Assembly: GCA_963971425.1 (NCBI GenBank)
Contig: OZ020516.1
Coordinates: forward strand, 15,550,593 to 15,614,592
DNA from: Bryoerythrophyllum caledonicum
Taxonomy: Eukaryota > Streptophyta > Bryopsida > Pottiales > Pottiaceae
Direction: 5' to 3'
Length of the DNA: 64,000 nucleotides
The notes under the pieces were generated by a model that saw nothing but the letters and a program-made list of their open reading frames with translations, was not told the DNA's origin and did no database searches. Shown here in pieces: positions 1 through 64,000 of this stretch. Position 1 is the first letter of the stretch; each line of letters begins with the position of its first letter. The position numbers and the translations under genes are program-made.

Positions 1-25
1 CACTTGGTGTGATATTTTTGCACTA

Positions 26-543
26 TAAGGTAGAAGCACCCAATTCCAATCACTGAAGCCAGTTGGGGACTTGAATGACATTGTATGTCAAAAAATTTAT
101 TCAGATGATGCGGAATTAAAAATGAAACTCAACAAATATTTTTTCAAATTTAATCTCAAAGATTTGCAATTGATAAATATTTTAGAAGCCCAAAAACCAA
201 CGGAGCCCATAATCAAAGTGTAGAGTAGGTGAGATTTGATGCCTTCCTTTGCCCAATGCCAATAAGTGAGAGTGGATAAAAAGAGAGAAGACATGCCATG
301 GATAACCAACTCATGGAGGTACCCAATGCCAATTGGCCCTGTTCAACTTTTGAGGCAAGGCCACCAATGAAAGCTCAATTGACGTGGAACAACCCAAAAT
401 TGTACACTTCATGATCCAATGCCGATAATGACTGGAGTTTTCAGATTTTGAGTTATCGATTTTGGGTCGCTTCATGCACCATTCCATGCATACTCTACTG
501 GTCGGAATTGGGTGGCCAATAGGAATTGGGTGCCTCTACCTTA
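26..543. mobile_element. MITE with 22-bp terminal inverted repeats
   Basis: The ends read TAAGGTAGAAGCACCCAATT at the left and, on the other strand, TAAGGTAGAGGCACCCAATT at the right. That is about 21 of 22 bases matching when extended to CC. The 518-bp interior has no credible coding region. The flanks (gcacta on the left, catggtctaaat on the right) are the two halves of the block that reads gcactacacaaggtctaaat in intact family copies, so the insertion is well bounded. The target duplication is not clear (perhaps TA). The superfamily is not assigned. Confidence 0.65.
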
Positions 544-702
544 CATGGTCTAAATTTGTCACCATTACGTCGAGCATGATATTAGTTCCTTGTACACCAA
601 TTTCTTAGAGGTAGAAAAGGGGTGTAGCATATTATCCAAAATAGTACAAGGATTGGAGGTTCAAAAAGTGTCAATTCATGTTTTGTTTTTGTGTGAATTT
701 AA

Positions 703-1644
703 CCCCTAAGGTACCGTGACACTTTCACACCAAAACACTTCAAAATTGTTGGATTCTAGTGCAATGAATGAAAAAGGATACAAGAACTTGTATTTCTATT
801 TTTGACCGTAGGATCTCAAATAAGACTTATCAAGAAACATACTCACAAAATTTTGTTAACTTTGACCAAACGGATTGAAAGATTATAGTGTTTGAAGGGA
901 AGCAAATGGGTTATTTTCTTCCCTGCGTTTTGTGGATAAGCAAACTTTGACTTCAGTTGGTGTCAAATTTTTGCACTACACAAGGTCTAAATCCATTACC
1001 ATCATGTCAAGCATGATGTTAGTTCCTTACACACCACTTTTTAGAGGTAGAAGAGGGGTGTAGCATATTCAAAACAACTCTGCAAGGAATGGAGGATAAA
1101 ATTTTGTCAACTCACGTTTTAATATTTTGTGAAATTAATATGTTTTAGATTGATGATCCAAATGGTCAATAATAAGATTTACACTACATCTTGTTGAGGG
1201 AAAAATAAAAAGTGAAAAATATGAAGATCTCTAAGTTTTATGTGGAAAAGAAGATTTTTTTTGGTACCTTGCCCGACAATGTATGACAATGTGTAAAAAT
1301 GTTTGACTTGGGTTAATATGTTATTTTTCATTAAAGACAAGAACTTTTTTTGACAGTTTGAAGGAAAATAATATGACTTGCTAGTATTGAAAATCTCACA
1401 CGCAATAGAGTGTCCTAGCAATAGTTTTTGGAGGTGCCCGAAGTGCAAGGTCTCCCCATTTGAAATTCAAAACCCTCTAACTTTTTCAATAAATGTCGAA
1501 ATTCGGAAAAAATTGTTCTCCTAGTGAGGTCTTAGTAATGCCCTTCGACAATAAAAATCTCAAAGTGGAATGTTGGAAATTGACACCATAGGAACCTGAT
1601 CGAGCTTTCAAAAAGCCCATTTTTGACACTTGGTCCTTTAGGGG
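703..1644 (+). mobile_element. Full-length TTAA-target non-autonomous element, copy 1
   Basis: TTAA (699-702) precedes an end reading CCCCTAAGGTACCGTGACAC, and the other end GACACTTGGTCCTTTAGGGG is followed by TTAA (1645-1648). The inverted ends share CCCCTAAnG(G)nACC. Length is 942 bp, almost the same as the copies at 1824, 21571 and 24679. TTAA target choice with CCC-type ends is the habit of piggyBac-like elements; no transposase is present, so this assignment is inference. It is nested in an older copy of the same family. Confidence 0.75.
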
Positions 1645-1823
1645 TTAATATGTTTTGTAGTGATAATCTAGATTCCAAATGGTCAATAAGAAGGTACTCA
1701 CCGTATGTTGTTTTGGAAAAAAATTAAAGGAAAAAAATATGAAGATCTCTAAGTTTTATGTGGAAAAGAAGAGAAAATTTGGTACCTTGCCCAACAATGT
1801 GTGAAAATGTTGACATGGTTTAA

Positions 1824-2748
1824 CCCCTAAAGGACCACGACCACTTTCGCTCTAAAACCAGTCCAAAACTGCCACTGCCAAAAAGAGACATGAAAATCAC
1901 ATCTTAAAGTGAATTTTGGAATTTCTACCGTACGATCTTAAAATAGACATCTATATAAACATGCCATAAAATTTTGGTTGCAATCCACCGCATGGATTGA
2001 TAGATTTTAGTGTTTGAAGTCAAAACAATGGTTCAAGTTCTTCCCTGCGTTGAGTAGATCAGCAGACTTTGACTTCACTTTGTATCAAATTTTTGCATTG
2101 TACAAGGTCTAAATCCTATACCATTGTCTTAAGCATGATGTTATTTCCCAGCACACCAATTTTTAGAGGCAAAAATGGGGTGTAGCATATTCAAAACAAG
2201 TGTGCAAGGAGTGGAGGTTCAAAAATTGTCATTTCACGTTTTATTTTTTTGTGAACTACGTATGTATCCAGATGATAATCCAAACGGTCAATAAGAAGGT
2301 TTGCACCATATATTGTTTTTGAAAAAATAAAAAGTGAAAAATATGAAGATCTCTAGGTTTTATGTAGAAAAGATGAAGTTTTTTTCCCCCGTTGCCCGAC
2401 AATGTGTGAAAATGTTTGACTTGGAATATAATGCCTTTTAACACTAAAGACAAGAATTTTTTTTGAAAATTTACAAAAAAGGAAATATTCTTTATGTGTG
2501 TGAAAAATCTCAATGTCAATAGAAACTTTTGTCAAAAATTTTGGAGGTGCCCGGTCTCCCCACTTTTGGCTTTAAGTGGTACTAACTTTCAAACCACAAA
2601 TCCAAAAAATAAAATAAAAATATGACCACGAAGCTCTTATCAGAGGCAATCTAGAATAAAAATTTCAGAGAAAAAGGATTTTTTTCAAATTTTAGGAACC
2701 TGCCCAAAATCAGAAATCCCCCCGAAGGAGACTTTGGTCCTTTAGGGG
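1824..2748 (+). mobile_element. Full-length TTAA-target non-autonomous element, copy 2
   Basis: It is flanked by TTAA at 1820-1823 and 2749-2752. It starts CCCCTAAAGGACCACGACC and ends CTTTGGTCCTTTAGGGG, so the terminal 13 bases are a perfect inverted repeat (CCCCTAAAGGACC). It is 925 bp long. The interior shows the family order: tttcgctctaaaac, a ttcttccctgcgtt block, the gcatgatgttatt block and the ttgcccgacaatgtg block. It interrupts the same older copy as copy 1, about 175 bp further along. No coding capacity. Confidence 0.78.
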
Positions 2749-2900
2749 TTAATATGCTATTTTTCATCAAAGACAAGAACCTTTTTCTTACAATATGAAA
2801 GGAGATTATTTCACTTTCTAGTATTGAAAATCTCACATTGAATAAAGTGTCCTAGTAAAAGTTTGGAGTTGCCCGACTTGCCTGCACTCAAGAAGTTTTT

Positions 2901-3618
2901 CTTTACAATAGCATAACTTTTTTTCCATAGCTCTGATAAAAATTTGATTTCCATTTGGATTTTACTTTAAAAATGCATAGAAAATAAGGATTTCATTTTT
3001 CTTCAAAAAAAACTCACTAAGAGATTAAGGCATAATGCTTTTGTCTACTATTCGGATTTTAAATCTAACAATTATGTATTCAATCAAAAAATAATACTAC
3101 AATGTTAAGAAAATGGTTGCGTTCTATAAACCAGGTTGTTGCAAGACCGTTTTCCGTACCCTAAACTCCTCATTTTCTTGTGATTTTTGGCATGAAATGA
3201 CCTAACACAAGGTAGAACATAGTTCCATGAAGAATTTATCAATGTGTAGCGGAAAATATGCCATTGTCTTGAGTCAAAGTACAATGACCCTGACAACGCA
3301 AGGAAGAGAAAAAACTTAATTGCACCCTTCAAATGCATATGATTTTTTATTCGCACTCCCAAAGTTTACAAAATGTTTTGAGTATCTTCTTGTAGTAGTT
3401 AAATTATAGATCCTACAATTAAAATTAGTTAAAAGATGTTTGAATGAGTTTCATAGTAGTTCATCTCATCTCTTCTTAGTAGAGTGGTTCTGAAGAAACA
3501 TAATCATGGTCCTTTAGGAATTAAACAACTGAATGCACAACATATAAAGGAGTAGTGTGTAGAGTGTATTAAAATTCAATAAACATAGAATATTGACGAC
3601 ATCATTTTAAACGTAATA
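2901..3618. other. AT-rich sequence without a recognisable gene
   Basis: Short open frames only, none with a recognisable domain or consistent codon use. It lies between two repeat blocks and is probably decayed transposon sequence. Confidence 0.5.
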
Positions 3619-3622
3619 TTAA

Positions 3623-4632
3623 CCCTTAAATGCCAGTTGGAAAACATATATACATGAACGTGTTTTATTCTATAGAATACAACAAATGCATTAGAGTTTA
3701 GCAAGACTCACACCTTTGGATTGAAGATTCTTCAAGTAACATCTTTCATTTGGAGGTCATTTCAATCAATCTTAACCTCATCATGTTCAAATACGACACC
3801 ATACATGTAGAATCTTGTGGCCATCATTGGCACCGTTTGACGTTTAACCTTTCTAGTGTCCATGTCATATTTTCCAAAACCAAGATATGTATTGATTTTT
3901 TTCTTTGAACTAACTTTGATGGAAATATAATGCTTAGTTTTAGTATCCAACCTTACAAAATTGAATTCATACCATGACCTGAACTTTGGAGAAAATATGC
4001 ACAACATCCTAAGGTTGATGGGATAGATTATAGTGTTTGAAGTTACGATATAATGGGAATGGACACTGTGGACTTTGGAGGGTATACTACTTTATCCAGG
4101 AAGAGATTTTTGCAGGAATTTGTGTACTTTGAATAAAAAGAGGTTCACATGTGCACTAGGTCGATAGCTTTGCATTGACATATCATATGTGAAAAAAACA
4201 CTTATACATTATTATTGAGGATTTTTTTTTTACTTATGTCTACTTGATTGTATACAAAAATGTTCCAATTTATACAAATGGAAACAGAAGTTTTGTATGC
4301 GATGAGAGAGATCAACGATCACAAAACAATGAAAAATCTCTTAAAGACAATTTTCAATCAAAATTTAAGACCAAATCCATTTTGCATGTGTATGAAATAC
4401 AACATAGTATGCAGCATGGTATTCATTGTATTTGATGTACTTTGTGTTGTATTCCTAGCTTTTCCATGAGTTCTATTACTCCAAATCATGATTTGTTTTC
4501 TTGCAGAGTGTTCATGTAATGTGTGCGCAAAATTGAACTTCACATTTCACAACATAACTCCTCATGGATTTCATGCAACCTGAGTTTTAACAACTCTATA
4601 GTCCCATTTTGGGACTCGTGGGCATGAAAGGG
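3623..4632. mobile_element. TTAA-flanked element (CCCTTAAA end), ~1.0 kb
   Basis: TTAA (3619-3622) is followed by CCCTTAAATGCC; the right end GGGCATGAAAGGG is followed by TTAA (4633-4636). It is 1010 bp long. About 300 bp of its right half (4330-4632) matches 5510-5791 of the next element in the same order, including the shared strings gaaatacaacatagtatg and taatgtgtgcgcaaa. No coding capacity was recognised. Confidence 0.5.
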
Positions 4633-4643
4633 TTAACGGTTAA

Positions 4644-5791
4644 CCTTTAACGGTTAACGGTGCCTATGACCGTGGCATCAATCTAAATTTCCAATCTACT
4701 GTATGCTATAGTTTCTCATCAAATATAAGTGAATTTTTTTAATTTTAGTTTTTAGAGATGAGATCACATGTCTCAACCATGTTATAGAAATCACATATTT
4801 TTTTGTGAAAATTTGAAATTATTGTGATTTTCTGAAGAAAAAGTGAAGAAAATTCATATTAAATACAAATTATGCTAAAAATTCTGAAAATTTAAATAAA
4901 GGTAGACATTATAGTGCCAAAACTTGAGGTGTAAATGAAAGTTATGAGTTTAGCTAAAATTAGAACAACAATTATAGGTCCATGTTCAAATTGCAATAAC
5001 TTATTCAGTTTTACGTATTTTTTTAATTTTCAAAATGGTATGGAAACTAGACATCATTATCTTTATTTCGTTAGTTGGACTCAAATTCAAAAAACATGCA
5101 TTTGATGGATTGAATTCAGATCTAGAGCTAAAGCTAGAAGTTTATCAAATTCACTGTATTGAGATCCGTGTCACAAACATTTTCTTCTTTAGATAAAACA
5201 TGATCACCTCCATGAGGCCAATTTCATCATCATCTAGAACTTATACATTCAATGAACTTTCCCCAAAAAAAAATTGGATGAAAAACAATTGTTTACATTG
5301 ATTATCATCCAACAATGTCATCCAAGTTGCCAAATACTAGCTGCTCCGGCGTTTGACCCTTTATGGAAAATCGAGAATTCTGCTAATTTTTTTCTTTGAA
5401 TCGGATTTGATGGAAATTCAATGCCTAATTTTAATATCTAACCTTACAAAATAGAACTTAACTCATGAACTAAACTTTGGGGAAATTTAATGAAGAATGT
5501 TTCAAAGACGAAGTTCAATCAAAATCTAAGACCAAAACCAATGTGCATGTGCATGAAATACAACATAGTATGTGGCATAGTATTCACTATATTTTAGTGT
5601 ATTTGGTGTATTTTATATTGTAGTCCTAGCTTTTTCCAAGAGTTCTGTAAATCCAAATCATGATCTGATTGTTGGAGAGTGATAATGTAATGTGTGCGCA
5701 AATCTGAACGTGGTATCTCGAAGCAAAATTCCTCATGATTTCATGCAAACTCAGTTTTACACCTCCCCAGTCCCATTTCGGGGGTAAAGGG
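4644..5791. mobile_element. Related TTAA-flanked element, ~1.15 kb
   Basis: It starts after TTAA at 4640-4643 (CCTTTAACGG) and ends GGGGGTAAAGG-G before TTAA at 5792-5795. Its right third is a diverged copy of the neighbour's right third. The left boundary is ambiguous because the junction ggttaacggttaacc offers several TTAA sites. No gene seen. Confidence 0.4.
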
Positions 5792-5795
5792 TTAA

Positions 5796-6480
5796 CGTTT
5801 AAATAGAGATCCTCCTCTCAGATGGTGGCAAATCAAAGGCATAATTAAGCATACGCACATGAGCACCGTATGGTGCTCTGAGGTACCAAATCCAGCTCCT
5901 ACGGGGCCAAGTTTGGTGTCTCACACCCATATCAAGTAAAGGTGGAAAACTCGTTTGGTAACAAACCAAACCATTTGTTTACCCTTCTTTGACTTTACAG
6001 TTTTACCACATTTGTAACTTATCCGTTTTCAGTGCGTTCCCACATCGTTCTCATGTGTACCCCAATCTTTCCAAGCAAGTTCCCAAGTGGGCACGATCGT
6101 TCCCTAGTATTCCCAATGGGTAACCTTAAAATATTAGAAAACAAAATTTCACGACGGATGGGGCCACCATGTGACGTTGGGGTCCGGATGGGAGCTCCGT
6201 TTGGTCGCATGTGCGTTTGCTTATCGAGGCGCGCCCATGATCCTATTCTCCCCTCCCCACCCGCCTACTGCCTTTTAAACTTAGGTACAACTGTTGAGTT
6301 CTCCTCCTCAGATGCTTCATTAGCGTCAAATATTGAAATGGAAACTAGGAATGGTGCATGTGATCACATAACATCAAACACTGACACCATATCTGCCCAC
6401 ACCGCGGGATCCCTTTTAGGGCAGTCAAAAAAAAGGGGGGGCACCTCCCGAAATCCACCTCGGATGCGCGAAGGTGTCGG
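5796..6480. other. Non-coding flank rising into a GC-rich island
   Basis: Composition changes from AT-rich to GC-rich from about 6180 onward. An open frame from 6032 to 6526 has no recognisable domain, and the GC-rich part is equally open on the other strand. It is treated as upstream DNA of the DUF308 gene. Confidence 0.45.
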
Positions 6481-6591
6481 CCAAAGGCTCGATGCCGCGC
6501 CCCTTTTCCGAAGTCCCGCGCCATGACCCACTCAGCGGCGCGCCACGCTGGCGCGGCGAAGTCTCCAAAGCGCGTCTCCCGTGCCCTCCTC

Positions 6592-6611
6592 CACGTGGCA
6601 AACTCCACGTG
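6592..6611. promoter_or_regulatory. Pair of G-boxes upstream of the DUF308 gene
   Basis: Two perfect CACGTG palindromes at 6592-6597 and 6606-6611, 14 bp apart, followed directly by TGCATG (an RY-type core on the other strand) at 6612-6617. Paired G-boxes, with or without RY motifs, are known plant targets of bZIP/bHLH (and B3) factors. They lie about 500 bp before the start codon. A regulatory role is inference. Confidence 0.45.
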
Positions 6612-6747
6612 TGCATGCGCATGGCCGCCTCCGCGTCCAGTTGGCATCTTCCGCCAAATCCTTCCCCTTCAACTCTGCCCATGAATCCCATGAAATCCCC
6701 ACACATCGCACCATCGCCACCAAGCTCCAGTGCCGCATCCGATCTCG

Positions 6748-7100
6748 GTAAGCGCCTGCTTCGTCCCCACTTTTGTCAAAGGATCGATTAGGTTAGGATG
6801 TTTGTACTGTTGTTTGGGTGAACGGCGAAAGATGTTTTTTTGGTCCTGTTTCTGGCTTTTGTTGTTGTTGAGTCACGAGTCGAGTTAGGGCGGAGGTTTG
6901 AGTATGGACTGTGAAGGTTAGTTAACTGCTTGAGAGTATTCAGTTTGTAGAGGAGAGAGTAAAAATATTGGTCGTAATCGCACGTCGTCCCTTTCGTGAT
7001 CTGTACATGATCTCTGTACAGAAATCAAGCTGTGCTGATTGAGCTGGTGGTGAATGTACAGTTCCAGATCGTGAACCTGGGCTATAGTATCAAGCAGTAG
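6748..7100 (+). other. Possible intron in the 5' leader of the DUF308 gene
   Basis: A good donor, TCG|GTAAGC, starts at 6748 at the edge of the GC-rich block. The following sequence becomes T-rich and several AG dinucleotides precede the ATG at 7103. A leader intron is a common plant arrangement, but the acceptor is not determined. Transcript evidence is absent. Confidence 0.3.
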
Positions 7101-7102
7101 AA

Positions 7103-8112
7103 ATGGCGGACGAGTCGTACACAGCCACGACTCCGGAGGGGAGGGAGGTTCGGATTCCGGACGATCGCACATACTACATCAACATCCCCATCCACCCCCT
7201 CACTGGCCAGGTACCTACTTTCCTACGCCATGCATCATGTTTCACGATCCAAATCTACACATGATCTCAAGAGTAGAGATTCATATCTGCAAGCAACGAC
7301 CGAGAGTTTTGTTAGGCACAATTGATGTCCCCATTCGATAAGATGACACTGTTAATTCGATATCAAGAGCGACTTTGGTGGTCCTAATGTTGTGAAATTC
7401 GTCTGGGAACCCCTAACCTTGGAAGATAGCTCTGGTATAGTAGATTGGAATGGTGAGGTTTTTAAGGATCGAAATCTGTTATCTGATATTTTCATGATGG
7501 ACTTGGCTTGTGGATCAGGTGGCAGATGAGCACCTGCACAGACTGTCGCTGTACTACACCATCTACGGCGTGGTGTTCGGCATCGTGGGGTTGGTGTCCA
7601 TCATCGTGCCGATCTTCTTCAAGCAGGTGCCGCTGGACCAGCTGATCGCATGGCTGCTCGTCGTAGGCGGCGCCGTGACGCTGTTGCAGTTTTTCCTGGT
7701 GTGCGGCGCGCCCGGCACCACCTCGTTCTTGCTGCTCGGCGCGCTGCACCTGGGCGTGGGCCTGTGGATGCTGCTGCAGCCCGTGCCCAACCCCACCATG
7801 CTCGTCTTCATCGTGTGCGGCTGGTTCCTCGTCCACGGCGTGCTCAAGCTGCTCATGGCGTGCCAGGTGCGCCAGCTCGCCACCTGGCCCGCGGTGCTCA
7901 TCAGCGGCCTCGTCTCGGTCATCCTCGCGTTCGTGCTGCTCGCCCTCAGCTCCTGGCTGTTCAAGGAGTCCATCAAGCTGCTCGGCATCTTCATCGGCGG
8001 CGACCTCATCCTCACCGCCATCGCCCTCCTCCTCATCGCCTTCATGGCCCGCCTCGGCCACCGCGCAAAGGAGACCCACCAACCCCTCCTCGCCCAACAC
8101 GGCATCGCCTAA
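7103..8112 (+). CDS. DUF308/HdeD-like multi-pass membrane protein
   Basis: Two exons, 7103-7210 and 7519-8112 (intron 7211-7518, GT at 7211 and ATCAG at 7518), join in phase 0 to give 233 residues. Exon 1 encodes a polar N-terminus (MADESYTATTPEGREVRIPD...). Exon 2 holds about six hydrophobic helices: YGVVFGIVGLVSIIVPIFF, LIAWLLVVGGAVTLLQFFLV, FLLLGALHLGVGLWMLL, MLVFIVCGWFLVHGVLKLL, WPAVLISGLVSVILAFVLLA and LLGIFIGGDLILTAIALLL. The pattern of three helix pairs with internal Gly is that of DUF308, named after bacterial acid-resistance HdeD. The molecular function in plants is unknown to me. Coding DNA is strongly GC-rich at third positions, unlike its surroundings. AATAAA follows at 8164. It is convergent with the GAMYB gene. 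Confidence 0.8.
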
Positions 8113-8163
8113 ACCCCGAGGCTCCCCCAACGGATCGCGTTTCCACTACATAGCAAAGTGAGC

Positions 8164-8169
8164 AATAAA
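8164..8169 (+). terminator. Poly(A) signal of the DUF308 gene
   Basis: AATAAA lies 52 bp after the stop codon, on the coding strand, in AT-rich sequence. Confidence 0.5.
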
Positions 8170-8849
8170 AGGATGTAGATTTCTAGCGTGAAAAATAGCA
8201 ACCAGTTTTCAGTTCCATATAAAAATCCCCCAAATCCTGCTTTTTCCTGAAACTGTCTAATATCCTTCTATTATTTAAACTTGCCCCCCCCCAAAAAAAA
8301 AACCCCTGAGTCTTTCTCCTTCTCCCCCTTCTCCATTTTTCTTTTATTCTATTTCATTATATTTCTTTCATTTTCTTCTGAGGAGAAGGCTGATGGTGTG
8401 TACGATGAGAAGGATAGTGTAAGAATAATGAATCTATTAAGCTGCTGTCACGTATGCTTTGTCAGGGTCATGATGCAGCTGAGCTTTGCTCTCACCACCA
8501 CGACCACGGCATCTTAAGTTACCACCACTTTGGAGTCTGATATGATTCATAACACCAGTACTGTGGCATTACATTTGTAGGTCAGCCTACGCTGATAATT
8601 TGGTCAAAGGAAATGGTCAGGGTTTTCTCTCTCCCGTGAGTTGGGCTTTTCTGTCACGGTCAGAATATAACTGGAGGTACTACATTATGAGTACTGGTCA
8701 AGGTGAACGCATTTCATTGGTCTGTTGGTTCTTGTACTCCTGTCAGTGGCAGTCCATTCTTTTACTTCAACAGCCTCGGGAAAAGTATGACTACCCACTT
8801 ACAACTGGAGAGAAATTGCAGGTAGCATAAGTCTTGGAAAAACTTCCCT
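8170..8849. other. Intergenic DNA between two convergent genes
   Basis: It holds C- and A-runs at 8284-8305 and a pyrimidine-rich stretch to about 8375. No gene was recognised. The two flanking genes end towards each other here. Confidence 0.5.
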
Positions 8850-8855
8850 TTTATT
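8850..8855 (-). terminator. Poly(A) signal of the GAMYB gene
   Basis: AATAAA on the minus strand about 445 bp after the GAMYB stop codon, which gives a plausible 3' UTR of 8.8-9.3 kb. Confidence 0.45.
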
Positions 8856-9300
8856 CAAAATGCATACAGGAAGCCAGATACGCTTATTCTGGCTTTCTGA
8901 GAGCAGAAATAGTACATTAAGCTTATCAAAACGATGTAATACTTCAAGACAAGCAGCAGCTGCAAAAGGTGAGATGTGGAGCCAGCAGAGGAATGAAAAA
9001 CATGAGAGGAAAACGTGGAGAACACAGAGAATGTTGCAGCCTCTTCTGGACTTTGGTTGAGTTCACCAACGCACTGACTAGGGGGGAAAAGGAGCGAGGG
9101 GGAGGGGGACATTGTACTACTCAATGCGACAGACGAGATGCGAGTACGGACCATCAACTATCTGATCAGCAGGATCTCAGCCGTCAGTAACTGGTGAAGG
9201 ACTCCCACTAGCATGGCTAACAATGTACAGCTACGAACAGACCAGAACAATGTCAAACTTGAACATGGGCTAGAGATTCATGCGGGGAAAATCAAGCCCT

Positions 9301-12154
9301 TCAGCATGTGGCACGGCGAACGTTCTGGTCCCCGAGTGAAGCTTGTCTGTACTCCACAGGCGTGAACTCTCCTAAGTGGCTACCAGCTGATGCAGGACCC
9401 CAAGTACATGAACCAAGCTCCCAAACGTGGTTGGCCACACCATGATTGCTGGTCACCATGTCCAAACCTGGGACCATCTGATGGTTTGACACGCCATCCA
9501 TGCTGTCAACGAGTGGTGCACACGGAGCACCTCCAGAATAGTACTCAGATGGGTTGTACCATTCCGGAACTGCGTCAGAGTTTGCTAAGTCCAACAATGT
9601 CAAAAAGTCTTCATCGGTGCAGGCTTGTTGTGTCCCTCCACGCAGCATCTCCCTCCCGTTCTCCTCAAGCCTTGGCACTACTAGCTGTGGTGCTGCTAGA
9701 CAAGTTGGCACTCGTTAATACAAGAAAGTTAAAACAATCACAGAACCAGGTCCTACAGATTCCTCAAGATCACATCTTAAAGATACTTCAGAACGTAAAG
9801 AACAAAGTCTTTCCCGTACTTCTGCAAGCTACAAAACAACAAATTATACGCCTGCAACTAGAGCGGAACCAATTTTTTCTTGTCAAAGGTACCAAAAGAC
9901 TAATCGGTTGCAATCAAGACCGAATTTTGGGATCGGGTTTTTCAATCCGGTTTCACTAATTACCAGATTCTTAGTCAGGTAGATATGCACAGCGCTCATC
10001 ACGCAGAGGCCACATCATCTCCTATTACATCATCATGTCTGAGCCCCTGAAATATATTTATTTGTCCAGTATAAAAGGATTGAAGGAATCACTCACCAGG
10101 TGGCAGTGAGTGCATTGAGCTCGCCTGAGGCTCATCCCAATTGCCAGTTTGACACATGGGTGACACTTCCTCGCTATGATCGGAAAAGGTCTGCCCTCCT
10201 AGTGGTGTAGTGGGATCGCTGTCTTCACCCCACCTACCTTTCTGAGGACTCATAAGGAGGGCTGCGACATCTGGAGGCACACTACCATTACCGTTATTAG
10301 ATGAAAGAACCATCAACTGGTCAATGAGATCCATGCTCAAACGCACTTGTTCGACTCCTTCCATGGGATGCGCCTCCTGCACAAACAAAATGGAACAGCA
10401 CCGTTATTCTGTAGAATGTTTATAAACTAACAACAAAAACGAACACCTACAAAATAAAATGTTCCTGGACAAGCTTCTTACAGTTTCTGAAATGGAACTT
10501 ATCATGAAAAGATAACACAACAAAGTCATACAAGGATATGCAAGGCCAGTAATCAAAACTCGCAGCTACACAAAGAGAACGGAAAACAAACAACGAAAAC
10601 AACGTCATTTAACTACAACTCTGTACCTGCATCAAGGCTTCGAGGAAGTTGCTGGCGTTTGAGCCATAGCTCTCAGACTCTGACAATATATTATTAGATG
10701 TTATAATCGGGCTTGGATTTATGATCGAAGACCGCTGCGTGCCTGCACTATCGGCAGACTCCGCTGATTGGCTTGAAGGGAGCTCTAGTTTCAAACTGGC
10801 AACAGATACTTGAGGTTTATAGAGCAAATTTAGATTTCCGTAGACGGGCATCCGGTCATAGAGCATCATGTTCCGATCAGGTTCGTTTCCAAATCCCGAC
10901 AACACAGCCCTAGTCATAATGCCACGGTCGGAAGCTTGGCTGGGTGAAAAGAAATCCGGCTGCAGGTTCATGTTTCTCCCATCAGGAAGCTGTGAGAGAC
11001 AAACGGATCCACTACCTACAGCGTTCCTGCCGAGCTGACTGCTTCTCATCATTTCCGCATGTTCAAACGGATTACCGATGCCCTTGTTCAGCAGATGGTT
11101 AGTCCCTTGATTTGTTGCAGAACTTGGTGGAAGGGCATTCATGGAAGCCCAATTGCTTATCAAGCAATTGTCACGCGCAGTGCTGGCGTGAAGGTTCTGC
11201 AGATGATCACCTGCAACCGCCAGTATGATTAGCAGGGTATCAGACATCATGCCAACTAAGCGTGCGAGAAGACTTACGCAACATTATAAGACACGAGGTC
11301 AAGATACTAGGTCTAAATACCTGGCTGCGCAAAACCTGAAGCGAAATCACAATCTGCATCCTTCGCAGATATAAATTTTCTGCCGTCTGACGGTTCTACA
11401 TAATACTGATTAGAGCTGGATTTTGCCTTGTCCTGAGGATACACTGGCAATCCCGCTCGGGTTCTCCGCTTTATCCGCGTGTTCCAATAATTCTTGATCT
11501 CATTGTCCGTTCGTCCGGGAAGCTGTGGCAAACACATCCACCAGAAAAAACGGACATAAAAACACATGAAAGTTTTAAACATGAATTTAAGCAGCACGAC
11601 TTCCCCCATTTACAACAACCGCAAATCGTAAGGTATTTTAACAGTTTTTATTGTAAATATAATGGTAGGCATCGTCCTCATTTGCTCTCCTGTCGGTGCT
11701 CTCATGGCAGTAGAGTTAAGTGACAATTTGCTTGACAATAAAGACTAGAACAAAACATAAACGTTCGCATATTAAAAGAACCAACAGACAGAGAACTTCG
11801 TCATACTGAAGACTATTGTAGGGAAAACATAGGTAAGAAAACGAGTAGAGCAGAAGTTACTTGAGCAGCCATGCGAGCCCACTTGTTGCCAAGCTTCGCA
11901 TGAAGGTCGACAATGGTGCGCTCTTCCTCCGGAGTGAAGGCGCCTTTCTTGAGGTTTGGACGCAGATGGTTGGCCCAGCGGAGGCGGCAGCTTTTCCCAC
12001 AGCGAAACAAGCCAGAGTGCTTTTGCACAGAATTCCAGTTACCCTCACCATGCTTGGTCACATAAGAAATTAAGATCGAATCCTCCGCAGACGTCCACGG
12101 GCCCTTCTTCAAAGCTCCACCGTCCATGCCATTAATATCAGACGCCAAATCCAT
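9301..12154 (-). CDS. GAMYB: GAMYB-type R2R3-MYB transcription factor
   Basis: Five exons on the minus strand: 12154-11861, 11522-11321, 11210-10627, 10376-10097 and 9695-9301. All junctions are GT-AG and all phases agree, giving 584 residues (family members are usually around 500-570). Residues ~14-66 are R2 (W-T-SAED...[21 protein letters not shown]) and ~67-118 are R3 ([20 protein letters not shown]..., [16 protein letters not shown]). Next comes the GAMYB box-1-like [11 protein letters not shown], then [17 protein letters not shown] and a C-terminal [12 protein letters not shown]...VPEWYN block. GAMYBs are nuclear activators of anther/tapetum, spore and gibberellin-linked genes. The coding strand carries a miR159/319-type site. 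The second R2R3 intron at Q|LPGRT is typical of the family. The last junction (CCTG|GTGAGT to CTAG|CAGC) is chosen by phase and has no transcript support. Confidence 0.92.
10767..10787 (-). promoter_or_regulatory. miR159/miR319-type target site in GAMYB exon 3
   Basis: The mRNA-sense sequence is TAGAGCTCCCTTCAAGCCAA plus T, coding ELPSSQ around residue 307. From memory, miR159 (UUUGGAUUGAAGGGAGCUCUA) pairs with it with two mismatches, at miRNA positions 1 and 6, and the whole central cleavage region is paired. The miR319 form pairs less well, with about five mismatches. GAMYB mRNAs are the classic miR159 targets at exactly this ELPS-coding position. Confidence 0.75.
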
Positions 12155-13140
12155 GGCTCACCGCAACGGTAACCTCTCTCCCGAACAACCGCCCCCGGTC
12201 AGATCAATTGCCGCCACACAACAACCTCCACAGACCTCTCCCCCTCAGCAGCAACAGCAGCAGCAGCTTCACACTCCGCCCTGTGTATCTTCTCCTCCTC
12301 CTCCTCCTAAACCAAAAACCGAACTCCCTCCTCCTAGACCAATTCCCTTCCTCCTCGCGGCCCGCGCTCCATTATCACACTCCCAACAGCATTCCTAAAC
12401 CGGCTCTAAAACCACCACAAACACATCACCAAACTCCCCTGAACTTCCTCCTTCTCCCTCCAGCTTCCCCTCCCCCATACCTCTCCCCGCTAACCAACCA
12501 ACTCCTAAAAACCACAACCCCCGGACCTCCACTCCCAAACACCAGCCATTGTCCTCCCCCCCCTCACCTCCACTCCTAGCCTAACAAAATCAGCAACCAC
12601 AAAAAAACAAGAAACCATGACTTCCTCGCCCTCTACCAATTCTCCGACGACTTAACCGGAGCGAAACGAGAAAGAGAGACGGTCGCGGAGGAAACAGCAA
12701 GAAGAAGAGCGTGCGTGGTCGCGGAGGGCTAACCCCAGCCACAGAGCAGCGCCACACCCACGATCAATGCCCGCAGCGCGCCACGACCGCCATCGCCTCC
12801 ACCTCCACCTCCACCTCCGCCTCCGCCTCCGCCATCGCCATCGCCATCGCCATCGCCGTCCTCGTGTGGCAGCACGCCATGAGGGTTTGCTGCCGCTTCA
12901 CTGCAGCGCCCTCTGCAACAACGCACTCTGGGATAGCCTGCGCGGAATGTAGCAGCAGTCCATCGCCCCATACAAACCAAAATCAAACGTCGAGGGGGCC
13001 AGGCCGACGTGGCCCCCCTCCGATCCGACCTGGCACTCCACGTAGGCGCCGGGGCTCCACGTAGACGCCGGGGCGCGTCGTAAACCGTCTCGGCGCCTAA
13101 AGGCAGCAGGCTGTACCCGCGGGGGACATTTACGGGCTAA
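12155..13140 (-). promoter_or_regulatory. GAMYB leader/promoter region, pyrimidine-rich on the plus strand
   Basis: Immediately upstream of the GAMYB ATG the plus strand is a long CT/CA-rich stretch, so the transcript leader would be purine-rich, followed by a GC-rich block. No coding region is convincing: several frames are open on both strands because of composition. It ends at about 13140, where AT-rich DNA starts. Confidence 0.4.
12791..12860. repeat. Trinucleotide-type simple repeat
   Basis: Imperfect run of cctcca, then cctccg, then gccatc units. It lies about 650 bp upstream of the GAMYB start codon and explains the low-complexity open frames there. Confidence 0.8.
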
Positions 13141-15115
13141 TCTCACTTTTATGTTTAGTGTAGTGGTACTTTACTGTAACTTTTTACTTTTGACGAAGAT
13201 AGTACATCCCTCTATGCTGCTTAACCCTACTAATCGCAACATCATCTACACAGTGGGTACATCTCATCGTGTAGCGCATTTATTAGAAGCACAAGGATCC
13301 CAGGAACTTCAATTGGGCCGTGGATCAAACAGAGACGAGGTATCGCTCCACCAATTCGCAAAGTACTCCACCTATGGGCCTCTCGTCCTTGCAGGGTTTA
13401 AGGGGGTGATCATTATCAACGTAGAGACTTATAACATATGTAAATCATGTAGTGTGCCCACGCTAAACATGAAATTTAGAGTAGTTTTGGAGGTGGTTAG
13501 TGAGCCAAGAAGTTGAGGGATGTATCTTGGCTTGGGGCTGTTGGTGGTGGTGGATGATTGGAGGGGGCTAAGCCAAATAATATCAGGAAGGAAGTAGGCA
13601 GCAATGTGGACAGGGGAGTACGGAAGCTTGTGTATCTGGAGAGGAGGAGTTCATTTTACAGCTGCTTGTGTTTGTCAATTTCTATTGGTTGTACTTGTGT
13701 TTGTCTGGGTGGAATGACTTTTGTCTCTGTTGTATGCTGACCTCACCTTCTCATTGGTTTGTTAAAAAGGTTAAAAAATCAACATGTGGAAGTTCACCTC
13801 TCACAGGGGCAAAAGTCTTGAGGTGGGCTTTTGCAAAATCTCGGCCACGTTTCCATGATTTCTAATTTTTGAAATGTTGTACTAAGGCGCAAGAAGATAA
13901 GAGTTGCATGGGGCTATAAGTTTTATTCTTATTGGACCTATAGGAAGAGAAAAAGGTTTGCCATCTTGTTGGGGTTCAAACTTTTATTTTAATGGAAGTC
14001 AAAGGTTTCTCCCACCTTTTTGGAGCAACGTGCACTACACAGATTACATTCCCTCAAAACATTTGAGTATCTAAAATCTCATTTGGTGTTTTTTTTTTTT
14101 TTTTGGCTTCAGGAAGAAGCACGAGTTTTGGTTTTAACCATTTGGATTTTCATTTTACACAAGTATGAATTAATTGAAATGTGATTTGGTGATTTTTGAA
14201 CTTCTCTTTATTGCTTAGTTTTGTTGAATTTGCTTCACTTCTCCAATTCCTAAAAGATTGGTGAACAAGGAAATAACATCACGTACATTGTAATGGTATG
14301 AAATCTACAGGTTTTGTAATGTGTAAATCCAACAACAAGTGAAGTCAAAGTTTGCTAATCCTTTAGATGCAAGGAAGAAGAAAAAGGGTTTTCTTTGCTT
14401 TAAACTCTACAATCTTCCAATGTGGATGATCAAAGATTATAAAAATTTGCATGCATGTGAGTTTCCAATGTTAGGGTATTGTTACTTATACTTTCCATTC
14501 AATTTTAGGGTATTGTTACTTGTATTTTCCAAGGCATACCATTGTAAAAGAGTATCTTGATGTGTGGGGCAGTTATTGAAGATTACATGCCTGCCATTTG
14601 CTGCCTAGTTGGGACATGCGATCCTGAATTTTTTCTAGAAATTCTCCAGAACCATAACTCTTGGTTTGCACGAGCCTTGTATCTATTGGAATAGGGTCAT
14701 TCTTCATCCGAGAGTTGATCGTATGACTTATCCATTCAATTCTAAAATGATTTTGAATTAATGTATATTACACATATGATTGATAAAATATAACCGTGTA
14801 CCGCATTATAACAACAAACAAAGTATACTCTTAGACTTATCCTGGAAGGCGCCCAAGAGTTATGACCTCGTTTCTCATTAAAATTAGCTCTAAATTCCTA
14901 CAATTGATTCAAAGAGGAGAAATGCAGCAAAACATTATGGTACTATGTGACCTCTTTTTCTATTTTCTCAATGGTTGCTAGAGCTATATTCAACTTGGGT
15001 TCGGAACCACCAAGCTCTTCCATTAATTTAATAAAGATTCACCACCAAACCCTTCCATTGATCTAACAACCATCAAGAGTAAGGAAATAGGAATATTATA
15101 AATCAAAACATTGAA
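13141..15115. other. AT-rich intergenic DNA without a recognisable gene
   Basis: Short open frames lack domains. It includes a T-run at 14091-14104 and scattered phrases of the TTAA repeat family, such as gaagtcaaagtttgctaatcc near 14340. Probably decayed repeats. Confidence 0.5.
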
Positions 15116-15119
15116 CTAA

Positions 15120-15190
15120 CCCTTTTATGACAATACCTATATTTGTGTGAGCAAAAACAACCTCTTTTGACCTTGCACGTGGTTAGAGGG
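15120..15190. mobile_element. 71-bp TTAA mini-element, copy a
   Basis: Flanked by CTAA (15116-15119) and TTAA (15191-15194). It starts CCCTTTTATGAC and ends GGTTAGAGGG. It matches copy b across its whole length and shares ccTcTTTTGACCTTGCACGT. Confidence 0.65.
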
Positions 15191-15300
15191 TTAAGATGCA
15201 AATTCTATTATGTAATTAATAGCAATTGGTACTTGTTCACATAGCAGAGCATGTTTAACTTCTTAAGAATGGATGTATGTAAACAGAAGGATCGAATTAA

Positions 15301-15371
15301 CCCTTTAACCACAAGACCTACAACCGTGTGACCAAAAATGACCACTTTTGACCTTGCACGTCGCTAAAGGG
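15301..15371. mobile_element. 71-bp TTAA mini-element, copy b
   Basis: Flanked by perfect TTAA at 15297-15300 and 15372-15375. The ends CCCTTTAACC and GCTAAAGGG form a short inverted repeat. It has the same length as copy a, 110 bp away. Confidence 0.7.
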
Positions 15372-16043
15372 TTAAGTTGCGGTTTCAATGTTTCCTACCA
15401 AATGACAAACTCCATTGCATAAGTTCAAGAAAGGCTGGGGTGGCAACTATTTAAATGTTTGTTACAAAATGGGCAAATGTTGCTCACCCACCGTGGTATA
15501 TGATGATATTTATTGTAGGAAGAAAGGAGGGGGTCCACCCACTACTCAGTTATTACTATGTATGTCCTGCCCGTCACTTTTGGAATAGTAAATTTAAATC
15601 ATACAACTGATCTTGCCCACAATCTACGGGGTCATTTGGGAGCGTCTGGTGGTAGATTTTGCCCATTTGACATCATATGTAGTGTGCCTAGTTAGTTACC
15701 GAGCTGCTCCAAGGACAATCTTCGTAACACAAACCACATCATTAGAGCAACACATAGCCTAACTTAGCACGCTGTAAGATCTTGAAATGAATACTTGACA
15801 TGTTTAACGTTGTACAAGTTTCCATTGTGGACACATTGAAATTGGTACACCGCTGCCGTACCATCACTAGAGTGTACACACCCTCATGATATTACAGTAC
15901 CAGACAGAACGTGCATTATTGCAATAAAATTCTAGTGTTTTGCATTGTAAAATTGGATGACTTCCGTCATACAAAATGCATGCAAATCATATTAGAATAG
16001 CGAAGCCTTTCAAAATAGGAAAAATTTGAAATTTTAGCTTTAA

Positions 16044-16318
16044 CCCTTTAAGGCCTGTAAGGCCATGGGAGGGTCGTTTTTGGTGCTTTGGATGTTGTTA
16101 CATTCCCCATGATTAACAGTTGTTGCAGTCTTCAGTATGCACATAGAGCTCCGCAAGAGCTTTCCAATGCATCTCCATGATCTCCAATTGATGCAAGCAT
16201 CGGCAAACTACAAAGATATTTGTGATGGAATGCATCCACTGTGTATATTATGTTTTGCATAATCTATTACGCTTGTAGATTCTCCCGAGACCTCGTGGTC
16301 CACTTAAGCGTTAAATGG
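16044..16318. mobile_element. 275-bp TTAA mini-element
   Basis: TTAA (16040-16043) then CCCTTTAAGGCCTGTAAGGCC; the right side reads GACCTCGTGGTCCACTTAAG...ATGG before TTAA (16319-16322). It has the same end type as the other small TTAA elements in the window. No coding capacity. Confidence 0.55.
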
Positions 16319-16429
16319 TTAAGGGAGTTATTGTAAAAGCACACAAAGTGTTAATACTACATATGTCTTTAAATTTGTAATGTCATTAATGGTTTGCCTT
16401 AAATAGCTATTAGATGTAATGAGGGTGAT

Positions 16430-16745
16430 CTTCTCTCAACTAGAATCCTTTACATGAAAAGAAGAGTTTGGTGGTCTTTTAAGTCAAGTTAGGGCAATTG
16501 CTCTTGGAGATAGTTGCACCAATTCTCAATTTGTTTAGTCTTAACATGTAAAAGACTATTTGCCCCTCAAGCAACATTTTTCATTACAAACAAGTTCCTT
16601 GTAACTCAATTTTGATCATGAATACTTGAAAGATATTATGAAGATGTTGCATAGTAGTAGCTTTGTAAGAAAATGATTATTTTTCACATTGGGCTTCAAG
16701 AAAGAAAACAAATTATGTTGTTGGAAGTGCAATGTGCTCAAAGTG
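16430..16745 (+). repeat. Dispersed repeat, inverted partner near 40.25-40.55 kb
   Basis: Phrases here (agaagagtttggtggtcttt, agggcaattgctc, ttgggcttcaagaaagaaaac) reappear in reverse orientation and order at 40.25-40.55 kb. The family is unknown and no coding capacity is evident. The remaining stretches at 16323-16430 and 16745-17280 show nothing recognisable. Confidence 0.55.
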
Positions 16746-17279
16746 CAATTTGATCCAACACCCAATTAAGCAATTATGCACTTAGCCAAGTGCACTGATT
16801 GCTGGTAGAAAGCCGCAAGTTTTTTGCTCCTAACGTAAAAAAAATCAAAATTTGGCAAGAGTTTAGTTTGTTTTTTGTCACAAAATTTTGGTGTTTGTTG
16901 TGTCAAACATTGACATCTTCATGTTCATATAAGTGATATATTTTTTATATTTGCTACCTTTTTTTAGAAAATATGTGATTTCTAATCTAGTTTGCAAATC
17001 CTGCTACAAAATAATAATCATGTGGCCAAAGAGATTATAAATGTGTTTTGAGTTATTATAGGATTTTAGAGTACTGCATTACAAATACAATGTGTAAGAG
17101 ATACAAAAATATATATGCAATTTCCTAAGACAGTGTAAAGTACCTCACTGTATTTTATAATGCAAAAACATACATAATCAAGCAATTCCACACTATTGCA
17201 GAGGGATTCTAAAATCAAACATATCATATGGACTAGCCAATATATAAATATATACCACCCACCGAACGTGAATTGAGAA

Positions 17280-17600
17280 TTTTTGAACCTCCACTCATTG
17301 CACAATTTTTTTGAATGTGCTACACTCTTTTTCTACCTCTAAAAATTGGTACACATGGAATTAACAGCGTGCTTAACATTATGGTAATTATTTGAAACCT
17401 TTTATAGTGCAAAAATTAGACACCAATTGAAGTTAAAGTCTGCTAATCCAGAAAACGCAGGGAAGAAAATGAGCCTTTTCTCTACTTCAAACATTATAAT
17501 CTCTCAATCTGTGCGGTTAAACTTTATGAAATTTTGTGAGCATATTACTGAATAAGTCATTATTCAGATCCTACGGTTGGAACTACAAAAAAAAATTTTA
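17280..17600 (-). mobile_element. Inverted fragment of the ~940-bp TTAA family
   Basis: Read on the minus strand it has the family order: ccgtaggatct, the ttcttccctgcgtt block, the ttgcac/aggt block, then the gtgtagcac block. It is truncated on both sides and has no terminal repeats. Confidence 0.55.
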
Positions 17601-18359
17601 CTCTTTCTTCCTTGCTAATTGCACAAAAACAAGCATTTTTTACGATTTTTGGTTGAGATATTCTCAATATAATTCATGGACCAACGTACATTGGGTATCA
17701 ATAACAAGTGTATCACCAGCAGGGTATGACTTCCTGGGCACCACTACCCAGTTATCAACTTAGGGTATCATTTTAGGGTTTTGGATTAGGGTTTTGAAAT
17801 GCGGGTATCAATCCATTGCACCGTTGGGTAGTCCTACGAGAGGTGTGCGCGCGCACACCCCTGGCAGTAATTGTGAGGGAGGCTGTGAGGGAGGACAATG
17901 GAGAGGAGTTGAGGAGGGGAGGAAAGATGTGGGCAGCTAGAGTTCGGGAGAGATGGGTTTGGGAGAGGGGCTTGAAAGAGAGGGATTCTGCGCCGACCTT
18001 CGCGTCTGCACCAACCTGCACGTCTGCGCCAACCTCTGCCGACCCGAGTCTTGCGCCGACCTCTACGTTTGCGCCGTTCCAAGTACGGATGACAACGAGG
18101 TCGGAAAACGTGCGCGCGGGTGAAGGCTGCACGTGGTACCTGTGAAGACGACGAGGTCGGGAAACCAGCAGACGTTGCACGAAGAGCGTGTCTGCTGGTA
18201 CCTGTGAAGACGTTGCTTGAAGAGCGCGTCTACTAGACGACGTTGCACGAGGCCGGGAAACCAGCGTGTTGCGGTCCGAGCATGTACTATCGTCTGACCC
18301 GAGTCTGATTCCGCAGTCTTGAAGTTGGGCCGAGATCTGCCGACCTCAAGCACGACGTC

Positions 18360-18560
18360 GCCTAACCTCCGCACCTACCTCCGACCCGACGACGTCACAG
18401 AACCTCCGACGACTTCAGCAGCAGCTCTGACCCGACGACTTCACCAGCAGAGAAGACGACTTCACAAGTCCTCCGATCATATCTCGGCCGTCGCTTGACC
18501 TCCGCACCTACCTCCGACCCGACGACTGTACAACACCCGACGACTTCACCAGCAGAGACG
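18360..18560 (+). repeat. Imperfect tandem repeats of a cgacgacttcaccagcag-type unit
   Basis: Units such as cctccgacccgacgacttc and cacctacctccgacccgacg recur irregularly. They lie inside the probable MULE, and similar phrases return near 18810-18840. Confidence 0.55.
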
Positions 18561-18601
18561 CTCTTTGTTCACAAGTCTGCTTCGTCGGGTCACTAGGCAT
18601 A

Positions 18602-18770
18602 GTGGCCGCAGTGATGGGGAGCGTGGAGCCAGCAGCCTCCAACCGTGCGTTTGCATTGGCGTATCTGTTGATAGCATCCCTGTCTGTGGCGGTGGACGTG
18701 GGCCTGTTGCTGTATCAGCAAGTGCAGCTTGTGTACACGGGCCAAACGTATCTAGACACACTGAGCTGGG
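18602..18770 (+). pseudogene. Captured exon-like segment with one membrane helix
   Basis: An open stretch begins MAAVMGSVEPAASNRAFALA, continues with a hydrophobic helix (LAYLLIASLSVAVDVGLLLY), then QLVYTGQTYLDTLS. It has no continuation downstream. The last motif faintly recalls the membrane segment after the DHHC core of plant palmitoyltransferases, but I do not identify it. It is probably a host gene fragment inside the MULE. Confidence 0.35.
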
Positions 18771-19056
18771 GTGGCGGCACTCACCACCCGCGTCGAGGTT
18801 CACAGGAGTTGCACCGACCTCCGACCCGACGTCTTCTCAGGAGTTGCACTGCACCGACCGTCGCCTAGTTGGTGGAAGTATCTTCAAGCCTTCTTCTCTG
18901 CAGCTTCCTGTGAGTGCACGATGATCTGCAGGGAGTATACGTTCTTGCGCTTAAGTGCCAGCGCTTCTTCTTTCTCGCGCGAGTCCAGTTGATGCGCTCC
19001 GTTTCTAATCTAATCTCACTGAAATTAATCTAATCTCACTGAAATTATGCTCACAG

Positions 19057-19300
19057 AAGGAAACCCAGCTTGTTGATCTTTACAGGGATGTTCTTCTCGT
19101 CTACTTCTCATTGCTTTCAGATGCAGAGGAGTTGGCCTCCTCGTTGTCAGACTTTGTAGATCTAACCATCCGCTCCAAGGACTCCACGTCTGTTTGCTCC
19201 GATAGTGTGTGAATTCGAATCATTGATCCTCATGTAAGCGTGTTCATCTCTCAGAATTATCAGCTGCTAACGCTCTCAGAAATTTTTGTCCAAGATCTTG
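19057..19300 (+). pseudogene. Captured host exons with an intron still in place
   Basis: After a cag acceptor at 19056 a clean frame reads KETQLVDLYRDVLLVYFSLL...SDFVDLTIRSKDSTSVCSDS, then stops. Further on, catGTAAGC...ctctcAG looks like a short retained intron, followed by NYQLLTLSEIFVQDLVRMYW and a stop near the element's end. The gene of origin is not recognised. A retained intron would mean capture as DNA, not through RNA. Confidence 0.4.
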
Positions 19301-19549
19301 TCCGGATGTACTGGATGGAGGAGCACCAGTAGTTGGAGGTGTGCGCGCGCACACCTCTAGTCTACGGAATTCCATGAGATCGTCTAGGATCTCATGGGAA
19401 CGCAATGGCTAGGGTTTTTTAGTTTAGGGTTTGGATTCCTAGTGGCGGCGGCTAGGATTTTGATCTGTGGCGGCTAGGGTTTGAATTTGTGGGCTGATTT
19501 GTATAGCTACACATGGCTTCAGTTGTAGTGGTTTTGATGTCACTCAGTA

Positions 19550-19765
19550 CACTAAAGATGATATTTAGTGTTAACCACACTAATTTGTTTAAAAGTGCTA
19601 TAAGTGTTTAATTTTGACGAATATTTTTATCAACTATGTTAACAATGATAACTCTCTTTAAATAGTATTGATAGTTGTGCCCTTGGTAAAAATCTTCTCC
19701 AAAAGAAAAAAGTTATTACATATCCAAAAACATTAGTGTGGTTACACTAAATATCATCTTTAATG
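19550..19765. mobile_element. 216-bp MITE with ~40-bp inverted repeats and TA target (CACTAAA family)
   Basis: TA (19548-19549) then CACTAAAGATGATATTTAGT...; the right end read backwards is CATTAAAGATGATATTTAGT, then TA (19766-19767). The inverted repeats extend about 40 bp, through accacactaat. The end motif and TA target match the 584-bp insertion in the right cystatin arm at 56458-57041. TA duplication suggests the Tc1/mariner superfamily; despite the letters CACTA the 2-bp target argues against En/Spm. Confidence 0.75.
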
Positions 19766-20221
19766 TAGTCGATGTTTTCCACCTTGTATAAACCTTCAAC
19801 TTCTTCTAAATTTGATGTGAACATATTATTTGGTGTCTTTTTTGTGTGCTTATAGATTGATTTTGCCTCACCTTACACTACTGTAAGTTGTAACTATCAT
19901 TTAACTTTGAGTTGCCTATTTCTAATTCAGCAAATAAACAAAGTTAGGAAAACTTACCTTGTTCCCATAAGTTCCCTCTAAACACAAGTTTCCTCCTCCG
20001 GTTTGCACATCACATGCAAAGCCCACAAAAATTAGTAAATGAAAATTAAAATTGACATGGCTTCAACATGATTGCAAGAGAGATCACCTTTGAAATTGGG
20101 AAGAGAAGAGACCTCTAGGGTTTGTAAAGAAACCTTAAGTGGAAGTTCAAACCTTGTGCCTCAAGCTGATTTGTCCAATTTTAACTTTTGACTTTTGACT
20201 TTGTTTTTTCTACTGTATAAA

Positions 20222-20707
20222 TCTATATCTATAAAAGAATACAGGATGATAAATCCGTTGAATGGATGAACGCGTATATGAAAACGACACGTCGAGCTTG
20301 GATGAAAAAACTATGCAAAAGTTAAAAGTTAAAAGCTAAAAATTAAATAAAAGCTAAAAGTTAGGGTTTTGGATAAAAGGACAGGGCAGGAATGGGGACG
20401 GGGATGGGGATGGGGACGGGGACGTGGAGGGGGATGGGGATGGGGACGTGGACGGGGGACGGGGACGGAGACGGGGGACGGGGATGGGGACGGGGGACGG
20501 GGATGGGGATGGGGACGGGGGACGGGGATGGGGATGGGGACGGGGACGGGGACGGGACGGGGACGGGGACGGGACGGGGACGGGGACGGGACGGGGACGG
20601 GACGGGGACGGGGGGACGATGGATTGGAGGGAAAGGGCTAGGGGACGGGGAGGTGGGGACTCAACACAAAAAAATGTTGTGTCCAGAGGACACGGGTAAC
20701 ACTCTAG
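20222..20707 (+). mobile_element. Short non-autonomous Helitron
   Basis: The 5' end is TC (TCTATATCTATAAAAG) preceded by A. The 3' end is hairpin GTGTCC-AGA-GGACAC (20679-20693), then GGGTAACACT, then CTAG, with T following. A 5' TC, a 3' hairpin about 11 bp before CTRR, and insertion between A and T without target duplication are the defining marks of Helitrons. It is 486 bp long with no RepHel coding. The interior is mostly a G-rich minisatellite. Confidence 0.8.
20390..20660 (+). repeat. GGGGAC/GGGGAT minisatellite
   Basis: About 270 bp of tandem GGGGAC, GGGGAT and GGGAC units in higher-order runs, strictly purine-rich on the plus strand apart from C and T at fixed positions. G-runs of three or more every 5-6 bases fit G-quadruplex formation. 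The open frames across it on both strands are artefacts of the repeat. Confidence 0.9.
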
Positions 20708-21119
20708 TTTTTTACATATTATATTAAACCTTTGGTCTAATAACATATAAATAATAATACGAAGATACTTGTTAGTTTTATCATATGATTTTAACAAATC
20801 ACCATAAAAATTTTATGTACATTTTGCAGGTTTCTTGGAAGAGTTGAAAACATGTCCAACAACAAGAACGGAATGGTGATTTAATGTTGAACGCCATCAA
20901 ACAATGATGTCTGTATCGCTAACACCTGCAACATACTTTGAGGTAATCAATTATTTCTATACATATTTCAGATTGATTCTTGATCGATCTTCTATACTAT
21001 GTTGTTTGTAGAATAACCTTTCTGTGGATGTTCAATCCCTTTGTTTTTATTAGCGATTATATCAAGTTCTAATGGTGTCAATAATAGTAAGTAATATTAT
21101 TTGTTTTCGTATCGATAAA

Positions 21120-22860
21120 ACACGTTTGTTGTCTTTAGTGAAATTTTCTACATTAACCTAAGTCAATTCCACATACACATGGTCACACATTGTTAGGCAA
21201 GGTACAAACTAAACTTCTTCCTTTCCACATAAAGCTTAGAGATCTTTATATTATTTTCATTTTATTTTCTCTATAAAAAGATGTGGTATAAATCTTCTTA
21301 TTGAACATTTGAATTCTCATATTAAAACATGATGAGGTCATCAAAAAATAAAGCACAATAGGATGGTAAATTTTGAATCTCCAGTCCTTGTACAATTGTT
21401 TTGACTATGCTACACCCTTTGTCTACCTCTTAAAATTTGTGTAAAAAGAAATAACATCAAAATTAATAGGATGGTAATGTACTTTAACATTATGTATTCT
21501 GTACTTTGAACACTATAATCTTTCAATCCGTGCGGTGAAAATTTACGAAATTTTGTGAGGACGTCCTTAACTCCTAAGGTATTGTGACAGTTTCACATCA
21601 AAAACACTTCAAACTGTTTGATTCTAGTGCAATGTATAAAGAAGGAAATAAAAATTGTTTATCTCTTCTTTTTACCGTATGATCTAAATGAAAACGTGAT
21701 AAATTACATAATCAATTTTTTTTATAAAGTTTGACTGCACCAATCAGAAAATTATGGTATTTGAAGTCAAGCAAATGGTTCGTTTTCTTTCCTGCGTTTA
21801 CCGAATCAATAGACTTTGACTTCATTTGGTATCAAATTATTGCACTACACAATATTTAAATCCAGTACCATCGTGTTAAACATGATGTTAGTTCCTTATA
21901 CACGAATTTTTAGATGTAGAAGAGTTTAGTAGCATATTCAAAACAACTGTGCAAGAAGTCGAGGTTCAAAAATTCTCAATTAACGTTTTATTTTTTGTGA
22001 ATTTAAGATATTTTAGATTGACAATCCAAATGGTCAATAAGAAGTTTCACACCACATATTGATGTGGAATAAATAAGGGCAAAAAAAATACAAAGACCTC
22101 TAAGTTTTATGAGCAAAGGAAGAAGTTTTTTGGGACCTTGCCCGACAATGTGTTACCATGTGTGAGAATGTTTGACTTAGGCTAATATGCTATTTTTCAC
22201 TAAAGATAATAAGTTTTAGTACAATATGAAAGGAAACAATATTACTTGCTAGTATTAAAATTCTCACTTTCAATAGAATATCCTAGCAAATGTTTTTCAG
22301 GTGCCCGACGTGCCCGATTTTGCCAAATAAAATTGAAAACCCTAGAATTTTTTCATGAAAATTGGATACGAGAAAAATTTCATTTCCCATTAAGGTATTA
22401 GTAATGCCCATCTACAGTACATGTTTAATAGAAAAATGTTAGAAATTGACACCATAGGAGTCCGGCTGATCTTTCAAATTGTCTATTCCGGACACTTGGT
22501 CCTTTAATGGCTAATAAGTATGAATTGAAGTCATATAATTAGATGTGTGAAAAAATTATGTTTTTCTTTAGTAGTCAACATACTAGAATGAGCAATTGTG
22601 AAGTATTTTGTTGTGAAAATGCCTTGTTTCTTCAAGGGTTTAGTAACATACTCAGAAGCTTTCAAAAGATTTGACAATACGGATTGAAGGATTAAAGTTT
22701 TTGTAATAGACAACATGGTTCATTTTCTTCCCTAGGCTCAGTTGATTGTGAGAGTTCAGTTTACTTGGTTTCAAAAGTTTTCTATATATGTGTTTAGAAA
22801 CATATCTTTTAATCAGATGAATGGTGCTTTGAAGGTTAACAATTAGTACATGTATTTTGA
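21120..22860. mobile_element. Fragments of the TTAA family flanking a nested full copy
   Basis: Segments 21120-21300 and 21360-21566 read as the family in reverse. From 22680 to 22790 further family phrases appear in forward sense (ttcttccctaggctcagt). The reverse copy is interrupted at a TTAA by the full copy at 21571-22510. Confidence 0.5.
21571..22510 (+). mobile_element. Full-length TTAA-target element, copy 3
   Basis: TTAA at 21567-21570 precedes CTCCTAAGGTATTGTGACAG, and GACACTTGGTCCTTTAATGG ends at 22510 before CTAA, a decayed TTAA. Length 940 bp, same internal order as copies 1 and 2. No coding capacity. Confidence 0.7.
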
Positions 22861-22902
22861 CTAATGTGCAACCATAATGTTCCTATTTTTTTAATATTGA
22901 TA

Positions 22903-23160
22903 ATGGAGAGCCGCACGATTCAGACTCCTTCGATACGGCCACACATCCAAAGGAACAATTTGCTTTCATGGGTAGACACACCGGAAAGAACCATGTCAGG
23001 GGCGAGCGGATGGAGAAAGTGCAATGTATTTGGAGTGCAGGTTGAAAGCAGGATTCGCATTCTTCAATTGGCAAAGGCTCACATACTACAATATATTGCA
23101 ATACAAACCCAAGCTATCGATGACGACCGTTTGCAAGCAGCCCTAAATTCTATGAAGTAG
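22903..23160 (+). CDS. Unrecognised short ORF of atypical composition
   Basis: An 85-residue frame (ATG at 22903) is more GC-rich and more CG-containing than the AT-rich repeats around it. It reads MESRTIQTPSIRPHIQRNNL, then WVDTPERTMSGASGWRKCNV, then a helical tail RIRILQLAKAHILQYIAI and stop. I recognise no family. It may be an exon of a lost gene or of a transposon. Confidence 0.3.
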   Translation: MESRTIQTPSIRPHIQRNNLLSWVDTPERTMSGASGWRKCNVFGVQVESRIRILQLAKAHILQYIAIQTQAIDDDRLQAALNSMK

Positions 23161-24674
23161 ATAGTGTGCCTTTATGAGAGTATACTAGTTGTGTATGGTA
23201 ATTGATATATAGTGTATGTGTAAGAGTAGTATATTCTAAGGGTGATGTTAGACGTTATATCATTAATCCTATAGAGTAAAGGTGTTTTTACTATTGGTGC
23301 TAAGTCCATTTGTAGAAGCATCTATATTTAGTTTTCACCATTGTATGCATTATGTACCATGTAGAATATCTTTTAATCAACTTCCAACCCTTGCATAAAG
23401 TATGTTTTTTTGTGATTACGCCTGTTTGTATACTACAATCCTTCAAATCTATCTTTGAAATATTGTAAAACTATATTAAATACACATTTATCTAGTATTA
23501 ACGGGGGGCCACCAAAAATTAGTTGAAAATGCCAAAAAATTGCTTCCAATATTAACAACCATGATTGTACATAATATTGTTGCAAAAGCTCAATTTTGTT
23601 TTCTTTGAAAAACATTTTTTTTTCAATTTTGCCACTTTTGTTCGCAATGGCCGTCATTGTACCCAAGTGCACTTTTAAATGGCCAAGTGCATAATTGCTT
23701 AATTGCGTGTTATCCATACAATCAAATTTTTGAAAGCAATTCATTTTTATTTTTATTAATCTAAATCAAGATCCTATGATTAAAAACTACAATGATTTGT
23801 TTGTTACCCATTTCGACTCTTGGACAATAATGAATATTTTCAAAGTGATTCTGGTGTAAATAGGCAAGGAACTTGAGGCGTTAAAGTTATCTTTAATTAC
23901 ACATTCAAATAAAATAATAATTGAAACCAATTCTTCCTTGTGCAAAGGCCATGATACAATAAGTCATGGCCCAATGCTTTTTCACATGGTAGCTCTTTCC
24001 CTCATGGTAGAAGAAGAAGAAGAATCCTAGTCCCCAAAGGAGGCCGGCGTGAATCAAGTGACTTCTTGTTCCACCATTAAGTTTATGTCTACAAGACATA
24101 GGTTAGTATGGATCTACTTTTCCCTCTCACGGGTAGACAGTGGGCACTATGTAGCACGTAGCAAGAAACCAAACACACATGAAACTAGGAACCCAAAATT
24201 AACGGTGCTTGTATTAAGGTTTGTGGTATACATAGGTTTTATAAGTGATTTTGTAAGCTTGGGAGGGGTTGGTTGTTTTTAATTTATTGCTTCTGGAGAA
24301 GTATGGACATCGCATGTTGGATTGCAATGGTGTTTATGTTTTTAAAGCTATGTCTGATTAAATAAATGGCAATATAAAATGTATTTTCAAAAACTATCAT
24401 TAAAATGATAAAGGTAGTGGCTTGGGGGCCAGCTCTTGTGACAATAAGGGGATCAACCTTCCAACCAAAGTGTTAATGTCATTAATAAGTGGCTAATACT
24501 CATTTATTTTATTTGCAATGGCTTCTGATGAGAATCAATCATTGCAATATGTGAATTCAATGAATTAGATGGTGAGGATTGGAGCTATTTGGTCTCGTCG
24601 GCTCCCTTGCGGTACATGTACGCTTCTGTCTTGAAACACATGAAAAATTTACATGTGTAACAATCTTTACTCAA
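23161..24674. other. AT-rich DNA, probably decayed repeats
   Basis: No convincing gene. A minus-strand open frame at 23433-23744 has no recognisable domain. Segment 23990-24100 shares phrases (ccaaaggagg...gtgaatcaa...gttccacc) with 28440-28500, so it is repetitive. Confidence 0.4.
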
Positions 24675-24678
24675 TTAT

Positions 24679-25611
24679 CCCGTAAAGGACCTTGACAATT
24701 TCACACCAAAAACACTTTAAAACTTGTGGATTCTAGTGCAATGAGTAAGAAAAAGAAAAAGAAACCTTTTTTAAAGCTTTGACCATAGGATCTAAACCCA
24801 ACTTATTTGAATAATATACTCATTAAATTTCATAAACTTTGACCACATGGATTGAAAGATTCTAGTGTTTGAAGTCAAGCAAATGGTTCAATTTCTTCCT
24901 TGCCTTGAGTGAATCAACAAAATTTGACTGCACTTGGTGTCAAATGTTTGGACTACACTAGGTCTAAATCCAATACCATCATATTAAGCATGATGTTAGT
25001 TACTTAAACACCAATTTTTAAAGGTAGAGAGGGGGTGTAGCATATTTAAAACAATTCTGCAAAGAGTGGAGGTTCAAAAATTCCCAATGCATGTTTTTAA
25101 TTTTTTGCAAACTTAATATGTTTTGGATTGAACATCCGAATTGTCAATAAGAAGGTTTACACCACTTGATGTCGTGAAAAAAAATAAAAAGTAAAAAAAT
25201 GAAGACCTCTAAGTTTTATGTGAAAAGAAAGAACTTTTTTTGGTAGCTTGCTTGACAATGTGTGAATTTTTTTGACTTGAGTTAAAATGCTATTTTTCAC
25301 AAAATACAAGCATTTTTTTTTGAAAATTTAAAAGGAAATAATATTGCTTGCCACTATAGAAAATCTCACGTTCAATAGAGTGTCCTAGAAAAAGTTTTTG
25401 GAGGTGCTTGACGTGCTTGCGCTCCCCGATTGAAATTAAAAATCCTACAACTTTTCATTAATGTCAAATTTAGGGAAAATTGCTCTGCCACTGAGGTTTT
25501 AGTAATGCCCATCTACACTAAAAATTTCAAAGAAGAATGTTATAAATTGGCACCATAGAAACTTGATCGAACTTTCAAAAAGCCTATTTTTGACACTTGG
25601 TCCTTCAGGGG
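24679..25611 (+). mobile_element. Full-length TTAA-target element, copy 4
   Basis: The left end reads TTAT then CCCGTAAAGGACCTTGAC; the right end is TTTGACACTTGGTCCTTCAG then GGG before TTAA (25612-25615). Length about 933 bp with the family's internal order. The left target is decayed by one base. Confidence 0.65.
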
Positions 25612-26029
25612 TTAAGAGGTCCTCTCCAGGAGGCCCTAAGCTCCCAAAAAGATTATTCTCCCCCATTAAATTGCTTTGTGCGCCTAGACCTAAATTTCTA
25701 CCAAAAAGTAAAACCCAATTCAGACCTATGGAAGTCAAGCATGCAGCATTTGTTTATCTGCCACTCTTCCCTCTATTAAAGTTTTTAGAAAAATCATATT
25801 TAACAAACTCATTGTTTAATCAAATCTAATATAGGCTTTCATTTTTTGTGCATCCAATTCACAGAGATTAATCCACTCAAATCATGTTTTTGTTGACTAA
25901 ACAATCCATTTCGAGAAATTAGCGAGGCAACTCGGTATAAAAAGGTTTGGATATTTGATTATTTTGACAACTAGCAAGTGAAAATGGCAAGTGAGGATTT
26001 AGGCCATGTGACACAAGAATGGGGATTGC

Positions 26030-26260
26030 TATCTTGTGAGCTCTAAATGGTGAGCCGTGAGCATTGAGCAATCAAATTTAGGCTTTAGAATTGGGGGTTG
26101 AGGGTTTAGGGTTTATATTTTAGGTTTTATGGTTTAGAATTAGGTGACACTTTCATTATTTTTTTGAAGAAAAATACAAAATCATTATTTTCTTCTGTTT
26201 TGTTTTTATTCACTACTCATAGCTCATTGTTCACGGCTCACAAGTTAGCATCGCTTGATT
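26030..26260. mobile_element. Small foldback element with gtgagc-rich ends
   Basis: GGTGAGCCGTGAGCATTGAGC on the left is mirrored on the right by TTGTGAGCCGTGAACAATGA read on the other strand. The ~230-bp unit holds degenerate tttaggg phrases in the middle. The ends recall the gcgagc-rich ends of the 7.7-kb MULE. No clear target duplication. Confidence 0.35.
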
Positions 26261-28220
26261 TTAATGGGATAATTGAAATTTCAATGAACAAAATGTTTAT
26301 TTCTTTTGGACAATTTTTAAGTAGATGCCAATTACCTCTCTTTATTGAACAATAGAAAATGGCTAAAAATCTTAAAAACTACCAAAAAATAGAATCAAAT
26401 CTCTTTGCTGTAAATCTCAATAAATCATCCTATTTAAATCAAATTATAACTAAGCATTTCTATCATTTTGTTTTAGCACATAATTGAATATGTATCAATA
26501 TTGTATATTTTGAAATGTTAACATTTTATTACTACAATTTGATGTACTAATAGCACAACTTATGTCATAAAGGAGATCTTTGGAAACAACTGCCAATTCA
26601 ATGATTGTAATTTCAAATATTCTAAAATTGTGTACTATTGAAAGGGGTCAATAGTTCTATTCTACTAACATAAATCTTGTGGACATACGAGGCTTAGTGT
26701 GTTCACTATAACCTACTTAAACACTGAAATCCATCTATCTCTCTAATTATAATCAATGAGCTTTAGATTTAGATTTTATATGATTTAAATGATGAACCTT
26801 TTATTATAACATGATCATATGTTTTATTTTAGGAAGGAGAAATCTTAAATATTGATTTTGAATATATTGTTCTTGTTACATGAAAAAAATGTATTCATGT
26901 GTACAAATGGTATAAAAAATTGACAGAGAAGTTAATCTTTAAAGTTTGGTGGGGACCGTGTATAATACGCAATTAAGCAATTTTTCCCTTGCAATTTAAA
27001 AGTTCTCTTGTCTACCATGCTAGCCATTGCATCTGAAAATGCCAAATTAGCGGACTTTCAAGAGTTTGTTTCCAAAAAATCACCATATGAAGAATGATTG
27101 CTTTTGCACCTTGTAAATGCTAAAATATAATGAAATTGCCACATGAATATAGAGATTTTTATAAATCATTGTTTCTATTTAAAAAAAGATTGACCTATTT
27201 AGCTATTTTATAGTGCTTTCAAAAAATTTGATCAATTAATCAGCATGGCGTCATCAGCATGCACGACCAACAACTAAGGGTGAAATAAAAAGAGAGGGTG
27301 ACTAGCAAGATAGTTCAAGAGGATAATTTAAGTAAATACAAGAGGGTAGCTTCATAAGTTCTGGAGGATTGCTTGATAAATCCACGAGGGTAACTTGAGT
27401 AAAGAGAAGGATGTTTATGAAAAAGCTCAATAGGTTTGCGGCTAGGCTGTGTCCCATGTTCCATATTCCTTGCTTCCATCATGTGTTTCCATGTTCCTTT
27501 CTTCTCGTTCTTGTGTCTAGTTAGGATTAGGGTTCAGGCATTGCAAATACATTGAGCAATACTTAGAAATGGAAATGTAAGAGTAGAGCAAGAGCTTTGA
27601 GCTTCTACATGGCCAACTAGAGTTTTGTTGGCGTTGCAGCCTAGGTTGTGACCACTGGGTTGCAAAGTCCTTTCTCTGCTTTGCATTGGTGATGACCTAC
27701 AGCGTGAGCCGAGACATTGGTGAACATGGCGCACGCCGAGGAACTTGGAAGGATATAGAGCCATACCTAGAGATTTCAAACGTGGTTTATGTTGGTTGTG
27801 AGGTCGGTTGCAAAGGCGGCAAAGGCAGTGGTGATTGATCGTCATGCGCAATGCGCTCCAACCGTAGTCATTGACCTCTTGATCTCGCTCCAACTCTACT
27901 AGTTTGTGACGATCGTGCTAGAGGTGCTCCCCGCAATGGAGGTGACAATGTCTGAGGCCGTGATCAAACCACACTTGAAGTTCTGGGTTAGTGGAATGTG
28001 TTGGTGAGCAACATCCTCCAAGAAACCATCTACAATTCAATCCTAGTGGTTGTTAGGGTTTCAAACACTAGGGTTTTGAAGAAGGGCTTCTATCCAAGGT
28101 GGCCGCAATGTTGGCTGCATTTATGGCCTCCGAAGTGATGCACAGGCTACTAGTGTGATGCACGACCTACTGCCTCCTCTCCTTGCTCTCATATAGCACT
28201 ACAAGCCTCATGTGCACCGT
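26261..28220. other. No recognisable gene
   Basis: AT-rich to about 27250, then more mixed. A 119-residue minus frame at 27534-27893 shows no domain. Nothing further can be supported. Confidence 0.4.
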
Positions 28221-28221
28221 A

Positions 28222-28915
28222 TTGTGTAAAAAAAGATCGCTAAATACAACAGATTGAGAACCACAACTAACATCAAATAAGCAAAAATCACACACGAAAA
28301 CAAGCATGACTAGCACACCCTCAAGGAACAAGATATAAATCACTCATGTAGTCGGGCGTCTTGTACTCCATCAAGGAAGAATCAATGAGTGCGAGTAGTA
28401 ATAGAGAATGGGAAGTCTTTACTAATGAGAAGAGTAACTCCGGTCTCCTAAGGAGATCACCGTGAATAAAGTGTCTGTTCGTTCCACCTCTAGACCTAAG
28501 TCCACCGGACATTAGAAAAGAGGACTAGAAGTCTTTACTAATGACACATTGACACACCAACAGTTAGAAGCAAAACAATCATGATCACTTTCTAAACATA
28601 CTTTCAAAATTAGACTTGACAAAAATGTCAAGTAGAGGACAAGCGTACCACCACATACCGCGACACACAAAACCATACTTGGATGAAAGCCATCCACCGG
28701 ATGGATGTGACACATGACATATCCCACACACACTCGTAGATTAAGTATCAATACTCTATGGGAACAACTAAGATGCGGCGGAGCTCCCGACGCCACACAC
28801 CGTGACATCTGTTGTGTAAAGGTAGATTGCTAAATACAATAGTTTGAGAACCACAACCAACATTAAATAAGCAAAAAACATACACAAGTACAAGCATGAC
28901 TAGCATGTCCTCAAG
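28222..28915. repeat. Pair of ~105-bp direct repeats 589 bp apart
   Basis: 28222-28325 and 28811-28915 share the order tgctaaatacaa-g-ttgagaaccacaac, aaataagcaaaaa, acaagcatgactagca. The motif gaagtctttactaatga also occurs twice in between. These could be ends of a small element or a simple duplication; no coding is seen. Confidence 0.5.
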
Positions 28916-31900
28916 TGTCCTCCTTCTAGCAAATAAAGAGCCCTTCTATTCAGCTAGGATCACACAACACTAAGAAGACTATTGCCATGGTGGTGCCGCT
29001 GCAACAATTGTTTGTATCTAGCTAGAAATGTTTTCCTTGGCCAAACTAATAAGTAAATGGAGATCTTACTGCTAGAAGTAATTAAAGAAGGGTAGGGTGG
29101 GTGCAATTGTGAGGTCCATCCTTAACCGCCTTGGCATTTTTGTTGCCAATCCCTTGATCAATCTTCATGTAGCCTATTCCTAAAATGGAAAGAAGAATCC
29201 CAGCTAGATGGCAAGACACCAACCACTGACAAGTCAATGGGAAATTTAAGCTGTCCTATTGGGTGAAATGCGATTTGAAGACCTATGACAACAAGGGCAT
29301 GTCCAATCTCTGGATGATAGAGTTGAAAGAGGAGGTGTAAGACATGCCATATACCATCCCTATTGACAACAGTTGTATAAGAACATAGTAGCCACTTCTT
29401 CTCACGACAAACAAAGCATGAAAGGCGCCCAGGCACATGGGCCAATTCTAAATGAACTAAACCATCGATGGGTAAGTGACATGGGGTGCAATTGTTAGAG
29501 AGCTCTCAACATTTCCAGCCATCATTGCCTTTCAACAACAAAATTTCACTTGACAACTCATTCTTTGGGCAAAGATTAATGTGCCCAACCTTGACGTCCA
29601 ACTTTGTGGGCGCCTCACGCTGCAAATAAATGTAATCCCCCATTAAGAAATGTTGCAGCTATGGTTGGTAGGGGGAAACTTGACCGTGTGAGCGGTCGAA
29701 GAGTAGTAAGCGTGAGCGGTGAGCAGAGAACTATAGGCTGGTATTTGGTTTTATTTTTGGAATTATAAACTATTAGGGCCTAAAGCCGTGGAATTTTATC
29801 AAATACGGTACTTGGTTATTATTTTGTAATCCTATAACCGGGAAATAATATTCACATTATTAATTAATTACAAATATTGGAAGTGGAGTATACTATCCTA
29901 TTGCCGTGGAATTAAACATCATCAAAGATTGATAAGTGCAATAAAAAATCCTTATCATGATAAATACAATGAGAGAGGGTGATAAAGGATGCCTAATATT
30001 GTGGATAAATACATATGGGTGAAGTTGAATAGGAAGTGCATTACTTACTTTGCTTTGACAAATGATATGGGACATTGACATGTTTAGATTTTTTTTGACG
30101 AGATGCCACAATAGGGTCGCCATTACCAAGATCCTATCCTTCAGGAGGTGATTTAAAAAAAACAAATGCTAACTCATATTATTTGGGCATTTTAAAAATT
30201 TTCCCACGCTCTTATTTTCATTCACCAACACCTTTTACTATAGGTTGATAAGAATGAAAGTAAGTATCTTTTATGTGTGAGCCTATTTATGTTATTTTCT
30301 ATTTTTCCTTCATCTTATTATTTCCTACAACTTATTTTACTTTATGTGGTCAAGAACATGATATCAAAAAATGAAAACTTGAATTTTAGCTACTCTATGG
30401 TGAACACCTTTTGATTGTTTTAGAGTTTCAAAACTCCCAAACGCTAAAGGGTTGTCACTTGTCACCCCTAGGTTGTTAGAATAATTGTAGTTCCTGTTAT
30501 GTTGTGTCTATTTTTGCTCTACATACATGACTTAGTTATCCTAGACCATCAATATGGAACATTGAACTATGTCAAACACACCAAGATAAATACAAACTAC
30601 TAATACTAAAGGAAAATTTAGTTCATGTTTACAACCAATCACCAATAAAAATGTATATATGGGATATATCTTTGTCATAAATCAAAATCTAGGCTAGAGA
30701 ATCTCAATATCGTTTATGAAGCCAATGAATGAAGTACAAAATATATAAATAAGAGAGAGGAACAATACTCGCAAAACCAAATCCACATAAATCACGAAAA
30801 CTCATACAAAAAACCTAAGTTGAATTTTCACTGCCCTTTATTGCTACCACATATACAAATTAATTAACGCCAGGGTTGAAACTACGGTGCCTATGAATTG
30901 GCGGTGGAAAATGTGTTGTTGCAAAGGCGTGTGCGATAGTTCCGACATATGTTGAAAGTCTAAATGACTTTGGAGGAGACATGGCAGAGGCCACCAATTT
31001 GCCAAAGAATAGGTAATATTAGTAAAGATAATTTTAAATGATTATAGTAAAAAGACGGAAAAATCATAAAAAGAATGAATTTATTGATTTAAACAGTTGC
31101 GCTTTGCCACATGACAGATTGGAACCTCATCTTCACCAAAGACATTATTTGATCCGGCTGGAGTTCATAAAATTCTTGTCTTTTTTTGAAGAGAAGAAAG
31201 AAGAGCCTAAAAAATGAGTGGATTGGCTTCAAAGCCAATAACACGTCAATCTAGCCTCTCTTTTGCAGGAATAGAAGCTCTTGAACGTTTAAAAAATCAA
31301 ATTTAGAAATGATTAAACGGAGATTGAGTGCATAAAAGCCACTTTTAATAAGTTATACTTGCACTCGTGGTAGCAATGGCATCCTTAGCTTGACCATATC
31401 TCCTTTTATAAAACCAAAAGAAATTAAAAAGCCAGGTACCAGGCTCCTTAAATCTAAACCCTAGGTAAATGCTTTTGTGGATAAAATGTTGACTTTTGTG
31501 TGACGATTGACCATTAAGAATGAAAACATTCACCCATTGAGATGTTCTTAATAATCGCTTTCTAAATCTTTTTGTTCAACTTTGATGTCATCTCTACAGT
31601 CTGACGCAATCAAACAAGAAGCCACAACATTCAATAGAAGGAATTGTGCAATCCACTCATTGATATCCTTTTGGATGATTCCGTGAAACTAAGTGAGGAT
31701 TGTTACATGCTTGGGAGGTGCTAGCATTGGCAGGCCTCCTTGGCCCCGTCAACAACCAACAACTAGGGTTACTCCTCCACCCAAAGCTATCAAAAGGACA
31801 GTGGTCGTAGCTAAGATCAACATAGTCCATGCTTCCAAATGGATGGCAAACTTGTTGAGAGATGCATATGAGCACGTTTTTGAGCATCCGTAAGGCAATG

Positions 31901-32040
31901 ATATCTTGCTTCACGAGATCAATAACTCAGCTCTCAAACCCTATTCGTGGATGAATAATTCAAAATTTGATGAAAGATGCATTCATCGCTAAATGTGAAC
32001 TACCTTTGTTGTCACCTCTGTATTTAGATTACAAAATATA
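28916..32040. other. No recognisable gene; composite old repeats
   Basis: No open frame with a domain. A gtgagcggtgagcagag string at 29712-29728 resembles the gtgagc-rich ends seen elsewhere and has a mirrored match (tgctcaccgctcat) near 34961-34975, but the pair is too short to bound an element. Remaining sequence is AT-rich. Confidence 0.35.
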
Positions 32041-32300
32041 AGAGCCTTGATAGGCCTTGCTTTCACAATTTGTATATGAACTACAAACCCCTGTCGGCAC
32101 CAAAAGCCCCTTTGCCTACACTGGCAGCCTCCATGTTGGCATCGGCAGCCCTATGCCAACACCAACAATCTTGGTGGACAAGCAACAAAAATATGAGAGT
32201 ACATGCTGATATCAACTTGGAGTTGCTAGATATTGAAATGACTACCAAATAAACGATGTTACTTGAAGAACCTTCGATAGACAAACAAGTGCCATGAAGT

Positions 32301-32940
32301 TTCTTGCAGGCAGTCGCGAAGGAGCACCAGTGCCGGCAACCTTCTAGAGCACACTCTTGAAAATTTGATGCGATTTCTAAAATAGTGTGGCACAATAGCA
32401 ATGGAGCTTGAATGAAAAAGTTATGCATGAATAAAGTTTTGTGTTGACATATTTCATCTACACATACTACATTCCTCGAAGCTCAATTCCTAACTTGCCA
32501 TGCCATTTTAGAAAGTGCGTTACAAGGTCCATAGCAAGGTTTAAATAAAATGGACTTATCATTCACTACCAAGGGGGTGCCGCTAATGACACCGCTTTTT
32601 ATTGTGCCTTGGAATTTCTTGTAGGAGTGCCGATACCGGCAGCCCTCTAGAGCACACCCTTGAGAATTTGATGCGATTTCTAAAATGATGTGGCACAATA
32701 GAAATGGATATTAGATGAGGGATCAATGTCTAAATGAAGTTTTGTGTTGATATACTTCATCCGCGCATGATACACTCCTCCAAGCTCAATTCCTATTGTC
32801 CCACACCATTTTGAAAAGTACATCACAACATTTGTTGCAAGGTTTAAGGAAAATAAAATCTTTATTCAGCACCAATGGGATGTAATGGCACCCCCTTTGA
32901 ATGTGCCTTGGAATTTATTATAGGCACTCCGTAAGGGTGC
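32301..32940. repeat. Two ~300-315-bp tandem units
   Basis: The unit start ttcttgcagg (32301) recurs as ttcttgtagg (32616) and ttattatagg (32915). Each unit carries a 'ctctagagca-acnc-ttgagaatttgatgcgatttctaaaat' block, a 'gttttgtgttgatatacttcatc' block and a 'gcaaggttta' block. The first block also occurs around the hairpin core of the 7.7-kb MULE (44600-44810), so the two regions share a repeat family. Confidence 0.6.
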
Positions 32941-33279
32941 TGCTGCTTGCAGCCCCCTAGAGCATTTGAGTCCTCCATGTCCTTGTCCCTTGTCCTTGAT
33001 GTTGTCTTCCATATGTACCAATGGCATTGCACTATCTTTTTCAATAGTTGGCAAGCTCTCACCTTCACCAATCTCCAATGATAGAGCACAAGGGATATCT
33101 CCTAAGTCATCTTCTAGGCCTTGCATCTTCCCATCCTTGCCTTCCTCAGTTGCTTATTACTTGAAAAATGACGAATTGCATTTCCTTCTTATCCTCTTTT
33201 CCTCAATTATATGAACACGTATTCAAGTGACAATTTCTTCAAGAATTTGCAACAAATCACATCTCCTATCGATCTTATT

Positions 33280-34450
33280 AGAATGCAATGCACATGACAG
33301 AAGATTGACCAAATACCCCCATGATCAAAGTTCGACTCACCACCCCTCTCCCTGAAGAGGATCAGTTTCTTTCATCTCCAAGTGGAGATCAAGTCGGCCA
33401 AGGCCAAGAGGACTAATGAAGTTCTTCGAGAGGTTGGTGAGGATGTAGACCTAGATGTGGATGTTGATTTAACTACGGGCGCATACAATTCTCCAAGTCC
33501 GGAACGCACAGACAACGTTATTGTTGGACACAATCAACTTACTCATGTTGCGGAATAGAGGAATCCAACAGTGATGTTACCGATTGGTATATCATCCAAG
33601 TACCTAAACATTGCTCTAATGTAGCATGTTGGGCTCTTCAAGGCCTCTCAAGAAAGCAATGCACAATGAAGATCATTCAAAAGACAAAAAGGCCATTATA
33701 TATCTTACATACACCGAAAAGTAGATGAACTATCACATTGGTAGAATCTAGCGACATGGGTTCTATTTTTGCTCCGACAATGTTCATCCTTGTGTGTTGG
33801 GCTCTCGAAAAAAGTGGATTTTTACTTGCCCATACAGCGTCCTACAAATCTGGCATGTTAAGAGGTACCAATCTTAAGCAGTTGGAGATCATTGCTCTTA
33901 AGTGCTAGTTTCATGCTTCCACAAAAGCGAGAAGTGTCTTCCCACTAACACTTCCAATTAACCAATTTTGATGGTGTTGGCATTGTTGCATACCCAGTTC
34001 TAGAGGACGTTGACAAACATCTCATGTTCCGGTTCACCAAACTGGTGAAGCGTCATTCCGGCCGGCCAATTGCATTTATCTTCATCAATGGGGATCCGCC
34101 CCTATGGTGAAGGCAGTGATTTGGATGTGCCTAATGTTAAACTTCACCGGATTGATTGCATTGTAGATCTTGAGGTGTATTCCTCTACTACCCACACCTT
34201 GGAGCATTGTTATGATGATTCAATTCTGGCTTGAACATGTCCGGACTTTGTTTCAATGCAGGCAAAGGTCAACCAATTTGGCCGGTCTTGGGTTAATTGC
34301 AAGCATTTATACTTCGTCCATGGGGTCATGTGGAAGCTCGTCAAGCTAGAGAACTTGTTTGTCCATGCCGCAACACTCAACTTCAAGAAACTCATACCCG
34401 TAGTTAGAGCAATTCTGTTGTAGAAGTTTGCTTGAAACTTTGTAAGAAGA
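33280..34450. pseudogene. Exon-like remnants without an identifiable gene
   Basis: Short frames of reasonable composition occur, for example HLQVEIKSAKAKRTNEVLRE near 33382 and VGIVAYPVLEDVDKHLMFRF near 33970, but they end quickly and do not assemble. They may be pieces of a transposon or a captured gene. Confidence 0.3.
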
Positions 34451-34949
34451 GAAGAACTAAGGATGTTGCTATAACACTAATTGTTATTCAACTAGCCGAT
34501 ATTGTTGTGTTTTGTCTTTGTCTTGTATCATGTTTGCATATTCCTTTTTAATCATATATCAATAGATTCAATGTTTATGTCACTTCACGAATGTAACGTT
34601 GTGTATATGTCTCATGTTTCATTTGTTCTAACTTTGACCACCCCGCCATAATTTATCGTCCGACAGAGTAACCCAGAGACAAAGTGGATTATCATTTACA
34701 TTTGCAAAAAGGAGAAATTAATGACATTTTCCACCGTAATAGGACCCCTATTTTTCCAAATTTTATGGTTTATCTATGAAATTCCAATGATTCAAAAATC
34801 ATGTACGTCTGTCACACGGAGAAATGAGTAAAATATTCCACAGAAATAGGTCCATATATTTTTCGAGTTTAGATAGTCTAAAATAAAAAGTCTAGTTTTG
34901 AAATCCAAATTTAGATAAATTTGATATTTTTGAAAATGCTAATTTTAGG

Positions 34950-37900
34950 TCTTTCTTTTTTGCTCACCGCTCATTGTCAACACTCTCCGATTGCTTACGT
35001 GGTCTCGTCGTTGGGTTGATAGGCACCGCTACAAATGCAAGCATGTCGTAGTGTGTCACGATGTTGAGCGATGGATAAGTTCTCGATAGCCATCGGCATA
35101 GCTCGCTTGAAAAACTCAGCTCAGTTGCGTAGACATTGGGCCCACAACTCTGGATCATCCAAATCCACAACTCGAGCTAACTTTTCCCAAATAGAACTCA
35201 ATAAAATTAGCTCATGTCCGTCTTACAAATGATGTAGAATTAAAGCAGCTAAAGCAACCTATATGCTAAACCGGTACTTCATGGTGATCTATGGTATTAT
35301 CATATTCCAGTCACGATGGCCGCCTTGAAGTAATCCAAACTTAAGCAAGCCATGCTTGACTATCTGAACCACATTCTTCCCCAAACTGTCCGCTTTTAAA
35401 TAATCCCGAGAAGTGGTACGTAGGCCAATCAAAGAATTGGTGTACAAAGCTTCAAATGTAGCCAGGAACTCAAGTTCTTGGTCTGTCAACCTCTCAGCTA
35501 TAGCTTCAAATCGCGCCAACACCTTGATTAGGAATGCTGCGGCCGCCAACTCCAAAGGATTCTATGGTAAGGCGACGAGCTAAATCCACTTACCAAAGTG
35601 CCTTAGTGTGACCAACATGAATTAGGCGTCACGTGGAGTGACAACAAAAAGACCCCCAAAGTCCAATGACCATCGGTAATTCGATCCATAATGGACAAAA
35701 ATTGCAGCTGTGGTGAAAAAGTGATGAAGTTGGATCTTAGCTGATCACATACTTTACTTTGAGAAACATACGTGGCAATCTGCTAATACATGTCGGTCTA
35801 CCTATACTCATTGCGCAACATGGAATGAGTCCATTGCACACCAAAATGTCCAAGGTCTTCATGTACTTGCCGTATCAACAAAGCCTCTAATCTGGCCTAG
35901 GAACAATGTGCCTAATTCCATATGGTCACACTAAATATAGAAGGTCGTTCTCCCAAAGGAACCTTGCTACCTGATGACTAACTCAATTGCGCTCCATGGC
36001 CAAAAGAGCTAGTGGAAGTGTCACTTGTTATAGCTTGTGCAAGATCAGAATATCTTCCCACACATTGCTAACAACTTGAGCCTTGTTCGGTTCTTCATCA
36101 GATACATGAACTACCAACGTAAATGCTGACCTACACATCAGATTAAGGTAGACTGCTGCATGCTACCCCGGGACCGACTCCCTATCGCAGTCCCCATGCC
36201 ATCTAGCACTAGTCAAATCCTCCTCTGATAAACTTGGATTACAAGAAAGGCCATCTGCATTTTCAATTTGTAATACTCGTTCGGGATACAACCTAAAAGT
36301 CATACTCATGAAGCAACAAAGCCTACTTGGCCAACTTGCCAATTAAATTGTTACACTCCATGAGCCACTTCAAAGGCTAGTGGTTGGTCACCAACGTAAA
36401 ACGTTACCCATATAAATAGGACCTGAAATAAACTATGCATCAAATTGCTGCCAAAGCCTCCCTCTCATAGGATGAACAATTGGACTCCGTGTTGTTGATG
36501 CTTCTAGAAGCAAATGCAACAACGTACTCCCGTCCTTCCTCATTCTTCTGAGTCAACACTCTCCCCAGTCTTACAATATTCCACTCTATGTGCAACTGAA
36601 AGGGTCGTGTGGCATCCGTATGCAGCAACATTGGTGCTAAACCAAGCTTCAGCTTCAAGGCAAAAAAATGCTTGCTACTGCTGCCAACTCCAAGTCTACG
36701 GCTGATCCTTCCCAGTGAAAATAGTTTATAGTTCAGCAATCAAGCTAAAATTCTTGACAAACTGAGGATAGTAATTTGCCAAGCCAAGAATAACTCAAAG
36801 CAGTGACACCTTGATTGGAGCTCGAATCTTCTGTATGAGGCATCTCCCTTGGCCTGCTGCACGCCAAAACCCCATGGGACAATCATATATCCCTGATATG
36901 ATAACCGATCATGGAAGAACTTGTACTTGCCATGATGCAAGAGCAATCCCACTATCATAACCTCTTAAATACCGCTTGAAGATGCCTCACATACTCTTGT
37001 AGGTTGCTACTAACGATGAAAACATCGTCAATAGTACATCGGGCAATAGTACATCGGCCACAACTTGGTCCACCATCTTCTGAAACTCAACGGGTGCATT
37101 TTTTAGAAACTTCCAATGGTAGAGTTGATCCCTTTCATTCTAATCAACTCCCTAAAATATAATTTTCACCGGGTCATCCACCAATACCGGTGATAAGCGG
37201 ATCCCAAGTCTAAGGTACTAAATACTCTAGTATAGTAGTATGTCCTATAGCATCAAATAACATCATTGGCGTGGGCATAGGATACCGGTCTAATTTTGTC
37301 TTGCGATAAATCGGTTTGTAATTTCCACACATCCGCCTTTTCGTCGAGTTGCCAAAATTGTCTTTGTTTGATGGCATCACTGTAGCACAAGCGTACACGC
37401 TGTTAGAGAGCTCAATCAAGCTGACGGTCAACAATTCTTAATACCAAGTTTGAACCCCAACTTTCTCTAAGAGACTCAGCTTGTACAATTGTCGGAAGAT
37501 CGGTGGTTGTCCTCCAACTGGATATGAATCAGTTTGCTTTTGTAGCCCTTCAAATTCTAGAGGCTAGAGGCAAATCAATTGGAATAGAAGCGTGTAAACG
37601 CGCATATCCTTTGTGCCTCAACATTGGTAAGATGTGGCCCTAAATCCAATGGCCAATCATCATACTTAATGGTCTCCTTCTCCACCATTAAAGAACCACC
37701 AAGTGCTGGCACGGCCTATAAGTGCTACTTGGTAGCAGAGAGGGCCTCCATACCCCCTACCTCCTCACCCATAGTATTCAAAGGAAACCCTCTGTGGTGG
37801 TCGTGAAAATATATCGCGGGCATCTTCTCGTCCAAGGCCCTCGTCCAAAGCAACAAAGACACATTGAACTCAAAGCTCATCCGTTGCATACCTCTTCAAA

Positions 37901-40000
37901 CAAAAAATAGCTCCATTTCTTCGATTTCTATGACCTGTGGCATTGTTGCCCCTTGACCATTAGTGCCTTCCCCAAGCACACGTGGATGGGCACCCTGATG
38001 ACGCTGAACGGCAAAACAAAGGCTACAAACTCAAACTAGAGTGTTGAAGTCAATGGCTTGACGCAACAAGAAACGAGTTGACCCTTAGAAAGGTTCAATG
38101 CGGCGATGGTGCGTGTCAAAAAATCCATTGCCTTTTTTGGTTCATCTGTTGATAGCTCCGTATAAATTTGAACAGTAGAATCGCAAACCACGCCCAGACC
38201 GCGTGCTCAAAAAGCAAAGGACCCGAGATAAGACATCTCTGTAGGAAACGCCCCTCGAGTAAAGCCTATTTGGTTCACCATAGCCAATGGCGGCTCATTA
38301 TCCATGATGATTTCCGAGATGTCATCAATTCAAGAATTGATCATCAAAGATGTCATCAATTCAATGATGAGTGGGTCGTTGCACGTGAGTCAATGCAAAA
38401 GTGAGTGTCACCAAAGAAGCCAAGTTGGTCAAAATCCAACAAGGCCAATGGGCGTATGACTCCAATGTGGCGGCATTTAGAAAAGTGGGAGGACTCAACA
38501 CGCGATGGATGTATGCACTAACCTCACCCACCTTTGCATGTGTGTCGTTCAATGGTGGTACATTCTTAAAAATGTACCTTAACAGCATTGATTGGTGGGT
38601 AATCCACCATGGGATGAGCTTGAGCAAACCCACAAAGAAGCTCAATCATAGGTCCATCTAATCCACGTCCACTACTAGCACGTTAATGGCCTTGGCATAG
38701 CCATCCAACAATTACTTGATCTACGTGGCCCAACCATTGTAGATCATCCTTGTTGATAAGTGTCACATCCCGTGGCAACTTGCCGAAGCGTCTGTCAATA
38801 GTAGATGGTGGAAGCTGCTGAGGATATAATGCCAATAAACATTGCATGTGATGGCGAGCAGAGCAGTTGGCTGTAAAGCGACTATCGATGTGGATGTACC
38901 GCCTACCTTTAGCCCAACCTCCAACACAACTCCTAACCCCGTACCAATGCCAACAAAGAGCTAGAAAAGAGTGATATCCTCGTTTGGTGGCCGCCACTGT
39001 ATAGTGCGAGCCAACAAAAGAGAGGAAGGATCCGTTGGGAGAGATGGAGCATCAAGAGCAACTACAATGTCTTGACTGCAACGTGCAAGCTCCAATTAAA
39101 TCCCTCAGGACGGTAATGGGTCCTGGCAATGGCTAGCAAGAACCTCTACTGGTATGTGCCTTCGCGGTTCTGCTTTTCCGGACATAAAAGCAAATATCTC
39201 CTCCAATAGCGTAGACCCACATGGCAAATCAACTCCCAATGTATTGCAACCAAAGACAACTTCCGGCACCAATATCATGGCATTAGCAACAAAGACTACA
39301 TGGATCATCTCCTTCCTGTCATCCTTGGTAGACCATCTAGGCCTCCTCTGTCATGTTGTCTACCCCATAACCAAGTGGATAATGTGCTTGTTGACCTACC
39401 TTAATGTCGTAGTTGGTGACCTTAGTAACACTCTACTAAAGGAATATGTGGGAGTACATAGGCCCTAATTCCACATAGAAAATCAAATGGAGGGAAAGCC
39501 ATGTATATCCCATGGCCTTCTTCATGCCCCCAAGCAATGTTCCAATCGTAAAAAGGCAAGGCTTGAGGTCCTCATCACCCAAACCCAAATCTTGGGCTAA
39601 GCTTCTCAATCATCATTAGTTGAGCGCCGAAGTCCATCATCACATGCAAAGGGGTGGCGCGAGAGGAATTGTCCTCCGTACGGCCAACCACCATCACCCC
39701 ACTACCATTCACCAACCGTATAACTCCTATGCGAAGATCGCACAGTTCCCCTGAAGAATCAGTCGCAACATCAGACAAATAAGTCACTCCGGAGATCGGT
39801 GACAAACTAGCAGACGATGATAGGTGGAGTATTGGCGTCAAACGCCGCAAAAGCCTCCGCCGCCGTCTTGGCGCGCTTAGCAACCAAATCCTTCTCGATC
39901 GATGGAACAATGATTCCACGGGACCACTCTAATGATGGCATGGACACTTTTCCCTCCAGCATGCTACCCGCCAAATGGCCTACGCGAGCTGGTTGAAAAT
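34950..40000 (-). mobile_element. Ty3/gypsy LTR retrotransposon fossil, internal region, broken
   Basis: On the minus strand the order is that of a Ty3/gypsy internal region. A gag/protease-like part lies at about 38.2-40.0 kb, reverse transcriptase at about 36.7-37.5 kb (KTKLDRYPMPTPMMLFDAIG-type block), RNase H at about 36.4-36.7 kb (LHTDATRPF... and FASRSINN-type blocks), and integrase-like sequence at about 35.0-36.3 kb. The element is broken in many places and no frame spans a complete domain set. I could not find paired LTRs, so its ends are approximate and its age cannot be measured; by decay it is old. Family: Ty3/gypsy (Metaviridae kin). Confidence 0.75.
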
Positions 40001-40239
40001 TTGGCGTCACAAAGTCCACGCGAGCAAACACGGAAAACAACAACACCTTGAAAGCCACTGAATGTTTGGTGTCACTGTCTGTAAATTTCTTACACAAAAG
40101 ACAACATTTTTTTGGGACTTTTTTGGGATTTGTAGAGGATTTTTTAATATTCTCAAGGACTATAGTATTATTCATTTGTATGATAAAATCCAAATGTTTA
40201 TAGAAGCTTGTAGCAACTTTTTTGAAGTTTCCAAAAGTA

Positions 40240-40550
40240 AGTAAATTGCACTTAGAACAACATAATTTGTTTTCTTTCTGCATGCCCAATGTGAAAAAAA
40301 ATCGCTTTCTTACAAAGCTACTGCTATGCAACATCTTCATAAGAAATTTCAAATATTCATGACCAAAATTGAATTAATAGGAACTTGCTTATGATGAAAA
40401 ATGTTGTTTGAGGGCAAATTGTTTTTCACAGTTTAAAGCCGGAACAAATTGACAATTGGGCACCTATCTCTATGAGCAATTACCCTGTCTTGATTTAAAA
40501 GACCACCAAGCTCTTCTATTCATGTCAAGGATTCTAGTTGAGAGAGGATC
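40240..40550 (-). repeat. Dispersed repeat, inverted partner of 16.43-16.75 kb
   Basis: Read on the minus strand it follows the 16.43-16.75 kb copy: agagcttggtggtctttta, agggtaattgctc, gagataggtgc, then the ttgggcat...aaagaaaacaaattatgttg block. It lies between the gypsy fossil and the MULE. Confidence 0.55.
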
Positions 40551-40655
40551 GAGCTCATTTATTGCTAATAATTATAATCTTAAAGATTACAGGCTTTTTT
40601 CCATCACTTTGTGGATCCCATTTAATTGACTTTTACAGTTCATAAACTCTTTAAA

Positions 40656-40744
40656 GACGATGGCAAAATTTGGTCCTCACGTGTAATACATTTTGTTGAC
40701 TGACCAATTCCACAACAAGTGAGGACCACATTTGGCCATCGTCC
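40656..40744. repeat. Short imperfect hairpin
   Basis: GACGATGGCAAAATTTGGTC-CTCAC (40656-40680) is mirrored by GACGATGGCCAAATGTGGTC-CTCAC on the other strand (40744-40720), with a ~39-bp loop. Only two mismatches in the 25-bp arms. It is either a very small MITE or a MIRNA-like foldback; nothing shows transcription. Confidence 0.6.
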
Positions 40745-40817
40745 TGAACCCTGGTAAGTCAATGGGAGACCATATATACAGTCACGAATTCTACTCTTAA
40801 TATACGAAAGAGTACTA

Positions 40818-40826
40818 GAATTTCGA
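40818..40826. repeat. Left target-site duplication of the 7.7-kb MULE
   Basis: GAATTTCGA (10 bp if the next G is shared) directly before the left terminal repeat. The same string occurs at 48541-48549. Confidence 0.75.
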
Positions 40827-43639
40827 GGGACGAGGCTATTTTACGAGCGTAGACATGCGAGCGGAGAGCGGCGAGCCTTGGTTTGCGAGCCTAAAACACA
40901 AAAAGTAGAGAATTTTGAAGGAAAAGTAAAAGTTTACTAGATTATTTGGGGAAAAAAACACTAAATTTATTATGTCACTGGCCCTATTACTGTTGAGTAG
41001 GTGGCTGAAACATTGGGCAATCCAAAATAGTTTTTGACAATAAAAAGACTTCAAGAGGAAAAAATTGCAAGTCATCATGAAGAAGGCCTATGACCGTGGT
41101 GATAATTTTATCAAATGATGAAAATATATGCTTTTGGAGGTAAGAAAGATAAGAGAGAAGTAACGATAAATGGGCGAACACCGAATAGTGAGAGAGAAAA
41201 TAGAAAGTTGGTAGCACGAACACACCTGAGGTGGATAAAAAAAATGACGGTGAAAAGAATTGTTATGGGGGGACTATTAGTCGCATCGATAAGGGAGTTC
41301 ATATGGGAAAATGGTGATAAACAAGGAGAGTGAGAAAGTAACGGTTAAGAGATGGAAAATGTTAGTTTAGGATAGAATACGATTTAGGGGAATTTTGATG
41401 GAGATCAAGTTAGGACATGATGTTTGTGAAAGGGACAACTAGGGTTGAAGGAATGCATAGAGGTGTAGGGAGACCAAAAAAATTCTACAAGTGTAAAACA
41501 CATGTGCAATAAACATCCATCTCGTCATTCTCATGTGGTATACAAGAAATTGCTCATGAATGAAATATTGAAGTGGCATTTTTTGTCTTACGGCAATTTT
41601 TGTAGAATTGAAAGAAAATAGTACCCTATATTTTAAGCACTGTAGTGTTTTAGAAGCAAAATCTAAAGGAATCATTTAATCTCATTCCATGTGAAACTAG
41701 GAGTATGCATGAAGACATCTAGATCCTAGTCAAATCCATATACTATGGTAAAGATGTAATAGAGGTGCTTGAAGTAGGTCCACACACCGCGCTTGCCAAG
41801 TGACTTGTTTGACATATCTGTAAAATATGGACAAGAATTGGCCCATTGTCAACACATAGCGTGAAACCTTTGAAATGCTATTGGATTGTAGATAATAATG
41901 CAGCCAAGAGTTGCAAGCGGTACGATAAGGATATCGTAGATCTTTGCAGCTATTGATAGTGCAAAGGCAAAATTGTTATGGTGTTTAGTAGTCGGAGCTT
42001 TAGGATTCATGTGGATGTTCTTTCCAAATTTCTTGGTAGAGTGGTCCGAAGGATTGGAAGGAAGAGGATAGTATGCGAGATTCACTGAAATGCCTTTTGC
42101 CAAATAGCTTTTGAGGATAAATCTCTACAAACTTGGCAAGTCTCAAGCCGCCGCACTCGAGAGGAAGTATTTTGGACTTGCTAAGGTTAGTGCCCATCTT
42201 CACCGGCCAGACGTCTGGGACATGGGGTTTTGAAACCACTCACGGTCGTTGAGGATTGTGGACACATCGATAATTATTGTCTTTGTAGAAGAAAAATTGC
42301 ATCTTCTCCAGTCTGCTCTTCTTATAAATTTCCATGAGGTCAATATAAGTTGGAGTAGCTGTAGGTAGCCTATTCTATACAATCTTTGCTACACAATACT
42401 TCTTGCCCTACATGGCAATGCAAGCTTTTCCTGAGATCTTGGATAGTCTTGCAATGTGCCCTTGCTCCTAGTCACGATCAATCTCTTGAATAGATTTAAC
42501 GTATTGCATAGGACAAATCAAACTCGATTGGTAGATGTCTGCATTCGAAGGGCATTTCAAAGTCATCAACTATAAGATCAGTAAATTTCATATCATTATG
42601 CCATTTTCTAAGCCGTGGATGAAAGAAACGGATCTTATTTAGGCAATGGGAGTCAAATTGAGAACACATAGGGAGTTTTGCTTTTCGATTCAACAAGATA
42701 AATTCTTCTTTACTTTCCAAGTGAGGATCTCATATGCAGGATTTGTCGGCACTAGGCATTGTGGCAAGAGCGGCACAAAGAACCTTCGCATTTCTTTAAA
42801 TGTGCTGAGCGGTACGATAGAGACTACAAAGTCGCAGTTCTTTTTTGTCAAGATTAGTTCTCAGCTTCCCACTCTTGATAAATTGGTAATAGACAATAAC
42901 CTGCATGAATGCACACCATGTCATCTTCAATGGCGACATACAAATCGTCTTTTTTTTGGCCGGACTATTGCACTCATTTGTTGTGAATCGTCTATGTCAA
43001 ATTACATGACAACATTTCCGCCATCTTAATATCAAACAGAACTTGCAATGAAGAAGTTTTTATTAGCAATGACTTGGCAGGTGAAGTTGGAAGTGCAAAC
43101 AAAGACTGAAAGTTGCTACATAAGTATAGGGGAAGACGTCGTAGAGCGTGGCTGATGTCGGCCATACTTAAGAATTGGAACCAAACAAAACCATTTGTTG
43201 CCATCAACGATGAATGTTATATCCTGCCAGGCTCGTAAACGCAGTCGACGTTGGCATCACAACAAGCTTCCATGGAAATATTATACTACCCAATAAATGC
43301 TAAGGAATATATTTTTGAAAGCATTGATACTGGCAATTGATAGAGTGGACACTACAAGCAAGAACGTTGCTGATGCCGGGTACATTCAATTGGCAAAGCA
43401 AAAGACATTTGTAGTGACACTATGAAGAGGCAGCCGATATCGACGGCTTATAATCAGGATAGGGAAAAATTCAACGAAATGAAAACTTCCAAAAAATCAT
43501 GGAAAAATACAGAAAAATATAATTAAAAAATGGCAAATGCACTGCCGATGTTGGCAGTGCGTCATCGTAGAACAAAAAGGGAAAATCATTAGTAGAGTAG
43601 ATTGCATTATCGATGTTGACGAGCACAAAATTTTGACCT

Positions 43640-45690
43640 TACTAGAAGATAGACTTCTTTAATTGTAGAAGGAATCTCTAGAAGAAGTCTCTAATATTGA
43701 TACTTTTATTGAGGGCCCTTTATATGTTTGAAAAAGGAACTTTCTAAAGGGTACTAACATCAACATTCCTCTAAGGAGCCCTTTCAATGTTTAAAAATGA
43801 AACCTTCAGAGCGGATGGCCACATGGACAATAATAAAAAGGGCCTTACACTGTTTAAAAAGGAAACCTACATAAAAGGTGCCGACATCGATAGTGCTCCA
43901 GAGCACTTGTCCAATATTAAAAGCGGAACCTCTACAAGAGGCCCTAATATCAAAATCCCATTATATGATTCTTAATGTTTATTAATGAAACTTCAGAAAG
44001 GAATCTCGACTTTGGTACCTCTTTAGGTGGCCCCTTCAACGTTTAGAAAGAGAATCTTCAAAATAGGTGCCAACATCGGTACCTCTTAAAAGAAATCTTC
44101 TTCCAATGTTTAAAAAAACATCTTTAAAAATGGTACCAACAACAAAACTATACTGCAAGGCCCTTCAAATATTTATTAAGGGAACCTCCACAAGAGATGC
44201 CAACATCGGCATCGCTCCAAAAGCTCCCCGTCCAAATATTTAGAGCAAACCTCCAAAAAGGCTATCAACAATGGCATCCCTTTAGAGAGCCCGTCCAGTT
44301 TTTATCAAGCAAACCTCTAATAAGGCAGACAACATTGGTGTCCTTCAAAAGACCCCCTTAAATGTATATCAAGGAAATCTCTAAAAGAGCAGCCGACAGC
44401 GGTGCCCACAAAGAGGACCTTTAAAATGTATATGAAGGGAATCTCCAATAGGGCAGCCAACATCGGCGACTTCTTAGAGGACCCCTTAAATGTATATTAT
44501 GGAAACCTCCAAAAGGGTAGCTGACATCGGCACCCTTCTACAAGACCGCTTCAATGAATAATAAGGGAACCTCCAAAAGGGCAGCCGACATCGGCTGCCT
44601 CTAGAATGTGCAACACGCTCTTGAAAATTTGAAGATATTTCCAAAATGGTACTACACTTTATTATTGGACATTGTACAAATGAGTTATTTGCGGATGAAG
44701 TTATGAGATTCATAACTTCATCCATTGATAACTCATCCGTACAATGTCCAATAATAAAGTGTAATACCATTTTGGAAATATCTTCAAATTTTCCAGAGCG
44801 TGTTGCACATTCTAGAGGCAGCCGATGTCGGCTGCCCTTTTAGAGATTTCCTTGGTATACATTTAAGAGGTCCTCTAGAGGCAGCCGATGTCGACTGCCC
44901 TTTTAGAGATTTCCTTGGTATATATTTAAGAGGTCCTCTAGAGGCAGCCGATGTCGGCTGCCCTATTAGAGATTTCCTGGGTATACTAATTCCTTGCCTG
45001 GTGGGCATGGTCTTAGTGGTGGTGCGAACAGACACTTTATTCATGCCAGTCGCTTCGGGACCGGCGTTCTTTATCATCATCCTTGGTATACATTTAAGAG
45101 GTCTTCTAGAGGCAGCCGATGTCAGCTACCTTTTTTTTGGTTCCCTTAATATACATTTACGGGGCCCTTTAGAAAAATGCTAATATCAACAGCCCTTTTG
45201 GAGGTTCCCTTAATATACATTTACGGGGCTCTTTAGAAGAGCGTTAATATCAATAGCTCTTTTGGAGGTTCCCTTAATTTATATTGATGGGATTCTCATG
45301 AGGGGCGCCGATGTCGGCTGCCATGTTGGAGGTTCACTTGATATACATTTAGGAGGTCCTCTTGGAGAGGGAAGATGTCGGCGATCCTTTTGAAGGTTCC
45401 TTAATATACATTTAAGGGGTCTTGTATGAAGGCGCCGATATTGGCTGCCTTTTTGGAGGTTCCTCTAATATACATATAATGGGACCTCTTAAGGGACACC
45501 AATGTCGGCTTTACTTTTGGAGGTTTCTTTAATGAAAATTGAAGAGGCCATCTAGAAGGGTGCCAATGTTGGCAACTCCTTCACAGGTTCCTTTTTAAAA
45601 CCTTAGAATTGGCATCTACATAGGTGTAGATGTTGACATCTTCTTTGAAGATCTCTAATAAAAATAAGAGGGCTCTTTAGAAAGGTATGA
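43640..45690. repeat. ~2-kb hairpin built of opposed tandem-repeat arrays
   Basis: A near-perfect ~100-bp palindromic core is centred at ~44710: the left reads tctagaatgtgcaacacgct and the right mirrors it as agcgtgttgcacattctaga. On each side are arrays of units in opposite sense. Right-arm units starting at 44815, 44878 and 44941 are 63 bp each and carry GCAGCCGATGTCGGCTGC, itself a near-palindrome. Left-arm units carry its complement, with cctccaaaagggcagccg. Outer units are more diverged. A ~105-bp unrelated piece interrupts the third right unit (about 44980-45083). A transcript through it would fold into long double-stranded RNA. Confidence 0.8.
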
Positions 45691-45989
45691 TTGTCTCCAT
45701 GGGTTGCTGAAGTAGTAAACTTCCAAGCGGACATTCAAATTCAACCTTCCCTTTGTAGGTAGCTGATATTACCAGTTACTAGTTTAAGTAAACTACAGTC
45801 TAGGAGATTCTCGCAACTAAGCGGTTGCCGTCAAGCGGAGACCGTAAAGCATGTTCCAAGTCTCTATCTGGGGTCTGCCGATATTGATTGCCTCCATATC
45901 GTGACGTGCTATTATCGTAGTTTAGAACATTAGTGCACTCTCACCTATCCTTCATTGCATCCTTTGCTCATGTAATCGTATTTTTTTAA

Positions 45990-47195
45990 TTCAGAAACAG
46001 TTTGATAATGTCGTTCCAATGCAATTCGGATGTTTCAAGAGCAATTTTCTAGATAAGTCAATTGAGTGGACAACAGAGAAACTCCACAATGTGGTCAGCA
46101 AAGTTGTGATGAAAAAGAAAAAAAATGACATCCATGTTGAAGAAGTTGGTGCCCATTGCGGACCCTAAGTATACTCCACAGTCCCTTGAACAAATCAGGC
46201 TACATAATCGGAGTCTAAAAGATTATCCAAATATGTCTCAATTTTTTTTTATTTATCCCTCAACCTCTGCAATGGACGCTACCAGAAAGGTCAAGTGGCT
46301 GGAGTGCGAGAATAAGCTAGCTTCTTTGCATGTTATACTGAAATTTCCAATGGAAAAATTTGCAGACCATTCTTTTCTTAGATAGTTGATGAAGTCAAAA
46401 AGGTAAGCACATGTTTGTTTCAATACCTTGAATAATCTTGATTCTAAACTAGTTCATATGATCTCACTAGAGATGCTTCTACAGCTTTCAATTGAGGTGG
46501 TGATCTTATTTGATTCTACATTATCTGAACTTAGAGAGGCGATTGACTTTCATCATTCAGGCTTTTAGAGAGTGTCTCATTCTATTGATTCAGGATCACG
46601 TAGAGTAGATGCACATATAGCTATGGAACTTGGTGGTTGTGGACAAGTTGGATGTGAAGGATGTGTATAAGAACCGCATTGCAAAGTTGGGCGTCGGACT
46701 TTCATAGGCCATGACCTAGGTCTTATACAAATACTTTTCTACATCTTGTATACAAGGAAGGCGGCGTTACAGATGCGTGCATACTTTGAAAGTTATCTAG
46801 ATCGCGATGGCAACAAGTGTATTCTAGCTGAAAACATCCCAAAAAGTGGGCCCATCTGCACTAGCATAAATGCGGGTGATATTTCGACTCCCTAGTGACC
46901 AAGCCCCTATCCTTGACATCAAACTCTGAAATGGCATCTAGCTCGATTAAGTTGGCACTGAGATTATGGTTAAACCGCTAGATATTACGGCGCCTTCAAA
47001 GTAGACAAGAGGACGCAGAAGGAGGGAGCTGAAGATAAGAAGGCAAAGAAAGAGAAAGCAGCGGTGGAGGAAAAGATAGCCTCGGAGCCTGAAGGTTTTA
47101 TGAATTTGAAGGTTGTGGTTACCAAGGCCGAAGCAAGCATGAAACTCTTTGCTGAGGTTGCTATTGCTGAGATGACAACAAAGTAGGCGGCTCAT
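45990..47195 (+). pseudogene. Exon-like segments inside the MULE, probable captured gene
   Basis: Following a tcag at 45993-45996 a frame reads KQFDNVVPMQFGCFKSNFLD...IEWTTEKLHNVVSKVV; another frame continues as LVPIADPKYTPQSLEQIRLH and later WLECENKLASLHVILKFPME. At 46990-47185 a lysine/glutamate-rich frame reads RTQKEGAEDKKAKKEKAAVE...MNLKVVVTKAEASMKLFAEV and stops. Frames shift between segments, so it is broken as it stands. The source gene is not recognised. Confidence 0.35.
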
Positions 47196-48540
47196 AATGA
47201 GACCCTCGCGGTAGATGATTTAGGTGTCGACACATATATCATTGGTCTAGTCCACATTATCCTAACTATTGCGGTTACTGCTTAGAGCCATTATTCTGGC
47301 CACTACCGTTAAAAGAGGATGGATAAACTCATCTCTCTTTCATTACATGGAAATTGAAGTAGAAAGTAGATGTGCTTCCCGCTTCATTTTGTCACATCCT
47401 GCTTCAATCTTTGTTGAGCCTACGAGTATCAAGAAGATAATGGAAGTATTGTTTGGTATTCAAGTTTGTGTATCAAATCTGAACAACTTTGTCTTTCAAA
47501 TTCAATTTATTTTCCCACTCTTTGCACTTATGTTAATTTATTCATTCTTTTGTCTTTGTTCCTGAAATCCATGTCGCTGTTGCCAATGAACAAAATACGT
47601 CTATGGAGAGTGTGGCCACATTCTCATTGGTCCCACAAAGGTGTTGCACTGCGCATCAGCACCTCAGTAAAGAGAGTGCCAAAACTGACATTGATTCAAG
47701 GACGTGATGACTTTAGACTGCCACTGCATTTCTTACTTGATGTCGTCGTTTTGATTACATTGCATCACTGCAATGTTTCAGAGTCGTTGATTTCAAGCTC
47801 TTCTCTTCATCCTATTCAAACTCAACAACGGATAGAATATCCACTATGGAAAATATTACCACTACTCTCCTACTACTGAACACGCTCTTCCCCTCCAAGC
47901 AACCTTTAAAATCACTCTACATTAGTTCATATGGAAATCTGCTATAGCAGTCCAGTATGTGGTCCCTCACTACGTCCATTGAAGATATATTGCTTCTTGA
48001 GTTCTTCTTAGGAAAATTATTTAAATACCAATATTAGTTCCACATACATGGTTGGAGTTCCTCAGTCGACAAAAATCACAATTAAAATTTCCACTTAATT
48101 CAAATTCAGGATCTCCCTCTTTTTATCTCACTTACTCGTTGGATTTTTATAAGTCTTGATGAATAACTAGTTGAATTTGTATTTGGAATCCAACTTTTCT
48201 CTCCTCTTTTTGTGCAAAGAATTGTTTTCATCAAAACACAATTCATCCACGGTCATAGGGTAGTAATACCCATTTCATCGGTCAGTCCCTGCTCTAATTT
48301 CACTTCTAGTGGCAATTTAGTACATCTTAATAGCACTTCAATCTTAGATCTAGTCCAATTTTCACGGCTATAGGACCCTACCCTAAATGTTCACTTTTAC
48401 TTTTCCTTTAACTTTAACTTTAAATTTCCATAAACTTTACCTTTTTATCCTTAAACTCTCTACTTTTTGCGCTCTGGGCTCGCAAACCAAGGCTCGCCGC
48501 TCTCCGCTCGCAACTCTACGCTCGCAAAATAGCATTCCCC

Positions 48541-48549
48541 GAATTTCGA
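48541..48549. repeat. Right target-site duplication of the 7.7-kb MULE
   Basis: GAATTTCGA immediately after the right terminal repeat, same orientation as the copy at 40818-40826. Confidence 0.75.
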
Positions 48550-48964
48550 GATCAATTCATCAGTTTTGTCCAAGCGAGAATCGGTGTCTCGATATACATT
48601 ACACCAAGAGTGTTACGTTTTCATGTCAAGTTTTTCCTGATTGCTCTCCCATGAGAGAAGTTGTGTAGGTCTAACCAAGATGAGCTCAATACTTTCACAG
48701 AATTGTCTCGAAGTTCACCACATATTCATGTTCAGAGAGGATTTTAAACAAAATCCTCAGCAAATAACTCGAGTTCAGCGTCATCGCAACTGAAACTTGA
48801 GGAGACTTTTTCACTCTACCGGACAACTATTCTTCGTCTAAAAAGAGAAGAGTGTACGTAAAATTTGTAGCAACTCCAACGCTTTGACATGCACATCAAC
48901 AAAGCTGCGTCAGGGCTGCCCTTGCCCGGTTGGGGACAACATGTACCACCATAAGTACATACGA
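48550..48964. other. Unassigned spacer between MULE and inverted duplication
   Basis: About 400 bp of single-copy-looking sequence without a supported feature. Confidence 0.4.
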
Positions 48965-48986
48965 AGTAGAAGCGCAGTAGATTATA

Positions 48987-49310
48987 TCAGAAAGCAGGAT
49001 TCAGTCCATAATATCTCCAGTCGAGTGCGTTGAAGAAGTGTTCTCCTTGGAGTGCAACTGCTCGTCCCTTAGGACACAACTTCCGGGGCTGCAACAGATA
49101 TTCCACACCAGTGGTGAGCTCAAACAACACATCCAAAGAACGTAGAGATTTTCTCCCGGTCATGAACAGCGCCACACATAACAAGAAAATTGCGGAAATC
49201 CAATCTAGAACTCTCGATGAACTAGCGCCTGGATCGAGCGGTGAAACCGGCACCATGTTGAAGTTAGTCATCCAATGCATCAAATTATGACTCAGGGGAA
49301 AAGTGCACAC
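48987..49310 (-). CDS. Unrecognised 107-residue ORF downstream of the left cystatin
   Basis: The frame includes FNMVPVSPLDPGASSSRVLD, a short hydrophobic helix (ISAIFLLCVALFM) and RKSLRSLDVLFELTTGVEYL near the C-terminus. No known family. In the right arm the same frame is split by a MITE. Most aligned differences in the distal part would change residues, so it is either weakly constrained or simply the 3' UTR of the cystatin gene. Confidence 0.3.
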   Translation of the reverse strand: MCTFPLSHNLMHWMTNFNMVPVSPLDPGASSSRVLDWISAIFLLCVALFMTGRKSLRSLDVLFELTTGVEYLLQPRKLCPKGRAVALQGEHFFNALDWRYYGLNPAF

Positions 49311-49648
49311 TCGTCACTCACTCCCCTCTTCACTTACTCTCAAACGAGTGAATGCTATCACATAACAGCAGAAACGTTACTCTATCATTAACACCATGTT
49401 CCTTACATTGATCAATCCCAGTTAGTAAAGAATGCAATACAAAAACCAGAAGTAGTGGCCCGAATAACAGTGATAAGAAAAATGGCGCTCAGGATGAAAT
49501 AACTCAGATAGTATCGTTCTATTCTACTACAAAACGAATCAAATTAAAAAACAACTCATCTAGTTTAGAATGATCATCATAAGGGGAAAAGCCGTCGGAC
49601 AGTCACTTGGACCACGGAAAGGGAGACATTCGGACGACTAACCTTGTG

Positions 49649-50490
49649 TCAGGGGGAGGTTAACTTACCTTCTACGGGACTGAATTCCTCCACCCGTTTG
49701 AAGTTCTGCCACCACTTCTCCCAAATCCTGCCCTCATACTGCCTGACCTGGCCTCCCTGATCCTCCACCTCCATCAGCAGGAAGTACGTGTATCCCATAC
49801 GCTCCAGCGTGTGCACCTTCACCAGCTTGGAAAACTTCAGCTTCTCCAGGCAGTTCTGGAGAAGTACAACAAACCTGGAGTCAGTGGAAAACAATCCAAC
49901 TCCAAACATACCCAAAACAGGCCCAATCTACTTGTAAACATCTTCTTCACAAACGCTCAACCAAAAACCCCTGCCAATCCCACAGAGTCATAAATTCCAA
50001 GATGTACTACAGATTCCAAGGATCAGAGTGTGCGATATCAGACAGCAAACCCTGCACCAGGACCTCGAGATGGAGATGCGAAGAACAACATACTGAGAGG
50101 AATCAATCATCACATCGGCAGACATGGAAAAGTTCCCTGAAAAGAAGATTCACAGCCACGAACCTGGTGCTTGTTGTTATGCTCATCGACGGCGAATTTC
50201 GCCAGCTCTTCATACTCCAAGCTGTTGCAATCCTGTTCGTGAAGCCCTGTAATGATCCTCCCCTTCCAAACCATCGTAACTGGCACTGGGGCTTCTCCCC
50301 TGACTGGAGGGAGAGGAGGAACCTCCATAACTGGCACTGGGGCTTCTCCCCTGTCTGGAGGGGGACGAGGAACCTCCATAACTGGCACTGCGTTCACCAA
50401 AACGTAAACAAACCTTGATCCGATTGCGTTTGCTGCGAACTCCGATTCGCTTAAGTATCTCAATCTCGCAAGACGGAGTCGTGTGCACAT
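49649..50490 (-). CDS. Phytocystatin-like protein with altered inhibitory loop (left copy)
   Basis: Two exons, 50490-50164 and 49855-49649, join in phase 0 (intron GT...CTCCAG) to give 177 residues from the first ATG. The N-terminal half is a proline-rich repeat (VPVMEVPRPPPDRGEAP type). The cystatin domain follows: ITGLHEQDCNSLEYEELAKF, with the phytocystatin signature ELAKFAVDEHN (helix), then strands LVKVHT and FLLMEVEDQGGQ. In place of the QxVxG first loop it has LERMG, with only the glycine kept. The C-terminal W loop reads IWEKWWQNF. Cystatins block papain-like cysteine proteases through these loops, so this copy is predicted not to inhibit classically. The N-terminal start is uncertain: an internal ATG at MEVPRPP is possible. 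Transcribed away from its twin. Confidence 0.75.
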
Positions 50491-51529
50491 CACCTGAACC
50501 CGTCATTATGTGCAAAACTCGCACACTTCTTCCCAATTCGTAGACTGTAGTGAATTTCCAACGGAGGAGACTCGAGGCTCGGACTTGGGCAGCGAGGGCC
50601 AGCTGAATATTTGCAAAGCCGTCACAAAACACCAAAACCGTCACTGTGGCACAGTGCGATCAAAGATGCTTTCATGTCCGTGACGGCTTTGGGTACGCGT
50701 ATCCACATCAGCGCAGCATCCACTCGCGGTTTCAGGACGCAATGGAGGTGTCTACCCAAAGCCGTCATCTTTCTCCTCTACTGTACAGTACACCGTGTTT
50801 TTGACCAAGTTACAACTGTTGTGAAGCACACAAGCAGCCCGTTGTAAGCTCATGCGTTGCATGTGAGCATGAAGAAGCCTAAGGAGCAGCCTACAGAGCA
50901 CATGGACTGCATAATTGAACGCGCATGTTGCAGATGATATTGCGACACGAGAACATTTGCAGTTCCTTAAGTTTCGCTGGGATGGCTTAGAGTATTGAAG
51001 CGTGCCAGGCACGGCTTCGCAGGTTGCATCCGCGGGATAAGGGTAGGGTAGTAGGGCGGACACGGGGGACCACTGTCTCGGGGAACGAAGGGGAAGCTGA
51101 AACGACGCTGGAGGCAGATTTTGTCCCTTTCGCCAAGAGCTTTGGAAAAGGATGGAAAGGACTAATAAAGTCACTGAACTTGGAAAGAAATCATGCAACG
51201 TGTGTTCTGAGAAGACGAAGAGACACGGTCGTGGACAGATTCATAGAATGATTCAAATTTATAAATATGAATCATTCGAAATCTGGGTTGTAAGTTCCAA
51301 AGAGTTTTCTTTTCCGTGGAACTGTAGATTCAATAACAATGTTTTCTCACTAATATTATGATTTTCTCCAAAAAAAAAAAAAAAACATGTAAGCCTTGCA
51401 AATTATTTTAAAAGGAATCGGTTTCTTCTTCTAATTTTCACTAACATTTTGGACGTTGACATGAATATTTCAGAAAATCTAGATGTTTTGTTATTCTAGC
51501 AGTTGTAGGTTGATTTTGAAATGAGTTAA

Positions 51530-51923
51530 CCCTTAAACATCAGAGCCAGCCCGACGGGTTGGGTTTCTGGAGAATATTCTATTTTTCTCCGAGTATAGTT
51601 CGATAGAGCAGGCAAGGTCAGGGTCGTTGAACTCGTTGTACGTAGGCACGTCGACAATGATCAGACTCAGTCTATCAATGTCAATCATCTTCTCGCAATT
51701 GTGATCCCGAGAAGCTCGCATGAATAGTGAAAGTTGTCAGTTTTTCTTCAGCTTCCAGACCGTTGCGAGAAGGGTTGACACTGCGTAGTAGATCTAATCG
51801 CACAGTGTGATCACGCACAGTCTACTTGAAAGGAAATTGCTGCCCGAAACTACTGCCCGTTGAGAAATTCCATGGAACTGATACCTGGGCAGCCTGACGA
51901 GGCATTGAAATGTCGTTTAAGGG
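51530..51923. mobile_element. 394-bp TTAA element in the spacer
   Basis: TTAA (51526-51529) then CCCTTAAACATCAG; right end TGTCGTTTAAGGG then TTAA (51924-51927). The nine terminal bases CCCTTAAAC are inverted repeats. The second copy after the gap contains only its right part (53186 to about 53470). Confidence 0.65.
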
Positions 51924-52073
51924 TTAATATAGTTGTGGTGTGTATTTAGTTAGTATACTTTGTGTGTTATGGGAACATGAGAAGATACATGGGCAAGTTC
52001 AAACGGAAAGTTTCAAAATCTCGAAGATTAATTTACTACAAAATAAATCACTAGAACCTAGTCTAGTGTGAAG

Positions 52074-52722
52074 AGAGGGGTTTTGGAGGTTTTCAACCAT
52101 TTAGTAAATTAGGAACTCTATAAATTTAAGATGTTGGATGTTGGATATACTACAGTTTAACGTTCTAAGAGTATGCGCACCTTTTCACCAATACTCCCAT
52201 CTTCAATGTCAACACCAGTTCAACTCTATATTTTTTCACAAAACCCATGCCTGCTGAAAACAACATCCAAAAAACTCCGCCACCAATCCATCGCCTCACT
52301 GAGTCTTCTCCTTGAAAACGCTACCCAAAGATGTTGTGTCCTCCATTGCTCCCTTGCTCGCAAGCGTCTTACAAGAATATCACTTGCATTGGCATTTTTT
52401 AGCATCAAGGAAGAGTAGTTTTTCCCTCCACTTCGCTTCAACGGGGCTTCCAAAATTATGTACATGGCTTCATCGGGCTTCACCTTATACCCTACAAATA
52501 GAAGCAAAGAAACATGACCTTGCATGGGCTAGAAATTATACGGACTGTTGTATTGATTATAATAGGCTAGAAAAGATAGTAGCCTTTGTAAAACTTGGAT
52601 TGGTTAAAAAGTGCGCATACTCTTGGAACGCTAAATCGAAGTATATCCAACATCCGACATCTTAAATTGATAGAGTTCCTAGTTTTCTAAATGGTTGAAA
52701 ACCTCCAAAACCCCTCTATTCC
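52074..52722. mobile_element. ~650-bp element with ~115-bp terminal inverted repeats
   Basis: AGAGGGGTTTTGGAGGTTTT ... at the left is mirrored by the same string on the other strand at the right end (…cctccaaaacccctct). Similarity continues through ctaaat..taggaactcta and tgttggatatact to gtatgcgcac. No target duplication was seen. It recurs at 53621-54269 because of the assembly overlap. Confidence 0.6.
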
Positions 52723-52985
52723 GATTCCTTTTAAAATAATTTGCAAGGCTTATATGTTTTTTTTTTTTTTTTGGAGAAAATCATAATATTAGTGAGAAAA
52801 CATTGTTATTGAATCTACAGTTCCACGGAAAAGAAAACTCTTTGGAACTTACAACCCAGATTTCGAATGATTCATATTTATAAATTTGAATCATTCTATG
52901 AATCTGTCCACGACCGTGTCTCTTCGTCTTCTCAGAACACACGTTGCATGATTTCTTTCCAAGTTCAGTGACTTTATTAGTCCTT

Positions 52986-53185
52986 NNNNNNNNNNNNNNN
53001 NNNNNNNNNNNNNNNNNNNNNNNNNNNNNNNNNNNNNNNNNNNNNNNNNNNNNNNNNNNNNNNNNNNNNNNNNNNNNNNNNNNNNNNNNNNNNNNNNNNN
53101 NNNNNNNNNNNNNNNNNNNNNNNNNNNNNNNNNNNNNNNNNNNNNNNNNNNNNNNNNNNNNNNNNNNNNNNNNNNNNNNNNNNNN
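52986..53185. other. Assembly gap of exactly 200 N
   Basis: Round-number run of N. Sequence on its right (53186-54532) repeats sequence on its left (51641-52985). Confidence 0.98.
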
Positions 53186-54532
53186 CGTAGGCACGTCGAC
53201 AATGATCAGACTCAGTCTATCAATGTCAATCATCTTCTCGCAATTGTGATCCCGAGAAGCTCGCATGAATAGTGGAAAGTTGTCAGTTTTTCTTCAGCTT
53301 CCAGACCGTTGCGAGAAGGGTTGACACTGCGTAGTAGATCTAATCGCACAGTGTGATCACGCACAGTCTAACTTGAAAGGAAATTGCTGCCCGAAACTAC
53401 TGCCCGTTGAGAAATTCCATGGAACTGATACCTGGGCAGCCTGACGAGGCATTGAAATGTCGTTTAAGGGTTAATATAGTTGTGGTGTGTATTTAGTTAG
53501 TATACTTTGTGTGTTATGGGAACATGAGAAGATACATGGGCAAGTTCAAACGGAAAGTTTCAAAATCTCGAAGATTAATTTACTACAAAATAAATCACTA
53601 GAACCTAGTCTAGTGTGAAGAGAGGGGTTTTGGAGGTTTTCAACCATTTAGTAAATTAGGAACTCTATAAATTTAAGATGTTGGATGTTGGATATACTAC
53701 AGTTTAACGTTCTAAGAGTATGCGCACCTTTTCACCAATACTCCCATCTTCAATGTCAACACCAGTTCAACTCTATATTTTTTCACAAAACCCATGCCTG
53801 CTGAAAACAACATCCAAAAAACTCCGCCACCAATCCATCGCCTCACTGAGTCTTCTCCTTGAAAACGCTACCCAAAGATGTTGTGTCCTCCATTGCTCCC
53901 TTGCTCGCAAGCGTCTTACAAGAATATCACTTGCATTGGCATTTTTTAGCATCAAGGAAGAGTAGTTTTTCCCTCCACTTCGCTTCAACGGGGCTTCCAA
54001 AATTATGTACATGGCTTCATCGGGCTTCACCTTATACCCTACAAATAGAAGCAAAGAAACATGACCTTGCATGGGCTAGAAATTATACGGACTGTTGTAT
54101 TGATTATAATAGGCTAGAAAAGATAGTAGCCTTTGTAAAACTTGGATTGGTTAAAAAGTGCGCATACTCTTGGAACGCTAAATCGAAGTATATCCAACAT
54201 CCGACATCTTAAATTGATAGAGTTCCTAGTTTTCTAAATGGTTGAAAACCTCCAAAACCCCTCTATTCCGATTCCTTTTAAAATAATTTGCAAGGCTTAT
54301 ATGTTTTTTTTTTTTTTTTGGAGAAAATCATAATATTAGTGAGAAAACATTGTTATTGAATCTACAGTTCCACGGAAAAGAAAACTCTTTGGAACTTACA
54401 ACCCAGATTTCGAATGATTCATATTTATAAATTTGAATCATTCTATGAATCTGTCCACGACCGTGTCTCTTCGTCTTCTCAGAACACACGTTGCATGATT
54501 TCTTTCCAAGTTCAGTGACTTTATTAGTCCTT
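53186..54532 (+). repeat. Direct repeat of 51641-52985, probable unmerged contig overlap
   Basis: About 1.35 kb in the same orientation, differing by eye only by two single-base length differences (gtgaaag/gtggaaag and tctacttg/tctaacttg). It ends exactly where the left contig stops, and the right text then continues into unique sequence. Confidence 0.8.
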
Positions 54533-55198
54533 TCCATCCTTTTCCAAAGCTCTTGGCGAAAGGGACAAAATCTGCCTCCAGCGTCGTTTCAGCTTCCCCT
54601 TCGTTCCCCGAGACAGTGGTCCCCCGTGTCCGCCCTACTACCCTACCCTTATCCCGCGGATGCAACCTGCGAAGCCGTGCCTGGCACGCTTCAATACTCT
54701 AAGCCATCCCAGCGAAACTTAAGGAACTGCAAATGTTCTCGTGTCGCAATATCATCTGCAACATGCGCGTTCAATTATGCAGTCCATGTGCTCTGTAGGC
54801 TGCTCCTTAGGCTTCTTCATGCTCACATGCAACGCATGAGCTTACAACGGGCTGCTTGTGTGCTTCACAACAGTTGTAACTTGGTCAAAAACACGGTGTA
54901 CTGTACAGTAGAGGAGAAAGATGACGGCTTTGGGTAGACACCTCCATTGCGTCCTGAAACCGCGAGTGGATGCTGCGCTGATGTGGATACGCGTACCCAA
55001 AGCCGTCACGGACATGAAAGCATCTTTGATCGCACTGTGCCACAGTGACGGTTTTGGTGTTTTGTGACGGCTTTGCAAATATTCAGCTGGCCCTCGCTGC
55101 CCAAGTCCGAGCCTCGAGTCTCCTCCGTTGGAAATTCACTACAGTCTACGAATTGGGAAGAAGTGTGCGAGTTTTGCACATAATGACGGGTTCAGGTG

Positions 55199-56031
55199 AT
55201 GTGCACACGACTCCGTCTTGCGAGATTGAGATACTTAAGCGAATCGGAGTTCGCAGCAAACGCAATCGGATCAAGGTTTGTTTACGTTTTGGTGAACGCA
55301 GTGCCAGTTATGGAGGTTCCTCGTCCCCCTCCAGACAGGGGAGAAGCCCCAGTGCCAGTTATGGAGGTTCCTCCTCTCCCTCCAGGAGCCCGAGTGCCAA
55401 TTACGGAGCTTTCGAAGGGAAAAATCTGCGGAGGGCTTCACGAACACGATTGCAACAGCTTGAAGTATGAAGAGCTGGCGAAATTCGCCGTCGATGAGCA
55501 TAACAACAAGCACCAGGTTCGTGGCTGTGAATCTTCTTTTTTGGGAACTCTTCCATGTCTGCCGATGTGATGAGCGGTTCCTCTCAGTATGTTGTTCTTC
55601 GCATCTCCATCTCCAGGTCCTGGTGCAGGGTTTGCTGTCTGATATCGCACACTCTGATCCTTGGAATCTGTAATACATCTTGGAATTTATGACTCTGTGG
55701 GATTGGCAGGGGTTTTTGGTTGAGTGTTTGTGAAGCAGAGTTTTACAAGTAGATTGGGCCTGTTTTGGGTATGTTTGGAGTTGGATTGTTTTCCACTGAC
55801 TCCAGGTTTGTTGTTCTTTTCCAGAATGGCGTGGAGAAGCTGAAGTTTTCCAAGCTGGTGAAAGTGCACACGCAGGTGGTTGCGGGATGCATGTACCACC
55901 TGCTGATGGAGGTGGAGGATCAGGGAGGCCAGGTCAAGCAGTATGAGGGCAAGATTTGGGAGAAGGGGTGGGAGAACTTCAAACAGGTGGTGAAATTCAG
56001 TCCCAGAGAAGGTGAGTTAACCTCTCCCTGA
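55199..56031 (+). CDS. Phytocystatin (cysteine protease inhibitor), right copy
   Basis: Exons 55199-55516 and 55825-56031 join in phase 0 (GTTCGT...TTCCAG) to give 174 residues from the first ATG. Order: proline-rich repeat (VPVMEVPRPPPDRGEAP), GGLHEHDCNSLKYEELAKFA with the plant LARFAV-like signature ELAKFAVDEHN, then QVVAG, the classic QxVxG first inhibitory loop, strand YHLLMEVEDQGGQV, and second-loop region KIWEKGWENF (W kept, usual P replaced by G). Such proteins bind papain-like proteases tightly in the cytosol or secretory route. There is no convincing signal peptide; an internal start at MEVPRPP is possible. A donor-like GAAG|GTGAGT lies 15 bp before the stop, so a further 3' exon cannot be excluded. 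AATAAA is at 57532. Confidence 0.85.
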
Positions 56032-56457
56032 CACAAGGTTAGTCGTCCGAATGTCTCCCTTTCCGTGGTCCAAGTGACTGTCCGACGGCTTTTCCCCTTA
56101 TGATGATCATTCTAAACTAGACGAGTTGTTTTTTTATTTGATTCGTTTTGTAGTAAAATAGAACGATACTATCTGAGTTATTTCATCCTGAGCGCCATTT
56201 TTCTTATCACTGTTATTCGGGCCACTACTTCTGGTTTTTGCATTGCATTCTTTACTAACTGGGATTGATCAATGTAAGGAACGTGGTGTTAATGATTGAG
56301 TAACGTTTCTGCTGTTATGTGATAGCATTCACTCGTTTGAGAGTAAGTGAAGAGGGGAGTAAGTGACGAGTGTGCACTTTTCCCCTGAGTCATAATTTGA
56401 TGCGTTGGATGTCGAACTTCAACATGGTGCCAGTTTCACCGCTCGATCCAGGCGCTA

Positions 56458-57041
56458 CACTAAACATTGCATTTAGTGTAGTCACACAAATAGTGTAATT
56501 ACCCTACTACACTATTTGCGAACTTGTTCACAACTAGTGTTAGCGGCCAACATCATTATTGATGCCTCCACCAACCGCCTACTAGCCGTCAAGTATTTAT
56601 TCTCTATGTTGACTATTCTTGTTTTCTCTATGTTGACTATTCTTGTTTTCTCTATGTTGACTATTCTTGTTGAATTTACACCACCAAAATCTGGAAATGC
56701 CCATAACTTACTCATATTTTCTTCAAATTAAACATATGATATGTTTTTTGAAATCTACAGAAAATGTAGATGTCAAAAAACATCTCATGACTGAAATTCC
56801 GATACTTTTTGAGTGACTTATGCTCCTTTGAATAGTGCTGATTTTATTCACTGCGGCAAGATTTTTCATACACTAATTGTGCACAAGTAAAAAAAAAAAA
56901 CCAACCATTTTTACTGCAATTCACATATAGTGTAATGTTTCACATTTAGTGTAATGTTGTGTCGTTACTCTAATTGTAATTCTTCCTTTTAGTGTAAGAG
57001 TTCGTATTTAGTGTAGACGACACTAAATGTGATTTTTAGTG
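56458..57041. mobile_element. 584-bp CACTAAA/TA MITE inserted in the right arm
   Basis: The left arm preserves the empty site ggcgcTAgttcatcg. The right arm reads ggcgcTA then CACTAAACATTGCATTTAGT... and ends ...GATTTTTAGTG then TAgttcatcg. This gives a perfect TA duplication and CACTAAA ends. Extra tttagtgta motifs lie near both ends. No coding capacity. Same family as 19550-19765. Confidence 0.88.
56600..56671 (+). repeat. Three perfect 24-bp tandem units
   Basis: ttctctatgttgactattct-tgtt three times head to tail (56600, 56624, 56648), inside the MITE. Confidence 0.9.
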
Positions 57042-57081
57042 TAGTTCATCGAGAGTCCTAGATTTTATTTCCGCAATTTTC

Positions 57082-57279
57082 TTGTTATGTGTGGCGCTGT
57101 TCATGACCAGGAGAAAGTCTCTACGTTCTTTGGATGTGTTGTTTGAGCTCACCACTGGTGTGGAATATCTGTTGCAGCCCCGGAAGTTGTGTCCTAAGGA
57201 ACGAGCAGTTGCACTCCAAGGAAAACACTTCTTCAACTCACTCGACTGGAGATATTATGGACTGAATCCTGCTTTCTGA
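57082..57279 (+). pseudogene. Right-arm counterpart of the 107-residue ORF, split by a MITE
   Basis: It keeps the distal part (SLRSLDVLFELTTGVEYLLQ... YYGLNPAF). The upstream part FNMV..SPLDPG lies before the MITE, so the frame is no longer continuous. If the stretch is 3' UTR the split has no coding effect. Confidence 0.35.
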
Positions 57280-57531
57280 GATAATTCACTGCGCTACTAC
57301 GTAACTAATCATGTTGTTTTCCTTGTTCTACGTCAAGGCCTGGAGAACAACAGTTAAGGTGGCGTGATGACCTAGAAATGATGTAGCCTTTCCTCAAAGA
57401 CTGGATCCTGCTTTTCTGAGATCTATAAGAGGGCTAGTTCGTAACCTTTGTAGTTTCGTTTGTACTATGCCGTTAATCGAAAGACAGTGTAGTGTTCGTG
57501 CTTAGTTCTGGCCTGTAAGTTTGTTTCTGAA

Positions 57532-57537
57532 ATAAAT
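57532..57537 (+). terminator. Poly(A) signal after the right cystatin arm
   Basis: AATAAA in the context gaaataaatata, about 1.5 kb after the cystatin stop. It could end a transcript that includes the downstream ORF. Confidence 0.4.
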
Positions 57538-58202
57538 ATAACTGTGTAATACTACATCATTTCTGAAACCCTATCGTGATCAAGCACGCCACAATGTTCG
57601 CATCTTTGTCATGCACATTATTCTCTCACCTCAGGATAGTTCAACCCTAATCCCTTCGGCACCCCAGAGGCAGCCTTGCCAATGCAAAAAATGGTCGGCT
57701 GAAGCTTCCACACTCACTGTCCGAGACGAAGAAAGAGAAGACACTGTCAGACTCATCTCGAATCCATTGCAAAGACACACTCTTTTTTCCTTGAGCTCTT
57801 CCATGATTCTAGTTGAGAGATCATGACGACAAAGTAACTTAGCAGTCTGAGTGAAAACGGAAAACTGTGTAGTATCTTCATTTTGTGAGATGGAAGAGTC
57901 GTTGTGTTCTGTAATCTCACTGGATTGATCTATTTTGTACTGTTTCAGAAACAGATACGACGTTCTAATAAGGAAAACACTGCAAAATAGAGAAATTCAC
58001 CTTGCCGAACACTATTTCGGGCACCAGGCAAGTTTTGGGTTTAGGTCACAGCACCCATCACCGCACAAGTGGGCACGGCAAAACCTCCATAGATGACCTT
58101 TCTACTTTACGAATGTTGTGCAGATTCGCGCGCTTCCCCATTGTTTGTTTCAGTGATGGGATGTGAGTGAGTGAGGGAGGGAGGAAGCGAGAGGAGAGAG
58201 GG
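57538..58202. promoter_or_regulatory. Intergenic and upstream region of QTRT2
   Basis: No gene is seen. The last 80 bp before the ATG are purine-rich (gagtgagggaggg, gagaggagagaggg), a plausible 5' leader. Confidence 0.4.
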
Positions 58203-61200
58203 ATGGAGTTCGCGGTGGTGGCGAACAGTGGAGGCGCGAGGGCGGGGTCGTTGCAGGTGGCGGAGGGCACGGTGCAGGTGGAGACGCCGAGCTTGCTGCA
58301 CCTCACGCAGAAGGGGCTGCCCGTCCAAATCCCGCCTGACATGCTGCTGGACTTGCACCCGGACGCTCGCCTTTGCCAATTCACGCCCCTGCACTTGTGA
58401 GTACTATGTGTGTGTGTGTGTGTTGCGTCTTCGGAGCTTGCCTTTTGAATTACCGAGTTGTGGCATTTCTTCTTTTTCTTCTTCTCCTTCTGAGATTATG
58501 ATTCTGTCATTTCTTGTAGTATGTCATTTTTAATGTTTAGTGCCATCTTCGGAGCTTGTTCTTTGTGGCATTTATTTCCTTTTGGGATTGAGATTGTGCC
58601 ATTATATGAGATTATGTTATTCATTGTGTTTCGTGCCATCTCAGGAGCTTGATTGTGCATTTCCAGGTTGTGGCACTTTTCTCCTTCTGGGATTGGGTTT
58701 CTGTCATCTTTGGGGATGATGTCATGTTTTTTTTTGTGTAGTGAGATGTTCTTCTGGTTGTTGGTTGGGTTCGTTTTTTTCTTGTAACGAGGAGGAGAAG
58801 GGGCTGATAATGTGCATCGGTTGATCATGTGATTAATGTTTAGCGCCATCTCAGGAGCTTGGTTTGTTTTCTCCTGGGATCAGGATTATGCCATTTTGGG
58901 GGACTTTTCTGTGTGATGAGATTTTCGTTGTAGTTTTCCTGTAGTCAGTGGCTGATAATGAGTTGGGTGGATGTTGTGCGTTAAGTCTGGAGAGTCCGCT
59001 GGCGTTCGTCATAGCGAGGGCAGGCGGGATTCACAAGCTTTCTTCGTTGACTTCGTTTGGGATGGTGGCTGTGGCGCGCGACATGCTCACAAAGTTGGCG
59101 CATAACGAGGAGGAAGCGCCCAAGATCAGTAGTGAGCCACCCACAGTACGTACCTGCCCTCAGGAGTTCATATGGACTGGAATGCTTGGATTAAGTTTTT
59201 GCAATTGTAACAATTTCTTTGATAGAAAAAAGAGATCCTACTTGATTTTTGTGGTGATGTTTGGATTTTGCGTGCTGCTAGTTTGGGGACTCTTATCTTT
59301 CCTAACGTTTTATAACCAGTGCTAGTGCTAGAGCGGCCTACCATCTTAGAATCCTTGAGGTGGATCATTCCTAAATGAACATGAAGATGTGTGTCACTTG
59401 AGGAATGAACATGACCTATTTGAAAAAGAATCGATCACGCTTGATTCCAACAACCAAGAGGGCGCCCTAGCATTGGTCCTAGAATGTTTATTCTGAGATA
59501 TATATTTTTTGGTTTTTTTTTTGGTTTTTTTTTGGTGTGGTGTCGTTTATGCTAATGGGTTATGAGTCAGGTAGGTCCTGAGAAGTATATGGAGGTGGTG
59601 AACGCATGCAAACCCGATTTGTGGGCGAGCTTGCCAGATGAGGTGCCGACGTGGGTGGATGAGAATCGGAACCGCCAGTCGGTGGACCGGACGCTCAAGT
59701 GGCTGGACCAGTGCCTCCTGTTGCAAAATGTATGTTCTCTCTTTCCTTTCCAAAAGCCATCTTTGTGTTCTAATTGCTTCTAATGCCTATTTTCGGAGTT
59801 TACTAGGGCGTTGCAATTTTCTTTTCTAAGCTACTTGAGGTATTTGTAAAGTCACCGAAAGTCTCAATAAGGTACCCTCACTTTTGTTTTATACTTCTAC
59901 TCCTTCATCACTGTTGATAGCTATTAGAGCAATGGAAGAGCTTGGTGGTTTCTCAACTAGAATTCTTATTAAGTATGGTGGTCTCCAAACTCAAGTAGTT
60001 GCCTTTGAGAAGGAAGGAGATATTAAGTTGTACCATGAATATTAGCTGCCTTTTTATAGACTGATATAGAGCTATTTAGGGCTAATTTTAGTATTGCAAA
60101 ATGAGGTCATATTTCATGGTATCTTTGCCTCACTTTTCTAATAACTCTAATATTTGACTTGTCCGCTGGGGCTGTAGGCGGAGCATGGGAACAGGTGCTT
60201 TGGTGTTGTGGTTGGAGCGTCCAGTATTGAGGAGAGAATCCGGTCTGCAGAACAGACGGCCACACGCAATGTAGTAGGTATAATGAAATCGTAGCTGTCT
60301 TTGACGCATTTGTGTGGCTTGAAAATGTAAATTACTGGTCCATCATTGCTAGAGGTTTCGTCATAGAGTTTGTGAATCAGCTGAGGTACTAAGTAACACA
60401 ATGACTTGGGGTTTGGTGTCCAGGTTTTTCTTTGGGTGGCTTTGGGATGGGCGAAGATGTTGCCCAACGTGCTTTGCTCATGGAAACAGTGATTGTATGT
60501 TCCTTCATATCTCCTTCTTCATCATTTATTATCTGGGATCTATTTTTTCTGGGTTAGAGCTTCCACTGAAGAATGGCGTATTTCTTCTGTATTACAGGCG
60601 AATTTACCAGAGGAGAAACTTCGCCATGTGTGTGGATTTGGTTTACCAGGTAATTTGTAAGCGAGTGATCAAGGGTCCTTGTCAATTTCGTAATGAAATT
60701 ATCATTCGTTTTGCCTGGGGTCGCTCTGATTCCATGTTATTTGGTGATATTGTGTGCTACGTGCAGAGGAAGTATTACAAGCTATTGGATCTGGTATTGA
60801 TCTGATCGACAGTATGTATCCTTCATGATTGATACCCTTCTTGTTCCCATTTTCAAAGCAGTCTGAAATTTGGAGTCAGATGTCTTGTTTCACAGATTAT
60901 ATTTGGCGACAATGAGTAAGTGGCCTTCAACTTGGTTATGTTTTTGTGGTCGAAAGTGCCACAACTTGATGCCAGGTTTGCAAGTAAATAGCTGTTGTTT
61001 CTTGATCTTGCCAGTGGTCATGAACAGTCTTTCAAATGAGGGTTGTTAACTTTGACTGGTCTGAGATATCCATTCACGTTAACAAAGGCAGGCTATGCGA
61101 TGACTTTCCCTCTTTGTATGGAAAGCGCTCGAAGTAGCCTTGAAAAGCAACCAACGGTGGAAGAGCTGGCTGAAAGTGGTTCAGACTCTGCAAAACTCAA

Positions 61201-61786
61201 CCTCCGCTCTGCTGCCTTCAGGTACACCACTGACGTCAAATAGAATCGAAGTGCCATGAGCATCCAAGTGCAATTTTTTTTTATTTGCCTAGATATCTCT
61301 GCCTGACTTCACAACTAACTCTATCGGTGCCAGGCTTGACGAAGAGCAACTGGTGGCTGGCTGCAAATGCTATACTTGTCAAAGGCATACTCGAGCGTAC
61401 GTTTACAATTTAATATACACGCAGGAGATGCTGGGTCAAACTTTACTAGAGATGTGAGTGCCTGCTCCTCAAAATGTGAGAACGTGAATCTATACTTGCG
61501 ATAATATCTGCCGGCTTGCAAATTGTGGCTGTAGCTTTTGGTGGTTGTCTTGATACTAAGGATTGAGATTGTCTTTCACATATGTGTTCATATTTCTTCT
61601 TGCATATGTGATGTGCTAATTGTGGAGTGATTTGGTGTGTGCAGACACAACACCTACCATTTCCTTGAGTTTGTGAAGGCGATCCGGGAATCCATCAAGA
61701 AGGATAAATTCAATGAGTTCCGGAACTGGTTCACCAGTAAAAAGCTTGAGACTGAAGTTCTTTCTTGCAAAACAGAGGAACTATGA
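58203..61786 (+). CDS. QTRT2: Queuine tRNA-ribosyltransferase accessory subunit 2
   Basis: Ten exons: 58203-58396, 58986-59145, 59571-59729, 60178-60277, 60424-60494, 60598-60649, 60767-60815, 61066-61221, 61334-61453 and 61645-61786. All phases close, giving 400 residues (human QTRT2 415). Landmarks: [20 protein letters not shown] near the N-terminus, [86 protein letters not shown], then the zinc-binding [18 protein letters not shown] (CxCxxC...H of the TGT family) and [24 protein letters not shown]2 pairs with catalytic QTRT1 to exchange guanine-34 for queuine in GUN-anticodon tRNAs. Exon 2 uses a weak acceptor (gttaag) and exon 7 the second of two overlapping donors, both chosen by phase. 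Confidence 0.92.
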
Positions 61787-62150
61787 CACAAGTCAGATAA
61801 CATACAGTGACTGCTAAAAATGAGTACGAAATAGATTAGTCTACCTTTAGCCATTCATATTTTATAATGCCAAATCAGTTGACGGCTCAAGTATACATGC
61901 AAGTAAATGATGTGGCTACCAAATTGCAAGTCTAGCAATGCAAATAATTTGAGAAAGATATAGATCAAAGTAAATTAGCTCTAAAACTCAGTCATGCTCA
62001 CACTTGGATTATGCAATGAATGCTACAAATGTGACATGTGCAAGTGGTTTTCTAGGTCTGATTTTTTGGATGGGCATGTTCCTGGCCTTCACATTTATAA
62101 TTGTGTGCCTATTCAGTGCACGTCATGTATGTAGATTGAGCAAAATGGTC
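61787..62150. other. 3' flank of QTRT2
   Basis: AT-rich and without a gene. No AATAAA lies close to the stop codon. Confidence 0.4.
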
Positions 62151-62159
62151 TCATTGAGG

Positions 62160-62892
62160 TCTTTCTATTGTTGATAGAAAGCAGATAGAAGAAGCTACTT
62201 TAGAGAAGTTGAGGAGGGGTGAAAGTACTAGAGACTTACAAGTATTCCAAAGTTTGGTTGCACAGTTTTGTAAGCAACATTTAAGTGAGTTTAGTGATGT
62301 GAATTGCAGTTTTGGTGGCAGGCCACTAGTGTACAATAGAGTTGATTGCAGGGCTTGTGTGAGAGAAATCACTGTAGGTGACTTAGAAACTGCACACAAA
62401 GTTGGAAATTACTTGAGAGAATAGCTTCATGTTGGTATGAGTGATAGTACTGTGAGGAGAGTGTTACGGAAGAATTGAGGGAAGAATGGATGACTCCGAG
62501 TTGCCCTGGTATGAGGGAAGAATGGATCAGTACATGTACAGAGAAATTTTAGGGTGAGAATTGATTCATACATTGCATGCATACAATTTAGATCCTGCCA
62601 ATTTGAACTTTCAATAGGATAATGACCCGAAACATACATCCAAGAGCTTCGTTGGTTGAATTTGCAAGAATTCACTCTTCTGAAGTGGCCAGCGCAATCT
62701 CCAGACTTGAATCCGATCGAACACTTGTAGGCAACTTTAAAATGTCGGCTAAACCAATATGAGAGACCTCCCAAAGGAATGTTAGAATTGTGGGAGCATG
62801 TTGAAGATTGTTGGGCTTTAATTACTCCCAATGAGTGTAAGAACTTGTATAGAAGCATGCCTAAGCGCATTGCACCTGTTATAGCTGCCTAG
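62160..62892 (+). mobile_element. Decayed Tc1-like transposase
   Basis: The N-terminal half reads LEKLRRGESTRDLQVFQSLV...RACVREITVGDLETAHKVGN, then SDSTVRRVLRKN, the paired helix-turn-helix of Tc1-like transposases. The middle, including the first catalytic Asp, is missing (about 100-150 residues). The C-terminal part has DNDPKHTSKSF (second Asp), then in another frame WPAQSPDLNPIEHL (catalytic Glu) and a tail ending MPKRIAPVIAA at 62892. In-frame stops interrupt it: a TAG just before DNDPKH, TGA after SKSF, and TAG where Trp follows EHL. D-to-E spacing is close to 34, the Tc1 type; plant mariners are usually DD39D. Terminal repeats were not located. Confidence 0.8.
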
Positions 62893-63470
62893 GGTGGCTG
62901 AACAAATTTTAGCTTTGTTCCAACTAGTGTTAAAAAAATTAAGTTTTGGACTAAACTTCATTTAACTTTTTTTCTGTTCATGCATACTTGTGTGTAATAG
63001 ACCTCAATCCCCATGGAAGTATGACAGATTGCAATGGTAATCCTATGGAATTTATGGTTTCAATTTTGGCGCATCCAATTTCCTTACATTGTTTGTTGAA
63101 TTTCAATATGTTGTGTTCGTACTCAGTTTTGGCAGTCACTGAACATCTTCGAGAAATCAAATCTTGTTTTGCTGTGCTTTTGCTATGGGCAGCAAACCCT
63201 ATAATTTTTTCACTTAGTAAAAAATTGTTATCAATCTCGCCTACGTGTGTTCATCTGTCCTACTGAAAGATAGGTCTATTTTAATTACTATGAGTTCTTG
63301 TGTATCTTGTTGTCAATTTGTAACATTTCTACGCCTTCAATTCTTTCCTTAGCAAGAAGAGAAGAAAAGGAAAAAGACTTTTCATTTCCATCTTCAACCA
63401 AAAGTTTTGAATTTAGAGTACCAAAAGAACATTCTAAAAAAAATGTTGATTTTATCCATAGATTTGAAGT
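62893..63470. other. No recognisable gene
   Basis: AT-rich flank of the transposase remnant with short frames only. Confidence 0.4.
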
Positions 63471-63475
63471 AGAAT

Positions 63476-64000
63476 AGATCAAATGCCAGAATTCAACTTC
63501 ACTTTGTGTCAAAATTTTACACTTGATCAAAGATTATTAACATGTTCACATGATGTTTGTTCTTTCTACACCAATTTTATGAGTTAGAAAGGGATGTAAT
63601 ATTTAAAGGCAATTGTGCAAGGAATGGAAGTTAAGAAATTGCCAAAGACACATATTAAAATTTTATTAACTTAATTTGTTATAGAATGTGAATCCACACA
63701 ATCAAAGCAAAGGTTTATGTCACATCTTGCAACATGAAAATATTAACCCCTAAAGGACCATTTTCCTTTGGAGGACGTTTTTTTAATATTTTGGGCAGGT
63801 ACCTAAAATTCAAAAAAATTCAAAAATTATTGAAAGTTAGAAACTAGATAGTCCCTAATAAGAGCTTTGTAGAGATATTTTTATATATTTTTTGGATTCA
63901 TGGTTTTAAAGTTAATACCTCCCAAAGTCAAATTTGGGGACGATGGGCAGCCTGGGCAGCCTTGTCAACCATTGAAATACAAGTGTTAAAGAGGGGCAAT
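63476..64000. mobile_element. Diverged TTAA-family copy, itself interrupted by another at 63747
   Basis: 63476-63742 follows the family order (ttgcac-like block, catgatgtttgttcttt, gaaagggatgtaat, caaggaatggaagtt). At TTAA 63743-63746 begins CCCCTAAAGGACC and then sequence matching the right end of copy 2 read backwards (ttgggcaggtacctaaaatt). It runs out of the window. Confidence 0.55.

Follow-up and report, generated by a model that had tools for sequence, protein, structure and literature searches.

The window analysed here, a stretch of 64,000 nucleotides from the moss Bryoerythrophyllum caledonicum, holds a phytocystatin gene, of which two exons are seen, beside an inverted duplicate, the two copies (A and B) reading outward from the centre. 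The question raised by this locus is whether the copies have been driven apart by positive selection after duplication, as the initial annotation proposed, or whether their differences can be explained in another way. The duplication comprises the following parts:

48966-51421, minus strand: left arm (arm A) of the inverted duplication
54268-57300, plus strand: right arm (arm B) of the inverted duplication, a 588-bp insertion included
50304-51421, no strand: inner block of arm A, almost identical to 54268-55385
54268-55385, no strand: inner block of arm B, almost identical to 50304-51421

Alignment of the arms revealed a single mismatch in the 1043 bases that precede the inferred start codon, and within the inner block exon 1 is identical over its first 74 bases from that codon (55310-55383). 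Such near-identity, together with a 200-N gap between the arms that has the same 1.35 kb on both its sides, could mean that the arms were misplaced or mis-joined in assembly and that the palindrome is not real. This is highly improbable: the left contig continues past the spacer and covers 265 bp of the right arm, the 588-bp insertion, with its TA duplication, is found in arm B only (the matching site in arm A being without it), the flanks beyond the arm ends are unlike each other, and misplacement could not generate the pattern of replacements described below. The gene models and the protease-contact elements considered are:

50164-50379, minus strand: exon 1 of copy A (start codon inferred; donor GTTCGT)
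49856-50163, minus strand: intron of copy A, 308 bp (arm alignment)
49649-49855, minus strand: exon 2 of copy A, frame open until the stop codon (ORF, divergence counts, Pfam)
55310-55516, plus strand: exon 1 of copy B (start codon inferred)
55517-55824, plus strand: intron of copy B, 308 bp (arm alignment)
55825-56031, plus strand: exon 2 of copy B, frame open until the stop codon (ORF, divergence counts, Pfam)
50245-50253, minus strand: N-terminal trunk of copy A, ITG where copy B has CGG (alignment, homologue comparison)
55427-55435, plus strand: N-terminal trunk of copy B, CGG (alignment, homologue comparison)
49781-49807, minus strand: loop-1 patch of copy A, LERMGYTYF where copy B has QVVAGCMYH (exon-2 codons 17-25, 10 substitutions in 27 bp)
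55873-55899, plus strand: loop 1 of copy B, QVVAGCMYH (alignment, homologue comparison)
49706-49714, minus strand: loop 2 of copy A, WWQ where copy B has GWE (alignment, homologue comparison)
55966-55974, plus strand: loop 2 of copy B, GWE (alignment, homologue comparison)

Both exon frames of copy A are open and its splice signals are the same as those of copy B. We lean towards the stop codon as the end of exon 2, since a paralogue from the same genome (C12) and some homologues have GGLTSAD at the point where the copies have GELTSP or GKLTSP followed by the stop; a third exon seems less likely. The alternative of ending exon 2 at a donor-like site (GTGAGT/GTAAGT) was run alongside and left the outcome unchanged (omega 2.65, p=0.14; replacement sites versus the non-coding pool, p=1.8e-5).

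Both copies resemble phytocystatins (MEROPS I25; PF00031/PF16845) in passing the Pfam cut-offs and in the helix motif LAKFAVDEHN of the scaffold, which is intact in copy A. Copy B matches PF16845 at 8.7e-20 (71.3 bits, cut-off 31) and PF00031 at 1.1e-13 (51.7 bits, cut-off 22.2), and the corresponding values for copy A are 1.3e-14 (54.7 bits) and 2.4e-05 (24.9 bits, cut-off 22.2); exon 2 by itself does not make up a complete domain. A protein search with copy A produced 50 candidates, none of them at E<=0.001. The name of a Pfam model is no evidence for an aspartic protease inhibitor of the SQAPI type, since among the matches listed the model so named also matches ordinary cystatins.

Copy B is complete in the tripartite wedge of the family, with GG, QVVAG and the loop-2 tryptophan (GW), and is expected to inhibit papain-like (C1A) proteases in the ordinary way. 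Copy A lacks the QxVxG motif, having LERMG in its place, and all three protease-contact elements differ between B and A (GG/TG, QVVAG/LERMG and GWE/WWQ, respectively). Among 129 natural homologues the motif residues lost in copy A occur at frequencies of 128 (Q), 124 (V) and 129 (V), and the first G of GG, also lost, is present in 109 of 113 aligned homologues, although divergent loops may be under-sampled in these figures because the homologues were retrieved by likeness to intact-motif cystatins or to profile A2 (B, A and Ceratodon). The set represents 129 of 131 proteins, two synthetic ones being left out, and the homologue listing covers 120 of 168 matches; we labelled 16 homologues as moss-like, with moss names on only 3. 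Copy A counts as a phytocystatin on its ancestry and its domain, though not on its inhibitory motif. With the wedge defined after the differences had been seen, 6 of 9 residues differ in its strict version versus 15 of the 83 other domain residues (p=0.004), and 9 of 16 in a wider version versus 12 of 76 (p=0.0014).

The initial annotation had counted, by hand, about 25 differences in the 207 bases of exon 2 (about 22 replacement and 3 silent) and about 14 in the intron of about 308 bp, and had argued that the coding DNA was diverging faster than its own intron. Alignment (55825-56031 versus 49855-49649) returned the same exon-2 counts and 14/308 (4.5%) for the intron, and divergence at exon-2 replacement sites does exceed that of the intron (p=5e-4). 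It also exceeds that of the 3' flank (11/424 differences; p=1e-6) and the outer arm (12/259; p=1e-3), and is 3.7-fold faster than that of the pooled non-coding DNA (37/991; p=3e-6). The 3' part of exon 1, on which the initial annotation is silent, has diverged as much as exon 2, the remainder of that exon (55384-55516) showing 17 differences in 133 bases (14 replacement, 3 silent) plus a 9-base indel, and the locus has two fast patches in separate exons with a slower intron between them. Silent sites in all variable coding DNA also tend to exceed non-coding DNA (p=0.06 pooled, 0.02 versus the 3' flank), so the non-coding yardstick may be low. Within exon 2 the changes are weakly clustered (scan p=0.21, 0.055, 0.012 and 0.058 at windows of 15, 21, 27 and 33). 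GC-biased conversion was considered and discarded, no bias being found (A strong/B weak, 23 versus 24 in the variable locus and 15 versus 13 in coding DNA).

The preponderance of replacements had itself been taken as the mark of selection, and this argument falls: about 79% replacements (160.2 of 203.9 sites) are expected in exon 2 under neutrality versus the 88% observed, and the ratio of 22:3 alone therefore proves nothing. The exon-2 omega was 2.11 by NG86 (Fisher p=0.16) and 1.5-2.2 by maximum likelihood depending on kappa (p=0.2-0.5); neither of the two outcomes set beforehand as speaking against selection, a dN/dS at or below 1 and an intron divergence equal to that of the exon, was seen. 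For exons 1 and 2 together omega was 1.77 (p=0.13; maximum likelihood p=0.08-0.28), and for exon 1 it was 1.24 after the indel and 0.51 in the last 33 codons. What stands of the proposal is the replacement excess over non-coding DNA, which is real and enriched at protease-facing residues, and which makes positive selection the leading reading.

In order to assign the changes to one copy or the other, two paralogues from the same genome, C12 and C4, were used for polarisation. Fourteen of the exon-2 replacement changes fall on A (11 clear and 3 probable), 3 on B (1 and 2, respectively) and 5 are unassigned, the split between A and B giving a binomial p of 0.013; in the wedge, 5 of 9 strictly polarised A-derived residues were found, compared with 0 of 3 B-derived ones. 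A branch model gave an omega of 4.2-6.3 for A and 0.19-0.20 for the paralogue branches, and a single omega was rejected when compared with a model giving A and B a distinct value (p=1.4e-3). Without the non-coding clock, an omega of 1 was not rejected for A (estimate 6.3, p=0.15) or for A and B jointly (p=0.48). A joint fit with non-coding DNA as the clock rejected it for A (p=6e-5 pooled, 1e-3 with the intron only; with equal branch lengths p=2e-6 and 2e-5), these p-values being approximate because the omega of B hit its bounds in several fits. Leaving out loop-1 codons 17-25 raised p to 0.07-0.10, and the significance of the copy A excess depends largely on loop 1. By these calculations, replacements on copy A have run ahead of the non-coding standard and are concentrated at the wedge.

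It is possible, if somewhat unlikely, that copy A is a redundant gene decaying under relaxed constraint, that its replacements are neutral and that the loop-1 patch records one or a few multi-base mutations. Within the exons omega does not significantly exceed 1, the part destroyed is the very motif required for inhibition, the excess becomes marginal once loop 1 is left out of exon 2 (replacement sites versus intron p=0.07, versus the pool p=0.013), and taking exon dS as the neutral rate excludes relaxation by a narrow margin at best (p=0.046 by nucleotide, 0.35 by codon event). Against decay, were the A branch fully neutral, about 3.0-3.6 exon-2 replacements would be expected on it, whereas 14 are observed (p from 3e-6 to 3e-5, or 2.5e-3 when exon dS is used), and the 11 clear changes alone also depart from this prediction (p=3e-4, 1.4e-3 and 0.033). 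Merging of changes within 1, 2, 3 or 5 bases leaves exon 2 above the pooled non-coding DNA (p=1.7e-4, 1.2e-3, 0.012 and 0.016) and gives p=0.004, 0.012, 0.051 and 0.034 versus the intron. The open exon frames and the untouched scaffold motif also speak against decay, as weak evidence at such a divergence.

A mosaic history, in which the exon patches of one copy were converted from a diverged cystatin-like donor or conversion between the arms lowered the non-coding divergence only, appears quite unlikely. The near-identity of the inner blocks makes exchange between the arms plausible, and the clustered loop-1 changes and the tendency of silent sites to be high would fit such a history as well. 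The fast patches, on the other hand, track protein function and bypass the intron, and an exon-2 protein search of the assembly gave four matches at E<=0.001, the two paralogues having QVVSG and QVVQG, not LERMG. There was no third long copy among the six matches to arm B DNA, the remainder being a 265-bp stretch from the contig overlap and three fragments (73, 101 and 206 bp). No donor for either copy A patch was found within the window, where the best exact match beyond the copies of the locus themselves was a 12-mer of the exon-1 repeat.

Our preferred explanation, to which we give about an even chance, is that an inverted phytocystatin duplication left copy A without papain-type inhibition and with a binding edge remodelled by positive selection. 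The following model is proposed: a small phytocystatin gene would have undergone inverted duplication, giving rise to copies A and B; copy B, in retaining GG, QVVAG and the loop-2 tryptophan, is predicted to continue canonical C1A inhibition; copy A would retain the scaffold with alterations in all three elements of the wedge that fits into the protease cleft, and would no longer inhibit papain-like proteases, selection having probably remodelled its binding edge for another target. The pattern suggests that copy A has lost its old job or is gaining a new one. Since the changes lie mostly on A and the canonical motif is lost there, a lost or switched target would account for them better than an arms race against the same proteases.

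Positively selected sites of plant cystatins were reportedly described by Kiggundu 2006 and Goulet 2008. In the accessible text of a review (PMC5085774), selection is described as acting on plant cystatin residues that tune protease inhibition, whereas copy A replaces invariant motif residues themselves. Tobacco NtCYS8, also a plant cystatin, shares with copy A a broken QxVxG motif (QVVATG in the tobacco protein), and according to PMC4144781 no inhibition was visible when it was assayed; copy A differs in having four of the five motif residues replaced as well as changes in trunk and loop 2. SQAPI and monellin, which descend from plant cystatins but have exchanged the ancestral function for a new one, are named as the well-known plant cases in the portion of PMC2784779 consulted. 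Copy A differs from these in belonging to a moss, in being young and in having a canonical twin adjoining it. In Adhirons/Affimers, as outlined in the available text of PMC10605594, the phytocystatin scaffold stays in place and the sequences of loop 1 (VVAG) and loop 2 are exchanged so as to bind new targets; these are engineered, with nine-residue loops, whereas copy A is natural and of unchanged loop length. In the mostly open-access literature searched, no moss cystatin lacking QxVxG was found to be described, which does not prove that there is none.

An unlikely extension is that copy A corresponds to an Affimer of natural origin, a bryophyte cystatin with trunk and both loops rewritten by selection for a target other than papain-like proteases, and with a twin unchanged in role. 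If true, the rewriting would have taken place within about 4% non-coding divergence, beside a mirror twin with almost the same upstream DNA. A moss case would fall outside the diversification of the ancestral land-plant lineage of cystatins, which is described as limited to angiosperms in the consulted portion of PMC2784779. As a young natural pair, one member canonical and the other loop-rewritten, with upstream DNA that is almost the same and a non-coding divergence of about 4%, the two copies could give a direct view of how such a scaffold switches partner, or decays.

The window (G000:C3:15550593-15614592, part of an assembly of 437 Mb and 894 contigs) holds an inverted repeat with a cystatin gene in each arm:

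48966-51421, left arm (A); two-exon cystatin gene on the minus strand, reading outward
54268-57300, right arm (B); two-exon cystatin gene on the plus strand, reading outward

After splicing, both proteins score above the PF16845 and PF00031 cut-offs of Pfam. In the protein collection, copy B is matched best by a Ceratodon purpureus (moss) cystatin (63% identity, 69% query coverage), and Physcomitrium and Sphagnum cystatins are among the matches listed in a profile search; the source is therefore probably a moss. Searching the assembly with exon 2 gave four matches at E<=0.001, namely B, A and one each on C12 and C4; these two further cystatin genes of this genome (L003 on C12, L004 on C4) have the motifs QVVSG and QVVQG. 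An open frame adjoining the C12 gene carries SNSL, as in legumain-inhibiting long cystatins, and a 101-bp piece of the arms' 3' flank, possibly a repeat, has an 87% match (L008, C4:11038979-11039079) at a distance of about 34 kb from the C4 gene. Elsewhere in the window are an apparent multi-exon gene (58200-61790, plus strand), one exon piece of which matches queuine tRNA-ribosyltransferase (PF01702, 1.5e-9), and a 200-aa open frame (7510-8112, plus strand) with a DUF308 match slightly under the Pfam cut-off (23.6 vs. 25 bits).

Divergence is about 4% between the outer arms, but the inner blocks (50304-51421 and 54268-55385) are nearly identical: they match over 1118 bp, with 1 mismatch in 1043 aligned positions, where a rate of 3.7% predicts about 42 differences. 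Either the arms exchanged sequence recently, or the identity is an effect of assembly close to the 200-N gap at 52986-53185. The gap lies within 51641-54532, and the 1.35 kb on its two sides are the same sequence apart from two 1-base differences; these twin flanks are overlapping contig ends left unmerged, and the true spacer is therefore about 1.3 kb. Arm B contains a 588-bp insertion (56456-57043) that has TACACTAAA at both ends, oppositely oriented, together with a duplicated TA target; arm A lacks the insertion at the corresponding site (49213-49232), and the arms are thus separate places. The spacer also holds 123-bp inverted repeats (52070-52192 and 52599-52721, 90%), resembling the termini of a small foldback element, and exon 1 contains proline-coding units of roughly 48 bp in tandem (50269-50390 and 55299-55385), the copies differing in length by 9 bases.

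Alignment of the two copies reproduced the counts of the initial annotation, with 25/207 differences in exon 2 (22 replacement, 3 silent) and 14/308 in the intron. The 3' flank shows 11/424 and the outer arm 12/259. The 3' part of exon 1, which that annotation did not mention, has 17/133 (14 replacement, 3 silent) plus a 9-base indel. The exon-2 replacement rate exceeds that of the same-arm intron 3.0-fold (p = 5e-4), the same-arm 3' flank 5.3-fold (p = 1e-6) and the non-coding pool (37/991) 3.7-fold (p = 3e-6). When loop-1 codons 17-25 are excluded, the excess has p = 0.013 relative to the pool and 0.07 relative to the intron. With changes lying within 1, 2, 3 or 5 bases of each other merged, comparison with the pool yields p = 1.7e-4, 1.2e-3, 0.012 and 0.016, and comparison with the intron p = 0.004, 0.012, 0.051 and 0.034.

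Within the exons, the replacement rate is not significantly different from the silent rate: exon 2 has dN 0.152, dS 0.072 and omega 2.11 (p = 0.16), exon 1 beyond the indel 1.24, the last 33 codons of exon 1 0.51, and exons 1 and 2 together 1.77 (p = 0.13). Maximum likelihood gives 1.5-2.2 for exon 2 (p = 0.2-0.5) and p = 0.08-0.28 for both exons. Exon-2 silent sites show no difference from the pool (p = 0.24), and across all variable coding DNA silent divergence tends to exceed non-coding divergence (p = 0.06 pooled, 0.02 vs. 3' flank). The observation of the initial annotation is confirmed and its interpretation, positive selection, upheld in part: replacement changes outpace non-coding DNA, but omega within the exons is not significantly above 1.

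Polarising the 22 exon-2 replacement changes with the C12 and C4 paralogues as outgroups placed 11 clear and 3 probable changes on A, and 1 clear and 2 probable on B, with 5 unplaced. Neutral decay of copy A, which is disfavoured, predicts about 3.0-3.6 such changes on its branch (5.8 with exon dS) against the 14 counted (p = 3e-6 and 3e-5; 2.5e-3 with exon dS). Under a stricter whole-domain polarisation the p values are 3.6e-4, 2.1e-3 and 0.046 when counted by nucleotide, and 0.025, 0.069 and 0.35 when counted by codon event. In a four-gene codon model, omega is about 0.2 for the branches of the paralogues and 4.2-6.3 for that of A; giving A and B an omega of their own fits significantly better than a single omega throughout (p = 1.4e-3). 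With no outside clock this model does not reject omega = 1, whether for A (p = 0.15) or for A+B (p = 0.48). A non-coding clock rejects it on A (p = 6e-5 pooled, 1e-3 intron only), as does that clock with equal branches (p = 2e-6 and 2e-5); without codons 17-25 the clock fit does not (p = 0.096 and 0.066). Some parameters of these fits sat at their bounds, which makes the p values approximate. The case for selection on copy A depends heavily on loop 1 and assumes that non-coding DNA is a fair measure of the neutral rate. The exon difference may instead have come through conversion from a paralogue; no donor for this was found in the window, in the exon-2 search of the assembly or in a search with arm-B DNA. 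Assembly error fails to explain the exon pattern. Positive selection is the leading account of the rewritten binding edge of copy A.

The cystatin wedge, as described in PMC5085774, PMC2474614 and PMC2784779, consists of an N-terminal glycine, the QxVxG loop and a tryptophan loop. Strictly defined wedge residues differ between A and B at 6/9 positions, compared with 15/83 in the rest (p = 0.004, or 0.0014 with a wider wedge), p values limited by our having chosen the residue sets after the differences were known. Copy A has TG for GG, LERMG for QVVAG and WWQ for GWE. Among 129 natural homologues, the Q of the loop is present in 128 and its two valines in 124 and 129, and the first G occurs in 109/113 aligned; just ahead of the tryptophan, B too departs from the usual residue (G, where 109/128 have P). 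By the strict residue rule, 0/3 clear or probable changes of copy B fall inside the wedge. With E and R at the usual V-V pair, copy A would be expected, from its sequence, to have lost papain inhibition. No papain inhibition was seen for tobacco NtCYS8, whose motif reads QVVATG (PMC4144781). Of the pair, B is the canonical twin and A the one whose binding edge has been rewritten.
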